From NCBI RefSeq assembly GCF_000413475.1, contig NZ_ATFK01000002.1, positions 124,001 to 188,000 of the forward strand: 64,000 nucleotides of DNA, read 5' to 3'. Below the pieces are notes generated by a model, which had not been told where the DNA came from, did no database searches, and worked only from the letters and a program-made list of their open reading frames with translations. Both the position numbers and the translations under genes were made by a program. Position 1 is the stretch's first letter. Each line of letters begins with the position of its first letter. Below, in pieces: positions 1 through 64,000 of the stretch. The DNA is from Streptococcus intermedius SK54 = ATCC 27335. GTDB lineage: Bacteria; Bacillota; Bacilli; Lactobacillales; Streptococcaceae.

Positions 1-1
1 T

Positions 2-451
2 AAAATACTTGTTCAAATACTTATAGATTTGATAAAGGCTATACCGATTTTTTTGATACTCTCATTTTTAAGTGATATAACATTTCCAGCCTCTATAGTA
101 GAGATTTTTGTTATTGTATTAATTTGTCTGTTAGTTATTTTAATATTATACGGTTTAGGTTTCTGTCTTTCTAGTTTTTGCTTGACTTTGAATAGGACAT
201 CTAGTTTTACATCGTTGTTATCATATTTCATTCTCTTTTTTACAGGAATCTTAAAACCATTTGATGGCTTTTTGGGAATACTTGGACACATTTTTCCGTT
301 CTATACATTAAGAGAATTCATTCACCGTCCATCAATTACTGAAGTGCTTATAATACTATGGTATGGTGTGGTTTATTGGAGTATTGGTTTTGTACTGTTT
401 CACATATTTTTAAAAATGGCAAAAAAGAAGGGAAATATTTTTCATGTTTAA
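2..451 (+). CDS. ABC-2 type transporter permease, 5' partial
   Basis: This is the C-terminal part of a very hydrophobic protein. The frame is open from base 2 to the stop at 451, so the gene starts left of the window. About four membrane segments are visible, with a short polar loop near the middle and a basic C-terminal tail (KMAKKKG). That pattern and the tandem overlap (8 bp) with a second membrane gene fit the permease of an ABC-2 type exporter, with the ATPase gene probably upstream and outside the window. Such pairs often export or give immunity to peptides, but the substrate cannot be read here. It has no recognisable catalytic motif, so the family call rests on topology and context. 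Confidence 0.6.
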   Translation, partial: KILVQILIDLIKAIPIFLILSFLSDITFPASIVEIFVIVLICLLVILILYGLGFCLSSFCLTLNRTSSFTSLLSYFILFFTGILKPFDGFLGILGHIFPFYTLREFIHRPSITEVLIILWYGVVYWSIGFVLFHIFLKMAKKKGNIFHV

Positions 452-1034
452 CGAGTTAAAGAGATATTTTTATTATAGAAAACAATACAAATTTGATAGC
501 CTTTGTGATGCTATTTATACATTGATATTTATTGTAGGGATCATCATGATTTTTTCGGGCCAAACATTATTAAATATTTTGTATTTTTATATCTACTTTC
601 TAGTAACAAATATTACATTATTAGCAAATGAGGAGTTAGAATATGAGATTAGAACCAGTCAATACGACAATTTAATAACAAGTAAGTATAAAGTGAAGCG
701 AATATATTTGAGACGTATTGTAGCTTATCTAGTTTGGTCCTCTATACTCTTTATTATTTCACTTTTTGTGTCAAACGTTTTTGGTAGTAGCACTCATTTT
801 GTATTTCCTAAAATGAGTATATTTGGCGCTATTGTGTTTGTGTCAATTAATTTAGTGTTATTTTTAGTGTTTTATATGGGAGTGATAAAGTTAACAGAAA
901 AATTTAAACGTGTATCCGTATTATTGAATTTTCTGAACACAATTTTTTTATTTTATTCAGGTTTGGTTTTTCCAACATCTTTTGAAACATTTGCAGATAT
1001 GTTAAACAAAATTTTATCTCTGGGAAACAACTAG
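444..1034 (+). CDS. ABC-2 type transporter permease (second subunit)
   Basis: A 196-residue integral membrane protein that begins inside the end of the preceding permease gene (8 bp overlap), so the two are translationally coupled. After a basic N-terminus (FNELKRYFYYRKQ) come a pair of membrane segments, a charged cytoplasmic loop containing NEELEYEIRTSQYDN, and then about four more segments. The early hairpin followed by a charged loop is typical of ABC-2 permeases. At 196 residues it is shorter than the usual roughly 230-260, and the C-terminus ends abruptly (KILSLGNN), so a 3' truncation is possible. AT-rich codon use suggests accessory DNA. The substrate is unknown. Confidence 0.6.
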   Translation: MFNELKRYFYYRKQYKFDSLCDAIYTLIFIVGIIMIFSGQTLLNILYFYIYFLVTNITLLANEELEYEIRTSQYDNLITSKYKVKRIYLRRIVAYLVWSSILFIISLFVSNVFGSSTHFVFPKMSIFGAIVFVSINLVLFLVFYMGVIKLTEKFKRVSVLLNFLNTIFLFYSGLVFPTSFETFADMLNKILSLGNN

Positions 1035-1265
1035 TTATCAAAAAGAATTTCAGTTTTAATTTAGTGTTGGACAATGATTCACAGGCATAACTGGAGTTAG
1101 GTAAGGTGAGTTAACAACGTACTAAAAATAAACTGAATGACTATATTATAAAAATGAGTAAATTTAAAGGGCGTTTTAGTCGCACTTTATATTTCTGTCC
1201 AATAGTTCTCAAATATCTTAATTTTTGGTAAAATAAAAGAAAAACGGCTTAGAAAGAGAAAAGCG

Positions 1266-1823
1266 ATGTCCTTAACTAGTCAAATTATTACAGCCGAATT
1301 TCCGGATTTAGAAAAAGTAGAACAACTCAATACAGAAGCCTTTCCTGAGGAGGAGCGTGCACCGCTATCTGAGTTGCTACGCTATGGAGATGGGGAATAT
1401 TCTCATTTCTTTGCCTTTTATGACGGTGATGAATTTGTCGGATTTGCCTTTTCGGTTTACAATGAAAGAGCCTTTTATGTCAGCTTTTTTGCGATTATGC
1501 CTCATTTGCGCAGTCACGGTTATGGTGGCAAACTTATTGATAAGTTGGTGGATTTTTATCAAAGAACCATGATTTTAGAAGTAGAACGGCTGGATGAGCC
1601 TTGTGATAATCTGGAACAGCGAAAAGCCCGTATGGATTTTTACAAGAGAAATGGTTTTCGCTCCTCACATGCCTACTTAGAATACGACGGTTTAAGTTTT
1701 GAAATCCTTTATAAAGGACCGTTTTTTGATGAGGGAGCCTATCGGGACATTTTCAAAAAGATTCAAGAAGATGGCTATTTTGAATTTGAAATCAAACACG
1801 GTCATGGAAGAGACTGGGAGTAG
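1266..1823 (+). CDS. GNAT family N-acetyltransferase
   Basis: A 185-residue acetyltransferase of the GNAT fold, expected to move an acetyl group from acetyl-CoA to an amine. The acetyl-CoA pyrophosphate loop is seen at residues 82-90 (RSHGYGGKL), just after the beta-4 strand YVSFFAIMPHL. The stretch MDFYKRNGF near residue 124 is the usual C-terminal signature of the fold. The start is ATG, preceded by GAAAGAG. It is a single-gene unit followed by a strong terminator. The substrate cannot be deduced from the sequence. Confidence 0.85.
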   Translation: MSLTSQIITAEFPDLEKVEQLNTEAFPEEERAPLSELLRYGDGEYSHFFAFYDGDEFVGFAFSVYNERAFYVSFFAIMPHLRSHGYGGKLIDKLVDFYQRTMILEVERLDEPCDNLEQRKARMDFYKRNGFRSSHAYLEYDGLSFEILYKGPFFDEGAYRDIFKKIQEDGYFEFEIKHGHGRDWE

Positions 1824-1868
1824 CTGAGAAGCCCCGTCAAAATTTTTAAATTTTTCATTGCTATATAT

Positions 1869-1897
1869 AAAAAACGAGCTATTTATGCTCGTTTTTT
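1869..1897. terminator. Intrinsic terminator after the GNAT gene
   Basis: Perfect 11-bp inverted repeat AAAAAACGAGC / GCTCGTTTTTT with a 7-nt loop. The T-run serves the plus strand and the A-run on the other arm gives a T-run for the minus strand, so it may also stop transcription from the decayed gene to its right. Confidence 0.85.
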
Positions 1898-1909
1898 GTG
1901 GTATAAAGT

Positions 1910-2737
1910 TTAATAAATTTCTGGGAAAAGTTTCGCTAAAATGTTAGGCGTAATGCTTTGACCGGGTCCTTCTGCACAATAGGTGTACATGTATATATAT
2001 GGCTTGAAATTGAGTTCGATGCAGGTGCAGTTGGACTCTTTTTTGCTGGCTGGAAGCGTGCTATCCGAGATAATTAAATCCACGCCACAAACTCAAGCTC
2101 CCATAGCAGTTGCCATTTCTGCCGCTAATTCCTTGTAGGAAGTGTGCATGATTTCAGTCACATCTACTGAGTCTCCGCCAGTAGAAATATTAGAATTGCA
2201 CCGGAGAAAGACTTGAACTCCTTTTGGTAAGATATCGTCTGCTTTATAACCTTGCTGAGCTAGCATGAGTAGCTCGATCTCTCCTAGTTTGATTCTTTCC
2301 AAAGGAGAGCGGTGATCTCGACTGCGCAGGGGATTGGCGTTTTTCGTAGCGACCAATTCTCGAATAGTGTGTCGACCGTCTCCTCTAACGTTGGCTGGCA
2401 AACGTAGGAGTACCGCTTCACATTTGCCATCTAGGACGAAAAAGCAGTACTCGGTTCCTGCGATAAATTCCTCGCCAAGGACAGAGCTGTCTTCTGAAAA
2501 GGCAATTTCCAATGCTTTTTGGGAACTGTCTAGATTGGTAGGCTCTTGAAAAATAGAAATTCCTAAACCGAAGTTAGTGGATTTAGGTTTGATGACAATC
2601 GATTTGTCCTTTCCGAAAGTAGCTTGTAGAATAGGAACATCTACTGCTATTTTTTCTAACAAATGATTGATGTTCACGGTAAATACCTGTTTGTTTTCTA
2701 ATACTTTTAGTCTATTATAAAAATGCTTAGAAGACAA
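1910..2737 (-). pseudogene. gshAB: Remnant of bifunctional glutathione synthetase GshAB (C-terminal ATP-grasp part)
   Basis: The minus-strand frame encodes the ATP-grasp (glutathione synthetase-like) domain of GshF/GshAB: the segments VIKPKSTNFGLGISIF, EFIAGTEYCFFVLDGK, LPANVRGDGRHTI and NSNISTGGDSVDVT are family hallmarks. The roughly 500-residue N-terminal gamma-glutamylcysteine ligase domain is absent; the readable frame begins near 2737 with no good start (only TTG). A TGA stop at 2093-2095 interrupts the frame right after ATAMGA. The same frame then continues for 60 codons with the expected tail (VCGVDLI, ELNFKPYIYMY, GPGQSITPNIL) to a stop at 1910. So the gene is both 5'-deleted and interrupted by a nonsense codon, and should be non-functional. 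Confidence 0.88.
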
Positions 2738-2860
2738 ATGTCTACTACATTTTCCGAACTTTTTTAAAAGAAAATGCTCATAATTTTAGATAAGATACAG
2801 ATTTTACAAAAGCGAGATGTTCAAACTTCGTCATTTGCAAATAACGATGGCGGTCTTATC

Positions 2861-2889
2861 TTGAAAAAAGAAGGAATTTTTCTTATAAT
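2861..2889 (+). promoter_or_regulatory. Promoter of purA
   Basis: TTGAAA at 2861-2866, a 17-bp spacer, and a perfect TATAAT at 2884-2889. A second TATAAT lies at 2901-2906. The leader to purA is about 70 nt. No PurR box or riboswitch fold was recognised. Confidence 0.7.
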
Positions 2890-2915
2890 AAAGTGTAAGA
2901 TATAATTGCGGGTGA

Positions 2916-4259
<1,344 letters not shown>

Positions 4260-4270
4260 TAGAAGCAAAC

Positions 4271-4297
4271 AAAGCGGGTTTCGGCTCGCTTTTTATT
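4271..4297 (+). terminator. Intrinsic terminator of purA
   Basis: AAAGCG at 4271-4276 pairs with CGCTTT at 4287-4292, extended by a G-T and a G-C pair, with a T-rich tail directly after the stem. Confidence 0.8.
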
Positions 4298-4330
4298 GAC
4301 GCAATAAAAAAGTTTAAATAATGATTCTCT

Positions 4331-4363
4331 CTTAAGTTAATTTTAAGCTGGCTAGGTTATACT
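4331..4363 (+). promoter_or_regulatory. CiaR-type promoter (NTTAAG-N5-WTTAAG, 10 bp, -10)
   Basis: CTTAAG at 4331-4336, five bases, TTTAAG at 4342-4347, exactly ten bases, then TATACT at 4358-4363. The direct repeat and its 10-bp distance to the -10 box match the known architecture of promoters activated by the streptococcal response regulator CiaR. There is no separate -35 box; the repeat occupies that place. Confidence 0.85.
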
Positions 4364-4369
4364 AAAATC

Positions 4370-4458
4370 ATCAGATGAAGACCTCCTAACTTTATTTGAT
4401 AGAAATCCTAAACTTTTTCATAATAATCTCCTGAAAGCCATCGAAAGGTGGCTTTTTT
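4370..4458 (+). ncRNA. CiaR-dependent small RNA (csRNA)
   Basis: An intergenic RNA of about 90 nt, starting about 7 nt after the -10 box and ending in a strong intrinsic terminator (AAAGCCA at 4434-4440 pairs with TGGCTTT at 4449-4455, then a T-run). It has no ORF. The predicted single-stranded body has three pyrimidine-rich anti-Shine-Dalgarno-like stretches: ACCTCCTAAC (4381-4390), ATCCTAAAC and ATCTCCTGA. This is the hallmark of csRNAs, which block translation by pairing over ribosome binding sites and starts. In pneumococci the csRNA targets include genes for competence and uptake. The exact 5' and 3' ends are inferred. Confidence 0.85.
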
Positions 4459-4510
4459 TATATTTTCGGGTTTATAACATGATATAATAAATGGAGAACA
4501 AAGGAGATAA

Positions 4511-5413
4511 ATGATGAACTTTACAGATTTGTCTAATAAAGAACAGGAAAAAATAATGATAAGTAAAATTATCAGGAATTTAAAAAAGCTAGGTGGCTAT
4601 GCAACCAAACGAGAGTTGCTAGATGCTATTAAAAAGGGAGAAAATACGATAGATGAGAATTTTTTTGAGGAAGAAAAAGTGTCTCAAAAAAGTGGAAAAT
4701 TTATAAACCTAGTGATTACACTTTTGATTTTTCTGTCAAAAGTTTGCTTACCACGGGTTATCTTTCTAAACCAAAGCAATCGACTTTTGAATTGACAGAA
4801 TATAGGTAGAAAAGTGAAACTGGATGAGCATTTTGCTAGCGATATTCAACAGAAAGCCATTCAATTTTGGAAAAATGAAAAGAAGTCAAAACAATTCTTC
4901 AAGTTATCCTTTGAAAAGGAACTAAAACATTCACTAGATGACTCAAAAGAAAATTGGAGAGTTGAGTTGACAAAAGCTTTAAAATCTATGTCACCACAAA
5001 AATTTGAAACTTTTGCTCGTGGTCTAGTCAAGGAGATGGGTATCAAACTAGATGAAAAAATTGGGGTTAGTTATACTAATGATGGTGGTTTAGATGGTTT
5101 TGGCGATATTACTAGTACAGATGACTTCAGAACCAATCGTGTAGCTATCCAAGCAAAGCATTGGGAAAACAAAGTTCCTTCTTCGGAGATTGATAAATTC
5201 CGTGGTGCAATGGATAAATACAATGCAGAATATGGTATTTTTATTACAACTTCTGATTTTTCAAGAAGTGCCACTGAAGCAGCTCGTCAAGGGACTAGAG
5301 TCATTACTTTAATCAATAGCGAGGATATTGCGGATCTAGTTGCCAAATATAAACTTCATGTCAGGGAAGTCATGACTTATGAATTAGGAGATTTTTATCA
5401 TACAGAGGATTAG
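4511..5413 (+). pseudogene. Mrr-type restriction endonuclease, two compensating frameshifts
   Basis: Three collinear pieces make one Mrr-like protein of about 300 residues. Piece 1 (from 4511) is the N-terminal winged-helix part (KLGGYATKRELLDAIKKGE). Near 4700 the coding sense moves to another frame (YKPSDYTFDFSVKSLLTTGY, ending FELTEY), as if one base were lost. At 4804 one extra base returns it to the first frame (GRKVKLDEHFAS). The last piece holds the nuclease domain with NDGGLDGFGDI and the catalytic QAKHW, then GIFITTSDFSRSA. In the present sequence the first frame stops at 4795. A GTG at 4814 could still start the catalytic domain alone (199 residues). The family cleaves modified DNA. 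It lies 11 nt upstream of tadA. Confidence 0.8.
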
Positions 5414-5424
5414 ACGGTTAAAAG

Positions 5425-5892
5425 ATGAACTATACAGTTGAAGAAAAAGAATTTTTTATGCGGGAGGCTTTGAAAGAAGCAGAGATTGCGCTTGCTAATG
5501 ATGAAATTCCGATTGGTTGTGTTATTGTCAAGGACGGGAAGGTTATCGGTCGTGGACATAATGCACGTGAGGAATTGCAGCGAGCGGTCATGCATGCGGA
5601 AGTGATGGCAATTGAGAAAGCCAATCAGCATGAGCATAGCTGGCGTCTGCTGGATACGACCCTTTTTGTCACTATTGAACCTTGTGTCATGTGCAGCGGA
5701 GCAATTGGGCTAGCACGGATTCCGCAAGTCATCTATGGTGCAAAGAATCCAAAATTCGGAGCAGCAGGCAGTCTTTATGACATTTTAACAGATGAACGTC
5801 TTAATCACCGAGTTGAACTGGAAACTGGGATTTTGGAGGTAGAATGTGCTCAGATGATGCAAGATTTTTTTAGAAAGAGGAGACAGAGATGA
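5425..5892 (+). CDS. tadA: tRNA-specific adenosine deaminase
   Basis: Deaminates adenosine-34 of tRNA-Arg(ACG) to inosine, giving wobble decoding of CGN codons. The 155-residue protein has the zinc/catalytic motifs of the cytidine deaminase fold: HAEV at residues 57-60 (zinc histidine and proton-shuttle glutamate) and PCVMC at 86-90 (two zinc cysteines). The start ATG follows the mrr remnant by 11 nt, and the stop overlaps the next gene by 4 bp. Confidence 0.96.
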   Translation: MNYTVEEKEFFMREALKEAEIALANDEIPIGCVIVKDGKVIGRGHNAREELQRAVMHAEVMAIEKANQHEHSWRLLDTTLFVTIEPCVMCSGAIGLARIPQVIYGAKNPKFGAAGSLYDILTDERLNHRVELETGILEVECAQMMQDFFRKRRQR

Positions 5893-6431
5893 AACGTTGG
5901 CTAAGTATTTTATTCTTTCTTTTGACATTGTTGTTTATTGGGTTGCTGATAGGGAATGTAGAATTTCAAGCTTGGGCTTTCACACGTCATCAAAATCAGC
6001 TATCTTGGTATATCCGTCCGATTCTCATTTTACCGATTATCTATTTTTCCTATCGAAAGAGCCTTCTTGGAATTTCTGCTAGCATCTTTGCTCTTTTTAC
6101 CAGTATGATTTGGTTTTGGGAACCAAAGACGACTTTTCCTTTGGTAAAAGAGTTTCTAACTTATGAGCAAGATTTTTTACAGGCAGATTGGAATCTTAAA
6201 AAAATTTTATTTATCTTTTTGGTGATTAGTTTCTTTCTGCTCCTGGTTAGAGCAACTTGGCTCCATAGTTGGAAATTGTTGGCAATACTTTTGATTCTTA
6301 CAGCTTTTTTGAAAATCCTCTGGTCTTATCTAGATAGTGGGAGAGCTGGTTTAACAATTGTGGTGCCAGCGATTCTAGGTTTATTTATCTGTTTATTTTT
6401 CCTTTCTTTTTGGATGAAGGGAAAATCTTAA
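5889..6431 (+). CDS. Conserved membrane protein of unknown function
   Basis: A 180-residue protein with about five or six predicted membrane segments: residues 5-22, 36-50, 56-72, 101-118, 125-143 and 155-175. Short aromatic-rich loops join them. It overlaps tadA by 4 bp (ATGA), so the two are translationally coupled. I see no catalytic motif and do not recognise the family. The conserved-looking pairing with tadA could simply reflect shared transcription. Confidence 0.75.
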   Translation: MKRWLSILFFLLTLLFIGLLIGNVEFQAWAFTRHQNQLSWYIRPILILPIIYFSYRKSLLGISASIFALFTSMIWFWEPKTTFPLVKEFLTYEQDFLQADWNLKKILFIFLVISFFLLLVRATWLHSWKLLAILLILTAFLKILWSYLDSGRAGLTIVVPAILGLFICLFFLSFWMKGKS

Positions 6432-6460
6432 TTGGCATAGAAACAAATTTATGGTATAAT
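6432..6460 (+). promoter_or_regulatory. Promoter of the SRP RNA gene
   Basis: TTGGCA at 6432-6437, a 17-bp spacer and a perfect TATAAT at 6455-6460, placing the start of transcription at about 6467. Confidence 0.8.
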
Positions 6461-6466
6461 ACTTAT

Positions 6467-6546
6467 CGGAGCAACAATTCTGCGTGAAGCGGGTCAGGGG
6501 AGGAATCCAGCAGCCCTAAGCGAGTGTGAATTGTGTGCTCTTTTTA
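6467..6546 (+). ncRNA. ffs: Signal recognition particle RNA (4.5S/scRNA)
   Basis: The conserved SRP RNA apical domain is readable: GGTCAGGGGAGGAATCC, then CAGCAGCCCTAAGC, with the GGAA-type tetraloop and the asymmetric loop that binds Ffh. The outer arms pair (GAGCAACAATTC at 6469-6480 with GAATTGTGTGCTC at 6528-6540) and a T-run follows. The roughly 80-nt length is that of the small streptococcal form without an Alu domain. Confidence 0.93.
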
Positions 6547-6581
6547 TGGTATGAAGAATAGGAACAATTCTAAAGCGCGTG

Positions 6582-6606
6582 TTGAAGAATTGAAAAACTT
6601 CTTCAA
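6582..6606. repeat. Inverted repeat upstream of the Rgg gene
   Basis: TTGAAGAA at 6582-6589 and TTCTTCAA at 6599-6606 form a perfect 8-bp inverted repeat with a 9-nt spacer. There is no T-run after it. It may be an operator for the Rgg protein just downstream or a weak hairpin; the sequence does not decide. Confidence 0.4.
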
Positions 6607-6657
6607 AAATAGTGTTTAGTTATAAATCAGTATCATTTCTGAGAAAGGAAAAGACAG

Positions 6658-7524
6658 ATGTATTACATGGGAGAGATTTTTAGAGAACTACGAACAGGGA
6701 GGCACCTTTCTCTTAAGGAAGCAACTGGAGAGGAGTTTTCATATTCTATGCTCAGTAAGTTTGAAAATGGAACGTCAGATATTTCGGCCTCAAAACTGTT
6801 AATTGGTTTAGAGAATATTAGAACAGAACTAGAAGAATTTGTTTATTTAGTACGTGGCTTTCAGCCTACTTCATACACTCTACTAAAAAATAAACTATGG
6901 GAGGCTCAAGAACAGAAGGATATAAAGACGTTATGGGAAATGTACAACAATGAAATAGATCAATACCAATCTAAAAAAGAAGAGGAGCATATCCTAAATG
7001 CTATTGTTATCAAAGGTCACATGTTTTTCCTGGATGAAACCATTAAAGCAACAGAGGTCGAGCTGAATTTTTTATATGATTATTTCTTTTCTGTTGAAAT
7101 CTGGGGAGAATATGAGTTGCGATTGTTTTCAGATATAGCAGCTTTATTTCCTATTGATCTCTATTTCCGGTACACTCGAGAAATGTTACAAAGAGTTGAT
7201 TTTTTAGGGGATCTACAGAAAAATAAAAATTATATCTACACCATTCTCCTGAATGGACTGTTTAAAGCAATTGACAAAAAAAGTTTAAATAAAGCAGCTT
7301 ATTTTGATAAAAAAATAAAAGAAAAGTTTTTTGATGAAAATGAAGCCTATTTGCGAATTGTCTATTTGTTCGCAGATGGACAGCATGATTATATTTTAGG
7401 ACAGAGAAATGAGGGGCTTACAAAAATGAAAAATGCCATATCAACTCTTGAAATCATCGGCTGTGAGCATAGCGCAAATTATTACTCTAAAAATATGTCC
7501 GAATGGTTAAAAGAATTTGAATAA
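6658..7524 (+). CDS. Rgg/MutR family transcriptional regulator
   Basis: A 288-residue protein with an N-terminal XRE-type helix-turn-helix (about residues 5-60, including SYSMLSKFENGTSDIS) followed by a long all-helical region of the TPR-like kind. This two-part layout and length are those of Rgg/MutR regulators, many of which bind short secreted hydrophobic peptides (SHPs) through the C-terminal part. I searched both strands of the adjacent intergenic regions for an SHP-like ORF and found none, so this may be an orphan or peptide-independent Rgg. Its target could be the AT-rich transporter island just downstream. Confidence 0.9.
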   Translation: MYYMGEIFRELRTGRHLSLKEATGEEFSYSMLSKFENGTSDISASKLLIGLENIRTELEEFVYLVRGFQPTSYTLLKNKLWEAQEQKDIKTLWEMYNNEIDQYQSKKEEEHILNAIVIKGHMFFLDETIKATEVELNFLYDYFFSVEIWGEYELRLFSDIAALFPIDLYFRYTREMLQRVDFLGDLQKNKNYIYTILLNGLFKAIDKKSLNKAAYFDKKIKEKFFDENEAYLRIVYLFADGQHDYILGQRNEGLTKMKNAISTLEIIGCEHSANYYSKNMSEWLKEFE

Positions 7525-7616
7525 ATGACAATTGAAACTTTTTTGTAAAAAAAAATTAAAACGAGGAAATAAGTCTATAGAATTAAAAATGGATTGATTT
7601 CCTTATTTTTTTGCCT

Positions 7617-7638
7617 AAAAATGAAGCTGAGTATATGA
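7617..7638 (+). promoter_or_regulatory. Candidate AraC-family operator, copy A
   Basis: AAAAATG, four bases, then TGAGTATATGA. The same arrangement (AAAAATG-N4-TGAATATATGA) occurs at 15239-15260 before the MFS gene, both embedded in a T-rich TTATTTTTTTGC context. Copy A lies about 150 bp before the araC-type gene, whose likely -10 box is TATAAT at 7721-7726. Confidence 0.5.
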
Positions 7639-7788
7639 TAATTTTGTTTTGGAGGTTGATTCTTAGATTTTGTTAAAAACCAATATTACGGCTTATAACG
7701 TACTGATTATTAGTTTATGATATAATGGTTCAAATAGAAGAGATGTAAATAAGAACAAGCTGTAATAAAAATGTTGAGGAGAAATTCT

Positions 7789-8751
7789 ATGAAAGAAATT
7801 GATTATAGTCAATGGAAAATGAATTTATTTTATGAAGATGAGAATAAGAAAATATATATAGATACTGCATCTGAGGAAAAATATATCGTTTATAAGTTGT
7901 TTTCAGGTATTGAGGTTATGTATTGTAATTTTGTTAACAATGAGCAGTGGTCTGTTCCTGCAATATTTGAAGTTCCTAAATACTTTCAAATTGCTTATAG
8001 TCATAATGGAGCCCTGCAACTTGAATTGAATAAAGGCAAAACGGTTTGGTGCGATCCAGGAGACTTATACATTTTTCATGATGTTAATAGAAGATACTAT
8101 TCTGAAGTTTTAACAACGGATTTTCATGGCTTTCATTTAATCATAACACCTGAGACGATTGATTCTGAAACAAGTGCCTATTTTCTAAAATATTTTGATT
8201 TGAACGTAGCAGATTTATATAAGAAGATTCAGACCATGAAGCCGGTATTGAAACTTAAATCTTTTGATAATGCCATTCATATTTGTGAAGAATTATATGA
8301 AAATATTTTAGAGGAAATGATTGGGGTTATACGAGTGAAGACAATAGAGCTGCTATTGCTTCTCTATGAAACAAATATAAATCAGGTACATATTTATAGG
8401 AATTTCACGAAAGAAACCATCGAAAAAACAAGGATGGCGAAAGCGTATATCGATGCCAATTTAGAGAAAAACATCACGGTAGAATATTTATGTATAACAT
8501 TTGATTTAACGCTAACTTTATTTAAAAATTGCTTTAAAGAGTTGTATCAGCATGCTCCGTATGAGTATTGTTTAAAGGCAAGAATGACAAAAGCAGCAGA
8601 ACTACTAGAGCATACAAATAATGACATTTTATCAATTGCCTTAGAAGTTGGATATGTGAATTCAAGTAGTTTTGCAAGAGCGTTTAGGAAAGTATATCAT
8701 ACTTCTCCAAGTAGATTTCGAGAAAATAAGCTATTTACTAAATTTCAATAG
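7789..8751 (+). CDS. AraC family transcriptional regulator
   Basis: The C-terminal 100 residues are an AraC/XylS double helix-turn-helix: TRMAKAYIDANLEKNITVEY, then DILSIALEVGYVNSSSFARA and FRKVYHTSPSRFRE. The N-terminal 200 residues would form a ligand-sensing domain. I place the start at 7789, since GAGGAG (7775-7780) is well spaced before that ATG; an in-frame ATG at 7771 lies upstream of the site. It precedes an ABC/ECF/MFS transport island. AraC regulators of siderophore uptake loci (YbtA-type) have this length and position, so it is probably the island's activator. A terminator follows. Confidence 0.92.
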   Translation: MKEIDYSQWKMNLFYEDENKKIYIDTASEEKYIVYKLFSGIEVMYCNFVNNEQWSVPAIFEVPKYFQIAYSHNGALQLELNKGKTVWCDPGDLYIFHDVNRRYYSEVLTTDFHGFHLIITPETIDSETSAYFLKYFDLNVADLYKKIQTMKPVLKLKSFDNAIHICEELYENILEEMIGVIRVKTIELLLLLYETNINQVHIYRNFTKETIEKTRMAKAYIDANLEKNITVEYLCITFDLTLTLFKNCFKELYQHAPYEYCLKARMTKAAELLEHTNNDILSIALEVGYVNSSSFARAFRKVYHTSPSRFRENKLFTKFQ

Positions 8752-8762
8752 AACTTCATTTT

Positions 8763-8794
8763 AACTCCAGCAGCCTCTTGGCTATGGAGTTTTT
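8763..8794 (+). terminator. Intrinsic terminator after the AraC-type gene
   Basis: AACTCCA (8763-8769) pairs with TGGAGTT (8785-8791), with an inner AGCC/GGCT stem, followed by TTTT. It separates the regulator from the transporter operon. Confidence 0.75.
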
Positions 8795-8907
8795 GTTTTA
8801 TACGGAAAATGAAAATTGATGTCCGATTAGTATATTCATGACCAAACAGAAGCGCAAGTGATTTATGAGTAGAGTAGAATACTGTTTATACTAAAAGGAG
8901 AGAAATC

Positions 8908-10644
8908 ATGTTTAAGAAAATTTTGAAATATTCAGGAAACGACAACAAGCTACTTAAAATTTCAATTTTTCAAAGTATCTTGAGTATAATCTGTAGCATT
9001 ATACCCTATTTTATTACTTATTTAGTAATTGACAAGCTTGTTACTAACCAAAAGATGGAGGGAGGTTTCTTAGCAATCGCTGCTAGTATAGTTTTTGTTA
9101 TGCTTATACTGCAGAATATTATCTACTTAATTGGGTTAAATAATTCTCATATCTTTGCTTTCAATGTGTTGCAAAATATTAGGGAAAGTCTTCAAGAACG
9201 CCTAGAAGCATTACCTATCGGGTATATACAAGATAAGGGTAAAGGAACTATAAAGCAGGTGTTTGTAGAAGATATTGATAGTATTGAAATGCTTTTAGCC
9301 CATGCTATTCCAGAAGGAATCTCAAATCTTTTGGTTACGTTGATTGTGATAGTGATGATGCTTCTTGCTGATATTCGTTTAGGGTTGTTAGCTTTAGCTG
9401 CTTTTCCAATAGCTATTGCAGGATTTATGTCTATGTTTAAAATTGGCTCAAAATATATGGCTGAGTATTATGCAGCGGGTCAAAATATGAATAATAACAT
9501 TATTGAATACGTTAATGGTATGGAGGTTGTTAAGGTTTTCAATCAGGATGGTTATTATTTTGGAAAGTATAAAGAGAGTATCTTAAATTATCGGGATAAA
9601 ACAATTTCCCAATACAAAGCGACTCGATCTTCTGTTGCAACTTATAGTGTGATGTTCACTGCATCAGAGCTTGCTTTATTACCAATAGGATCCTACTTAG
9701 TTATGAATCAAAGTGCTTCCATTTCTAATTTAGTTTTAGTTTTATGTTTGGCAACTAGTTTGGGGACGCCCTTATTAAGATTGGTTTCTTTCTTGCCCGC
9801 TTTGATGCAAATAAACTATAAAATTGATGAACTAGAAAATATTATGAATTGTGAGCCTCTTCAAGTGGGAAATAATGAATTTACAGGAAAAAACTATAAT
9901 GTCTCATTTGAAAATGTAGTATTCTCTTACGACGACACACCTGTAGTTGATGATTTATCTCTAACTGCTAAAGAGGGTGAAACAACTGCTTTGGTTGGGG
10001 AGTCAGGAAGTGGTAAAAGCACTTTGGCAAAATTATTAGTGCACTATTATGATCCTCATTCTGGAAAGATCACTATAGGTGGGCAAGATATTAGGGAGTT
10101 AAGTTTATTCACGCTAAGCTCATTAGTATCTTATGTATCGCAAGATGTGTTTCTATTCAATCAATCCATTTTTGAAAATATTCGTCTCAGCAAACCCACT
10201 GCAACAGACGAAGAAGTTATAGAAGCAGCAATGAAAGCGCAATGTTTGTCAATCTTCGAGCATCTTCCTAATGGTATTCATACGATTGTTGGTGCTAAAG
10301 GAGATAAGTTGTCTGGAGGAGAAAAACAAAGAATTTCAATTGCGCGAGCATTTCTTAAAAACTCTCCAATCTTACTTCTTGATGAAGCAACAGCGTATAT
10401 TGATGCCGAAAATGAAAAGCTTATTCGTCGGGTAATAAACCAGCTTGCTGAAAATAAAACAGTCATTATGATTGCTCATCGTTTAAAAAATATTAAAGAT
10501 TCTCAACGGATTTATATTTTAAATAAAGGTAAAGTTGAGTGCTTTGGCTCACATGAAGAAATATTGAGTGAAAGCAAAACATACCAACAGTTATGGCATG
10601 CTGCGATTAAGAGCGAAATGTGGCAACCGAAAGGAGGGGCTTGA
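8908..10644 (+). CDS. ABC half-transporter, exporter fold (IrtA/YbtP-like), subunit 1
   Basis: A 578-residue protein with six N-terminal membrane segments (to about residue 310) and a C-terminal ATPase domain. The ATPase has Walker A GESGSGKST, signature LSGGEKQRISIARAFL, Walker B LLLDEATAYID and H-loop IAHRL, so it should be catalytically competent. AAGGAG precedes the ATG. It is directly followed (1 nt) by a second half-transporter, so the pair should form a heterodimer. Type IV-fold pairs next to AraC, ECF and MFS genes recall the Ybt and Irt systems, which import metal-siderophore despite an exporter fold. A drug or peptide exporter is the alternative. Confidence 0.88.
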   Translation: MFKKILKYSGNDNKLLKISIFQSILSIICSIIPYFITYLVIDKLVTNQKMEGGFLAIAASIVFVMLILQNIIYLIGLNNSHIFAFNVLQNIRESLQERLEALPIGYIQDKGKGTIKQVFVEDIDSIEMLLAHAIPEGISNLLVTLIVIVMMLLADIRLGLLALAAFPIAIAGFMSMFKIGSKYMAEYYAAGQNMNNNIIEYVNGMEVVKVFNQDGYYFGKYKESILNYRDKTISQYKATRSSVATYSVMFTASELALLPIGSYLVMNQSASISNLVLVLCLATSLGTPLLRLVSFLPALMQINYKIDELENIMNCEPLQVGNNEFTGKNYNVSFENVVFSYDDTPVVDDLSLTAKEGETTALVGESGSGKSTLAKLLVHYYDPHSGKITIGGQDIRELSLFTLSSLVSYVSQDVFLFNQSIFENIRLSKPTATDEEVIEAAMKAQCLSIFEHLPNGIHTIVGAKGDKLSGGEKQRISIARAFLKNSPILLLDEATAYIDAENEKLIRRVINQLAENKTVIMIAHRLKNIKDSQRIYILNKGKVECFGSHEEILSESKTYQQLWHAAIKSEMWQPKGGA

Positions 10645-10645
10645 T

Positions 10646-12376
10646 ATGATATTCAGATTTCTAAAAAGAATTTTACAGGTCTCCGGAAAGCATGGAACAA
10701 ATATTAGACAATCATTTGTATTTTCAATTTTAGAATCAATTTGTCAGAAGGTTCCTATTGGACTTGCAGCTATAACAATTATAAAACTGATGAATCAAGA
10801 ATTATCGCCTTCTGATAGCTTTTTGATATTTGCGGTATTGGTTATTAGTGTCGTTTTACAAATGATATTTCACTATATAAACGATCAATTGCAAAGCGAT
10901 GCGGGGTATAGAGTTTTTGCAGATCTTAGAGTTAGTTTGGCAGACCATTTAAGAAAGCTACCCATGGGTTATTATACAGCTGGAAATATAGGGAAATTAA
11001 GTTCCGTATTAAGTTCAGATATGATGTTCATAGAAGAAAATGTTATGAGAACAATATCTCAAGTGGCTAATTACCTATTCAATACAATGATACTAGTCGT
11101 TTTCAGCTTTGTGCTAGATTACAGACTTGGACTTGTTGTCACGATAACATTGATTATCTACTATTTCTTGATTGAACAGCTTGCTAAAGCATCATTGGAT
11201 GAAGGTCAGATCAAACAACAGCAAAATGAAAAGCTTACCAATGAAGTTCTGTTCTTTCTGGACGGAATTGCTGTTATGAAGAGTTTTAACCGTTTAGGAA
11301 GGAGTTCAAAATCTTTACGAAGTACATTTGAAAAAAGTAAACAGATTACATTAGATATGGAAAGTATATTTACTAGAAATCTAGGAAAAGTCTATATACT
11401 ATTAGCTACATCTACGTCTATTTTATTGGGAATGCCCTTCTATTTATACGATTCCGGTATCTTCTCGGTTGAATATCTCCTTGCTCTTACCCTTTTTTAT
11501 CTCGGATTGTTTATTCCCTTAAAAGCACTTAGTGGTGATGTGGCATTGTTTGCAATTATGGATGCCTGTCTAGATCGCATCAACGAGGTATTTAATGTTG
11601 AGGTCTTAGAAGATAAAGGGGAAAAAGTAGTTCCGCAAGATAGTAATAATTTAGCCGAAATTGAATTTGAAAATGTCTCATTTGGATATGATACAAATCT
11701 TGTATTAAATAATATCAGTTTTAAGCTGGCACCAAAAACTATAACTGCATTAGTTGGTCCGTCCGGATCAGGAAAGAGTACCATAGCAAATTTGTTGGCA
11801 CGATTCTGGGATGTACAACAAGGAAAAATCAAAATTAGAGGTACGGACATTAAAGATATTCCATTAGCGGATTTGATGGATTCCATGAGTGTTGTCTTCC
11901 AGCAAACTTATTTATTCCAAGATACTATTTTAAATAATATTAAATTAGGACATCCAAAAGCTACAAGAGAGCAAGTCATTGAGGCGGCTAAAAAAGCTCG
12001 TTGCTACGATTTTATTGAAGAATTTCCAGATGGTTTAGATACTGTTATTGGTGAAGGCGGTGAAAGCCTTTCTGGTGGACAGCGGCAACGGATTTCAATT
12101 GCGAGATGTATTCTTAAAGATGCTCCAATTATTATCCTTGACGAAGCAACGGCAAGTGTTGATGCAGATAATGAATATTATATCCAACAAGCTATTTCTG
12201 AATTGGTGAAAAATAAAACTTTGCTTATTATTGCTCATAGACTAAATACCATTAAGTCCGCAGACAAAATACTTGTCATTCATCATGGAAACGTAGTAGA
12301 AGAAGGAACACATGATGAGTTGGTGAAATTAAATAATTTGTACTCTAAATTATTTAGATTGAACTCGCCTATTTAA
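10646..12376 (+). CDS. ABC half-transporter, exporter fold (IrtB/YbtQ-like), subunit 2
   Basis: A 576-residue partner of the preceding protein. Six membrane segments precede an ATPase domain with GPSGSGKST, LSGGQRQRISIARCIL, IIILDEATASVD and LIIAHRLNTI, all intact. I set the start at 10646 (ATG), because AAGGAGG at 10631-10637 fits it; a longer in-frame start would sit 78 bp inside the previous gene. The two proteins differ enough in sequence to be true heterodimer partners, not a recent duplication. The short gap (46 bp) to the ECF S component, with no terminator, indicates one operon. Confidence 0.88.
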   Translation: MIFRFLKRILQVSGKHGTNIRQSFVFSILESICQKVPIGLAAITIIKLMNQELSPSDSFLIFAVLVISVVLQMIFHYINDQLQSDAGYRVFADLRVSLADHLRKLPMGYYTAGNIGKLSSVLSSDMMFIEENVMRTISQVANYLFNTMILVVFSFVLDYRLGLVVTITLIIYYFLIEQLAKASLDEGQIKQQQNEKLTNEVLFFLDGIAVMKSFNRLGRSSKSLRSTFEKSKQITLDMESIFTRNLGKVYILLATSTSILLGMPFYLYDSGIFSVEYLLALTLFYLGLFIPLKALSGDVALFAIMDACLDRINEVFNVEVLEDKGEKVVPQDSNNLAEIEFENVSFGYDTNLVLNNISFKLAPKTITALVGPSGSGKSTIANLLARFWDVQQGKIKIRGTDIKDIPLADLMDSMSVVFQQTYLFQDTILNNIKLGHPKATREQVIEAAKKARCYDFIEEFPDGLDTVIGEGGESLSGGQRQRISIARCILKDAPIIILDEATASVDADNEYYIQQAISELVKNKTLLIIAHRLNTIKSADKILVIHHGNVVEEGTHDELVKLNNLYSKLFRLNSPI

Positions 12377-12422
12377 ATTAAAAATATAAATAGAATTTTA
12401 ACAATTGTGAAAGGAAAAAATT

Positions 12423-13001
12423 ATGAAGAAAAAAATGAATACAAAAGACCATATTTTTGCTGGTGCATTTGGTGCAATCTATATTGTTATTTTATTTGCA
12501 TCAGTAGCGATACTTGCTATTAACCCGTTAATGTACTTGTTCACACCACTTATTGTTGGCATTATTCAAGGGCCAGTATTTGCTTTATATACTTCTAAAG
12601 TACCTAAAAGGGGAGCTATATTATTGTTGTCCACTTTATGTGGATTATTAATTACTGCATACTCTCCTATTCCGTTTATTGTGGCAGTTGTAAGTGGGGT
12701 GGTTGCTGAAATATTTATGAAGAATCGTGATAAGGACTTAAAAGGTAGCTTTACGCTTGCTTATTGTAGTTTTAATCTTTTAACTATGGCGCCATTTACA
12801 TTACTTATCTTTGCAAGAGAACAGTTTCTGAAAGTTTCTCTTGGGTATTATGGACAAGCCTATGTTGATAAAATTACTTCCTTAACTCCTTCATGGATTT
12901 TAATTGTCTTAGTTGTTTTAGCATTAATTGGTGGTTTCTTTGGTGCAAGATTGGGTCAAAAACTTAATAAAAAACACTTTGAAAGGGCAGGATTAGTATA
13001 G
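12423..13001 (+). CDS. ECF transporter S component, MptD/Trep_Strep family
   Basis: A 192-residue, strongly hydrophobic protein with about five or six membrane segments and a basic C-terminal motif (GARLGQKLNKKHFER). That length and tail match the Trep_Strep (TIGR02185) family of putative substrate-binding S subunits of energy-coupling factor transporters. The next two genes encode the matching T and A components, so a dedicated (group I) ECF transporter is assembled here. S components bind a vitamin, metal or other small ligand with high affinity. Here the ligand is unknown; given the siderophore-like neighbours a metal complex or its precursor is plausible. Confidence 0.8.
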   Translation: MKKKMNTKDHIFAGAFGAIYIVILFASVAILAINPLMYLFTPLIVGIIQGPVFALYTSKVPKRGAILLLSTLCGLLITAYSPIPFIVAVVSGVVAEIFMKNRDKDLKGSFTLAYCSFNLLTMAPFTLLIFAREQFLKVSLGYYGQAYVDKITSLTPSWILIVLVVLALIGGFFGARLGQKLNKKHFERAGLV

Positions 13002-13733
13002 GTGAAAAGTCGTGCAGATAGCCAATTACGATTTAAAAGTGATTCTTTCCTAGATGTTTCACCGCTAGCAAAAATCATTATCTTTGTCATTTCATCGACA
13101 TTAATGCTTCAAAATAGATCACTCATTTCAGAAATAACAGTTGGCATCATTACTATTTTAATTCTTGTCAATAGCAAAGAGAAAAAACGGACTCTCGTAT
13201 TCACATCCTTATATTTTGGAACAATTTTATTTGAGGTAAGTATAAGGATGTTGATTCTTTCTAGCTTCATTGTATTTGTATTTGGTCTGTTAAAAATTTT
13301 TCGTTTGTTTTTACCTACGATGGCTTTGTACTATATTCTTTCAGAAAAGACAACCGCTAGTGAGTACTTATCAATGTTTAAACGATTTCACATACCAGAT
13401 TCTTTTTCAGTTTCATTTGTTGTAATGCTTAGGTTGATTCCTACTTTGAAAGAACATATAGTCAATATTCAAAAAGCTTTAAAATTTAGAAATTTAAAAG
13501 TTGGCCTTGCACTTTTTTTAACACATCCTTCTGTAGCAGTTGAGCGTGTTGTGGTACCATTACTTATTTCTTCAGGAAAGGTGATTGAAGAACTTTCTGC
13601 TGCTGCACTTACTAGAGGATTAGATGTTAGAAGAAAAAGGAATACAATATTAACTTTTAAACTATCTATTACTGATGTACTGATTGGGAGCTTGATGATC
13701 ATCATATTTATTTACTTACGAAGGATAGGATAA
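13002..13733 (+). CDS. ECF transporter T component (EcfT/CbiQ family)
   Basis: A 243-residue membrane protein with an early cluster of membrane segments and a C-terminal coupling region holding an Ala-rich helix (EELSAAALTRGLDVRRKR). That AxxRG-type motif (LTRG) is the one by which EcfT subunits contact the ATPases. It starts with GTG immediately after the stop of the S component and ends immediately before the ATG of the fused ATPase, so translation is tightly coupled. It serves as the scaffold that links ATP hydrolysis to toppling of the S component. Confidence 0.88.
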   Translation: MKSRADSQLRFKSDSFLDVSPLAKIIIFVISSTLMLQNRSLISEITVGIITILILVNSKEKKRTLVFTSLYFGTILFEVSIRMLILSSFIVFVFGLLKIFRLFLPTMALYYILSEKTTASEYLSMFKRFHIPDSFSVSFVVMLRLIPTLKEHIVNIQKALKFRNLKVGLALFLTHPSVAVERVVVPLLISSGKVIEELSAAALTRGLDVRRKRNTILTFKLSITDVLIGSLMIIIFIYLRRIG

Positions 13734-15158
13734 ATGAACGCACTTGAATTTAGCCATGTTTCTGTTCTCTCAAATGATAATTCCTCGAAATTGCTGAATG
13801 ACATATCTTTCACAGTAAAAGAGGGCGAATGTGTCGTTTTGTGTGGTAAAAGTGGCTGTGGGAAAACAACGATTACTCGATTAGTCAATGGTTTGATACC
13901 ACAATTTTACGAATCACTTCAGAAAGAAGGAACCATTAAAATATTTGAAAGTGAGATAAAAGACGAAACGCAGAGTGATTTATCTAAAATGATAGGAACG
14001 GTTTTCCAAAATCCGAAATCACAATTTTTTAATATTGATACTTCCAACGAGCTTGTATTTGGTTGCGAAAACCTTAATCTAAGCTATGATGAGATGATAT
14101 CAAGAGTTAATGATGTTATCACTTTTTTATCTCTTGAATCGTTGATTAATCGAAATATATTTGAGCTTTCTGGTGGAGAAAAACAACGAATTGCCTGTGG
14201 ATCAGTCATTGCGATGGAACCACGGATAGTAGTATTGGATGAGCCGACTGCCAACCTGGATCACGCTTCTATAAAACAATTAAAAGATGTTCTTATTAAG
14301 CTAAAAAACAAAGGGTTTACGATTATAATTGCAGAGCATAGACTTTATTGGCTACATGGATTAGCCGATACGTTTCTTTATTTAAAAAATGGAGAAATTG
14401 AGCAAAGTTACACGTATCGTGAGCTTGAAAGCCAAGGGAAAAATTTCTCTCAATTAGGTTTAAGGTTGCTAAATATATCTGATAACTTTCAACGATATGA
14501 AGAATTTTTAAATAAACCAAAATGGGAATTATATGAAGTGAATAAACCAAAAAATATTTCTGATTTTGAGATTCATTTAGAAAATGTGAAAATATCTTAT
14601 GTAAAAAACACTGTATTTGATATTTCAGATATAACTTTTAAAAGTGGGACAATTATTGGAATAATTGGTAAAAGCGGAGCTGGGAAAACGACATTCGTCA
14701 ATACTTTATTGGGCTTTATGAAGCATAAAGGGCATATAAAACTAAATCAGCAAATACAAAAGAGTAAATCGTTAAATGAGCAGGGGTTTATGGTAATGCA
14801 AGATGTTAACCATCAGCTCTTTTCAGATACAGTTTTAAATGAAGTTCAATTGGGAAACACGGCTTCAAAATCAGAGGCGGTTGAATTGCTTAAAAATCTT
14901 GGGATAGAAAAGTTACAAGACAGGCACCCTGCGTCTCTTTCAGGTGGAGAGAAGCAGCGAGTTGCGATTTCTTCTGCTTTACTGTCATACAAAAAAATAA
15001 TAGTCTTTGACGAACCAACTTCGGGGTTAGATAAACAATCGCTTGATGATTTTTGTAATCAAGTTCGAAAAATATCTTCAAAAGATAATATTATTTTTAT
15101 CGTCACGCATGATGTGGAAGTCGTCTTTCAGTTGGTAGACTATGTTCTTCCAATTTAA
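13734..15158 (+). CDS. ECF transporter ATPase, two A domains fused in one chain
   Basis: A 474-residue protein with two complete ABC ATPase domains. Domain 1: Walker A GKSGCGKTT (about residues 37-45), signature LSGGEKQRIACG, Walker B VVLDEPTANLD, switch AEHRL. Domain 2: GKSGAGKTT (about 315-323), LSGGEKQRVAISS, IVFDEPTSGLD, VTHD. All key residues are present, so both sites should work. Most streptococci use separate EcfA1 and EcfA2 proteins shared by many S components; a fused A1-A2 beside its own S and T genes marks a dedicated transporter. It is the last gene of the five-gene operon from 8908. Confidence 0.9.
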   Translation: MNALEFSHVSVLSNDNSSKLLNDISFTVKEGECVVLCGKSGCGKTTITRLVNGLIPQFYESLQKEGTIKIFESEIKDETQSDLSKMIGTVFQNPKSQFFNIDTSNELVFGCENLNLSYDEMISRVNDVITFLSLESLINRNIFELSGGEKQRIACGSVIAMEPRIVVLDEPTANLDHASIKQLKDVLIKLKNKGFTIIIAEHRLYWLHGLADTFLYLKNGEIEQSYTYRELESQGKNFSQLGLRLLNISDNFQRYEEFLNKPKWELYEVNKPKNISDFEIHLENVKISYVKNTVFDISDITFKSGTIIGIIGKSGAGKTTFVNTLLGFMKHKGHIKLNQQIQKSKSLNEQGFMVMQDVNHQLFSDTVLNEVQLGNTASKSEAVELLKNLGIEKLQDRHPASLSGGEKQRVAISSALLSYKKIIVFDEPTSGLDKQSLDDFCNQVRKISSKDNIIFIVTHDVEVVFQLVDYVLPI

Positions 15159-15238
15159 TTGGAAAAAATTTAAATAGAGTTAAATACTGGGTACATTTTT
15201 AAATATATTAAAAGGACTGTCTTTCTTATTTTTTGCTG

Positions 15239-15260
15239 AAAAATGGATTTGAATATATGA
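15239..15260 (+). promoter_or_regulatory. Candidate AraC-family operator, copy B
   Basis: AAAAATG-GATT-TGAATATATGA, the same order and spacing as copy A at 7617-7638 (16 of the 18 motif bases outside the N4 are directly comparable; one differs). It lies 91 bp upstream of the MFS start, and TATACT at 15291-15296 is a possible -10 box 30 bp downstream, a normal place for an activator site. Confidence 0.5.
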
Positions 15261-15350
15261 CAAATTTAGTTTGAATGTTACCTTTTAAGATATACTGAGT
15301 GCAATAAAAGTCTATTACTAATCATACAAAGACTGGAAAGGAAACTTAAT

Positions 15351-16598
15351 ATGAAATTATTTTTTTCTAATGCACTATATAGAAGTATCACACTATCAAG
15401 AATGTTCAATTTAATGGGGTCTTACATATACAATATTGTATTTGTGATTTATGCTGCTAGTTTACCCTACGCAAATATAGCTGTATTTATTGCAAATATC
15501 ATTACGATTATTCCAACGTTTTTTACATTTTGGATAGGAGTACAAGCCGATAGAACAGGTAAAAAAGGCGATCTCATGATTGTCATAGGCTTTGTTCAGG
15601 CGATTCTATTTACAGTAGTAGCTTTCTTGATTTCTAATAAAACCTTCCTTGTTTTTGCAATTGTGTGTTTCTTAAATGTCGTGACAGATGTTTTAAGTGA
15701 CTATGCTGGTGGCTTAAGAATGCCGATTTTACAAAAGAATTTAGAAAAAGATGAGTTATTTGAAGCTTACTCTTTTACTCAATTTATCACTTATTGCTGT
15801 AGCATTACTGGACAAACAGTAGGGGTTTGGTTGCTTGCAATTTCAGCCAATAATTTTGCATTAGTTGCTACGATCAATGCTCTATCATTTTTAATTTCTT
15901 CTATGGTGCTTCTACATAAACGCCGTCAGTTAATTCATGAAACTGTGACCTCAACTTTTGAGAAAAATTCTCTTTTTACACAATTTAAAATGCTTTATCA
16001 AAATATGGAGTTGATTTTTCAAGAATCTGAAAATGCTTCTTTCATTCACTTGCTGCTTGCGATTTTAACTTTGAATATGATGGGAGGAGCTATTAACAGT
16101 ATTTACAATTTTTATTTTCTAAAACATACCATTTTTCATCTTACTTATGCGCAATCTCTTTTGATTGTAGAAGTTGTTCTATTGGTTGGCGCCATTCTAG
16201 GAAGTTTGACACCTCACGATTATTTTTCAAAAAAATCATTTTCATTTCTGCTTGTCATGAATAGTTCTTCATTTGGACTAGTTGGCATTAGTAATTTAGT
16301 AGGTCTGCCACCAATCATTGGGATTATTATCTTAGCTTTTTCAGCTTATATAATGGGAAAATCTACACCTAAACTGGATGCTATGTTAATGGCTAATTTA
16401 CCATCTAATGTGTTGGCTCAAAGTAATAACTTTCTTGGATTGTTATTTACCTTTTCTTTACCATTGGGAACGGTCCTCTTTTCAGTTCTCTCTGCCTACA
16501 ATATCTATTTGTGCTGGTTTATTTTTGCTGTCTGTTCACTATTGGCACTTTTGCTGTCTTTGCAAAATAATCGACTCAAAAAAGGAGACATTGGTTAA
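15351..16598 (+). CDS. MFS transporter (YbtX-like position)
   Basis: A 415-residue protein with twelve predicted membrane segments. The loop between segments 2 and 3 has the MFS motif GVQADRTGKKGD, and the central loop (residues about 190-225) is long and basic. It has its own leader with a candidate AraC-type operator and is preceded by a good ribosome binding site (GGAAAGGAAAC). In the yersiniabactin locus an MFS protein (YbtX) accompanies the ABC pair and the AraC regulator; the same gene set is present here. By sequence alone it could equally be an efflux pump. Confidence 0.85.
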   Translation: MKLFFSNALYRSITLSRMFNLMGSYIYNIVFVIYAASLPYANIAVFIANIITIIPTFFTFWIGVQADRTGKKGDLMIVIGFVQAILFTVVAFLISNKTFLVFAIVCFLNVVTDVLSDYAGGLRMPILQKNLEKDELFEAYSFTQFITYCCSITGQTVGVWLLAISANNFALVATINALSFLISSMVLLHKRRQLIHETVTSTFEKNSLFTQFKMLYQNMELIFQESENASFIHLLLAILTLNMMGGAINSIYNFYFLKHTIFHLTYAQSLLIVEVVLLVGAILGSLTPHDYFSKKSFSFLLVMNSSSFGLVGISNLVGLPPIIGIIILAFSAYIMGKSTPKLDAMLMANLPSNVLAQSNNFLGLLFTFSLPLGTVLFSVLSAYNIYLCWFIFAVCSLLALLLSLQNNRLKKGDIG

Positions 16599-16779
16599 AC
16601 TCTAGAAACTAAGATTAAGCTGCTATTTATTTTCCTCTATTTTTTATTTTAGAAGTATTCTGTGGGTGATTATTTCTTGATTTACGCAAACGATTGCTTT
16701 CAAGATTGGTATGAGATTGCGATTTTTGAAAGTTAACTATAAAAAAACAATTTGGAAACGTTTTAGTCAAGAAAATTGC

Positions 16780-16808
16780 TTGATAAAAAAGTGGTAAAGC
16801 GGTATCAT
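16780..16808 (+). promoter_or_regulatory. Promoter of pgi
   Basis: TTGATA at 16780-16785, 17-bp spacer, TATCAT at 16803-16808. The leader is short (about 20 nt) and contains the TTGGAGGA ribosome binding site. Confidence 0.6.
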
Positions 16809-16836
16809 AGTAGGGAAGAAAAATTGGAGGACTATA

Positions 16837-18186
16837 ATGACACATATTCAGTTTAATTACTCAAACGTTCTTGGAAAATTTGTTGCACCGCATGAAGTGG
16901 ACTATATGCAAACACAAGTTTCTGCAGCAGATGAACTATTGCGCAAAGGAACTGGTGCAGGAAGTGACTTCCGTGGTTGGCTTGACCTTCCAGAAAACTA
17001 TGATAAAGAAGAATTTGCTCGTATTTTGAAAGCAGCAGAACAAATCAAATCAGATAGCGATGTCTTGGTGGTGATTGGGATTGGTGGTTCATACCTTGGA
17101 GCAAAGGCCGCAATTGACTTCTTGAACAATCATTTTGCGAACTTGCAAACCAAAGAAGAACGCAAAGCTCCTCAAATTCTATATGCAGGAAACTCTATTT
17201 CATCTACTTATCTTGCAGACTTGGTGGAATATGTTTCGGATAAAGATTTCTCAGTCAATGTGATTTCTAAATCAGGGACAACGACAGAACCTGCCATCGC
17301 ATTCCGTGTCTTCAAAGAACTCTTGATTAATAAATATGGTCAAGAAGAAGCTAACAAACGTATCTATGCGACAACTGACCGCCAAAAAGGTGCTGTTAAG
17401 GTTGAAGCAGATGCTAACGGTTGGGAAACATTTGTGGTTCCAGATGACATCGGTGGACGCTTCTCAGTATTGACAGCAGTTGGATTGCTTCCGATCGCTG
17501 CATCAGGCGCTGACATCAAAGCCCTTATGGAAGGTGCCAACGCAGCACGTAAAGACTACACTTCAGACAAGATTGCAGAAAACGAAGCTTATCAATACGC
17601 AGCTCTTCGTAATATCCTTTACCGCAAAGGTTATGCAACTGAAATTTTGGTTAACTACGAGCCATCACTTCAATACTTCTCAGAATGGTGGAAACAATTA
17701 GCTGGCGAGTCAGAAGGAAAAGACCAAAAAGGAATCTATCCAACTTCAGCTAACTTCTCAACTGACTTGCACTCATTGGGTCAATTTATCCAAGAAGGTG
17801 CGCGTATTATGTTTGAAACAGTTGTACGTGTGGACAAACCACGCAAGAACGTGACGATTCCTGAATTGGCAGAAGACCTAGATGGACTCGGCTACCTACA
17901 AGGCAAGGATGTTGACTTCGTTAATAAGAAAGCAACAGATGGTGTGCTTCTGGCTCATACAGATGGTGATGTGCCAAACATGTATGTAACGCTTCCTGAG
18001 CAAGATGCCTTTACTCTTGGGTACACGATTTACTTCTTTGAACTTGCTATTGCGATTTCTGGTTATTTGAATGCTATTAATCCATTTGATCAACCGGGTG
18101 TTGAGGCTTACAAGAAAAATATGTTTGCCCTCCTTGGGAAACCAGGATTTGAAGACTTGAGCAAAGAATTGAACGCTCGTTTGTAA
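16837..18186 (+). CDS. pgi: Glucose-6-phosphate isomerase
   Basis: Interconverts glucose 6-phosphate and fructose 6-phosphate in glycolysis. The 449-residue length is that of the Gram-positive form. Signature segments are [18 protein letters not shown] (sugar phosphate binding, about residues 73-90), [26 protein letters not shown] and the C-terminal [12 protein letters not shown] with the catalytic lysine region. Codon use is strongly biased to frequent streptococcal codons, as expected for a highly expressed glycolytic gene. Single-gene unit with its own promoter and terminator. Confidence 0.98.
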
Positions 18187-18200
18187 TTTGTATACAATGG

Positions 18201-18229
18201 AACGACTTCTGAAAAGGAGTCGTTTTTTA
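18201..18229 (+). terminator. Intrinsic terminator of pgi
   Basis: AACGACT (18201-18207) pairs with AGTCGTT (18218-18224), followed by a T-run to 18229. Confidence 0.85.
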
Positions 18230-18249
18230 TACGCCGAGCATATAATTGA

Positions 18250-18262
18250 GTGAAATTTTCAC
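18250..18262. repeat. 13-bp palindrome before glpK
   Basis: GTGAAATTTTCAC is a perfect palindrome with a single central base, 40 bp upstream of the -10 box of glpK. The position suits a regulator operator in addition to the cre site. No regulator can be named. Confidence 0.4.
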
Positions 18263-18286
18263 AAAAACAGAAGAAAAAGATAGAAA

Positions 18287-18309
18287 GAAAGCGCTTTATT
18301 GTGTATAAT
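18287..18309 (+). promoter_or_regulatory. cre site and -10 box of glpK
   Basis: GAAAGCGCTTTA at 18287-18298 resembles the catabolite-responsive element bound by CcpA. It sits directly upstream of TATAAT at 18304-18309, in the -35/spacer area, so binding would repress glpK when preferred sugars are present. Confidence 0.65.
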
Positions 18310-18311
18310 AA

Positions 18312-19850
<1,539 letters not shown>

Positions 19851-19898
19851 TTGAAAAAACAAGATTGTGAATGCAAGTAACATTTATTAGTCATTGTA

Positions 19899-19935
19899 AA
19901 AGAGCGATTAGGAGCAAATCTTGATTGTTCTTTTT
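19899..19935 (+). terminator. Intrinsic terminator after glpK
   Basis: AAAGAGCGATTA (19899-19910) pairs along its whole length, with G-T wobbles, with TGATTGTTCTTT (19922-19933), and T5 ends the structure. Confidence 0.75.
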
Positions 19936-20106
19936 GGTTTAAGATCTTAAAAACAACGTTAACTTTAAATTCTTAGAAAAATCGCTTATAACCTTCATTT
20001 TAGTTTAAGTAAGGAGAGTAGGTTAAATGGCGAATATGCTTGCTCTTATTGGTTTTTTTGAAAATTATGGTATAATAGATATAATTTTGGTAGATGGAGT
20101 TGAGTT

Positions 20107-20466
20107 TTGAAGAAAAGCTATCGCGTCAAGAGCGAGAAAGATTTCAATGCAATTTTCAAAAAGGGGCAAAGTGTTGCCAACAGAAAATTCGTTATTTATA
20201 AATTAGAAAAGGAACAAAAACATTTTCGAGTAGGAATATCCGTCAGTAAAAAACTAGGAAATGCAGTCATGCGCAACAAGATTAAGCGACGTATTCGGCA
20301 CGTTTTGTTAACTCATCAAGTAGAGTTAGCGGCGCTTGATTTTGTTGTCATTTCACGGAAAGGTGTAGAAATTTTGACCTACCAAGAATTAGAACAAAAC
20401 TTGCTTCATGTGTTAAAAATAGCAAAAATTTATCAGGATGGTTTAAGTAGTGAAAAAGAAAAGTAA
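20107..20466 (+). CDS. rnpA: Ribonuclease P protein component
   Basis: Basic protein subunit of RNase P, which assists the catalytic RNA in maturing tRNA 5' ends. 119 residues, starting with [17 protein letters not shown] (usual family N-terminus) and holding the RNR-type signature [17 protein letters not shown]. The start codon is TTG, preceded by GGAGTTGAG; an extended -10 (TGGTATAAT, ending 20076) lies about 30 bp upstream. Its 3' end overlaps yidC by 17 bp, the usual rnpA-yidC-jag order. Confidence 0.96.
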
Positions 20467-21265
20467 GTTGATGGGGCTTTTAGTTCTAGCCTCTTTCATT
20501 TTAACAGCGTGTGGAACAAGTGAAGTCACAGCGAGTTCGTCAGATTTATGGGAGAGATTTGTCTATCTCTTTGCTGTAACGATTCGGTTTCTTTCGTTTA
20601 ATGGAAGTACAGGAATTGGGATTATCCTCTTCACTTTAATTATTCGGACGGTGCTTTTGCCGGTTTTCCAATTGCAGATTAACGCTTCACGCAAAATGCA
20701 GGAAGCACAGCCATTGGTGAAAGAATTGCAAGCGAAGTATCCAGGGCGTGATATGGAAAGCCGTAATCGTCTGGCTCAAGAAACGCAAAAACTATATAGA
20801 GAATTAGGAGTGAAGCCTTCGGCATCATTATGGCCCTTGCTCATTCAAATGCCTGTGCTGATTGCGTTATACCATGCTTTGATTCGTGTTGAGTTTCTTA
20901 AAGTTGGGCATTTTCTATGGATGAATCTTGGGGCGACAGACCCTTATTATATTTTGCCAGTTTTAGCAGCTGCGTTCACCTTTTTAAGCACTTGGTTGAG
21001 CAATAAAGGAATGGCAGAACGTAATGGTTTGATGACGGGAATGATGTTTATCATGCCAGTCTTTGTCTTTTTCTTTGCGGTCAACGTAGCTAGTGGGGTT
21101 GCTTTATATTGGAGCACATCGTATGCTTATCAGGTTTTCCAAACGCTTTTATTGAGCAATCCATATAAAATTATTGCAGAGAGAAAAGCAAAAGCGATGC
21201 TTGAGCGTGAACGGGAAGAAAAGAAAAAACGTGCCTATCGCAAAGCACAAAAAAAGAAAAAGTAA
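20450..21265 (+). CDS. yidC1: Membrane protein insertase YidC/OxaA1
   Basis: Inserts membrane proteins, alone or with Sec. 271 residues with a lipoprotein signal peptide ([14 protein letters not shown], lipobox cysteine about residue 21), the periplasm-facing part, five core membrane segments (with [18 protein letters not shown] and [16 protein letters not shown]) and a very basic C-terminal tail that binds ribosomes. The start is GTG inside the end of rnpA. Streptococci usually carry two YidC paralogues; the rnpA-linked one is YidC1. Confidence 0.95.
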
Positions 21266-21277
21266 GGAGGCGCTTGT

Positions 21278-22315
21278 ATGGTATTGTTTACAGGAACGAG
21301 TGTTGAAGAAGCTATTCAAAATGGCTTGCGCGAGTTAGATATTCCACGGATGAAGGCACATATCAAAGTGATTTCACGTGAGAAAAAAGGGTTTTTAGGA
21401 TTATTTGGTAAGAAATTGGCTCAAGTTGATGTTGAGGCTATCAATGAAACAACAGTAGTAAAAGCTAATCAAAGAGCTGTCAAAGGTGTTCCGGATATTA
21501 TTAATGCGCAAAATGAGCCCGTAAAAAGTGTGAGCGAGGCAACGGTTGATTTAGGACATGTTGTAGCAGCGATTAAGAAAATCGAAGAAGAAGGTAAAGA
21601 AATTTCAGATGATGTCAAAGCTGAAATTTTGAAACACGAAAAAGAAGCGAGTACGATTCTTGAAGAAACGGGAACGATTGACTTACTGAAAGATAGTGAT
21701 ATCGTAAATTTTCAAAAATCGGTCGGTCAAGAAGAAAAGCCAACTGACAAGATTATTTCTTTTGATCAAGCTGCAGAAAAGCACTCGAACACCCAACCAA
21801 TCGATGAAGAGTCAGCTAATTTTGAAGATTTAGGCATTCAAGTTGAAGAAAATTATGATCTTGAAGAAGTGATGGGGAGTGTGACAAGCTATGTGCAAAA
21901 CATCGTGGATGAAATGGATGTAGAAGCTAGCCTTGCAAGTACTCATAATCGCCGTACAATCAATATGCAGATTGATACTAATGAGCCTGGCCGCATTATC
22001 GGATATCACGGAAAAGTACTGAAAGCTCTTCAGCTATTAGCACAGAATTATCTTTATAATCGTTACTCTAAGAGCTTTTACATTTCTATCAATGTCAATG
22101 ATTATGTAGAACATCGAGCAGAAGTTCTACAAAGCTACGCTCAAAAGCTAGCTGACCGTGTATTAGAATATCAACATAGTCAAAAGACAGATCCTATGTC
22201 CAACAATGAGCGGAAAATTATTCATCGAATCGTTTCTAAAATGGATGGACTTACCAGCTATTCAGAGGGTGATGAACCAAACCGTTATGTTGTAGTGGAT
22301 ATTGATAGTGAATAA
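21278..22315 (+). CDS. jag: RNA-binding protein Jag (KhpB/EloR)
   Basis: 345 residues in three parts: a Jag-N domain (residues 1-50, FTGTSVEEAIQNGL and the KKGFLGLFGKK motif), a long acidic linker, then KH and R3H RNA-binding domains. The KH loop is GRIIGYHGKVLKALQ and the R3H-like tail includes NNERKIIHRIV. In pneumococci this protein (KhpB/EloR) partners KhpA, is phosphorylated by StkP and controls cell elongation. The linker holds possible phospho-threonines, but none can be assigned. A terminator follows 5 nt after the stop. Confidence 0.95.
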   Translation: MVLFTGTSVEEAIQNGLRELDIPRMKAHIKVISREKKGFLGLFGKKLAQVDVEAINETTVVKANQRAVKGVPDIINAQNEPVKSVSEATVDLGHVVAAIKKIEEEGKEISDDVKAEILKHEKEASTILEETGTIDLLKDSDIVNFQKSVGQEEKPTDKIISFDQAAEKHSNTQPIDEESANFEDLGIQVEENYDLEEVMGSVTSYVQNIVDEMDVEASLASTHNRRTINMQIDTNEPGRIIGYHGKVLKALQLLAQNYLYNRYSKSFYISINVNDYVEHRAEVLQSYAQKLADRVLEYQHSQKTDPMSNNERKIIHRIVSKMDGLTSYSEGDEPNRYVVVDIDSE

Positions 22316-22320
22316 AGAGA

Positions 22321-22344
22321 AAGCCAGCAGAGATGCTGGCTTTT
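22321..22344 (+). terminator. Intrinsic terminator of the rnpA-yidC-jag operon
   Basis: AAGCCAGCA (22321-22329) and TGCTGGCTT (22334-22342) form a perfect 9-bp stem with a GAGA loop, ending in TTTT. Confidence 0.9.
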
Positions 22345-22370
22345 GTAGTAATAAACTAGGAGAAGGATAT

Positions 22371-22652
22371 ATGAAGAAGAGAGTTTTTCTAATTATTTTA
22401 GGGTTAGTACTACTTGACGCCTGTGGTCAAAAGAAAATAGAGAAGCAGGAGAATACTTCTGACTCAAGTAAGAGTACATTGGACAAAGAGCAAAAGAGTC
22501 CTTCGATTTCAGTAGCATAAGATGAAAAATTATATGCTTCGACTTTGGATAAATTAAAGAAAGATACTTCTGAAGGCTGTGCGAAGATATACACATTTTA
22601 TGATATTGATAAAAATGGGACAGGATTCTTATTACGCAAAGCGTTAACGTGA
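22371..22652 (+). pseudogene. Decayed small lipoprotein gene (premature stop)
   Basis: The frame starts at an ATG (22371) with an AGGAGAAGG ribosome site and encodes a lipoprotein signal (MKKRVFLIILGLVLLDACGQ). TAA at 22518-22520 stops it after 49 codons (SISVA), but the same frame continues as DEKLYASTLDKLKKD, then KIYTFYDIDKNG, to a TGA at 22650. The last part is calcium-loop-like (D-I-D-K-N-G). This reads as one lipoprotein gene broken by a nonsense mutation and probably truncated at the 3' end. A 49-residue lipopeptide could still be made. Confidence 0.7.
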
Positions 22653-22701
22653 ATAACTCAGAAGCATTCTATTATAAAGAGTAAAAAAGAAAGGAGTTCT
22701 C

Positions 22702-23334
22702 ATGTCACTTTTTCCAGCTATTGAAAGCTTTCTACCCCATCAGGGAGTCAAGTACATTTCTCCAGATAAGGCAGGCCAGTTGCGCAAGTCCATGCTGGAA
22801 TTCAAGGCTAATGGACAGGCAGCGCGTAAGGAGTTTGCAGACTTGGTCAAGGATTTTCAGTGCCTTTATCCCAAGCTGACCTTGGAGCGAACTAGTCAGT
22901 GGATGAATCAGGCGCAGATGCTGCGGCCACATTTTTGGAATTATCTTAAAGGTTATGGGGAAATTACGGAGCCTATGTTTGCTCTGCGCTTGTATGGAAC
23001 TGCAGAAGACTTTGGGGTGTCACTAGAGGTGAGTTTCATGGAGCGCAAGAAAGATGAGCATAGCCTTAGTAAGCAAAACCGAGTACTGAATCTGCCTATC
23101 CAGTCACCAGCTTACTATTTTGTCCAGATCAATGGTCTGAGTCAGCGCTTTGAAGGTACGGAGAAAAATCGTCAGTTTCTTATCCAGCAAGTGGCAGCCG
23201 GTCAGGCTCGCAAGGTTCTGGTCAAATACGATATTCCCCTCTATCGAGCCACTTCAAGGGATCAGGTGCTGTCCCAGTTGCAGGAGGCCATGACAAGCTT
23301 AATTCCCTTTTACGAAGCGACTCGAAGCCTATGA
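22702..23334 (+). CDS. Conserved hypothetical protein
   Basis: A 210-residue soluble protein with an AGGAG site before its ATG. It is rich in Gln, Phe and Leu, with no signal peptide, membrane segment or catalytic motif I can name. The segments FWNYLKGYGEITEPMFALRL and LNLPIQSPAYYFVQINGLSQ look conserved and globular. From memory it may belong to the HI_0552-type family, but I cannot verify that. Its GC content is visibly higher than that of the decayed gene to its left. Confidence 0.7.
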   Translation: MSLFPAIESFLPHQGVKYISPDKAGQLRKSMLEFKANGQAARKEFADLVKDFQCLYPKLTLERTSQWMNQAQMLRPHFWNYLKGYGEITEPMFALRLYGTAEDFGVSLEVSFMERKKDEHSLSKQNRVLNLPIQSPAYYFVQINGLSQRFEGTEKNRQFLIQQVAAGQARKVLVKYDIPLYRATSRDQVLSQLQEAMTSLIPFYEATRSL

Positions 23335-23369
23335 TTACGTTTTTAAAGAGAAAGTTATTTCAGTAAGTA

Positions 23370-23398
23370 TTGACAAAAGCCCCAGAATCATATAGAAT
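23370..23398 (+). promoter_or_regulatory. Promoter of rpmH
   Basis: TTGACA at 23370-23375, 17-bp spacer, TAGAAT at 23393-23398. Transcription would start near 23405, leaving a leader of about 65 nt. Confidence 0.75.
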
Positions 23399-23436
23399 AG
23401 TTAAGTATGTTTAGTAACTGATCACAATAGCCGGCT

Positions 23437-23450
23437 AAACGAATACAAGA
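23437..23450 (+). repeat. 14-bp direct repeat in the rpmH leader, copy 1
   Basis: AAACGAATACAAGA, identical to the copy at 23610-23623 just after the rpmH stop. Both copies lie inside the predicted rpmH transcript, between the promoter and the terminator. Confidence 0.8.
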
Positions 23451-23471
23451 ATCTAAGAGGAGGTATTCAAA

Positions 23472-23606
23472 GTGAAACGTACTTATCAACCAAGTAAAAT
23501 CCGTCGTGCGCGCAAACACGGTTTCCGTCATCGTATGGCAACTAAAAACGGTCGTCGCGTGCTTGCTAGCCGTCGTCGTAAAGGACGCAAAGTTTTGGCT
23601 GCATAA
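23472..23606 (+). CDS. rpmH: 50S ribosomal protein L34
   Basis: 44 codons beginning with [21 protein letters not shown], ending [11 protein letters not shown]. This very basic, tiny protein is unmistakably L34. AAGAGGAGG lies 9-17 nt upstream of the GTG. It has its own promoter and terminator, and is separated from rnpA here (in many bacteria rpmH precedes rnpA). Confidence 0.98.
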
Positions 23607-23609
23607 TCC

Positions 23610-23623
23610 AAACGAATACAAGA
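23610..23623 (+). repeat. 14-bp direct repeat after rpmH, copy 2
   Basis: AAACGAATACAAGA, exact copy of 23437-23450. It starts 3 nt after the stop codon and ends 6 nt before the terminator stem. Confidence 0.8.
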
Positions 23624-23628
23624 TGAAG

Positions 23629-23661
23629 AACCAACGGAAACTCGAGACCGCTGGTTTTTTT
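23629..23661 (+). terminator. Intrinsic terminator of rpmH
   Basis: AACCAACGG (23629-23637) pairs with CCGCTGGTT (23648-23656) with one A-C mismatch, followed by seven T. Confidence 0.85.
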
Positions 23662-23740
23662 GTTGAATAGCAAAGAAGACAATCTGCATTTACTACAAGA
23701 TTTTGATATAATAGAAGATGATATAAAGAGGAAATATAAG

Positions 23741-24517
23741 ATGAACATTTTTGATACACATACCCACCTCAATGTGGAGAATTTTACAGGAAAAGAAGCT
23801 GAGGAGATTGCTTTCGCTCGTGAGTTCGGTGTTACTAAGATGAATATTGTAGGTTTTGATGCAGAAACTATTGAAAAGTCGTTAGTACTATCTCGGCAAT
23901 ATGAGGAACTGTACAGTACGATTGGTTGGCACCCGACTGAGGCAGGAACGTACACACAGGAAGTTGAAGAGATGATTATCAGTCATTCACACGATCCAAA
24001 CGTTATTGCTCTAGGTGAGATTGGGCTAGATTATCATTGGATGACAGCACCAAAGGATGTACAAAAACGTGTTTTTCGCCGACAGATTCAGTTATCAAAA
24101 GAGTTGAACTTGCCTTTTGTAGTGCATACGCGTGATGCTTTAGACGATACATATGAGGTGATTAAAACTGAAAGTGTCGGTTCGCGTGGAGGCATTATGC
24201 ATTCTTATTCAGGTTCTTTGGAAATGGCAGAGCGCTTTATCCAGCTGGGAATGATGATTTCATTTTCTGGTGTGGTTACTTTTAAGAAGGCACTGGATGT
24301 ACAAGAGGCTGCGCAGAAGTTGCCTTTAGATAAGATTTTAGTTGAGACAGATGCGCCTTATCTAGCTCCTGTACCAAAACGCGGTCATGAAAATCGCACA
24401 GCTTATACTCGCTATGTTGTAGACAAGATTGCAGAGCTTCGTGGCTTGACAACAGAAGAAGTTGCACAAGTAACGTATGAAAATGCACTGCGAATATTTA
24501 ATTTGAAAGAAGATTGA
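23741..24517 (+). CDS. tatD: TatD family metal-dependent deoxyribonuclease
   Basis: A 258-residue TIM-barrel hydrolase. Metal ligands are seen in order: DTHTHLN near the N-terminus, GEIGLDYHW (about residue 92), VVHTRDA, GIMHSYSG and LVETDAPYLAP. TatD enzymes are 3'-5' exonucleases acting on DNA or RNA. I start the gene at ATG 23741, since AAGAGG lies 9 nt upstream; an upstream in-frame start at 23660 lies within the rpmH terminator. The stop overlaps the ATG of rnmV by one base (TGATG), a common conserved pairing. Confidence 0.95.
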   Translation: MNIFDTHTHLNVENFTGKEAEEIAFAREFGVTKMNIVGFDAETIEKSLVLSRQYEELYSTIGWHPTEAGTYTQEVEEMIISHSHDPNVIALGEIGLDYHWMTAPKDVQKRVFRRQIQLSKELNLPFVVHTRDALDDTYEVIKTESVGSRGGIMHSYSGSLEMAERFIQLGMMISFSGVVTFKKALDVQEAAQKLPLDKILVETDAPYLAPVPKRGHENRTAYTRYVVDKIAELRGLTTEEVAQVTYENALRIFNLKED

Positions 24518-25089
24518 TGAAAGAAAAGATTTCTCAGGTTCTAGTTGTAGAAGGTCGAGATGATACGGCCAATCTCAAACGGTATTTTGACGTCGAAACT
24601 TACGAAACGAGAGGGTCTGCAATTTGCCAAGAAGATATGAAGCGTATTAAACGTCTTCATGACCTGCATGGAGTGATCGTTTTTACTGATCCAGATGTCA
24701 ATGGTGAGAGGATTCGTAGGATGATCATGACCGCTATTCCTAGTGTTCAACATGCTTTTTTAAGGCGTGATGAAGCCGCTCCTAAGTCTAGAAATAAAGG
24801 GAAGTCATTGGGGATCGAGCATGCTTCTTATGAAGATTTAAAAGCTGCTCTTTCTCAGGTAACTAAAAATTTTGAAAAAAAGACTGATTTTGATATCACA
24901 CGTTCAGATTTGATTCGCTTAGGATTTCTGGCAGGCAATGACAGCCGCAAACGTCGTGAATTTTTAGGAGAAGAACTCCGCATTGGCTATTCAAATGGGA
25001 AACAGTTGCTTAAACGCTTAGAATTATTTGGAATCAGTTTAGCAAAAGTTGAGAAGGTGATGGCGTATTATCAAGAAAGCGAAAACTAA
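24517..25089 (+). CDS. rnmV: Ribonuclease M5
   Basis: Cleaves precursor 5S rRNA to its mature ends with the help of L18. 190 residues starting with a Toprim domain: VVEGRDDTANLKR with the catalytic glutamate, and FTDPDVNGERIRR with the DxD metal site. The rest (KSLGIEHASYEDLKAAL, GFLAGNDSRKRREFLGEEL) is the family C-terminus. It starts at the ATG that overlaps the tatD stop. The usual next gene, rsmA (ksgA), is 2.3 kb further on because decayed DNA lies between. Confidence 0.97.
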   Translation: MKEKISQVLVVEGRDDTANLKRYFDVETYETRGSAICQEDMKRIKRLHDLHGVIVFTDPDVNGERIRRMIMTAIPSVQHAFLRRDEAAPKSRNKGKSLGIEHASYEDLKAALSQVTKNFEKKTDFDITRSDLIRLGFLAGNDSRKRREFLGEELRIGYSNGKQLLKRLELFGISLAKVEKVMAYYQESEN

Positions 25090-25404
25090 TAGAGGAATAG
25101 TCTGAAAAAATGTATCAGAACAGGTAGAAATAGCGGAATAGGTTATCAAGCAGCTAAACAGCTAGATAGAGCAGATAAGGACCATGGCATCAATACTGAG
25201 ATACAGGCCGTTTTTACGGAATACAAGGGCAACTATGTACTCTTGAATTGAAAAAATCGTGGTTTTGTGGTCAATCACAAAAAAGTTCAGTTATCAATAC
25301 TGTTAGTTATATAAAAAATACATTTCAAAATTACAGTTTGAAAGAACAAGCTCGAAATAAAGATTATTTAAAAGTTCAAAATATGTTTAGGAGTGTTAAA
25401 ATAA
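25090..25404. other. Intergenic region with a short unidentified coding remnant
   Basis: No intact gene. One plus-strand frame (about 25139-25251) reads like protein for 35 or so codons (GYQAAKQLDRADKDHG, then FTEYKGNYVLLN) before a stop. No start with a ribosome site precedes it. I regard it as decayed coding DNA of unknown origin. The end of the region carries the AGGAG site of the next gene. Confidence 0.5.
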
Positions 25405-25836
25405 ATGCGTAAAACAAAATTTTATTTAGTGGTAGCAGGTCTGTTATCAGTTTTCCTTATGATTCTTTCAGCTTGTAGTAGTTCTACTGGCAATCATGCT
25501 AATACTAATTATCTTCAAGGAGAATGGAAGGTTCAGACTGCTAATGGCCAAAATTCAACTATTACATTTGATAAAGATAGTGTTACTGTAGGAGAGAAAA
25601 AATTTGCTTATAAACAAAAATCGGTAAAAACTAAAAAAGGTCTCACTTATTATAAAATAGAACAGAACGGTGAAGACTATTCTGTCATTTTTCCTGAAAA
25701 GGATAAAAATATTGCTATAATGATTCAGCCAACATCATCAAAAGATGATTTATATGGAACGATGCTTTATGCCATGAACAAAAAGAAACAACCGAACTAT
25801 AAACAATATGCTCAAAAGTATATGAATACAAAGTAG
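25405..25836 (+). CDS. Putative lipoprotein
   Basis: 143 residues with a clear lipoprotein signal peptide: basic start MRKTKFY, hydrophobic core, lipobox LSACSS with the cysteine at about residue 24. The mature part is a small beta-rich domain (EWKVQTANGQNSTITFDKD, then GLTYYKIEQNGEDYSVIFP), lysine-rich and Gly-poor, as in streptococcal surface lipoproteins of unknown function. A strong terminator follows 50 nt after the stop. The role is not known. Confidence 0.8.
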   Translation: MRKTKFYLVVAGLLSVFLMILSACSSSTGNHANTNYLQGEWKVQTANGQNSTITFDKDSVTVGEKKFAYKQKSVKTKKGLTYYKIEQNGEDYSVIFPEKDKNIAIMIQPTSSKDDLYGTMLYAMNKKKQPNYKQYAQKYMNTK

Positions 25837-25887
25837 TCTCCAAATGTTTAATCTCACAATGGTGTTTATTATGATAGGTGTAGTATA

Positions 25888-25925
25888 AAACAAGCTGGGG
25901 GATTTCTCCCTCAGCTTGTTTTGCG
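25888..25925 (+). terminator. Intrinsic terminator after the lipoprotein gene
   Basis: AAACAAGCTGGGGGA (25888-25902) pairs with TCCCTCAGCTTGTTT (25907-25921), one G-T wobble, loop TTTC, T-run to 25922. Confidence 0.9.
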
Positions 25926-26015
25926 ATAAAGAGTTAGTAGCATATGAGTTACAAATTACAATTTTTACCATAATTAGATTTAACAAAATAGACTGATGTA
26001 TTAGTAGACCAATGA

Positions 26016-27020
26016 AATAATTCCATCACTCAGAGAAAGCAACATTCTAGTGGAAATGAAATAGAGCATCAATATGCTTCGAATCTCTTTATAGATAGAA
26101 CTGAACAGCAAGCAACAAAAGAAAAATTAGACGTAAAAAAGCTAGTTGCTTCAGCTAATATGATTAATTTTAATAAAAATGGTGTCCAAAATAGTAACAA
26201 AGATATTATGCAAGTTTATTAGCGGGTTCTTTTTCAGAACTACACTGCAAAAGTAGTTAATGGCGCATTGCAAAAGCAGTACAATGTGGATAAGAATTTT
26301 TATCTTGATCTTTATAATCACTCTGCAACTGCTTTGTATTTTGAAAAAGCAATTTTAAAAGCTATTAATGATGCTGTTGATCAAAAGAGTGTGAAGCAAG
26401 CTTTAGCAAAGCAAGTCATGCATACATTCTCAAAGCGAGCAGAATTACCTCTTGATTATACTAATCAAGTTAATAGTACAATCGCTTCTATTAGTGTTAG
26501 AGCTGGAGACTATACAGCCTTGTTTAATAAATTGAAGGCTATGGGTGCTCTATCAGATGAACAGATTAACTCTTACAATACTAAGTTAAATTTGTTAGAA
26601 AAATATGCTAGTGCTAAAGGAGCAACTACAGGGACAATACCAAGTTATTCCTTTATAAATGTGGAAAATGATAATTTGCCATCTACAGTATCAAAAACGT
26701 TTGCGATGGATTCGGTTTATCCGGAGATGAAAGCAAATGATAATAAAGAAAATAAATATGTTGCAACCTCAGTACGTGTAACAAATATCCGTGGCCGAGG
26801 TGCTCAAAATGTTGCAGTAACTCCAAGCGTCAATAGTATTTCAGAACCAACGTCCATTCAGTTTCAATTACAGTTTACCCCTAATGATGGAGTGAATACT
26901 GTAGAATTTGATGTTGAAATTGGTAATGAGAAAATACTAATGCAGTATACATTTTTCTATGATAATAGCAAAGTAAATACTGCATTCGTAAAAGAAAATT
27001 TATCTTCTACTCGGAAGTGA
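26016..27020 (+). pseudogene. Decayed surface/lipoprotein gene
   Basis: One frame is open from 26016 to 27020 except for a TAG at about 26218 (after DIMQVY). Upstream of it the frame reads EHQYASNLFIDRTEQQATKE; downstream it reads NYTAKVVNGALQKQYNVDK and on. The 5' end, with the signal peptide, is missing. The readable part has two halves: an all-helical region (to about 26600) and a beta-sandwich-like region with VATSVRVTNIRGRGAQNVAV. The build (helical stalk plus Ig-like domain) fits streptococcal DUF5105-type lipoproteins, but I cannot confirm this. A 250-residue product from a TTG at 26268 would lack any export signal. Confidence 0.65.
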
Positions 27021-27070
27021 AAAAAGGGAGCTCTCGCTTTCTGGATGGCTCTACTAAAACTAGGGGGTCG

Positions 27071-27099
27071 TTGACAAACTGAAATGGTAGACTTATACT
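27071..27099 (+). promoter_or_regulatory. Promoter for the small ORF and rsmA
   Basis: TTGACA at 27071-27076, 17-bp spacer, TATACT at 27094-27099. The leader to the small ORF is about 110 nt; no riboswitch was recognised in it. Confidence 0.75.
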
Positions 27100-27213
27100 A
27101 TTACTAGGCTTGCAATTATAGCACATACTGTTGTCAGCAGCTTAATTACTCTATGGCTGAGTTATATCAATTTTTAGTTATGAACTAAGGTATAAAAGAT
27201 AAAGAGGAATCAT

Positions 27214-27342
27214 ATGGAAAAAGAACAAGATAAAAAAATAAATCATGGGTCTATGAGGGGACAAAAACGCCGTATTCATTTGGCGTTTTGGATTTTGCTT
27301 GTACTAGGAATTATGCGGATTTTATATATTTTATTTAGCTAA
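27214..27342 (+). CDS. Small membrane protein, 42 residues
   Basis: ATG at 27214 is preceded by AAGAGGAAT. The product starts with a charged, basic half (MEKEQDKKINHG, then RGQKRRIH) and ends in one membrane segment (LAFWILLVLGIMRILYILFS). It ends 18 nt before rsmA and shares its promoter. The positive-inside single-span topology and close spacing suggest a real gene. The function is unknown. It resembles no family I know. Confidence 0.7.
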   Translation: MEKEQDKKINHGSMRGQKRRIHLAFWILLVLGIMRILYILFS

Positions 27343-27360
27343 TAGATAGAAAAGAGAACT

Positions 27361-28236
27361 ATGAGAATTGCAGATTATAGCGTGACACGGGCAGTACTTG
27401 AGCGTCATGGCTTTACTTTTAAAAAATCGTTTGGGCAGAACTTCCTGACGGATACCAATATTTTACAAAAAATTGTGGATACGGCTGAAATTGATGAGAA
27501 TGTTAATGTTATCGAAATTGGACCGGGTATTGGGGCACTGACTGAGTTTTTAGCGGAGAATGCAGCAGAAGTCATGGCTTTTGAGATCGATGAGCGTCTA
27601 ATTCCGATTTTAGCAGATACCCTGCGGGATTTTGAAAATGTTAAGATTATCAATGAAGATATTCTTAAGTCAGACTTACAAGCTCGGATCAAGGAATTTA
27701 CTAATCCAGAACTGCCTATCAAAGTAGTAGCTAATCTTCCTTATTACATCACGACTCCTATTTTGATGCGTTTAATTGAAAGTGGCATTTCCTTTAGTGA
27801 GTTTGTTGTGATGATGCAGCGAGAAGTAGCTGATCGCATCTCGGCGCAGCCCAATAGTAAGTCTTATGGCAGTTTGTCAATAGCAGTGCAGTATTATATG
27901 ACGGCTAAGGTTGCTTTTATCGTACCGCGGGGGGTCTTTGTTCCTGCACCAAATGTAGACTCGGCTATTCTAAAAATGACTCGCAGAGACAAGCCGGCAG
28001 TCGAGGTTGAAGATGAATCATTCTTCTTCAAGGTCTCAAAAGTAAGCTTTACCCACCGAAGGAAAACCCTTTGGAATAATTTGACTAGTTATTTTGGAAA
28101 AACTGATGAAGTCAAAACAAAGTTGGAAGCCGCTTTGAGTAATGCTGAATTATCTCCAAGTGTACGAGGAGAAGCGCTTGCTTTGCAAGAATTTGCACGT
28201 TTAGCAGACAGCTTATATGAAGAGGGATTCAGATAA
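27361..28236 (+). CDS. rsmA: 16S rRNA (adenine1518/1519-N6)-dimethyltransferase
   Basis: KsgA/RsmA dimethylates two adenosines in the 3' hairpin of 16S rRNA, a late check in small-subunit assembly. 291 residues, with the AdoMet motifs: [25 protein letters not shown] (motif I), [21 protein letters not shown] and the catalytic [11 protein letters not shown]. The C-terminal helical domain ([13 protein letters not shown]) binds RNA. It follows the small membrane ORF closely and ends in a strong bidirectional terminator. Loss in many bacteria gives kasugamycin resistance. Confidence 0.98.
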
Positions 28237-28261
28237 ACTGCATAATAAGTATCACATAACA

Positions 28262-28296
28262 AAGAACCTCGCTAAGTTCATCTTAGCGAGGTTCTT
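28262..28296. terminator. Strong bidirectional terminator between rsmA and tRNA genes
   Basis: A perfect 15-bp stem (AAGAACCTCGCTAAG / CTTAGCGAGGTTCTT) with a 5-nt loop. It serves rsmA from the left and the two minus-strand tRNA genes from the right. T-runs are short on both sides. Confidence 0.8.
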
Positions 28297-28301
28297 CATA
28301 A

Positions 28302-28389
28302 GGAAAGGATGGGATTTGAACCCGCGCATGAATAAAATCCATTTGCCGGATTTCGAGTCCGGTGCCGTACCAAGCTGGGCCACCTTTCC
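28302..28389 (-). tRNA. tRNA-Ser (CGA)
   Basis: Minus-strand cloverleaf of 88 nt. The acceptor GGAAAGG pairs with CCTTTCC, the T-arm holds GGTTCAAATCC, and the anticodon loop CTCGAAA gives anticodon CGA. The long variable arm is typical of a class II (Ser) tRNA. CCA is not encoded. Confidence 0.95.
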
Positions 28390-28520
28390 AACATTACAGA
28401 ATAAACACTTTTTGAATGGGGTATATCCAACTATGTTATTTCGTTCCAAACGAGAAGACAAAACATATCCTAGTGTGAGTTAGAAGCGCTGCATCAACGA
28501 AAGATCAAACGAAATAAAAA

Positions 28521-28603
28521 TGCGGAAAAAGGGATTTGAACCCTCACGTCCGAATGGACACATGCGCCTGAAGCATGCGCGTCTGCCGTTCCGCCATTTC
28601 CGC
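28521..28603 (-). tRNA. tRNA-Leu (CAG)
   Basis: Minus-strand cloverleaf of 83 nt. The acceptor GCGGAAA pairs with TTTTCCGC's inner seven bases, the anticodon stem CATGC/GCATG encloses TTCAGGC, giving anticodon CAG, and the long variable arm and GGTTCAAATCC T-loop are those of a Leu tRNA. It lies upstream of tRNA-Ser on the same strand, 130 bp apart. Confidence 0.94.
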
Positions 28604-28715
28604 TTGCTATCTATTATACCACATTCGCAACGTTTTTTAATCATTTTTTTGTACCAAAAAGCAAAATACTGCTTTTTTTGTTATAATGAACTTATTAAGC
28701 GTTAAAGGAGTCCAT

Positions 28716-29594
28716 TTGAAAGGAATAATCGTGAAAGCCTTAGCGGGTTTCTATTATGTAGAGTCCGAAGGCAAGGTTTATCAGACCAGGGCTAGAGGAA
28801 ACTTTCGTAAAAAGGGGCAGACACCCTATGTGGGGGATGAAGTTGAATTTTCTGCTGAGAAAGATTCTGAAGGGTACATTTTAAAAATAGCAGAGCGACA
28901 AAATAGTCTGGTGCGTCCACCTATTGTCAATATAGATCAAGCCGTCGTGATAATGAGCGCCAAAGAGCCAGATTTTAATCCTAATCTGTTGGATCGATTT
29001 TTAGTTCTCTTGGAACAAAAAGCTATCCGGCCGATTATCTATATCAGTAAATTAGATTTGTTAAGGGATGACGCGGAGCTAGATGTTTTCCTTAAAGCTT
29101 ATCAAGCTATTGGTTATGATATTGCCAAAACAGTAGAAGAACTACTGCAGTTTTTAATCAGAAAAAAGACGGTCTTTATGGGGCAGACAGGAGTTGGTAA
29201 GTCCACTTTGCTTAATAAAATTGCACCGGATCTGAAATTGGAAACAGGGGAGATTTCAGAAAGCCTTGGGCGTGGCCGTCATACCACGCGAGCGGTTAGC
29301 TTTTATAATCTCAATGGAGGAAAGATTGCAGACACTCCGGGTTTTTCTTCCTTAGATTACGAAGTGGACAATGCAGAGGAATTAAATCGCGCTTTCCCGG
29401 AAATTGCTGCTGTCAGTCGAGACTGTAAATTTCGGTCGTGTACTCATACACATGAACCAAATTGTGCAGTAAAGCCTGCTGTTGGAAAGGGGCAAATTGC
29501 AAGCTTTCGTTTCGAGGATTACTTGCAATTTTTGAGTGAAATTGAACATCGTCGTGAAACGTATAAAAAAATAGCTAAGAAGCAACCTAAATGA
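28716..29594 (+). CDS. rsgA: Ribosome small-subunit GTPase RsgA (YjeQ)
   Basis: A late-stage 30S assembly GTPase. 292 residues: N-terminal OB-fold, a circularly permuted GTPase (order G4-G1-G3: SKLD, then [12 protein letters not shown], then DTPGFSS) and a C-terminal zinc knuckle ([14 protein letters not shown]). The start is taken as TTG at 28716 because AAAGGAG lies 7 nt upstream and the protein then begins [17 protein letters not shown] as in relatives; an ATG at 28686 is in frame but is upstream of that site. It starts a compact run of five genes (rsgA-rpe-thiN-rmuC-yhaM). Confidence 0.96.
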
Positions 29595-29606
29595 GGAGGA
29601 ATCTAA

Positions 29607-30266
29607 ATGAATTCTTATAAAATTGCACCATCTATTCTAAGTGCAGATTATGCGAATTTTGAATCAGAATTGAAAAAATTAGAAGCAACAGGTGCTGAGT
29701 ACGCCCATATTGATATTATGGATGGTCATTTTGTGCCCAATATCAGCTTTGGAGCTGGCGTTGTCGCCAGTATGCGCCCTCATAGCAAGCTAGCCTTTGA
29801 CTGTCATCTGATGGTCTCCAATCCTGAGCATCATATTGAAGAATTTGCCCGTGCCGGTGCAGATATTATCAGCATCCATGCCGAAGCGACATCTCATATT
29901 CATGGGGCGTTGCAGAAGATTCGGGCAGCTGGTGTCAAGGCAAGTGTGGTTATCAATCCTGGAACACCAGTTGAAGCGGTGAAAAATGTTTTGAATTTGG
30001 TGGATCAAGTCTTGGTTATGACTGTCAATCCAGGCTTCGGCGGACAAGCCTTTCTGCCAGAAACGATGGATAAAGTACGTGAACTAGTCGTTTTGAGAGA
30101 AGTGAATCAATTAGGCTTTGATATTGAAGTAGATGGTGGTATCGATAATGAAACCATTCGAGTAGCTAAAGAAGCCGGTGCGAATGTATTTGTGGCAGGT
30201 AGTTACGTTTTCAAAGATGATGTGGCTCATCAGGTTCACACATTGAAAGAAGCATTGCATGACTAA
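29607..30266 (+). CDS. rpe: Ribulose-phosphate 3-epimerase
   Basis: Interconverts ribulose 5-phosphate and xylulose 5-phosphate in the pentose phosphate pathway. 219 residues, TIM barrel: SILSADYANFESEL at the start, HIDIMDGHFVPNISFG (metal ligands), DCHLMVSNPEHHI, VNPGFGGQAF and VDGGIDNETI with the second metal aspartate. It begins 13 nt after rsgA with GAGGAGG and overlaps thiN by 8 bp. Confidence 0.97.
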   Translation: MNSYKIAPSILSADYANFESELKKLEATGAEYAHIDIMDGHFVPNISFGAGVVASMRPHSKLAFDCHLMVSNPEHHIEEFARAGADIISIHAEATSHIHGALQKIRAAGVKASVVINPGTPVEAVKNVLNLVDQVLVMTVNPGFGGQAFLPETMDKVRELVVLREVNQLGFDIEVDGGIDNETIRVAKEAGANVFVAGSYVFKDDVAHQVHTLKEALHD

Positions 30267-30891
30267 GATTGCTATCTTTTCAGGCGGGATGATAGATAGT
30301 TTTCAAGTGGATTTTGATCTTTTTATCGGAGTCGATAGAGGGAGTCTTTTTCTCATTGAACAAGGCATTTATCCAGATTTAGCTATCGGTGACTTTGATT
30401 CTGTTTCAGAGGAAGAGCTAGCTTTGGTTTGTTCTCAATCTAAGGAGATACTTCAAGCACAACCTGAAAAAAATGACACAGATTTAGAACTAGCTGTCAA
30501 GACTGCTTTTGTACGTTATCCGCAGGCGCAAGTGACTATTTTTGGTGCTTTTGGAGGGCGCTTGGATCATACTTTGGCAAATGTTTTTTTGCCGAGCGAT
30601 CCAGAAATCATGCCTTATATGCAACAAATTCGGCTTTGTAGTGCGCAAAATGAGCTCAGCTATTGTCCTAAAGGGCGTCACGAGATAAAGCCAGTAGCTG
30701 GTATGAATTATCTAGCCTTTATGCCTGTGAGCAATAGTCAGTTAACGATTGAAGGAGCCAAATATCCTTTAAATGAATCCAATTATTTTTTCAAAAAAGT
30801 GTATGCTTCTAACGAATTTATAGATGAGCCCGTTTTTTTAGAGTGCCAATCAGGTTATGTTATTGTCATTTATAGCAAAGATAGGAGTTAG
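30259..30891 (+). CDS. thiN: Thiamine pyrophosphokinase
   Basis: Transfers pyrophosphate from ATP to thiamine to give thiamine diphosphate. 210 residues. The N-terminal half has FSGGMIDSF, DRGSLFLIEQG, AIGDFDSV and the motif EKNDTDLELAVK that binds metal and nucleotide. The C-terminal half is the thiamine-binding beta-sandwich. It overlaps rpe by 8 bp and its stop is one base from the rmuC start, so it sits inside an operon. No TPP riboswitch is seen nearby. Confidence 0.95.
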   Translation: MTKIAIFSGGMIDSFQVDFDLFIGVDRGSLFLIEQGIYPDLAIGDFDSVSEEELALVCSQSKEILQAQPEKNDTDLELAVKTAFVRYPQAQVTIFGAFGGRLDHTLANVFLPSDPEIMPYMQQIRLCSAQNELSYCPKGRHEIKPVAGMNYLAFMPVSNSQLTIEGAKYPLNESNYFFKKVYASNEFIDEPVFLECQSGYVIVIYSKDRS

Positions 30892-30892
30892 T

Positions 30893-32149
30893 ATGGAGTT
30901 TATAATTATCCTCTTATTGCTGGGAAATCTTGTTGTGACTTTTCTTTTATGGCAAAAGAATCAGCAACAGGCAGATCAGGTACAGAAATTGCTGGAAGAT
31001 CAAGCTGATCACTTATCTGATCAGTTGGATTACCGTTTTGAGCAAGAACGGCAACGAAGTCTTCTGACACAACAACAACTGGAATTGGCTCTGGGAGATC
31101 GTTTGGGGGAGGTGCGTACGGATTTACATCGGAATTTAACGGAAATGCGTTTAGAAATAAGTGAAAATCTAACCCAAAATCGTGATAAGACAGATGAACG
31201 AATGCGCCAAATTCAAGAGTCAAATAACCACCGTTTAGAACAAATGCGCCAAACGGTAGAAGAAAAATTAGAGAAGACACTGCAAACAAGATTGCAAGCG
31301 TCCTTTGAAACGGTCTCAAAACAATTAGAGTCGGTCAATCGCGGTTTAGGAGAAATGCAAAATGTAGCGCGTGATGTTGGCACTCTAAATAAGGTGCTCT
31401 CCAATACTAAAACGCGTGGAATTTTAGGCGAATTGCAGCTTGGTCAAATCATTGAAGACATTTTGACACCGAGCCAGTATGAGCGTGAGTTTGCCACGGT
31501 TCCAGGCTCTAGTGAACGTGTAGAGTATGCAATTAAATTACCGGGACAAGTGGAAAAAGATTACATCTATTTACCAATTGATTCTAAGTTTCCTCTGGCA
31601 GACTATTATCGTTTGGAGGATGCTTATGAATCAGGAGATAAAGAAGAAATTGATTTTTGCCGTAAGTCTCTGTTAACTAGCGTCAAACGTTTTGCTAAAG
31701 ACATTAAGAAAAAATATCTGGCACCTCCGGCAACCACGAATTTTGGAGTGATGTTTTTGCCAACGGAAGGGCTTTATTCAGAGATTGTTCGCAATCCAGA
31801 ATTCTTTGACAATTTGCGCCGGGATGAGCAGATTGTGGTGGCAGGGCCGTCTACACTATCTGCTTTGCTTAATTCGCTTTCGGTCGGTTTTAAAACGCTC
31901 AATATTCAAAGAAGTGCAGATGACATCAGCAAGGTTCTGGGAAATGTCAAATCAGAGTTTAATAAATTTGGCGGTATTTTGCTCAAAGCACAAAAACATT
32001 TGCAACATGCATCTGGCAATATTGATGAATTGCTGACGCGAAGAACTAATGCTATTGAACGGACTTTGCGTCATGTTGAAATTTCGGATAAGTCGGCCTT
32101 AGATGGTCTATTAGATTTTCAAGATGAAGAGGAAGAATATGAAGATTAA
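30893..32149 (+). CDS. rmuC: DNA recombination protein RmuC
   Basis: A 418-residue protein: one N-terminal membrane helix, a long Gln/Glu-rich coiled coil (about residues 25-170) and the RmuC nuclease-like core (TRGILGELQLGQIIEDILTP, PIDSKFPLADYY, VMFLPTEGLYSEI). RmuC limits inversions at short inverted repeats. The start is the ATG at 30893, with AGGAG just upstream; an in-frame start 36 bp earlier lies inside thiN. The 3' end overlaps the next gene by 11 bp. Confidence 0.94.
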   Translation: MEFIIILLLLGNLVVTFLLWQKNQQQADQVQKLLEDQADHLSDQLDYRFEQERQRSLLTQQQLELALGDRLGEVRTDLHRNLTEMRLEISENLTQNRDKTDERMRQIQESNNHRLEQMRQTVEEKLEKTLQTRLQASFETVSKQLESVNRGLGEMQNVARDVGTLNKVLSNTKTRGILGELQLGQIIEDILTPSQYEREFATVPGSSERVEYAIKLPGQVEKDYIYLPIDSKFPLADYYRLEDAYESGDKEEIDFCRKSLLTSVKRFAKDIKKKYLAPPATTNFGVMFLPTEGLYSEIVRNPEFFDNLRRDEQIVVAGPSTLSALLNSLSVGFKTLNIQRSADDISKVLGNVKSEFNKFGGILLKAQKHLQHASGNIDELLTRRTNAIERTLRHVEISDKSALDGLLDFQDEEEEYED

Positions 32150-33083
32150 CCAAATGAAAAAAGATGAGCTATTTGAAGGATTTTATCTCATCAAATCTGC
32201 TGAACTTCGTCAAACAAGGGCAGGGAAAAACTATTTGGCATTCACCTTTCAAGATGACACTGGAACGATTGAAGGGAAATTGTGGGATGCACAACCACAC
32301 AATGTGGAAGAATTTACTGCTGGAAAAGTTGTTCATATGCAAGGGCGTAGAGAAGTATATAACAACACGCCTCAAGTAAATCAAATTACTTTACGGTTGC
32401 CTAAAGTTGACGAACCAAATAATCCAGCTGACTTCAAGGAAAAACCACCAGTTGATGTACAAGAACTACGTGAGTATCTTTCACAAATGATTTTCAAAAT
32501 TGAAAATCCAGTTTGGCAGCGTGTGGTGCGAGCCTTGTATGCTAAATATGATAAAGAATTTTATTCGTATCCAGCAGCAAAAACGAATCACCACGCCTTT
32601 GAAGCAGGGCTGGCTTTTCATACAGCTACCATGGTACGGTTAGCAGATGCTATTGGTGAGATTTATCCTCAGTTAAATAAGAGCTTGTTGTATGCAGGAA
32701 TTATGCTACATGATTTAGCAAAAGTATTAGAATTGACAGGCCCTGAACAGACAGAGTATACGATTCGAGGGAATCTCATCGGTCACATTGCCTTAATTGA
32801 TGAAGAAATTACAAAAGTGTTGGCAGAATTAAAAATTGATGATACGAAAGAAGATGTCATTATTCTCCGTCACGTTTTGCTCAGTCATCACGGTTTATTG
32901 GAATACGGTAGTCCGGTGCGTCCAAAAATCATGGAAGCTGAAATTATCCACATGATTGATAATTTTGATGCCGAAATGATGATGATGACCTCGGCTTTAG
33001 CCTTAGTTGGTGAAGGTGAAATGACCAATCGAATCTTTGCAATGGATAATCGTTCCTTCTATAAACCTAATTTTGATAAGTAA
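32139..33083 (+). CDS. yhaM: 3'-5' exoribonuclease YhaM (Cbf1)
   Basis: A 314-residue RNase with an N-terminal OB-fold (FTFQDDTGTIEGKLWD) and an HD domain (HHAFEAGLAFHTATMV, MLHDLAKVLEL, LIGHIAL, LSHHG). The HD residues form the metal site. YhaM-type enzymes trim 3' ends, including those of small RNAs in pneumococci, where the name Cbf1 is used. I start at 32139 (MKINQMKKDEL), since GAGGAAGA fits; an in-frame start 15 bp earlier is inside rmuC. A terminator follows. Confidence 0.95.
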   Translation: MKINQMKKDELFEGFYLIKSAELRQTRAGKNYLAFTFQDDTGTIEGKLWDAQPHNVEEFTAGKVVHMQGRREVYNNTPQVNQITLRLPKVDEPNNPADFKEKPPVDVQELREYLSQMIFKIENPVWQRVVRALYAKYDKEFYSYPAAKTNHHAFEAGLAFHTATMVRLADAIGEIYPQLNKSLLYAGIMLHDLAKVLELTGPEQTEYTIRGNLIGHIALIDEEITKVLAELKIDDTKEDVIILRHVLLSHHGLLEYGSPVRPKIMEAEIIHMIDNFDAEMMMMTSALALVGEGEMTNRIFAMDNRSFYKPNFDK

Positions 33084-33090
33084 AAAACGA

Positions 33091-33127
33091 AAAACGAATG
33101 TTATTGCAAAAATAATGTTCGTTTTTT
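33091..33127 (+). terminator. Intrinsic terminator of the rsgA-to-yhaM operon
   Basis: AAAACGAATGTTATT (33091-33105) pairs with AATAATGTTCGTTTT (33111-33125) with two G-T wobbles and a T-run to 33127. Confidence 0.85.
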
Positions 33128-33175
33128 GAGCTTATTATGATATAATGAAGAAAATAAAATAAAATTGGTGAAAAC

Positions 33176-33994
33176 ATGAAATTAAGAAGAAGTGAACGTA
33201 TGGTAGTCATTTCCAACTACCTAATCAATCATCCGTATGAGCTAACTAGTCTCAATACATTTGCCGAAAAGTATGAGTCAGCAAAATCATCTATTTCTGA
33301 AGATATTGTCATTATTAAACGTGCTTTTGAAGAAATGGAGATTGGACATATTGAAACCATTACAGGAGCAGGGGGAGGGGTTATTTTTACACCTTCTATC
33401 TCAGATAAAGAAGCTAGAGCAATGGTGGAAGAACTTTGTACGAAATTATCCGAAAGCAATCGGATTCTACCTGGTGGCTACATTTATTTGTCAGATTTGT
33501 TGAGTACACCTTCTATTTTAAATAACATTGGACGCATTATTGCCAAAACATTTAGAAAACAAAAAATTGATGCTGTTATGACAGTTGCTACAAAGGGAGT
33601 GCCATTGGCGAATGCGGTGGCAAATGTACTAAATGTTCCATTTGTGATTGTGCGGCGCGATTTGAAAATAACAGAGGGTTCAACGGTCAGTGTCAATTAT
33701 GTGTCAGGCTCAAGCGGTGACCGTATTGAAAAGATGTTTTTGTCGAAGCGAAGCTTAAAAGCTGGCAGTCGTGTACTAATTGTAGATGATTTCTTGAAGG
33801 GCGGTGGGACAGTTAATGGGATGATTAGTCTTTTACGAGAGTTTGATTCGGAATTAGCTGGTGTAGCTGTTTTTGCCGAGAATGCACAGACAGAACGCGA
33901 ACACCTAGAGTACAAATCATTATTGAAAGTGACAGATATCGATGTGAAGTCTAATAAAATCAGTGTAGAAGTGGGAAATATTTTTGACAAATAG
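33176..33994 (+). CDS. purR: Purine biosynthesis regulator PurR
   Basis: A 272-residue Gram-positive PurR: N-terminal winged helix (LRRSERMVVISNYLINHPYE, SAKSSISEDIVIIKRAFEE) and a C-terminal type I phosphoribosyltransferase-fold domain. The PRPP loop VLIVDDFLKGGGTVNGM is intact and senses PRPP, which controls DNA binding. TATAAT at 33140-33145 serves as -10. In streptococci PurR regulates pur genes and some translation genes; rpsL-rpsG-fusA lie next door, as is common in the genus. Confidence 0.96.
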   Translation: MKLRRSERMVVISNYLINHPYELTSLNTFAEKYESAKSSISEDIVIIKRAFEEMEIGHIETITGAGGGVIFTPSISDKEARAMVEELCTKLSESNRILPGGYIYLSDLLSTPSILNNIGRIIAKTFRKQKIDAVMTVATKGVPLANAVANVLNVPFVIVRRDLKITEGSTVSVNYVSGSSGDRIEKMFLSKRSLKAGSRVLIVDDFLKGGGTVNGMISLLREFDSELAGVAVFAENAQTEREHLEYKSLLKVTDIDVKSNKISVEVGNIFDK

Positions 33995-34310
33995 ATGAGG
34001 CGAGGATTTGAAAAAATGTTGGATTGGGATCAGAACTCCTTGAGGCCGATAATCTCATTGTTCTAGTTTTAGCATTCATTCTTGCTGTTGCATAAAAAAG
34101 ATGGTGTGGCACGTACACCTGTTACAGGAAATCAAGATACTGTGACGTTTCAAACAAATGCAGGATATTCCTTCCCTTAAATATAATCAGCTATTATAGG
34201 ACAAGTGAGAGCGACCTAGCTCAAGATCTAATGCCTTAAGAACAGATGTCCCGACTACAAAGACTACAGGGCAATAGTTGGGTTGCAGTTGAAAAAACAT
34301 AAAAAATATA
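33995..34310. other. Intergenic region with a short coding remnant
   Basis: No intact gene in 316 bp. A plus-strand frame around 34095-34180 reads KKDGVARTPVTGNQDTVTF and ends at a stop, with a hydrophobic stretch in other frames just upstream (VLAFILAVA-like). It looks like the decayed end of a small membrane or surface protein gene. No terminator for purR was identified with confidence. Confidence 0.45.
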
Positions 34311-34340
34311 TTGACAAATAAAGTTCCGTCGTGTTATACT
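34311..34340 (+). promoter_or_regulatory. Promoter of rpsL-rpsG
   Basis: A perfect TTGACA at 34311-34316, 18-bp spacer and TATACT at 34335-34340. Confidence 0.8.
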
Positions 34341-34346
34341 AATAGA

Positions 34347-34476
34347 CGGTACTTTTTACTTTTGGTCTCTCAAAAGTGTACAGAGACGTGCTGACAAATG
34401 TTGCAAAAGTGCACACAGATGATAGCTGTCACCAAGTGTATCATCACCAAAATTAAAAATACAGGAGAAAATGTAG
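34347..34476 (+). promoter_or_regulatory. Structured 5' leader of rpsL
   Basis: A leader of about 130 nt with two stem-loops: ACTTTTG/CAAAAGT (34358-34364 and 34371-34377) and GATGATA/TATCATC (34418-34424 and 34439-34445). The second is just upstream of the ribosome site. No T-run follows either, so this is not an obvious attenuator. It could be a ribosomal protein autoregulatory site; that is only inference. Confidence 0.4.
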
Positions 34477-34890
34477 ATGCCTACAATTAACCAATTGGTT
34501 CGCAAACCGCGTAAATCAAAAGTAGAAAAATCGAAATCACCAGCTTTAAACGTTGGTTATAATAGTCTGAAGCGTGTACCTACTCGTGAAAACTCACCAC
34601 AAAAACGTGGTGTAGCAACTCGTGTTGGTACTATGACACCTAAAAAACCGAATTCGGCTCTTCGCAAATTTGCTCGTGTACGTTTGAGCAATCTTATTGA
34701 AGTAACCGCTTATATCCCAGGTATCGGACATAACTTGCAAGAACACAGTGTTGTGCTTCTTCGTGGTGGACGTGTAAAAGACCTTCCAGGGGTACGTTAT
34801 CACATCGTTCGTGGTGCACTTGATACAGCAGGTGTAACTGATCGTAAGCAAGGCCGTTCTAAATACGGTACCAAAAAACCAAAAGCATAA
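34477..34890 (+). CDS. rpsL: 30S ribosomal protein S12
   Basis: Decoding-centre protein. 137 residues with the conserved [40 protein letters not shown] and C-terminal [12 protein letters not shown]. The lysine in TPKKPNS, which is changed in streptomycin-resistant mutants, is wild type. AGGAG lies 10 nt before the ATG. Codon use is highly biased. rpsG follows after 19 nt. Confidence 0.99.
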
Positions 34891-34909
34891 GGAAAGGGGA
34901 TAAAGATAA

Positions 34910-35380
34910 ATGAGTCGTAAAAACCGTGCGCCTAAGCGCGAAGTATTGCCAGATCCGCTCTACAATTCAAAATTAGTGACACGTCTTATCAACCGCGTTA
35001 TGCTTGATGGGAAACGTGGTACAGCGGCTTCTATCGTTTACGGAGCCTTTGAGCAAATCAAAGAAGCTACTGGAAACGATGCACTTGAAGTATTTGAAAC
35101 AGCTATGGAAAACATCATGCCTGTACTTGAAGTACGTGCTCGCCGTGTTGGTGGGTCTAACTATCAAGTCCCAGTTGAAGTTCGTCCAGAACGTCGTACA
35201 ACCCTTGGTCTTCGTTGGTTGGTAACTATTTCACGTTCACGTGGAGAACACACTATGCAAGATCGTCTTGCGAAAGAAATTATGGATGCGGCAAACAATA
35301 CTGGTGCAGCTGTTAAAAAACGTGAAGATACTCACCGTATGGCTGAAGCTAACCGTGCTTTTGCTCACTTCCGTTGGTAA
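34910..35380 (+). CDS. rpsG: 30S ribosomal protein S7
   Basis: Primary 16S rRNA-binding protein that nucleates the 30S head. 156 residues starting [18 protein letters not shown], with [17 protein letters not shown] in the middle and ending NRAFAHFRW. It forms a transcription unit with rpsL. A hairpin with T-run separates it from fusA. Confidence 0.99.
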
Positions 35381-35447
35381 GATTGCTACTCTTTTTAGAG
35401 ACTTGCAAAAAGCTCAGTACTCTTACTAATTAGCATGAGTAATCAAC

Positions 35448-35478
35448 AAGCGGGTAGGATTTGCCTACTCGCTTTTCT
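35448..35478 (+). terminator. Terminator/attenuator between rpsG and fusA
   Basis: AAGCGGGTAGG (35448-35458) pairs with CCTACTCGCTT (35464-35474), one G-T wobble, then TTTCTT. It may be partial, giving lower read-through to fusA. Confidence 0.8.
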
Positions 35479-35486
35479 TAAAATAT

Positions 35487-35494
35487 GTTATAAT
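35487..35494 (+). promoter_or_regulatory. Extended -10 promoter of fusA
   Basis: TGTTATAAT ends at 35494: a perfect TATAAT with the TGn extension. No convincing -35 box. It gives fusA its own start of transcription downstream of the rpsG terminator. Confidence 0.6.
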
Positions 35495-35528
35495 AAACTG
35501 TAAATAAAATAATAGGAGAAATAAGCAA

Positions 35529-37610
35529 ATGGCTCGCGAATTTTCACTTGAAAAAACTCGTAACATCGGTATCATGGCTCACGTCGATGCTGGTAAAACA
35601 ACAACGACTGAACGTATTCTTTACTATACCGGTAAAATCCATAAAATTGGTGAAACACACGAAGGTGCTTCACAAATGGACTGGATGGAACAAGAACAAG
35701 AACGTGGTATTACAATTACATCTGCTGCAACAACAGCACAATGGAAAGATTATCGTGTCAATATTATCGACACGCCAGGACACGTGGACTTCACTATTGA
35801 AGTACAACGTTCGCTTCGTGTATTGGACGGTGCTGTAACTGTTCTTGATTCACAATCAGGTGTTGAACCTCAAACGGAAACAGTTTGGCGTCAAGCAACT
35901 GAGTATGGTGTTCCACGTATCGTATTTGCTAACAAAATGGATAAAATCGGTGCAGACTTCCTTTACTCAGTAAGTACCCTTCATGATCGTCTTCAAGCAA
36001 ATGCTCACCCAATTCAATTACCAATTGGTGCAGAGGACGACTTCCGTGGAATCATTGACTTGGTTCGTATGAAAGCTGAAATCTATACAAACGACCTTGG
36101 GACAGATATTCTTGAAGAAGAAATTCCTGCTGATTACCTTGAACAAGCTCAAGAATGGCGTGAAAAATTAGTCGAAGCAGTTGCTGAAACTGACGAAGAC
36201 TTGATGATGAAATACCTTGAAGGTGAAGAAATTACTGAGGCAGAATTGAAAGCTGCAATCCGTAAGGCAACGATTAATGTTGAATTCTTCCCAGTTCTTG
36301 CTGGTTCTGCCTTCAAGAACAAAGGTGTTCAAATGATGCTTGATGCAGTTATTGACTACCTTCCAAGCCCACTTGATATTCCAGCTATTAAAGGTGTAAA
36401 CCCAGATACAGACGAAGAAGAAACTCGTCCAGCTTCTGATGAAGAACCATTTGCAGCACTTGCTTTCAAGATTATGACGGACCCATTTGTAGGTCGTTTG
36501 ACATTCTTCCGTGTTTACTCAGGTGTCTTGAACAGCGGTTCATACGTATTGAATACTTCTAAAGGTAAACGCGAACGTATCGGACGTATCCTGCAGATGC
36601 ACGCAAACCACCGTAACGAAATCGAAACTGTTTACGCAGGTGATATTGCTGCAGCTGTTGGTTTGAAAGATACCACGACTGGTGACTCATTGACGGATGA
36701 AAAAGCAAAAATTATCCTTGAATCTATCGAAGTTCCAGAGCCAGTTATCCAATTGATGGTGGAACCAAAATCTAAAGCTGACCAAGACAAGATGGGTATT
36801 GCTCTTCAAAAATTGGCTGAAGAAGATCCAACATTCCGTGTTGAAACAAACGTTGAAACTGGTGAAACAGTTATCTCTGGTATGGGTGAGCTTCACTTGG
36901 ATGTCCTCGTAGACCGTATGCGTCGTGAATTCAAAGTGGAAGCAAATGTGGGTGCTCCTCAAGTATCTTACCGTGAAACCTTCCGTGCCCAAACATCAGC
37001 GCGTGGCTTCTTCAAACGTCAATCTGGTGGTAAAGGTCAGTTCGGTGACGTTTGGATTGAATTTACTCCAAATGAAGAAGGAAAAGGCTTCGAATTTGAA
37101 AATGCTATTGTTGGTGGTGTCGTTCCACGTGAATTTATCCCAGCCGTAGAAAAAGGATTGGTTGAGTCAATGGCTAACGGTGTCCTTGCAGGTTATCCAA
37201 TCGTTGACGTGAAGGCGAAACTGTATGATGGTTCATACCATGATGTCGATTCATCAGAAACAGCCTTTAAAGTTGCTGCCTCTCTTGCTCTTAAAGAGGC
37301 TGCTAAGACTGCGCAACCAACTATTCTTGAACCAATGATGCTTGTTACTATTACTGTTCCAGAAGAAAACCTTGGTGATGTTATGGGACATGTAACAGCT
37401 CGTCGTGGACGTGTTGATGGTATGGAAGCTCATGGTAACAGCCAAATCGTGCGTGCTTATGTACCACTTGCTGAAATGTTCGGTTATGCAACAGTTCTTC
37501 GTTCAGCATCTCAAGGACGTGGTACTTTCATGATGGTCTTTGACCACTATGAAGATGTACCGAAGTCAGTACAAGAAGAAATCATTAAGAAAAATAAAGG
37601 TGAAGCTTAA
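35529..37610 (+). CDS. fusA: Elongation factor G
   Basis: Translocase GTPase of protein synthesis. 693 residues with the G-domain motifs [13 protein letters not shown] (G1), [11 protein letters not shown] (G2), DTPGHVDF (G3) and [10 protein letters not shown] (G4), followed by domains II-V ([29 protein letters not shown]). It is the third gene of the conserved str cluster. No tufA follows; a terminator does. Codon use is strongly biased, as for its ribosomal neighbours. Confidence 0.99.
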
Positions 37611-37625
37611 TTAAGCAAAACTTAC

Positions 37626-37650
37626 ACGTCCGCAGCTGCGGGCGTTTTTT
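37626..37650 (+). terminator. Intrinsic terminator of fusA
   Basis: ACGTCCGC (37626-37633), loop AGCT, GCGGGCGT (37638-37645) with one wobble, T-run to 37650. Confidence 0.9.
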
Positions 37651-37773
37651 ATGTGACTTTCAGTCCGTCTCGCTCCGTAAGGTGCGAGACAAATAAACCA
37701 CCCGTTTGACGGATGGTTATGATTATAAAAGAGTTCAGATCCTTGTGGAATCTGAACAATTAATGATTCAACT

Positions 37774-38382
37774 CTACAGAGAAAAGAGAAACTTAGCCGC
37801 ATCATCGGAACTATCAAGAGCTTTTAAGGAGTTTTTGCTCAAAAGAAAGACGGTGTCACATACTTTGAAGACTTCGGATAAATTATGAGAGGTCAGTAAA
37901 ATAATTTTTTCAGAGCCGTATTCTTTTAGCAAATTGTATGCGGCGAAACGTCTTCGTTCATCCAGCCCGTCCAGCAACTCATCTAAAATAAGAATATCAC
38001 TTTGAATAGACAGGGCATATAAGAAAGCGAACAGCTCTTTCATTCCTAGAGAATATTTTCCGATTTTTTTCTTGAAATAATTAGCTCCGCCCATTCTAGC
38101 TAAATTTTTCTGAAATGTACTTTGCTCCTCTGAGGACAATAATGTGAGATAGTCATGGGCTGACAGATGCTTGTCAAAAATGTCTAGGCTTGGAATGTAA
38201 GCAACTTTTCCGCTTTGGATTTCTCCATCGAATCCTTTGATTTCTCCGTTGATTAGACTAAAGAGGGTGCTTTTGCCAATGCCGTTTGGTCCGATCATTC
38301 CATAAAGCCCTGGAGTTGTCAGTTCAAACGTTAACTGTTGAAAGATAGTTGTTGTTAGATTGTTTATAGAGAATCCTGTCAT
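37774..38382 (-). CDS. ABC transporter ATP-binding protein
   Basis: A short (202-residue) ATPase subunit with Walker A GPNGIGKST (about residues 34-42), signature region KYSLGMKELFAFLYAL (the LSGGQ motif replaced by SLGMKE, as in many bacteriocin- or antibiotic-type ABC-2 systems) and Walker B ILILDELLDGLDE, then the H-loop LLTSHNL. Its start overlaps the stop of the permease gene by 4 bp, so the two form one transporter. The C-terminus is short for the family. The role is probably export of, or immunity to, a peptide. Confidence 0.88.
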   Translation of the reverse strand: MTGFSINNLTTTIFQQLTFELTTPGLYGMIGPNGIGKSTLFSLINGEIKGFDGEIQSGKVAYIPSLDIFDKHLSAHDYLTLLSSEEQSTFQKNLARMGGANYFKKKIGKYSLGMKELFAFLYALSIQSDILILDELLDGLDERRRFAAYNLLKEYGSEKIILLTSHNLSEVFKVCDTVFLLSKNSLKALDSSDDAAKFLFSL

Positions 38383-39515
38383 AATTTCCCATCCTTTCTA
38401 TAATAGTAATGCTGATATAGATAATGGGAAGCTAGTATAAACCCCAAACTCAAAACGAGCAGATAAACAACTCCTATGAGGAAGGCATTCTGAGGGAGAA
38501 TTTTAATGTCATTGATGAGCTGCCCATAGCCAAGATATTCAAAAGGAAAAAATTTCTTGAGAGGCTGGAACCATTCTTCTTGAGATAAAGTGAGAAAACC
38601 AGTCAAGAAGACAACAATCAGGCCGATGACAACCAGGCTTTTCTTGAAAATGAGAGACAGGAGCTGACCCAGGCTGGCCAGGAAGAGGAGGGCGACCAGA
38701 AAGAGGGGCAGGGTTTGCAGGACAATCTGCCAGATGGGCACAATAGTCCGGTCCAGGTAGAGATAAGGATAGTTCCAGGTGCCAAAACTGTCCAGCAGGC
38801 CTTTGGCTACATAGAGGACAGCGAAGAGCAGGAGGGTGAACAGAAAGGTCACCAAGATAGGAACCAGCAGTTTGATGAGCAGGTGCTTGAGCTTGCGACC
38901 GCCCAGCAGCTGATAAAAACGAATCTGCGAACTCTCAATCTCGCTACTGAGGGAATCGGCTATAAGGACGGTGATGAGAACAAAGATGGTGGTAGAGGAC
39001 AGCCAGGCTGTCATGATGTGGCCTATGCTAAAGGCAGCTTCGCTTGTGTTATTAAATGAAAGACTCGGACTTCCTCCGACTGCTTTTACAGCTTCGCGGT
39101 AACGGATACTAGCTTTTAAATTCTGATAGTCATCAGAGTTTTTGTCTGTTGTGGAGTTAAGTAGGGTTAACAAGCCCTGATATTCCAGTTGAGCAACTTT
39201 TTCTAGATCCTTCTTTTTTAAAGCGGCTAATTCTTCTGATAGAAGAACTTCTCTTTCTTGTTCCAATTTTAGCTGTTGACTGATAACCTTATCGGCAGGA
39301 TTTAGCTGAGCCTGACTTTGTAAATTTTTCACCGATTGTTTGCTTTGTTGGAGCTGCTCTCTGATAATAGCCAGATTGCTATTGAAGCTCTGCTTGTTTA
39401 TTGCTGTTTGGTTGAAGATAAATAGCCCCAAAAAGATGGCAGCCAGCAGGATTAGACAGATTTTATTTTTGGGACTTTTTAGAAAGCGTTTCAGTTCAAA
39501 GCGAAAAAAATCCAT
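38379..39515 (-). CDS. ABC-2 type permease with extracellular coiled coil
   Basis: 378 residues. One N-terminal membrane segment (residues 18-34) is followed by a roughly 130-residue outside region that is Gln/Leu/Lys rich and coiled-coil-like (REQLQQSKQSVKNLQSQAQL), then six or so further membrane segments from about residue 165. This layout is common in ABC-2 permeases of Gram-positives. It precedes and overlaps the ATPase gene, and lies 60 bp downstream of the small secreted protein gene. GC content inside 38.6-39.0 kb is higher than in the flanks. Confidence 0.85.
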   Translation of the reverse strand: MDFFRFELKRFLKSPKNKICLILLAAIFLGLFIFNQTAINKQSFNSNLAIIREQLQQSKQSVKNLQSQAQLNPADKVISQQLKLEQEREVLLSEELAALKKKDLEKVAQLEYQGLLTLLNSTTDKNSDDYQNLKASIRYREAVKAVGGSPSLSFNNTSEAAFSIGHIMTAWLSSTTIFVLITVLIADSLSSEIESSQIRFYQLLGGRKLKHLLIKLLVPILVTFLFTLLLFAVLYVAKGLLDSFGTWNYPYLYLDRTIVPIWQIVLQTLPLFLVALLFLASLGQLLSLIFKKSLVVIGLIVVFLTGFLTLSQEEWFQPLKKFFPFEYLGYGQLINDIKILPQNAFLIGVVYLLVLSLGFILASHYLYQHYYYRKDGKL

Positions 39516-39537
39516 AAATATACCTCGTACAAAAGGA

Positions 39538-39567
39538 ACATAGAGGCTAGATTGATAGCCTCTATGT
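39538..39567 (-). terminator. Hairpin between the secreted peptide gene and the ABC genes
   Basis: A perfect 12-bp stem (ACATAGAGGCTA / TAGCCTCTATGT) with a 6-nt loop. On the minus strand it is followed by TCCTTTTGT, a weak T-run, so partial termination (an attenuator giving more peptide mRNA than transporter mRNA) is likely. Confidence 0.65.
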
Positions 39568-39574
39568 TTAGCTA

Positions 39575-39853
39575 TTAATAAGTCTGATAGTGATAGATAT
39601 AAAGAAATGCTGGATTAATACCTTCATAACGATTAATCCGTTCTATTTTGGATACACGAAAACCTCTGTGATAATACAAGTTCATCCAAGAATAAGATGT
39701 TCGAGTGACTCCACCCATAACAAGATGAACCTCATATTTAGTGTGTACAACTGAGGCTATGTTAGCAGCTGAGACGATATTTTTGGCACCTAGACCAAGT
39801 AAAGTTGCAAGAATTGCAATCAATAAAGCGTTTTTCTTAACTTTTTTCACCAT
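39575..39853 (-). CDS. Small secreted protein, bacteriocin-like candidate
   Basis: 92 residues. A basic N-terminus (MVKKVKKN), a hydrophobic core and a likely cleavage site after NIVSA give a mature product of about 64 residues. That part is rich in Tyr, His, Arg and Ile (TSYSWMNLYYHRGF and a C-terminal YIYHYQTY) with no cysteine. AAGGAGGAT precedes the ATG. Size, export signal, aromatic content, the ABC-2 genes downstream and a cre-like site upstream together suggest a secreted antimicrobial or signalling peptide. Similarity to the lactococcin 972 family (a tyrosine-histidine motif in a class IId-type peptide) is suggestive only. Confidence 0.7.
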   Translation of the reverse strand: MVKKVKKNALLIAILATLLGLGAKNIVSAANIASVVHTKYEVHLVMGGVTRTSYSWMNLYYHRGFRVSKIERINRYEGINPAFLYIYHYQTY

Positions 39854-39905
39854 TGTATTTATCCTCCTTACAATAAATATAAAAGTGTTTGTCTAGACAT
39901 TTTTT

Positions 39906-39934
39906 ATTATATCATAAAAACTGCAAAATGTAAA
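39906..39934 (-). promoter_or_regulatory. Promoter of the small secreted protein gene
   Basis: On the minus strand, TTTACA (39934-39929), a 17-bp spacer and a perfect TATAAT (39911-39906). Confidence 0.8.
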
Positions 39935-39944
39935 GCGCTTTCAC
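39929..39944. promoter_or_regulatory. cre-like site over the -35 box
   Basis: TGTAAAGCGCTTTCAC has the AAAGCGCTTT palindromic core and TG/CA flanks of catabolite-responsive elements, with one flank shifted by one base. It overlaps the -35 box of the minus-strand promoter, so CcpA binding would repress the secreted-protein gene on rich sugar. Confidence 0.6.
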
Positions 39945-40192
39945 GTATAAAATGTCCACATTATTGTTCTTTTTCTGATAATTTAGAAAAATCACAAAAT
40001 ACTTTATAGATAATTACAGAATTTGAAAAGAGCTAAAGTACTAATATTAGAAATCAAATGAATATGACTACAAATAGATTTTGTGACAAGGCATAGTACT
40101 TCTAATGCTGAATCTTTCTGTAATGTATGGGAGCTATCGTGAAAAAAGTTTGAAAAAACAAAAAGAGGTTTCTTTTACTATGCTGAAATCAG
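39945..40192. other. Intergenic region upstream of gap
   Basis: AT-rich DNA between the divergent secreted-protein gene and gap. I see no ORF with a ribosome site, no terminator hairpin and no known riboswitch here. Confidence 0.5.
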
Positions 40193-40221
40193 TTGCAATT
40201 TTAAGAGAGAAAGTATATAAT
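40193..40221 (+). promoter_or_regulatory. Promoter of gap
   Basis: TTGCAA at 40193-40198, 17-bp spacer and TATAAT at 40216-40221, followed by a leader of about 80 nt and AAGGAGGA. Confidence 0.8.
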
Positions 40222-40307
40222 AGATATGTTGAAAGGTGATTTGTAGCAACTCAAGTTACTCTTTTCACATAAAAATTTTTTTGATTTTCATAAGGAGGAA
40301 ATCACGA

Positions 40308-41315
40308 ATGGTAGTTAAAGTTGGTATTAACGGTTTCGGTCGTATTGGTCGTCTTGCATTCCGTCGTATCCAAAACGTAGAAGGTGTTGAAGTTACTCGT
40401 ATCAACGACCTTACAGATCCAGTAATGCTTGCACACTTGTTGAAATATGACACAACTCAAGGTCGTTTCGATGGTACTGTGGAAGTTAAAGAAGGTGGAT
40501 TCGAAGTTAACGGTAAATTCGTTAAGGTTTCTGCTGAACGTGACCCAGAACAAATCGATTGGGCTACTGATGGTGTAGAAATCGTTTTGGAAGCAACTGG
40601 TTTCTTTGCTAAGAAAGATGCAGCTGAAAAACACCTTAAAGGTGGAGCTAAGAAAGTTGTTATCACTGCCCCTGGTGGAAGCGATGTTAAAACAGTCGTA
40701 TTTAACACTAACCATGATGTTCTTGATGGTACTGAAACAGTTATCTCTGGTGCTTCATGTACTACAAACTGTTTGGCTCCAATGGCTAAAGCACTTCAAG
40801 ACAATTTCGGTGTCGTTGAAGGTTTGATGACTACTATCCACGCTTACACTGGTGACCAAATGATCCTTGACGGTCCACATCGTAAAGGTGATCTTCGCCG
40901 TGCTCGTGCTGGTGCTGCAAACATCGTTCCTAACTCAACTGGTGCTGCTAAAGCTATCGGTCTTGTTATTCCAGAATTGAACGGTAAACTTGATGGTTCA
41001 GCTCAACGTGTTCCAACTCCAACTGGATCAGTTACTGAATTGGTTGCTGTTCTTGAAAAGAATGTTACTGTTGATGAAGTAAATGCAGCTATGAAAGCAG
41101 CAGCTAACGAATCATACGGTTACACAGAAGATCCAATCGTATCTTCAGATATCGTAGGTATGGCTTACGGTTCATTGTTCGATGCAACTCAAACTAAAGT
41201 TCTTGACGTTGATGGAAAACAATTGGTGAAAGTTGTATCTTGGTATGATAACGAAATGTCATACACTGCACAACTTGTACGTACTCTTGAATACTTTGCA
41301 AAAATCGCTAAATAA
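40308..41315 (+). CDS. gap: Glyceraldehyde-3-phosphate dehydrogenase (NAD)
   Basis: Glycolytic enzyme making 1,3-bisphosphoglycerate. 335 residues: Rossmann motif [11 protein letters not shown] at the N-terminus, catalytic cysteine in [12 protein letters not shown] (about residue 151), then HAYTGDQM and [12 protein letters not shown] start at the ATG 40308 just after AAGGAGG; the frame is open 72 bp further up but lacks a ribosome site. Very biased codon use. In streptococci the same protein is also exposed on the surface and binds plasmin. Confidence 0.99.
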
Positions 41316-41330
41316 TTCATTAGTATAGAG

Positions 41331-41354
41331 AAGAGAGGATTGCCTCTCTTTTTT
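41331..41354 (+). terminator. Intrinsic terminator of gap
   Basis: AAGAGAGG (41331-41338), loop ATTG, CCTCTCTT (41343-41350), T-run to 41354. Confidence 0.9.
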
Positions 41355-41405
41355 GTTGTTATTTAAAAACCGTATATAATTATTCCGATTATGATTTGCT
41401 CCATG

Positions 41406-41446
41406 AAAAAAAACAACTTGAAATTATTAGATCAAGTTGTTTTTTT
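41406..41446. terminator. Bidirectional terminator between gap and rnjA
   Basis: An A-run plus ACAACTTGA pairs with TCAAGTTGT plus a T-run. Because both arms are A/T flanked, it can end the minus-strand rnjA mRNA and act as a second stop for gap. Confidence 0.85.
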
Positions 41447-41470
41447 AGCTATTTATGCAAGATTATCTTG

Positions 41471-43153
41471 CTAGAGTTCTTCATCTGGTGTTAAAATCAT
41501 TGGAATAATGATAGGCTCACGCTCTGTATTTTCATATAAAAATGGCCGAAGAGCATTTACAATAGCTCCATTGACAGACTGGATGCTGGCATCTTTATTT
41601 TTCAATGCAATACGTATCGCATTGAAAAGAATACGTTGGCTATGACGGATCAGTTCAACTGATTCCCGCATATAGATGAAACCGCGGCTGAGAATATCAG
41701 GACCGGCTAAGATCATCTTGGATTTAAAGTCAACAGTGGCTACTGCAAGGACAACGCCATCTTCGGAAAGGTCACGTCTGTCACGAAGGACTGCAGCACC
41801 AATTTCTCCAATACGATTGCCATCGACATAAATATCTTGTGCATTGAAACTTCCAGCAATGCGAGCAGAATTAGCAGTTAACGCTAGAACATCTCCATTG
41901 CTCATGATAAAGATATTGTCTTTAGGCACTCCAGTATCCATTGCAAGTCCCGCATGCACTTTTTGCATACGGTATTCACCATGGACGGGCATGAAATATT
42001 TCGGTTTTATCAAACGAAGCATGAGTTTTTGCTCTTGTTGACCTCCGTGTCCAGATGTATGGATGTTATTGATTTTTCCATGGATAACATCAACGCCTGC
42101 TTCTGAAATGGTGTTGATAAGCTTATTGACACTAGTAGTATTTCCTGGGATAGGACTAGAAGAGAAAATCACTGTATCACCTGGTTGAAGCTGTACTTGA
42201 CGATGTGTTCCGTTTGCAATGCGTGAAAGGGCCGCCATTGGCTCTCCCTGACTACCTGTACACATGATGAGAATCTCACCAGCAGGGTAATCTTTGATTT
42301 CATTTGGTTCGATGAAGGTTCCTTTAGGTGTTTTGATGTAACCTAGCTCAATTCCATTGGTAATGGCTTTTTCCATTGAGCGTCCAAAAACGGCAATTTT
42401 TCGCCCAGTTTTAACAGCAGCCTCCGCAGCTTGTTGGAGGCGGAAGATATTTGAGGCAAAAGAGGCAAAGATAATCCGTCCATGAATGCCTTCGATGATC
42501 TTCATGATAGACTGTCCAACGACTTTTTCAGAGTTTGTGAAAGTCGGAATTTCCGCATTGGTTGAGTCAGACAGCAATGCTAGAACGCCATCTTCACCGA
42601 GGGCAGCCATTCGGTGCAAATCAGCGGGCTCTCCAACGGGGGTCAAGTCGAATTTAAAATCACCGGTACATACTATTTTCCCTTGAGGTGTGTGAATGAC
42701 AATTCCCAAAGGTTCTGGAATGGAGTGAGTGGTACGGAAGAAGGTTGCCTTTAGATTTTTAAATTGAAGCTCAGTATTTTGATTGATTTCGTAGAGCTTG
42801 GCATCGCGTAAGAGACCGTGTTCTTCTAATTTACCACGGATAAGTGCAAGTGCAAGTGGACCAGCATAAATAGGAACGTTTGCTTGTTTAAGAAGAAAGG
42901 GAATTCCACCAATATGGTCTTCGTGACCGTGAGTGATGAGCACTCCTTTGATACGGTCAATATTTTCTACGATATAGGAATAATCAGGAATGACGTAATC
43001 AATCCCTAAAAGGTCGTCTTCAGGAAATTTAATACCAGCATCGACAATGATAATCTCATCTTGGTATTCGATGCCGTAGGTATTCTTTCCGATTTCTCCT
43101 AGACCACCAATGGCAAATACACCGACTTCTTCGGATTTTAAGGTATAAGACAT
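41471..43153 (-). CDS. rnjA: Ribonuclease J1
   Basis: A 560-residue 5'-3' exo- and endoribonuclease central to mRNA decay in Gram-positives. The beta-lactamase core has HGHEDH at residues 75-80 and downstream [11 protein letters not shown], then beta-CASP segments ([50 protein letters not shown]) and the C-terminal domain. It is the downstream partner of rpoY on the minus strand, 3 nt apart. Confidence 0.97.
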
Positions 43154-43156
43154 GGT

Positions 43157-43387
43157 TTAAAGCTCCGTAATTGTAAAGTTGCCTGATTCTTTTTCATATT
43201 CTAAATGTTTATCAGACAAGCATGTGATAAATTCAATATTGTAAGGTGTTTTTTCTTCAACAAGTTTCTGTGCTTTTATTCGTCCGTCTAATTCGTCTTT
43301 GGCATCAATATCCAAGTAAAGCGTATGTGTGTTTTCGCGTCGTGGATTGCGTTCTTTTGTTTCTTGATAAAAAATTTTGTAAATCAT
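43157..43387 (-). CDS. rpoY: RNA polymerase epsilon subunit
   Basis: A 76-residue protein beginning [20 protein letters not shown], the RpoY (YkzG, DUF1447) family of small RNA polymerase subunits specific to Bacillota, structurally like phage Gp2. The start at 43387 has an AGGAAC site just upstream; a longer in-frame ATG (43444) lacks one. RpoY followed by rnjA is the conserved order in the group. Confidence 0.95.
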
Positions 43388-43663
43388 TTCAGTTCCTTTC
43401 TTATTCATACTCAATCTACCAGAAAACAGCCACCTTATTTTCAAGGGCGGTTTTCATCTATTTGGTTATCCGAGTAATAAATTGATTTTGATACGTTACA
43501 ATTATAATTATTATATCATAAAAAGGTTATTTAGTAAAAGAAAGAAATAAGAAAATCTAGGAAAACGATTTTCACAAGGTCTTGTTTTTTGTAAATCATA
43601 TTGAGGAAATCCGTATTTTTTGTAGTATAATAGAAAGTAGATTAGCACGAAGGAAATACAAAA

Positions 43664-44347
43664 ATGAAAGTTTTAGCTTTTGATAGCTCTAGTAAGGCAC
43701 TGGCAATTGCTATTTTAGAGGATGAACAGTTGCTTGCTGAGATGACAATCAATATTAAAAAAAATCATAGCATTACATTGATGCCAGCAATTGATTTTCT
43801 CATGGAAAGTTTGGATTTAAAACCAACTGACTTAGAACGCATTGTGGTTGCAGAAGGTCCGGGTAGTTATACAGGTTTGCGAATTGCTGTGGCAACAGCT
43901 AAAACTCTGGCTCATACCCTTAAGATTGGTTTAGTTGGAGTTTCTAGCTTACAGATTCTGGTACCAGAAAGTATTGATGGCTTGGTTATTCCGCTCATGG
44001 ATGCTAGACGCAACAATGTTTATGCTGGTTTTTATAAAAATGGTAGGACCGTTCAGCCAGAAGCTCATTTATCTTTTGAAGAGGTCTTGGAAAAAGCCAA
44101 GTCTGCTTCTCAAGTAACCTTTGTAGGAGAAGTTGAAAACTTCACAGAGCAGATTCAAACCGTTCTGCCAAATGCTCTTATCAAACGAACCCTGCCAGAT
44201 ACTATACTTCTTGCAAAAATCGGGTTGCACTTGCCAGTTTGCTCTATCCATGACTTCGTTCCTAAGTATCTCAAGAGAGTGGAAGCGGAGGAAAATTGGC
44301 TCAAAAATCATAAAGAAACGAACGAGTCTTACATCAAACGCTTATGA
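43664..44347 (+). CDS. tsaB: tRNA threonylcarbamoyladenosine biosynthesis protein TsaB
   Basis: A 227-residue ASKHA-fold partner of TsaD in t6A37 synthesis. The N-terminal part has MKVLAFDSSSKALAIAIL and VAEGPGSYTGLRIAVATAKT, the standard TsaB signature. It lacks the metal-binding histidines of TsaD. The -10 box is TATAAT at 43626-43631. It overlaps rimI by 4 bp, the start of a five-gene run. Confidence 0.96.
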   Translation: MKVLAFDSSSKALAIAILEDEQLLAEMTINIKKNHSITLMPAIDFLMESLDLKPTDLERIVVAEGPGSYTGLRIAVATAKTLAHTLKIGLVGVSSLQILVPESIDGLVIPLMDARRNNVYAGFYKNGRTVQPEAHLSFEEVLEKAKSASQVTFVGEVENFTEQIQTVLPNALIKRTLPDTILLAKIGLHLPVCSIHDFVPKYLKRVEAEENWLKNHKETNESYIKRL

Positions 44348-44787
44348 TTGAGATTAAAAGAAATGAAAAAAAGCAGACTGTTGATTTGACAGAGCAGATT
44401 TATCAGGTATTGAAAGACGTGTATGCAGTCAGTCCATGGAGCATGGAACAAATAGAGAGAGATTTACAACATCCTTTGTCGAGCTATATTTTAGCTCTAG
44501 AGGGTCAAAATTTAATTGGTTTCCTGGCTTTTCAGGAGTCAGATTTTGAAGCGGAAGTCTTGCAAATTGCGGTTAAGAAGGCTTATCAAGGTAAGAAAAT
44601 TGCGACTGCTTTGTTTGAACATCTGCCAATTAACAAAGAGATTTTCCTTGAAGTGAGGGAGTCCAACAAGCCAGCTCTGCTATTCTACAAAAAAGAAAGA
44701 TTTGAAGAAATCGCGCGGCGGAAGGCCTATTACCATGCGCCAGTGGAAGACGCGATCGTCATGAAAAGGGAGAACTATGGAAGATAG
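44344..44787 (+). CDS. rimI: Ribosomal protein S18-alanine N-acetyltransferase family protein
   Basis: A 147-residue GNAT acetyltransferase between tsaB and tsaD, the place of RimI in Bacillota. The acetyl-CoA region is [20 protein letters not shown], and [20 protein letters not shown] is the RimI-type C-terminal motif. It overlaps both neighbours (4 bp and 11 bp). Activity on S18 is inferred from family and context. Confidence 0.92.
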
Positions 44788-45787
44788 ATATATTTTAGCT
44801 TTTGAAACGTCTTGTGATGAGACCAGCGTGGCGGTTCTGAAGAATGAGACTGAGCTTTTGAGCAATGTCATTGCCAGCCAGATTGAGAGCCACAAGCGTT
44901 TTGGCGGAGTAGTACCGGAAGTGGCCAGCCGTCACCATGTGGAGGTAATTACGGTTTGTATTGAGGAGGCCCTGGCAGAGGCAGGGATTAGCGAGGAGCA
45001 CGTCACAGCAGTAGCGGTCACCTACGGACCTGGTTTGGTGGGGGCTCTTTTGGTTGGATTGGCGGCTGCCAAGTCCTTTGCTTGGGCTCATGGGATTCCG
45101 CTGATTCCAGTCAATCACATGGCGGGACATTTGATGGCAGCCCAACATGAGGAAACCTTAGAATATCCACTTTTAGCGTTATTGGTTAGCGGTGGTCATA
45201 CGGAGCTGGTCTACGTCAGTCAGGTTGGTGATTATAAGATTGTTGGGGAAACCCGCGATGATGCGGTCGGTGAAGCCTATGACAAGGTCGGTCGAGTCAT
45301 GGGCTTGACCTATCCAGCAGGGCGTGAGATAGATGAATTGGCTCATAAAGGACAGGATATTTATGATTTTCCGCGGGCTATGATCAAGGAAGATAATCTG
45401 GAATTTTCCTTTTCCGGTCTCAAGTCTGCTTTTATCAACTTGCATCACAATGCCCAGCAAAAAGGAGAAGTATTATCTAAAGAAGATTTGGCAGCTAGTT
45501 TTCAAGCAGCGGTTCTGGATATTTTAATGGTAAAAACAAAAAATGCTTTGGAAAAATATCCAGTTAAGACTTTAGTAGTTGCGGGTGGTGTTGCAGCTAA
45601 TCAAGGCTTACGTGAACGTTTAGCAGCTGAAATAACAGACGTCAAGGTTATCATACCGCCTCTGCGTCTCTGCGGTGACAATGCAGGAATGATTGCTTAT
45701 GCCAGTGTCAGCGAGTGGAACAACGCCAATCTTGCAACGTTAAATCTGAATGCCAAGCCAAGTCTGGCGTTTGAGACGATGGAGTAA
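44777..45787 (+). CDS. tsaD: tRNA N6-adenosine threonylcarbamoyltransferase TsaD
   Basis: The catalytic subunit of t6A37 synthesis on tRNAs reading ANN codons. 336 residues: N-terminal [16 protein letters not shown], the metal-binding HMAGH at residues 114-118, [12 protein letters not shown] and [17 protein letters not shown]. It is coupled to rimI by an 11-bp overlap. Confidence 0.98.
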
Positions 45788-45796
45788 AGGAGAACA

Positions 45797-46492
45797 ATGC
45801 GCGGACAGACATTTAAACAGGGTGCACAAGCTGCAGCGCCAACGGCTATGGGGTATATTAGTATTGGCTTAGCCTGTGGCATTATTGGTGCTCCCTATGT
45901 CACTCCTCTTGAAATGGCACTAATGAGTATTCTTGTTTATGCAGGAAGCGCTCAGTTTGCTATGCTAGCACTCCTTGCCATCCATGCACCAGTGACAGCT
46001 ATTCTTCTGACAGTCTTTTTGATCAATTTGCGTCTATTTTTGCTGGGACTTCATACATCTACTTTTTTTCGACATGCAAGTCTATGGCAAAATATCGGTA
46101 TCGGAATCCTTTTGACAGATGAAACATACGGCGTTTTACTAAGTGAGCACGTTCATACAAAGGATATTTCGCTTCAATGGATGTATGGAAATAATATAAC
46201 AAGCTACCTTGCTTGGATGATAGGAACGGTGGTCGGAACGACATTAGGAAGTCTTTTGCCAAATCCAGAAGTGTTTGGATTAGACTTTGCGCTTGTGGGC
46301 ATGTTTATTGGTATTTTTTCTTCCCAATTTTTAGTGATGTTACATAAAACAAAACTTCAAAAACTAATCGTAATTTTGGCTGTAGTAGCTTTATCATTTT
46401 ATGCGTTAAGTATGCTTGTTTCTTCGTCTTTAGCTGTTCTAATGTCGACCTTATTAGGCTGTGCTGTGGGGGTAATGCTAGATGATAAATAA
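45797..46492 (+). CDS. azlC: Branched-chain amino acid exporter, large subunit AzlC
   Basis: A 231-residue membrane protein of the AzlC family, with a typical start (KQGAQAAAPTAMGYISIGLA) and FAMLALLAI. AzlC with AzlD exports branched-chain amino acids (4-azaleucine resistance). AAGGAGA precedes the ATG, 9 nt after tsaD. It overlaps azlD by 11 bp. Confidence 0.93.
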   Translation: MRGQTFKQGAQAAAPTAMGYISIGLACGIIGAPYVTPLEMALMSILVYAGSAQFAMLALLAIHAPVTAILLTVFLINLRLFLLGLHTSTFFRHASLWQNIGIGILLTDETYGVLLSEHVHTKDISLQWMYGNNITSYLAWMIGTVVGTTLGSLLPNPEVFGLDFALVGMFIGIFSSQFLVMLHKTKLQKLIVILAVVALSFYALSMLVSSSLAVLMSTLLGCAVGVMLDDK

Positions 46493-46820
46493 TTATATTT
46501 TTGTCGCCATTCTTTTTTCAGCCTTGGTGACATGGTTATCACGGATTAGTCCATTTGTATTGGTGAAATATCGTGGCTTGCCTAAGATTGTAGAGCGGTT
46601 TTTACAGTATTTACCAGTCTCTATTATTTTTGCCTTGATTTTATCCAGCATTGTAAATGGGAAGATAGGGCAGCTGCCAACCTTCAAATGGCTAGATTTA
46701 ATAGCTGTTTTTCCAACTAGCTATGTTGCCTTTAAGTATAAAAACTTGATTGCAACTGTTGTATTTGGCGTAGTCTTGATGGCCTTGCTGCGCTATCTGG
46801 CTGGATTTCTTGGCTTGTAA
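46482..46820 (+). CDS. azlD: Branched-chain amino acid exporter, small subunit AzlD
   Basis: A 112-residue membrane protein with about four membrane segments (LVTWLSRISPFVLVKYRGLP and VERFLQYLPVSIIFALILS are AzlD-type). It overlaps azlC and ends in a terminator, closing the tsaB-to-azlD run. Confidence 0.93.
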   Translation: MINNYIFVAILFSALVTWLSRISPFVLVKYRGLPKIVERFLQYLPVSIIFALILSSIVNGKIGQLPTFKWLDLIAVFPTSYVAFKYKNLIATVVFGVVLMALLRYLAGFLGL

Positions 46821-46832
46821 AGAAGAGACAAG

Positions 46833-46864
46833 ACAGATTGAATCGATTGATTCGGTCTGTTTTT
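46833..46864 (+). terminator. Intrinsic terminator after azlD
   Basis: ACAGATTGAATC (46833-46844), loop GATT, GATTCGGTCTGT (46849-46860) with two wobbles, then TTTT. Confidence 0.85.
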
Positions 46865-46941
46865 ACTAAACTCTAAGAATTGTCTGAAAATATAATATTT
46901 TATGCTATAATGGAACCAATCAAAATCATAGAGGTTCGGAA

Positions 46942-47684
46942 ATGGCAGAAGCAGGCCATAAATTTTTAGCAAAAATAGGAAAGAAACGCCTTCGCCCTAG
47001 TGGTAAGCTGGCAACAGACTGGCTGATTGAGCAGGGGCAGTTTTCCAGCGAAAAGAAGGTTCTAGAAGTTGCCTGCAATATGGGAACCACAACGATCGAA
47101 CTAGCTAAAAAATATGGCTGCCAGATTACTGCAGTTGATTTGGATAAGATTTCGCTGAATCAAGCTCAGCTTAATGGAGACAAGGCTGGTGTTGGTGAGC
47201 TCGTCACATTTGAGCAGGCTAATGCCATGAAGCCGCCTTATGATGACAATTCTTTTGATATCGTTATTAATGAAGTCATGCTGACCATGCAGACAGAGAA
47301 GGGAAAGGCCAAATATATGGATGAGTACTACCGGATGCTGAAGCTAGGCGGAGTGCTTCTGACCCACGACGTCATGCTCAAGCAAAAAGATGAGAATGTC
47401 CGGGAAGAGCTGTCACGTGCGATTAATGTTAATGTTGGTCCTCTGACAGAAGGGTCTTGGATTCAGCTCGCTCTCACTCGTTTGATTGTGTAGATACCTT
47501 TGTTGGCGAAATGACCTTGATGAGCCTTCGAGGTATGATATATGACGAAGGACTGGGTGGTACCCTGAAAATCTGCTTCAATGCCCTCAAGAAAGAAAAT
47601 TACAGCCAATTTATGAAGATGTTTAAGATGTCTCAAAAAAATCAAGAAAAACTGGGCTTTATTGCTATGGTTTCCTGGAAATAG
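46942..47684 (+). pseudogene. Class I SAM-dependent methyltransferase, frameshifted
   Basis: The first frame (46942-47493) has the AdoMet motif VLEVACNMGTTTIELAKKYG, then AVDLDKISLNQAQ and the post-motif FDIVINEVMLTM. It ends GSWIQLALTRLIV. From 47478 a different frame continues the protein: SFDCVDTFVGEMTLMSLRG, GGTLKICFNALKKEN and GFIAMVSWK to 47684. One base appears lost near 47478. Together they make a methyltransferase of about 247 residues. The N-terminal 183 residues may still fold but lack the last strands. It starts downstream of an extended -10 (TGCTATAAT ending at 46911). Confidence 0.8.
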
Positions 47685-47691
47685 AGAATTA

Positions 47692-47725
47692 ACCTTCTGG
47701 ACTCGATCTAGGAGGGTGTTTTTTT
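47692..47725 (+). terminator. Intrinsic terminator after the methyltransferase gene
   Basis: ACCTTCT (47692-47698) pairs with AGGAGGGT (47710-47717) with G-T wobbles, then T7. Confidence 0.65.
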
Positions 47726-47739
47726 GTTTGTCGGAGTAC

Positions 47740-47768
47740 TTGACATCTTTTATGAAACTTGTTATACT
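47740..47768 (+). promoter_or_regulatory. Promoter of the padR-like gene
   Basis: A perfect TTGACA at 47740-47745, 17-bp spacer, TATACT at 47763-47768. Just after the -10 box lies GAATATTC (47777-47784), a palindrome related to the inverted repeat at 48388, so autorepression is likely. Confidence 0.75.
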
Positions 47769-47804
47769 TTTTCAAGAATATTCAATGTTGATTATAGGTG
47801 TGAG

Positions 47805-48350
47805 ATGATGACAAAATTATTAGTATTAGCTATCTTGGATATGAAAGCAATGTCGGGTTACGATGTTCAGCAAATGATGCAGACAACAGACGCTCAAAGA
47901 TGGGGAGCTGTTCAAGTAGGCTCTATCTATCATGCTCTAAAGAAATTAGAGCATGAAGGATATATTACTATTTCTAGTGTCGAGCAGACAGGTCATCGCC
48001 AAAAAGTGATTTATCAGATAACAGATCAGGGAAGAGTCCATTTAAAAGAACTTATTCGTGAAGCTTTGGAAAGCCCAGTCCTTACTTATCCTTCGGCTTT
48101 ATATGCTGGTTTGTCTTTTTATGAGCAATTATCAGATGATGAGGTGAGCTTAGCTCTGCAGGAGCAGGAAAATAAGTTAGACCGGGAAGAAATGCTTATT
48201 TTACAGGGATGGGAACAAAAACGAGAAGCTTTGAACAATCAAATATCGCCTATGGTACAACTAATTTTTGATCATATGCTGGCGATAGTTCGTGCCCAAC
48301 GAGATTTTATCAAGCAGGCTCAAGACTATTTGCAAACTGAAGAGCAGTAG
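47805..48350 (+). CDS. PadR family transcriptional regulator
   Basis: A 181-residue PadR regulator (winged helix plus C-terminal dimerisation helices). The N-terminal half has the PadR pattern LLVLAILDMKAMSGYDVQQM and VGSIYHALKKLEHEGYI, with the wing at VIYQITDQGRVHLKEL. I start at 47805 or 47808 (ATGATG), after AGGTGTGAG; the long upstream extension would lie across its own promoter. It faces an MFS and an ATPase gene with a perfect inverted repeat in between, so it probably represses that efflux-like unit and itself. Confidence 0.92.
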   Translation: MMTKLLVLAILDMKAMSGYDVQQMMQTTDAQRWGAVQVGSIYHALKKLEHEGYITISSVEQTGHRQKVIYQITDQGRVHLKELIREALESPVLTYPSALYAGLSFYEQLSDDEVSLALQEQENKLDREEMLILQGWEQKREALNNQISPMVQLIFDHMLAIVRAQRDFIKQAQDYLQTEEQ

Positions 48351-48387
48351 AGGGTTAGAAAACATTCTAACTCTTAAAAACTACTCT

Positions 48388-48407
48388 TATATTCAATATA
48401 GAATATA
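48388..48407. promoter_or_regulatory. Inverted-repeat operator before the MFS/ATPase unit
   Basis: TATATTC (48388-48394), six bases, GAATATA (48401-48407): a perfect inverted repeat overlapping a TATA-rich region suitable for a -10 box. PadR operators are inverted repeats of this kind. Confidence 0.65.
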
Positions 48408-48422
48408 CAACGAGGAGTAAAA

Positions 48423-48536
48423 ATGAATAATTATCAAAAAAGGATACTGTTGTTTCAGAGTTTTAGACAGTTAACTGAAATGATTGTTATCGGTGGTGGA
48501 GGAAGCTGGCAGTGGTGGTTTGACAATACAATCTAA
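48423..48536 (+). CDS. 37-residue leader ORF
   Basis: ATG at 48423 has a strong ribosome site (CGAGGAG) 8-14 nt upstream, better than that of the MFS gene itself. The peptide has a hydrophobic middle (QLTEMIVIGGGG) and a striking tryptophan-rich end (SWQWWFDNTI). It ends 26 nt before the MFS start. It may be a leader peptide that couples translation to expression of the transporter, a small membrane-active peptide, or a chance ORF. I favour a real gene because of the ribosome site. Confidence 0.5.
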   Translation: MNNYQKRILLFQSFRQLTEMIVIGGGGSWQWWFDNTI

Positions 48537-48562
48537 AGATTTATATATTGAAAGGAATCACT

Positions 48563-49735
48563 ATGAAAAAACAAGAAAAATTAAATACCAATCGAAAAAA
48601 AGCTTTATTTGTTGTCGCTTTAGCCATTTTTACAGACATGTTTATTCATGGTATGATTGTGCCAATCCTACCAATTTACGCAGGTTCTTTAGGGATTTCC
48701 CAGACAGCTTTGGGGTTTTTATTTGGAAGCTATGCTTTAGCCCTGTTAATCACAACTCCTATTTTTGGAATGATTTCTGACAAGCTTGGCCGTAGAGGGC
48801 CGATGCTTTGGGGAATTCTTGGTTTGGCAGCTGCAACCCTACTCTTTGCTTTTGCAAATACTTTTTGGTTTTTGCTTTTAGCTCGTATTTTACAAGGCTG
48901 TGCTGCTGCAATCACATGGACAGCTGGTTTGGCTCTCTTGGCAGATTTTTATCCATCTGAAGAGAGAGGGCAAGCTATGGGAATTGCCTTATCAGGTCAG
49001 GCTATGGGGATTCTTGTTGGTCCAAGTCTGGGCGGCTGGCTCTACCAAATTGGTGGTTATATGTTTCCATTTTTTGTAGCAGCAGGTATGGCTGTTTTAG
49101 ATGGTTTGCTGCGTCTTCTTTTATTGAAAGAAGAGCCGCATAGAGGGAAACAAACAGAACAGCAGCCATTTGAACTGTTAAGAAATCAGCAGTTTCTATT
49201 GATAGTCGGTGCTGTCATGATTGGTGCTGCGGTTCCAAGTGCCCTGCAGCCGACTTTACCCGCTAGATTTGAAGAAGTATTTCATGCTACACCACTTGTT
49301 ATAGGATTACTTTTCGCTGTGCCTACGATTGCTTATGCAGTCATTGCTCCTCTGATTGGGAGGATCTCTACAAAATTAGGTCATGCAAGGATGACTGTTC
49401 TAGGTTTCATTATCACTGCGCTAGCCATGGCATTTGTCACTCTTACTAGCAATATCTATTTAGAAATAGTAGCTTTGAGTCTGATTGGCATCGGTATGGG
49501 AATGATTCTTGCACCTAGTCTGCCTCGTATGGCTGATTTAGCTCAGGAAAAAGAAAATGCTAGCTATGGTTTCACATTTGCGATTTATAATACAGCTTAT
49601 TCTGTCGGTATGATGATAGGCCCTGTATTGAGTGGTCTCTTATCTGAAAACTTTGGTCTGCAATGGGCTTATGTTATTTTGGCAGGTGCCATCGTTCTTT
49701 ATATGATGGTTTTTGTAAGTCGCTTAAATCATTAA
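48563..49735 (+). CDS. MFS drug-efflux-type transporter
   Basis: 390 residues, twelve membrane segments. It has the MFS motif A in the loop between segments 2 and 3 (GMISDKLGRRGPM), the DHA1 motif C-like GLALLADFYP and GQAMGILVGPSLGG (drug/H+ antiporter pattern). I start at ATG 48563 after GAAAGGA; the upstream in-frame TTG has no site. It is co-transcribed with the ABC-class ATPase and regulated by the PadR protein. The substrate is unknown. Confidence 0.88.
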   Translation: MKKQEKLNTNRKKALFVVALAIFTDMFIHGMIVPILPIYAGSLGISQTALGFLFGSYALALLITTPIFGMISDKLGRRGPMLWGILGLAAATLLFAFANTFWFLLLARILQGCAAAITWTAGLALLADFYPSEERGQAMGIALSGQAMGILVGPSLGGWLYQIGGYMFPFFVAAGMAVLDGLLRLLLLKEEPHRGKQTEQQPFELLRNQQFLLIVGAVMIGAAVPSALQPTLPARFEEVFHATPLVIGLLFAVPTIAYAVIAPLIGRISTKLGHARMTVLGFIITALAMAFVTLTSNIYLEIVALSLIGIGMGMILAPSLPRMADLAQEKENASYGFTFAIYNTAYSVGMMIGPVLSGLLSENFGLQWAYVILAGAIVLYMMVFVSRLNH

Positions 49736-49750
49736 AAAGGAGGTTTCGTT

Positions 49751-51451
49751 TTGAAAGAATATAAAAAACTTCAGCAGCTATTGCTGTCTATAGATGGGCA
49801 AAGCTACTCAGGCTATAAAAGAATAAAAGGTTTTTATCGGTTTCCTGATTATATTTTAGCGATTGATCATGTTCAGGTAGATCCCTACGCTCCACCATCA
49901 AAGATGAGAATTCTTATACAGCGTGAAACAGTGGACATTCCCAAAGAGTACATCAATCAAAAGAATAAGAGAATTGCTGTTTCGGATTTTTTAACACGAA
50001 ACTTTTATAAACAAAGCCAAAAATTTAATCATTCAGTAAAAGGGACAGGTACCAGCGGTCTCATTATGATTGACCGCTGTGGCCAAGAAATGTTGGAGCG
50101 AACAGCTGTTTTAATAAAAGATAATCAGATTGAAGTTCGTTTTGAAGTTGGTCTACCGGCTGCTGGGAGACGCATTTTAGGAAAAGCGGCAAATCGAATT
50201 TTTCAAGATATTCTTCCAGAAATCATTAAGCAAGCTCTTTTCTATCGTCATCTAAATCAGACAGCTTTACGAACTCAGATTGATCTTATTTTGGATCAAA
50301 AATATCTCAGAGAAGAATTACCTAAACAAAATTTAGTCGCGTTTATAGCAAATGGATCAATTTTACCAAGAGAAAGCGGAATTTCAGATAAGCCTTTGAT
50401 AGGAGCCAAACCTTTTCAAAGTCCGGCCAATCTGGAAATAGAATTTCATTTACCAAGCGGAAAAACTGTGACTGGCATGGGCATAAAAAAAGGAATTACC
50501 TTGCTCGTGGGTGGCGGTTTTCACGGAAAGTCGACAGTTTTGCAGGCACTTGAACGTGGTGTTTATAACCATATTCCTAATGATGGTCGTGAATTTGTAC
50601 TAACGGTTTCTGATGCAGTAAAAATTCGTGCGGAAGATGGCCGCTCTATTCAAAAGGTAGATATCAGTCCCTTTATTAATCATTTGCCTGGTAATAAAGT
50701 TACAAAACAATTTTCAACCATGAATGCCAGCGGCAGTACTTCGCAGGCTGCGAATGTTGTGGAAGCATTGGAAGCTAGGGCATCTTTGCTTCTCATTGAT
50801 GAAGATACATCGGCTACGAATTTTATGATTCGTGATAGAAGGATGCAGCAGCTGATTGTCAAAGAAAAAGAACCAATCACACCTTTTGTTGATAGAGTAC
50901 AATCCCTCTATAAAGATTTAGGGGTATCAACTATTTTAATTATTGGCGGCTCAGGCGATTATTTTGAAATTGCTGACAGAGTTATTATGATGGATGAATA
51001 CCTACCTAAAGATGTTACGGCTAAGGCAAAAAATATTGCAACAGCTGATTCTTACAATCGAGAAGATTCTGTGGAACCCTTTGAAATCCTTAGTAGGCGT
51101 GTTCCTCTTAGTTCTAGTTTCCCCTTATCTGGTAAGGAAGATCGTCTAAGAGCCAAGGGAAGATTGCATCTTCTTTATGGTTGGGAAACGATTGATTTAT
51201 CTGGGTTAGAGCAGTTAGTCGATGACAGTCAAACTAATGCTCTTGCTGTTATGTTAGCCTATTTTAAAAATCATTTTTTAAATGACCATTCTTCTTTATC
51301 AGAAGCGGTTGAACAACTTTATCAACACATTGAAACTTTTGGATTAGATGCTGTCTCACCTTATACTGGACATCCCGGCAACTTAGCTTTACCAAGAAAA
51401 CAGGAATTTTATGCCACGCTTAATCGTTATCGAGGTTTGAAAATAAAGTAA
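49751..51451 (+). CDS. ABC-class ATPase (PF09818-type)
   Basis: A 566-residue soluble protein of the predicted ABC-class ATPase family. The Walker A is GGGFHGKSTVLQALERG (about residue 256), preceded by an N-terminal domain. The ABC-like features are MNASGSTSQAANVVEALEA (signature-like) and LLIDEDTSATNFMIRDRRM (Walker B). It starts at TTG with AAAAAGGAGG. It has no membrane segment and follows the MFS gene by 15 nt. The biological role is unknown; the pairing with efflux genes under PadR is suggestive. Confidence 0.85.
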   Translation: MKEYKKLQQLLLSIDGQSYSGYKRIKGFYRFPDYILAIDHVQVDPYAPPSKMRILIQRETVDIPKEYINQKNKRIAVSDFLTRNFYKQSQKFNHSVKGTGTSGLIMIDRCGQEMLERTAVLIKDNQIEVRFEVGLPAAGRRILGKAANRIFQDILPEIIKQALFYRHLNQTALRTQIDLILDQKYLREELPKQNLVAFIANGSILPRESGISDKPLIGAKPFQSPANLEIEFHLPSGKTVTGMGIKKGITLLVGGGFHGKSTVLQALERGVYNHIPNDGREFVLTVSDAVKIRAEDGRSIQKVDISPFINHLPGNKVTKQFSTMNASGSTSQAANVVEALEARASLLLIDEDTSATNFMIRDRRMQQLIVKEKEPITPFVDRVQSLYKDLGVSTILIIGGSGDYFEIADRVIMMDEYLPKDVTAKAKNIATADSYNREDSVEPFEILSRRVPLSSSFPLSGKEDRLRAKGRLHLLYGWETIDLSGLEQLVDDSQTNALAVMLAYFKNHFLNDHSSLSEAVEQLYQHIETFGLDAVSPYTGHPGNLALPRKQEFYATLNRYRGLKIK

Positions 51452-51476
51452 CATTGTAGAAAATTTTTTTAAAAAT

Positions 51477-51506
51477 TTGCCCTTCCCTAAGGTCATAGTA
51501 TATACT
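51477..51506 (+). promoter_or_regulatory. MerR-type promoter of the regulator gene
   Basis: TTGCCC at 51477-51482 and TATACT at 51501-51506 with an 18-bp spacer holding CCTTCCCTAAGG, a palindrome of the MerR-operator type between the boxes. It suggests autoregulation. Confidence 0.6.
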
Positions 51507-51528
51507 AGTTAGGCGAGGAGGCAATTAC

Positions 51529-52269
51529 ATGTACCATATCAAAAAAGCTGCCCAGCTTTCAGGTGTTTCTGTCAAAACCCTACATCACTACGATAAAATT
51601 GGGCTTTTAGTGCCTGCTAAATCAGAAAATGGCTACCGAACCTACAGTCAAGCTGATTTAGAGCGCCTACAAGTCATCCTTTACTATAAGTACTTGGGCT
51701 TTTCCTTGGAGAAAATAGCAGAGCTGTTGAGTCAGGACGATCAGGCCTTATTGCCACATCTAGTACGACAGTTGGAGTATTTGGAACAGGAAAGAGATCA
51801 CCTAGATACTTTAATCTCTACTTTGCAGAATACCATTCAAGCGCAAAAGGGAGAAAAGAAGATGACATTAGAAGAAAAATTTGTAGGTTTTACCTACGAA
51901 GATAATCATAAATACTACCAGGAAGCTGTAGAGGAATACGGTCAAGAAGTCATGTCGGAAGCATTGGTTCGTCAAAATGGACGGGAAGAAGAATCTGCCG
52001 CAGCCTTCAATCAAGTTTTTCAAAGTCTGGCAGAGAATATGCAACAAGGCTTGCCAGTTGAGGCAGCAGAAAATCAAGAGCAGGCAGAGCAGCTCTTGCA
52101 AGCCATTCGCACTTATGGCTTTGATTGCTCACTGCAAGTCTTTGCTCACATCGGTCAGGGCTATGTCCACAATCCAGAATTCAAGAAAAATATCGATAAA
52201 TTTGGACCAGGCACTGCCCAGTATACAGCAGATGTGATTGCAGTTTACGTTCGAACCAATGCGAAATAA
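51529..52269 (+). CDS. MerR family regulator, TipA-like
   Basis: 246 residues. N-terminal MerR winged helix (YHIKKAAQLSGVSVKTLHHY, GLLVPAKSENGYRTYS), a coiled-coil dimerisation helix (about 85-110), and a C-terminal TipAS domain (about 120-246) ending FGPGTAQYTADVIAVYV. TipAS domains bind thiopeptide antibiotics and other ligands covalently or tightly. Streptococcal homologues control multidrug responses. Its location next to an MFS/ATPase unit fits a role in drug response. Confidence 0.92.
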   Translation: MYHIKKAAQLSGVSVKTLHHYDKIGLLVPAKSENGYRTYSQADLERLQVILYYKYLGFSLEKIAELLSQDDQALLPHLVRQLEYLEQERDHLDTLISTLQNTIQAQKGEKKMTLEEKFVGFTYEDNHKYYQEAVEEYGQEVMSEALVRQNGREEESAAAFNQVFQSLAENMQQGLPVEAAENQEQAEQLLQAIRTYGFDCSLQVFAHIGQGYVHNPEFKKNIDKFGPGTAQYTADVIAVYVRTNAK

Positions 52270-52296
52270 ATAGGCTAGGAATTTCCTAGCCTATTT
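52268..52296. terminator. Bidirectional terminator between merR-like and Nudix genes
   Basis: AAATAGGCTAGGAA and TTCCTAGCCTATTT form a perfect 14-bp stem around one base; both arms are A/T flanked, so it serves both strands. Confidence 0.9.
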
Positions 52297-52300
52297 TGTT

Positions 52301-52756
52301 CTACTTTAAGTCATAAATCCAGTCGTCGCCGTCTTTATAGTAAAAGAATTCACTTAAATCGTCTTCTAAAAAAACACGCAGCATATCAGACATGTCACTG
52401 GTTGCCAGCTTTAAATGGGACAGATTTTTAAAATCTTCCCACCAGACCTTTCCTTCATCTGAGGATTGCAGCACACCGGAATAGTCCTCTGTCTTGTAGA
52501 GCAGTACGACATAACGAAAATCCTTGTCATCATACCAATCCTTTATACCGCAAAGTTGAGGCTTGGAGATGGTTAGTCCAGTTTCTTCTTTGACTTCTCT
52601 GATAACTGCATCGGTAAAAGATTCTCCGCGCTCTACATGCCCGCCAGGAAAAGTAATGCCGGGCCAGTCAGACTTCACTCGTTCTTGGACGAGAACTTTT
52701 TCTCCGTCATAAATCATGCACATGTTGACGAATTCTACATTTTCTAGTCGATTCAT
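52301..52756 (-). CDS. Nudix hydrolase (MutT-like)
   Basis: 151 residues with an intact Nudix box, GGHVERGESFTDAVIREVKE followed by ETGL, starting at about residue 37. The glutamates of the REVKEE core bind the metal. The protein has 8-oxo-dGTP diphosphatase-type features (CMIYDGEKVLVQERVK and TFPGGHV), so removal of oxidised nucleotides is plausible, but other nucleotide substrates are possible. Confidence 0.9.
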   Translation of the reverse strand: MNRLENVEFVNMCMIYDGEKVLVQERVKSDWPGITFPGGHVERGESFTDAVIREVKEETGLTISKPQLCGIKDWYDDKDFRYVVLLYKTEDYSGVLQSSDEGKVWWEDFKNLSHLKLATSDMSDMLRVFLEDDLSEFFYYKDGDDWIYDLK

Positions 52757-52800
52757 TTGCTTATTCCTTTTGTTTGACCTGAATGGTGAAATCTATACAA

Positions 52801-54018
<1,218 letters not shown>

Positions 54019-54141
54019 TTATTAAATGTTATTGTATCATAAATGTGGTAAAATTCCTTGAAATCTAGAGCAAATTTGACAGTTAAGCCTTGATATGATA
54101 AGATTTAGGTATCTATATCTAGAAATGTTTTAGAGGAAATT

Positions 54142-54636
54142 ATGGCAATTGAAAAAACAGTCAGCGAGTTAGCCGAAATTTTAGGAATTAGCCGTCAGGC
54201 AATGAATAATCGAGTTAAAACTCTTGCACCCGAAGATACTGACAAAAATGAAAAAGGGGTCACTGTTGTGACGCGTAGCGGTTTGATAAAACTGGAGGAA
54301 ATCTACAAAAAGACGATTTTTGAAGATGAACCAGTCAGCGAGGACGTGAAACAGCGTGAACTCATGGAAATTTTAGTAGATGAGAAAAATGCTGAAATCG
54401 TGCGCTTGTATGATCAGCTAAAAGCAAAAGATGTTCAATTGGCTAAAAAAGATGAGCAGTTGCGTGTGAAAGATGTTCAAATCGCTGAAAAAGATAAGCA
54501 ATTAGATCAACAGCAACAACTGACTGCAAAGGCCATGAATGAACGTGAAACGTTGCTATTAGAATTAGACGAAGCTAAGGAAAAAGTACAAGCACAAGAA
54601 CAAAAGGGCTTCTTTGCAAGATTATTTGGAAGATAA
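54142..54636 (+). CDS. rocS: Chromosome segregation regulator RocS
   Basis: 164 residues: an N-terminal HTH (SELAEILGISRQAMNNRVK), a long coiled coil (about 65-150) with near-repeats of the form KAKDVQLAKKDEQLRVKDVQ, and an amphipathic tail FFARLFGR that anchors to the membrane. This DUF536-type architecture is that of pneumococcal RocS, which binds DNA and the CpsD tyrosine kinase and links capsule synthesis to chromosome segregation. The promoter is TTGACA (54076-54081), 17-bp spacer, TAAGAT. Confidence 0.88.
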   Translation: MAIEKTVSELAEILGISRQAMNNRVKTLAPEDTDKNEKGVTVVTRSGLIKLEEIYKKTIFEDEPVSEDVKQRELMEILVDEKNAEIVRLYDQLKAKDVQLAKKDEQLRVKDVQIAEKDKQLDQQQQLTAKAMNERETLLLELDEAKEKVQAQEQKGFFARLFGR

Positions 54637-54640
54637 TGAG

Positions 54641-54668
54641 AATCTCGGTTGAAGAAACTGGGATTTTT
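54641..54668 (+). terminator. Intrinsic terminator of rocS
   Basis: AATCTCGG (54641-54648) pairs with CTGGGATT (54658-54665) with wobbles, then a seven-T run. It lies 8 nt before the likely start of the next gene. Confidence 0.7.
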
Positions 54669-54675
54669 TTATAGA

Positions 54676-55503
54676 ATGAAAAGTATGGTAAAGGAAGAAC
54701 TAGCAAACAATATCAATATCCTTGGCTCTTTTTGTGGAAAACGCGATTTGCCAGAATTAACACAGTTAGCGTTAAAAAAGAAATATCACTTGAAACAAGT
54801 TGATGTTATGGTTCTGTTTGGCGGAAGTATTTTGGCTGGTGGAGACGTTTTGGCGCAGGCTATGTTAGAGGGAATAGCAAAGACTTATGTTATTGTCGGT
54901 GGGGCAGGGCATACGACGGAGACTCTTCGGCAAGTGGTCGCAAAGAAATATCCGAAAATAGAAACACAAACTTTTTCGGAGGCAGAAATTTTTAATGCTT
55001 ATTTGAAAGAAAGGTATAATTTAACGGCTGATTACTTGGAATCTCACTCGACTAATTGTGGGAACAACATCACTTATTTGTTGGATTTGCTGAAAAGAGA
55101 AAAGATTGATTTTCATTCTATCATTCTTAGTCAAGATGCGACAATGCAGGCGCGTATGGAAGCAGGAATCAGGAACTATCTTTCTCCAGATACATGTATC
55201 ATCAATTTTGCTACTTATCAGGCTGATGTAACCGTAAAGAATCAGAAGCTTGAATTTAAACAGTCGATTTACGGTATGTGGGAAATAGAGCATTATATCA
55301 GTCTGTTGATGGGAGAAATTCATCGTTTGTTAGATGATGAATCGGGCTATGGACCAAGGGGAAGAGGCTATATTTCGCACGTAGAAATTCCTATAGAGGT
55401 TAGAACTGCTTTTGAAACATTAAAGAAAAGTTATGGAGATTTGATTCGCATAGCGAATTCTCTATATGCTTCTACTGATGAGATAGTTAAAGGAGAACGA
55501 TGA
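54676..55503 (+). CDS. YdcF/ElyC-like (DUF218) protein
   Basis: 275 residues. The DUF218 pattern DVMVLFGGSILAGGDVLAQA followed by VIVGGAGHTTETL and ESHSTNCGNNITYLLDL is typical of the YdcF-type family, whose members are envelope-linked or cytoplasmic with unknown enzyme activity. No signal peptide or membrane segment is seen. The start is not clear: ATG at 54676 or 54685 lack a strong ribosome site, and an upstream TTG (54649) sits inside the rocS terminator. The stop overlaps the GDPD gene by 4 bp. Confidence 0.8.
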   Translation: MKSMVKEELANNINILGSFCGKRDLPELTQLALKKKYHLKQVDVMVLFGGSILAGGDVLAQAMLEGIAKTYVIVGGAGHTTETLRQVVAKKYPKIETQTFSEAEIFNAYLKERYNLTADYLESHSTNCGNNITYLLDLLKREKIDFHSIILSQDATMQARMEAGIRNYLSPDTCIINFATYQADVTVKNQKLEFKQSIYGMWEIEHYISLLMGEIHRLLDDESGYGPRGRGYISHVEIPIEVRTAFETLKKSYGDLIRIANSLYASTDEIVKGER

Positions 55504-57254
55504 AACAACGTTTAGACTTTCATAAGCTGTATTACAACCTTGATAAAATTTTATTTTTATTTTTTATCATTTTTATGGTAATGGAGTATCTCTGGTTACC
55601 TTTTAATTCCTGGGCTGCAGATTCTTTGCTAAGGCTGACAGGTTATCAATTTTTATCGTACAATAATGTCTTAGCGGTACTATCCAGCAATCTGCTGCTA
55701 ACTCTAGCATTTATTGTATTATTTCTAGTGAATCTGCTAGTCGCTTATTTTCAGGTTGGTTTGCTCTTTTTAGGTGCTCATAATTTGCTGACTCAGCAGG
55801 GAAATACACTTTTTGCATTCACTAAAAAAACAGTCTCTGATGGTTTTTCACTTTTAAAACAAGTTCGTCCCAGCAAAGTTGCATTTGTTTTATTGTACAT
55901 TGCTTTGCTTTTTCCGTTCATTCGGAAAATCTTGAAAATTTATTATTTAAATAAAATTTTAATTCCGAATTTTATCGTGTCTTATTTGCGAGATACTTAC
56001 TTTTTAGCTGGAATGGGACTTGCTTTACTAGTATTGCTGATGCTGTTGATTGCTGTCCGTTTGATGTTTGCGTTGCCAAAAATTCTGATTGAGAATGTCT
56101 CCGTCGGAGAAGCGGTTCGATTTAGTTTGGAAAAAACACATAAGCGTTTGCTGTTCTATTCTTGGCACTTGTTTTGGATTGTTACCAAGAGTTTTCTACT
56201 CTTTTTCGCTATAACGATTCCATTATTGTGCCTTCAAACTTATATGGACGGTCAGTCCAATCAAACTGCGCTTATAGCCGGAGTTGTCAATTATGTGCTG
56301 ATGAAAACGACTCACTATTTGATGTTGACCTATTTTTTAGTTAAATTTGTAGCTTTTTTGACAGAGAAAAGACTTTGTCACAGTGCACGCAGGAAGTTAG
56401 ATCGACTCTATCGTTGGGTTGTTATGTCGATTGCTTTTTTAGCATTTGCAGCTGAGGGTTATAGTTATCTTCAGATTCCGTTGAGCAACAATCCTGCTGT
56501 GATTTCACATCGTGGTGTTTCACGGGCAAACGGTGTCCAAAATACGATTCAATCGTTAGAGAAGACAGCCTTATTAAAGCCAGACTATATTGAAATGGAC
56601 GTTCAAGAAACAAAGGATGGACAATTTGTCATGATGCATGATGCGAATTTATCTGCCTTGACTGGAGTCAACGCGAAGCCACAAGATTTGACGTTGACAG
56701 AATTAACATCTTTGGATGTTACTGAAAATGGCTATCGTACAAAGATTTCGAGTTTTGATGCTTATTTAAAACGTGCTAATGAATTGGGTCAACGTTTGCT
56801 GATTGAAATAAAAACCAGTAAGAAAGATTCGCCTGATATGATGGAGCGCTTTCTGAATAAATATGGGAACACCATTAAACAATATGGCCACCAAATGCAT
56901 TCACTGGATTATAAAGTCATCAATAAAGTAGTTAAATATGATGCCAGCATTCCAACTTTTTTCATTCTTCCTTACAATACCATTTTCCCACGCACTAAGG
57001 CAAGTGGCTATACAATGGAGTACTCCACACTTGATGATAATTTTATTTTCAAACTGTGGCAAACGGATAAGAAACTGTATGATTGGACGGTCAATGATGA
57101 AAATGCTATTTCAAAATCGTTGCGTTTAGGTGTAGATGGCATTATCACTGATGATGTGCAGTTAGTACAAACAGCTATTAAAGAATTGCAAAATAATCCT
57201 AAATACGCCGACTTGCTAATCAATCAAGCTTTTGACTTTTTTAATTTTACATAA
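55500..57254 (+). CDS. Glycerophosphodiester phosphodiesterase with membrane domain
   Basis: 584 residues. Residues 1-330 are membrane-embedded (about eight segments); 335-584 form an extracytoplasmic GDPD TIM barrel. The catalytic and metal residues are seen in VISHRGVSRANGVQNTIQSL (HRG; E/N), DYIEMDVQETKDG (ExD) and MMHDANL (HD). It would hydrolyse glycerophosphodiesters, or lipid- or teichoic-acid-linked glycerol phosphate, outside the cell. It is coupled to the YdcF-like gene by ATGA. Confidence 0.93.
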   Translation: MKQRLDFHKLYYNLDKILFLFFIIFMVMEYLWLPFNSWAADSLLRLTGYQFLSYNNVLAVLSSNLLLTLAFIVLFLVNLLVAYFQVGLLFLGAHNLLTQQGNTLFAFTKKTVSDGFSLLKQVRPSKVAFVLLYIALLFPFIRKILKIYYLNKILIPNFIVSYLRDTYFLAGMGLALLVLLMLLIAVRLMFALPKILIENVSVGEAVRFSLEKTHKRLLFYSWHLFWIVTKSFLLFFAITIPLLCLQTYMDGQSNQTALIAGVVNYVLMKTTHYLMLTYFLVKFVAFLTEKRLCHSARRKLDRLYRWVVMSIAFLAFAAEGYSYLQIPLSNNPAVISHRGVSRANGVQNTIQSLEKTALLKPDYIEMDVQETKDGQFVMMHDANLSALTGVNAKPQDLTLTELTSLDVTENGYRTKISSFDAYLKRANELGQRLLIEIKTSKKDSPDMMERFLNKYGNTIKQYGHQMHSLDYKVINKVVKYDASIPTFFILPYNTIFPRTKASGYTMEYSTLDDNFIFKLWQTDKKLYDWTVNDENAISKSLRLGVDGIITDDVQLVQTAIKELQNNPKYADLLINQAFDFFNFT

Positions 57255-57258
57255 GGTA

Positions 57259-57297
57259 AGCCCCTCTTAGTAATGAACTAGGAGGGGCTGGTTTTTT
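57259..57297 (+). terminator. Intrinsic terminator after the GDPD gene
   Basis: AGCCCCTCTTAGT (57259-57271) pairs with ACTAGGAGGGGCT (57277-57289), one wobble, then a T-run after two G. Confidence 0.85.
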
Positions 57298-57304
57298 AGT
57301 GTAT

Positions 57305-57604
57305 TTAAAATGGTAACTTCCCTGCGAATGCACCTAATTTTTTCTTGGTTGCATCATCAATCTCAGCAAGGGCAGCATTGATTGCTTGGGTTGTCATGTC
57401 AGATAAAGTTTCTAAGTCTTCTGGGTCGACAACAGCTTCTTGGAAGTCGATTTTGACGACTTTTTTGTCACCTGTAAGAGTTGCGACTACGAGACCTTGA
57501 GCGGATTTGCCAACAAATTCTGTCGCCGCAAGCTCGGCTTGCCCTTTTTCCATTTGTTTTTGTAGCTTTTGTGCTTGTTTCATCATTGATTGCATGTTCA
57601 TCAT
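57305..57604 (-). CDS. YbaB/EbfC nucleoid-associated protein
   Basis: A 99-residue DNA-binding protein of the YbaB/EbfC family: helix [20 protein letters not shown], then [20 protein letters not shown]. It forms dimers that bind DNA. The start has AGGAGAACC on the minus strand. It is near pepX but separate from it. Confidence 0.93.
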
Positions 57605-57640
57605 TATTTGGGTTCTCCTTAATATTCAATAGTTATGATT

Positions 57641-59920
57641 TTATTTTAACACATCTGGTATATCTAGGCTAGATTTTTCTAAATCAATTGTTAAGTGATA
57701 GTCGGTATTATCACGGACAGTGTGTTCAAAGTCAGTAGTATAAAGGACAAGACGGAGTGTATCGCCTGCTGCCATTTTGTAGATAGTGGGTTGAAGTTCA
57801 AAAGAAATTTCCATCCATTGATCTGGTGTGACTTCTTCGACTGTTAGCAAATCAGTGCGATTTTGAAGATTTAGGAAACCTTTGGTGATGACGCGATGTG
57901 GTGTTTCTTTGAAGGGTAATTCCATCAAATGTTCCAACATATAAAAGCGACCGTTATCCATAGCTTTTGGTGCAAGTACACTAGGTAGTGGAAGGAGCCG
58001 TTTGGCGTGTCCAACATCCAGTAATTGTGCAGAAATCAAGCCTTTATCAGTACTGGATTTAAGGCGAAGGTTAAGTTTAACAGGACCATTTAAGAATAAA
58101 TCTTTTTCCAGTGTCACATTCACTGTCACTTGATTGAGTTTTCCGTCAAAAAGTTCATTTTTGAAAGTCTGATAAGTTTTGCTAAAACGGTCGTAGTCTT
58201 CTTGAGCATATTGGTTTGGGATAATTTGTGTGTCTTTACCTAGGTTGAAATGAGTGCCGTATTTCTGATCGCCAAATGTTTCTAAAGACAGCCAACTTTG
58301 AGCCTGACTATTGTCTTGCCAGATCACAGTCGGCAATTCAAAGTGGGAATTGTAGCCCAGCAGTTTCTTGCTGAGAAGTGCATTCATAGATTCACGAAAG
58401 TCAATGGATTGCCAATTGTTCATGTAAACGTGAGCGCCGTTGTGGAAAAATAAATGTTTTTTGATGTCTTGTAGCAAGGCGTGGAACATATTGTAAACAT
58501 TCAGCGGTTTGACATTCCAGTCTTGGGAGCCATGAGTGAAGACGACTTCGGCTTTGACCTTGTGCGCGTGAATCAGATAGTTTCTGTCATGCCAAAATTG
58601 ATTATAATCACCCGTTTCGCGCTCCAAATTTGCTTTTAATGTTTTGAGGCTCTTTTGATACTCGGCATCGTGACGAAGACGTTCGCCCGCTAGAAGATTG
58701 CGTGAGTAAGTTAATTCAGTCAAAGAGTCAAAATCTTCACCAGGATAGCCCCCAGGACTTGTCACCAAACCATTTTCACGATAATAATTGTACCAAGAAG
58801 AAATGCCAGCTTCAGCAATAATGACCTCAAGACCATCTACGCCAGTTGTAGCTAGCCCATTTGACAGAGTTCCGAGGTAAGAGATTCCTGTTGTAGCAAC
58901 CTTTCCATTGGACCAAGTGGCGTTGATTTCTCGTTGTCTGGTATGGTCAGTAAAAGCACGACAGCGACCATTTAACCAATCAATAACATTTTTATAAGCC
59001 TCAATTTGATAATAATCTCCGCTCGTCATAAGACCGTCAGAGTCCTTTGTTCCCACACCTGATACATATAAATTAGCAAAACCACGAGGAAGAAGGTAGT
59101 CATTGAGTGTATAAGTACCGATATGCCCAAGTGTTTCTTCCGTTTGCTCAACTAATGTAGCTTGTCCTTGAGGTTCAACCAAGTGCAGTTCTGGGTCATG
59201 AACAGTAATTTTTCCAGTCTCTTTTTTAATCAAGTCCACATTCATGTTATACAGAGTTTTATCGCTAGCCTTATCATTCGTTCCTTGATGATAGGGACTA
59301 GCAGTCATAACCGCAGGAATTTTTCCGTCAAATTGAGGACGAATAATACTGACTTTAATCAAATCAGGTAGACTATCATTATCAGTATCCACGCGTGATT
59401 CTACATAGACAACTTCGCGGATAGCATTGTGGCTGGTAAAGGTCGCTAAACTTTTACCATTGAAATAATGATAAGTATTATCTTCTGGAATCAAACCATT
59501 ACTGACGAGTTTATCAATCAAGAGATTACCGTTTTTGGTGCGCGTATTGAGTAACTGATACAGATTTTCAAGTAGGTTTCCATAGATAATGGGGAAATTT
59601 ACGTCCTTTCGGAATTTTTCTACATCGTCAAAGTCCACAAAAGGCACAAATTCTAGTAATTGAAAAGCAATAATATAAAAGGTCTCTGCTGTCAATTCTT
59701 GATGGGATGTAAAAAAGCTAAGTAAGTCTGTTTTTGAATCGGCAACCAATGATTTTAAGGCGTAGTCTGTATTTTTATAATTAAAAAAAGTTCTCCGTAC
59801 AAAAGTCTCTAAATGTTGTTTATCAGAATGATTTGAAGGAAAAGAAAAGCCCATACTTTCCATTTCAGCAAGTATTATTTCGTTTATTTCTGGTGTATAA
59901 CTATACTGATTATAGCGCAT
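57641..59920 (-). CDS. pepX: Xaa-Pro dipeptidyl-peptidase
   Basis: Releases X-Pro dipeptides from N-termini, supporting growth on proline-rich peptides such as casein fragments. 759 residues; the nucleophile serine is in GISYLG (serine at about residue 347), the aspartate/histidine region includes [11 protein letters not shown] and [12 protein letters not shown]-terminal helical domain, central alpha/beta hydrolase and C-terminal jelly-roll match the S15 family. Divergently transcribed from gla across a 107-bp gap. Confidence 0.98.
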
Positions 59921-60027
59921 ATTTTTACTCCTTTTTTACATTTTATCAAAAAATAACCTTTACATTATCCATTGTAACTGATAAAATAGGATTTGTCTAA
60001 AATTTTTTAATGAAAGAGGAGAACAAA

Positions 60028-60879
60028 ATGGACGTCACATGGATTGTGAAATATATTACAGAGTTCCTTGGAACGGCAATTCTCATTATTTTGGGGAACG
60101 GAGCGGTTGCCAATGTGGAATTAAAGGGAACGAAAGGTCATCAAAGTGGCTGGTTAGTCATCGCAGTTGGTTACGGTATGGGAGTTATGATTCCTGCACT
60201 TATGTTTGGAAATGTATCAGGAAACCACATCAATCCTGCTTTTACACTGGGACTTGCGATTAGTGGCTATTTCCCTTGGGTGCAAGTCGTACCTTACATT
60301 ATTGCACAGTTATTAGGAGCAATGTTCGGTCAAGCGCTAGTAGTAGCAAGTCACCGCCCTTATTACTTACAAACAACCAATCCAAATGCTATTTTGGGTT
60401 CGTTCTCAACCATTGTGAATACTGATGATGGAAGCAAGCAATCACATGCTGCTTCTATGATAAACGGTTTTATCAATGAATTTATTGGTTCATTTGTTTT
60501 GTTCTTTGCAGCGATGGCAATGACTAAGAATTATTTTGGCGCAGAAGTTATCAAATACGCTGCAACTCGAGGAGTTGATGCAACACAACTTCAAGGAAAA
60601 GTTGCCATTGGATCCCACATCAATGCTGGCCTCGCTGTGGCTCATTTAGCGCTTGGTTTCCTCGTAATGGCATTAGTAACATCACTCGGTGGTCCTACAG
60701 GTCCAGGTCTGAACCCTGCACGTGACTTAGGTCCACGTATTCTTCACTTCCTTCTTCCGAAATCAGTTCTTGGTGAACATAAAGGAGATTCAAAATGGTG
60801 GTATGCTTGGGTACCAGTCGTGTCTCCGATTCTTGCCGGTATTGTTGCTGTGGCACTTTACAAGTTGATTTATGGATAA
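60028..60879 (+). CDS. gla: Aquaglyceroporin (Gla/GlpF-like)
   Basis: 283 residues, six membrane segments with two NPA boxes: GNHINPAFTLGLAISGYF and GLNPARDLGPRIL. The presence of D after the second NPAR (NPARD) marks the glycerol-permeable branch (GlpF type), so glycerol as well as water may pass. I start at 60028, since GAGGAG (60016-60021) fits; the upstream in-frame ATG lacks one. It is a stand-alone gene, far from glpK, as Gla is in lactococci. Confidence 0.93.
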   Translation: MDVTWIVKYITEFLGTAILIILGNGAVANVELKGTKGHQSGWLVIAVGYGMGVMIPALMFGNVSGNHINPAFTLGLAISGYFPWVQVVPYIIAQLLGAMFGQALVVASHRPYYLQTTNPNAILGSFSTIVNTDDGSKQSHAASMINGFINEFIGSFVLFFAAMAMTKNYFGAEVIKYAATRGVDATQLQGKVAIGSHINAGLAVAHLALGFLVMALVTSLGGPTGPGLNPARDLGPRILHFLLPKSVLGEHKGDSKWWYAWVPVVSPILAGIVAVALYKLIYG

Positions 60880-60894
60880 TCTGTAAAAATGAAG

Positions 60895-60918
60895 AACGGT
60901 TCTTGCGAGCCGTTTTTT
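60895..60918 (+). terminator. Intrinsic terminator of gla
   Basis: AACGGTTC (60895-60902) pairs with GAGCCGTT (60907-60914) with one wobble, loop TTGC, T-run to 60918. Confidence 0.85.
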
Positions 60919-60919
60919 G

Positions 60920-61371
60920 ATGTTTAAGCGCCAGTCTGGTTAAAAATAGGCAAGCGATTAGACGCTTGCTGAGATAAAATGTTATACTAGCAGAGTAGGC
61001 ATAACAACAATGAGTTTGAGATGAAATCCCTATCTTTTTATCTTATGTTATTTACGCTGAAATATAGTGGTTGATAGGTAGTGCTAATGATGGTGAGATA
61101 GTTTCGGGAACTGTTGAGGTAGTGAATGTAGTGTCATAACTACTCTTCTGAGTTGGGCAAGCAAGTGGTATTGAGTATCTACTGCTTATGGGAGTTCTTC
61201 GACTAATCGGGTACTACATTTTGGTTTATTGCATCGTTCGATCTAAAGCTAGAAACTTTCGTCTAACCTTTTAGCGACAACCAAGTTAACATTCGAGGGT
61301 GGACAGAAAAATCGATTTTTTACAAAATACTGGTTTTGATCTGACTCTATCTTTTCTTTGGGAGAGATGAA
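60920..61371. other. Non-coding intergenic region, unexplained
   Basis: About 450 bp without a gene. An AAGCG/CGCTT hairpin (CAAGCGATTAGACGCTTG) lies at 60951-60968. TATACT at 60984-60989 could be a -10 box. No ORF with a ribosome site. Short frames read like protein (NDGEIVSGTVEVVNVVS; LLMGVLRLIGYYILVYCIV) but are interrupted by stops, so decayed coding DNA or a non-coding RNA are both possible. Confidence 0.4.
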
Positions 61372-62633
61372 ATGGAATTTGACAGATTAAGTGGCAGACG
61401 AACACTCCTATTTGGTATTTTGGCAATTGTTTTTGGAGCCATCATTATTGCAAATGGTGTTGATTTTACAAAATTTGCCCTAGATTTATTGGCTATTTAC
61501 TTTTTATTTGTAGGAACCATTAATCTTTTCTTTCGCTTTTTAGTGAGGAATCGTATTAGCCTTATTTCTGCTCTTTTGCATATTCTTGTAGGATCGGTTG
61601 TTGGCTTTCTTAACCGTGCCAGTAATATACCGGTCAATATTGTCATTATCATATTAGGATGCTATCAACTGTGTACGGCAGCAGTCTATGGTATTACTTA
61701 TTTTCTTTATCGTCAGAATAAGCTCAAGGGTAGCTTTCGTTATCTTTTTGATACTTTGGTTTATGGTGGAATTGGGCTAACCACTGTATTTTCTCCCGGC
61801 AAGGACGGTAGAATGCAATTTTTAATTGTTGGTATTTATTTAATATTATTAGGTTTTTCCAATGTTCGCGATGGTGCTTTTTCAATACAGATTTGGAGAA
61901 AAAGCAGCTTCGACGTCATATCCGAATCAATCTTCCTGTCATTATTGCTGCCTTTTTCCCAGCAGAGCAATTGAATCGTTTCAATCATTTGTTGCAGGGT
62001 GAAAAACGAGGCCACCAAAAAGTTTACAGCCGTATTCAAAATGATCAAAAGTCGGTTGACTTAGAAGTGTTGATTCATACATCCGATCAAAATCTTTTTG
62101 GGATGATTGGGCACGTTGATATTTGCTATCAAGGAAAAGTTATTTCTTATGGTAGTTATGATACCTTTTCTGAGCGTTTATTTGGTACGATTGGAGATGG
62201 TGTTTTGTTTAAAGTGGATAAAGATGCTTATATTGACTTGTGCAAAGAAGAAAGCAAAAAAACCTTGTTTGGTTATGGTTTGTCTTTAACAGATGCACAA
62301 AAACGTGCTGTGGAGAAACGCTTGGCTGAAATTGATGAACTACTGGCAGTGTGGAATCCATCGGCTGAGTTAAAAAATAATGACCATACATATGCTTATA
62401 AGTTGCGGTATGAATTGGGAGCTGATTTATATAAGTTTAAAACGAGTCGTTTTAAAACCTATTTTGTTTTGTCGACCAATTGTTGCTTGCTTGCAGATAG
62501 TATCATTGGACAAGCTGGAACAGCCATTTTAGATATGCGTGGGATTATTGCGCCAGGAACTTATCAATCTTACCTTCAATATGAATTTGAGTCAGCGAAT
62601 GATTTAGTAGTGGCACGAAGTATTTATCAGTAA
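61372..62633 (+). pseudogene. Membrane protein with DUF308-like N-terminal domain, frameshifted
   Basis: Two frames make one protein of about 420 residues. The first (61372-61974) has seven or so membrane segments in an HdeD/DUF308-like pattern. In the T-run at 61878-61882 one T seems missing: read with one more T, the first frame passes into the second (FFNTDLEKKQLRRHIRINLP, then VIIAAFFPAEQ), which runs to 62633 and holds a soluble domain (HTSDQNLFGMIGHVDICYQG; FGTIGDGVLFKVDKDAYIDL; DSIIGQAGTAILDMRGIIAP). As it stands the first frame ends early and the second lacks a start. The function of the soluble part is unknown. Confidence 0.78.
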
Positions 62634-62714
62634 TATTACAATTTTTTCTATTTGAACATAAATATTTGTAAAATATACAAAAATTATTTAAAATAGAAAG
62701 GCTTGGAGGAATTT

Positions 62715-63455
62715 ATGAGTTCAACAAATAAAATTGTAAATACGATACCAGTATTAAAAATCAATAATCGGAAAAACAATCTTGCCTTTTATCGTCAAAC
62801 TTTAGGGATGAAAGATCTGTTAGAAGAAGGAGCTTTTGTCAGTCTTGGAGATCAAACAAAAGTTGAAAAATTACAGCTAGAAGAGTCACCCAGTATGCGG
62901 ACTCGCAAAGTTGTAGGAACAAAGAAATTAGCTAAAATTATTATCAAAGTAGCCAATCCACGAGAAATTGAAGCGCTTTTAGCGCGTGGCAATAAGATTG
63001 ATACGCTGTATCAAGGGAAAAATGGTTATGCCTTTGAAGCAAGCTCTCCAGAAGGAGATAAGTTTTTATTGCATAGTGAGGAAGACTGGACGACTTTGGA
63101 TAGAATGCTGATAGCCCCAGCATTTGAACCATTAGAGGATTTTATTGGACTTAGTCAATTTATCATAGAGAAAATTCAGATTAACGTTTTAGATGAGGAA
63201 AAGGCAGTCACTTTTTATCGGGAATGGCTAGAAAATCAGTCTATTCTAGCATTCTCACAAGCAGATGGGTCAGATTTGGTGACAGAGAGCAGTCAAACTT
63301 GGGATTTAGCAACAATCAAATTTACCGTTGAACAGTTCGACGTAGCAGCTTTGCAAACCTTATTTCAAGGAAAAGAAAATTTTATACCTAAGTCAGGTAA
63401 ATTTTTCTTAACAAAAGATGACAGCCAGATTGAAATCTGGATTGAAGCGGTATGA
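62715..63455 (+). CDS. cppA: CppA family protein
   Basis: 246 residues with two glyoxalase-like (VOC fold) halves: an N-terminal half NTIPVLKINNRKNNLAFYRQ with GAFVSLGDQ, and a C-terminal half QINVLDEEKAVTFYREWLEN. This is the streptococcal CppA family, once described as C3-degrading protease, although its fold and activity remain debated. ATG 62715 follows TTGGAGGA; an in-frame ATG 12 bp upstream overlaps that site. The stop overlaps the hydrolase gene by 4 bp. Confidence 0.9.
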   Translation: MSSTNKIVNTIPVLKINNRKNNLAFYRQTLGMKDLLEEGAFVSLGDQTKVEKLQLEESPSMRTRKVVGTKKLAKIIIKVANPREIEALLARGNKIDTLYQGKNGYAFEASSPEGDKFLLHSEEDWTTLDRMLIAPAFEPLEDFIGLSQFIIEKIQINVLDEEKAVTFYREWLENQSILAFSQADGSDLVTESSQTWDLATIKFTVEQFDVAALQTLFQGKENFIPKSGKFFLTKDDSQIEIWIEAV

Positions 63456-64000
63456 GTTTGAATAAGATTCTCTCAAAAGTTGAACAGCAGATTATACAAT
63501 GTATTTATCCCGGAGCTAGCTTAGCTTTGTATGCTCATGGAAAGTGGCAGGAAGCCTATCTCGGTGAGAGTAGTCCTGAGCGAGGCGAGAAAAGTCGGGC
63601 GGGGTTATTGTATGACTTGGCAAGCGTCAGCAAGGTTGTGGGTGTCGGAACGATACTTGCTTTCTTGGTGGATCAGCAAGCTGTTGATCTTAATCAGCCT
63701 TTGACGAATTACTACCCGGCTTTTCAGGATGATTCTGTCACGGTGAGGCAGCTAGCGACTCACACATCAGGGTTAGATCCTTTTATTCCAAATCGTAATA
63801 AACTCAATGCCACAGAATTAACGGATGCCTTGAATCATTTAACGGTATTAGATAACAGGAGTTTTCGTTATACAGATGTGAACTTTTTATTGCTAGGTTT
63901 TATGTTGGAAGAAATTTTTCATTCCTCCTTGGATAAAATAGTTGCACAAGAGATTTGTCAGCCTTGGCATATGAAAAAAACAGTCTTTGGGCCTGTTGAG
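63452..64000 (+). CDS. Serine hydrolase, beta-lactamase (class C) fold, 3' partial
   Basis: The frame starts at ATG 63452 (overlapping the cppA stop) and is open to the window edge (183 codons seen). The SxxK motif is SVSK (about residue 58) in LLYDLASVSKVVGVG, and YxN is YTDVN in FRYTDVNFLLLGFML, with the HTSGLDPF loop in between. These identify the class C beta-lactamase/penicillin-binding-like hydrolases. There is no signal peptide, so it is probably a cytoplasmic esterase or peptidase and not a resistance enzyme. The C-terminus lies outside the window. Confidence 0.85.
   Translation, partial: MSLNKILSKVEQQIIQCIYPGASLALYAHGKWQEAYLGESSPERGEKSRAGLLYDLASVSKVVGVGTILAFLVDQQAVDLNQPLTNYYPAFQDDSVTVRQLATHTSGLDPFIPNRNKLNATELTDALNHLTVLDNRSFRYTDVNFLLLGFMLEEIFHSSLDKIVAQEICQPWHMKKTVFGPVE

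Follow-up and report, generated by a model that had tools for sequence, protein, structure and literature searches.

A three-gene unit between fusA and gapA

The stretch of Streptococcus intermedius SK54 (ATCC 27335) analyzed here, 64,000 nucleotides in full and called the window below, carries a compact three-gene unit between fusA and gapA. All of its parts lie on the minus strand and follow one another in the order promoter, gene for a 92-amino-acid protein, hairpin, ABC-2 permease gene, and ABC ATPase gene (Table 1). The names of the flanking genes in this and the other loci (fusA, gapA, tag, cinA, and recA) are our assignments from reading the translations. Inspection by eye of the genes flanking the unit, in the window and in the other loci read, revealed neither a recognizable modifying enzyme nor lantibiotic genes. 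Elsewhere in the window, two RNAs scored over the Rfam gathering score: csRNA1, a Cia-dependent small RNA, at positions 4370-4458, and the small SRP RNA at positions 6458-6556.

Table 1. Positions in the window of the genes and regulatory features of the unit
Feature	Position	Strand	Basis
Promoter, TTTACA-17-TATAAT with TG before the -10 box	39906..39934	-	11/12 consensus matches
Cre-like 10-bp palindrome AAAGCGCTTT over the -35 box	39932..39941		palindrome count
10-bp palindrome TGTCTAGACA near the expected transcription start	39890..39899		palindrome count
Shine-Dalgarno sequence AAGGAGG of the small gene	39863..39869	-	read from sequence
Small-protein gene, 92 aa	39575..39853	-	ORF, family alignment, dN/dS
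Predicted leader, about residues 1-29	39767-39853	-	boundary inferred from the -3/-1 rule (VSA)
Predicted mature part, about residues 30-92	39578-39766	-	pI 9.6, charge +4
Intercistronic hairpin with weak U-run	39537..39568	-	hairpin scan, folding
ABC-2 permease gene, 378 aa	38379..39515	-	PF12698, alignment
ABC ATPase gene, 202 aa, YSLGM signature	37774..38382	-	PF00005, alignment

The unit also occupies the fusA-gapA site in three other Streptococcus loci, L013, L014 (S. sanguinis KO16), and L016 (HKU4), which served for comparison of the control sequences. The first-pass annotation had placed a good promoter ahead of the small gene, and the site found there, with its near-consensus boxes and TG extension, was the best of 15 promoter-like sites between positions 37000 and 42500 (12.3 expected). 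A matching promoter is present in S. sanguinis KO16 and in HKU4. In L013, an IS30 element takes the place of the -35 side and the palindrome, and the -10 box is kept. An IS30-family transposase gene was located at L013:8338-9270, upstream of the small gene.

The cre-like palindrome that had been described over the -35 box was upheld as a palindrome but not as a match to the cre consensus. The perfect 10-bp palindrome AAAGCGCTTT occurs twice in the window (0.20 expected), and a palindrome of this type covers the -35 box in three of the four fusA-gapA loci (the window, L014, and L016). The 15-bp cre consensus is WTGNAANCGNWWNCA; at one mismatch or fewer, it had eight matches in the window (12.7 expected), none of them at the promoter palindrome. 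The 12-base version of the palindrome, TGAAAGCGCTTT, was found twice in the whole genome, against one occurrence of the reversed control pattern. The second palindrome, TGTCTAGACA, occurs once in the window (0.05 expected), is kept in L014, and is degraded in L016.

The hairpin with a weak T-run reported between the small gene and the permease gene was recovered by scanning as 13 pairs closing a loop of 6, with a minimum free energy of -21.5 kcal/mol and a z score of -5.5; none of 200 shuffled sequences was as stable, and the U-run, CCUUUUGU, is weak. Hairpins were present in 6 of 10 loci, comprising the four fusA-gapA loci together with L015 (weaker) and L017, both of which have other sequences at this position. 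None was found in L019, L020, and L021, and the long spacer of L018 was left unjudged. The cre-like site and the hairpin are lineage features.

The small protein and its ABC pair

The small gene, which had been proposed to encode an exported protein, is a real coding gene under purifying selection, with a dN of 0.071 and a dS of 0.30 against its counterpart in S. sanguinis KO16. Its leader, read from the alignment, has the basic n-region, hydrophobic core, and VSA site of the Sec type; the -3/-1 rule (VSA) puts the leader boundary at about residue 29, which would leave ANIASVV as the mature N-terminus, and Sec export is predicted. Across the family, the mature parts are 61 to 63 residues long, basic (pI 9.1-10.1), Tyr-rich, and without cysteine. 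The alignment of eight sequences (seven distinct) contained 21 invariant positions. Pairwise identity was 57.3% in the leader and 55.4% in the mature part, and the C-terminal stretch was the most conserved part of the protein (69.7%). Both the alignment and the dN/dS comparison were made without the HKU4 gene (L016/L004), in which the frame faults of the small gene and the permease are probably sequence errors, and without L013, in which the small protein is identical to that of the window. For L015, in which the small gene starts out of frame, the protein was taken from about window residue 8 onward.

Database searches bore out the earlier statement that the protein belongs to no recognizable family. 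The window protein had no Pfam match at E 1, only a weak NCBIfam match (0.064; other members gave scattered weak matches, the best at 0.011), no PHROGs match at E 1, no PDB match better than E 1.4, and no usable match in PADLOC. The possibility that it is a fragment of a larger known protein was rejected, as no usable match to such a protein was obtained in Pfam, NCBIfam, PHROGs, PDB, or PADLOC. Two AlphaFold models from three sequences each reached mean pLDDT values of 41.8 and 49.4, too poor to use. A search of the literature on streptococcal bacteriocin and Rgg-type topics, by title and the start of the abstract, yielded no description of the unit, which does not imply absence from print. 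The small protein apparently represents a conserved, undescribed family with a private ABC pump, the function of which we infer below.

The other two genes encode the ABC-2 permease and the ATPase with a degenerate signature that the first-pass annotation had named. The window permease scored over the curated cut-off of PF12698 (41.0 against 31.6), and three of the eight aligned permease members, the window's among them, reached E 0.001 with this family. Its membrane layout, as read from sequence, would consist of TM1, a helical extracytoplasmic domain (about residues 40-160), and a membrane-embedded C-terminal half. A helical stretch at about residues 51-130 was modeled with a block pLDDT of 69-80, the rest of the model being poor. 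The outer domain is more variable than the membrane half, with 36.5% identity against 61.0%.

The ATPase scored over the PF00005 cut-off, and its Walker A motif, YSLGM signature, Walker B motif, and H-loop were invariant in all eight aligned members; the catalytic motifs are intact. A YSLGM-type signature resembles that of BcrA/LanF. The best NCBIfam family was TIGR03740 (lantibiotic protection), at 73.7 bits and below its cut-off of 309.75, and PmtC ranked third at 69.8 bits, below its cut-off of 375. The closest solved relative was PDB 6xjh (E 4.8e-21), which we take to be PmtCD. No peptidase domain was matched in either the ATPase or the permease. Between the window and L014, dS rises along the unit, from 0.30 in the small gene to 0.88 in the permease gene and 2.81 in the ATPase gene, and this rise may reflect recombination inside the unit.

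Distribution, neighbors, and diverged relatives

Among 284 Streptococcus genomes, the small protein was found in 10 (E 0.01), the permease in 11 (E 1e-10), and the ATPase in 11 (E 1e-35). The carrier genomes were the same for all three genes except for G021, which has the pair (L033) without the small gene. The occurrence of the triad in other streptococci, which the first-pass annotation had put forward as a check, was confirmed: in all 10 small-gene loci the order is small protein, permease, ATPase, on the same strand and, by coordinates, with the small gene directly upstream. Rather than being absent beside the ABC genes of all relatives, the small gene is present at 10 of the 11 permease loci. 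Its open reading frame is intact in eight loci, with reading-frame faults in L015 (at the start) and in L016 (HKU4; the permease is also affected). The number of distinct loci is below 10, because the small proteins of L019 and L020 are identical.

Outside the fusA-gapA site, the unit lies between tag and cinA-recA in L018 to L021 and at two other sites in L015 and L017. Of 25 Streptococcus genomes examined, 11 lack the cassette here, the end of fusA lying no more than about 480 bp from gapA; L070 and L083 carry other genes in the interval, and in the remaining 12, which include the window's own locus, no fusA was found within 1,500 bp. Given the varied sites and the cassette-free fusA-gapA junctions, the unit seems to come and go as a block. 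No match was found in plasmids for the small protein or the permease or in phages for the permease, and viral contigs held no relative of the small protein. An order-wide profile search with the small protein returned only its own genome among 395, a sample evidently without the other streptococcal carriers counted above, and this result is not read as their absence.

A regulator of the Rgg or PlcR/TprA type adjoins the unit in 4 of the 10 loci (3 distinct), namely L017, L019, L020, and L021. The gene in L019, L020, and L021 is a divergent Rgg-type gene, and that in L017 encodes a PlcR/TprA-type regulator with an RNPP_C domain over the Pfam cut-off. In L018, the regulator lies 5.7 kb upstream of the unit, beyond bacteriocin-like genes. 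The domain scan took in L017, L018, L020, and L021; L019 is the close counterpart of L020. Rgg_C scored over the Pfam cut-off in L018 and L021 and just under it in L020 (24.8 against 27), and TIGR01716 matches in the Rgg-type proteins of L018, L020, and L021 were below cut-off. By eye, a short hydrophobic open reading frame of the candidate pheromone type was seen beside each Rgg-type regulator in L018 to L021, as was a candidate Phr-like open reading frame upstream of the unit in L017. The four fusA-gapA loci (the window, L013, L014, and L016) showed no regulator next to the unit, and L015 has a run of N upstream of it. Between the rgg-type gene and the unit in L018, positions 2521-5903 encode two small hydrophobic peptides (82 and 80 amino acids), membrane proteins, and an ABC ATPase; neither peptide received a Pfam or NCBIfam name, and the stretch looks like a separate bacteriocin cluster.

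These neighborhoods resemble the TprA/PhrA, Rgg/SHP, and ComR/XIP cassettes in pairing a PlcR/TprA-type regulator with a Phr-like open reading frame (L017) or Rgg-type regulators with short hydrophobic open reading frames (L018 to L021); unlike those cassettes, they stand beside a unit built on a different small-protein family. TprA/PhrA controls a predicted lantibiotic cluster in pneumococcus and is itself CcpA-controlled (PMC6753895), ComR-type regulators control bacteriocin loci in salivarius streptococci (PMC12445099), and ScbR lies beside the lactococcin 972-like scbABC genes (PMC11796350).

Related arrangements were found in another family of the Lactobacillales. When 246 Lactobacillales genomes were searched with a permease profile, four matches fell outside Streptococcus (G316, G442, G454, and G424). 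Directly upstream of a related ATPase-permease pair, G316, G442, and G048 carry an intact gene for a Sec-type protein of 96 to 99 amino acids, Tyr/Lys-rich in G316 and G442. In G454, the small gene upstream of the related pair is broken by a stop, and no small gene lies upstream of the pump relative of G424 (21% identity). A search of 25 genomes with the small protein of G442 matched six and added the intact set of G048; the matches in G384, G460, and G499 (E 0.0035-0.008) were set aside as probable chance. A search of 36 genomes of that family with the G442 permease matched seven. The small gene is intact in three of these (G442, G048, and G316), broken in G454, perhaps a remnant in G491, and missing in G424; the remnant is a reading of a 46-amino-acid open reading frame that the G442 small-protein search left unmatched. 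G309 (22% identity) was left out of this tally, since only 96 bases of its contig precede the ATPase gene. Among the loci of that family, in two genomes, the small gene of L097 is interrupted by a stop, and both the permease and the ATPase of L108 are frameshifted. Plasmids held no match to two of the small proteins from that family.

The small proteins of the other family are like the streptococcal ones in size, leader type, and position; the sets differ in that two of the three intact proteins contain cysteine and the ATPase gene precedes the permease gene. Profile-profile alignment (hhalign) of the streptococcal and other-family proteins gave P 0.00019 at full length, leader included, and 0.045 for the mature streptococcal parts, and homology of the mature parts was counted as not established. 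The layout of a peptide with its own transporter or immunity system, as originally claimed, is strongly supported by the linkage at 10 of the 11 permease loci and by the similar arrangement beside the diverged pump relatives.

Candidate functions and known systems

The best explanation, to which a probability of about one-half is given, is that the unit encodes an unmodified, Sec-exported bacteriocin-like protein and an ABC pump for self-protection, in a layout like that of streptococcin and lactococcin 972. The 92-residue precursor would leave the cell by the general secretion route, losing its leader of about 29 residues, and the basic, Tyr-rich, cysteine-free mature protein of about 63 residues would target the cell envelope of Gram-positive competitors. 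The producer's own membrane would be cleared of the protein, by removal or expulsion, through the LanF/Pmt-like ATPase and the ABC-2 permease that bears the helical outer domain, as their families and linkage suggest. In this genome, sugar availability may govern expression by way of the -35 box palindrome, and the hairpin may tune the amount of peptide mRNA relative to pump mRNA. This explanation is favored by purifying selection, constant gene order, an ABC pair beside the small gene in 10 of 10 loci, unrelated chromosomal sites, regulator neighbors in 4 of 10 loci with their candidate pheromone reading frames, and intact ATPase motifs. It is also favored by the lantibiotic-protection and modulin-export relatives of the ATPase, the greater variability of the permease outer domain, the similar sets in the other Lactobacillales family, and the lack of a recognizable modifying enzyme. 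Arguing against it are the frame faults in 2 of 10 small genes and the G424 pump, which has no small gene. The bacteriocin reading in particular is opposed by the lack of a match to a known bacteriocin family and by the conserved C-terminus (69.7%), since many bacteriocins diversify; control by Rgg regulators, too, extends to proteins other than bacteriocins, such as StcA (PMC13361665).

Lactococcin 972-type proteins are Sec-exported, and the order of their loci (small Sec-type protein, membrane protein, ABC ATPase) is seen in the window and in all nine other Streptococcus small-gene loci. The membrane protein of those loci is larger than 378 amino acids; the permease of the present unit is instead an ABC-2 protein of 378 amino acids (PF12698). 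Membership of the small protein in the lactococcin 972 family (PF09683) was rejected by Pfam, which gave no PF09683 match at E 1, and by profile-profile alignment. The mature family aligned with 23 lactococcin 972-type proteins over one column only (hhalign probability 0.1%, E 0.42), and with full-length input only the leaders aligned (27 columns, P 0.00011). The 23 were drawn from 37 PF09683 matches, of which 25 had loci, and two of under 76 amino acids were dropped. In the 98-genome search with PF09683, the single match in the unit's own genome was at C2:222175, outside the unit. This lactococcin 972-family gene (L053, G000:C2:222175-222366) lies about 58 kb from the unit and scored 42.1 bits, over the PF09683 cut-off.

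Like the unit, the streptococcin B (scbABC) and lactococcin 972-type loci start with a small gene, there for a bacteriocin, and continue with genes predicted to serve immunity and transport. The scb genes neighbor a regulator of the ComR type, accompanied in S. pseudopneumoniae by a pheromone gene, and some pneumococcal strains have the scb B and C genes alone (pump-only; PMC11796350). This precedent calls for caution about self-protection, because a protective role of the B and C products is not established and scbBC-only strains are inhibited by streptococcin B (PMC11796350).

Two further known systems were compared through the ABC pair. The unit is like the LanFEG/galliderm (TIGR03740) and BcrAB-type systems in its best NCBIfam family and its YSLGM-type signature, and unlike them in having only one permease, to which a helical outer domain is added, and a TIGR03740 score far below cut-off. 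The unit resembles PmtABCD in the NCBIfam ranking of PmtC and in having 6xjh as its closest solved relative; the Pmt exporter consists of two ATPases and two permeases, whereas the unit has one of each, and its putative substrate gene encodes a Sec-type leader.

Among the other explanations, the one that survives best, though unlikely, is that the small protein is a secreted basic protein that binds the wall or surface for the producer's own benefit (envelope hardening or biofilm), as StcA does, and that the ABC pair moves or guards an envelope component. The basic, Tyr-rich mature part (pI 9.1-10.1), the conserved C-terminus, and the Rgg-type regulators near several loci would suit such a role. 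Rgg regulators also control non-bacteriocin proteins, among them StcA, which binds the wall in S. pyogenes under Rgg2/3 control (PMC13361665). A weapon and its shield would better explain why all 10 loci have a dedicated ABC pair and why the spread is sporadic and site-hopping.

Somewhat less probable again is export of the small protein, or a fragment of it, by the ABC pair in the manner of Pmt, with the product acting as a signal or surfactant and the leader serving for recognition. In favor are the high NCBIfam rank of PmtC for the ATPase, 6xjh as the closest solved relative of the ATPase, and a leader that matches the mature part in conservation (57.3% against 55.4%), which is unusual for a plain signal peptide; against these stand the Sec-type features of that leader (basic n-region, hydrophobic core, and VSA site) and the lack of a peptidase domain match in the ATPase or permease. 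Detoxification of foreign antimicrobial peptides by the pair, with the small protein as their decoy or sensor, is improbable, for despite the large and more divergent extracytoplasmic domain and the ATPase similarity to lantibiotic protection, inspection by eye of the loci read turned up no recognizable two-component system next to the unit, and the small gene comes first in the unit with its own strong promoter.

A bacteriocin-like protein with a self-protection pump is preferred, and a wider form of this reading can be put forward tentatively. The streptococcal and other-family sets could represent a class of antimicrobial proteins, so far undescribed, that are basic, Tyr-rich, unmodified, and Sec-exported and occur across the Lactobacillales, each with a one-permease ABC shield that would recognize its partner by the helical outer domain. 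Members of this class would stand beside varied quorum-sensing switches (Rgg with a short hydrophobic peptide or a TprA-type regulator with a Phr-like peptide) or, in the case of the window, under a promoter that is possibly sugar-responsive.

If the bacteriocin reading is true, the unit would add, beside the lactococcin 972 type, a new family of small unmodified streptococcal antibacterial proteins with a matched self-protection pump. The variable outer domain of that pump would then offer a direct test of how an ABC-2 shield recognizes its toxin. Since the pheromone switch next to the unit differs from species to species, the unit would also provide a natural comparison of how bacteria rewire the timing of attack.
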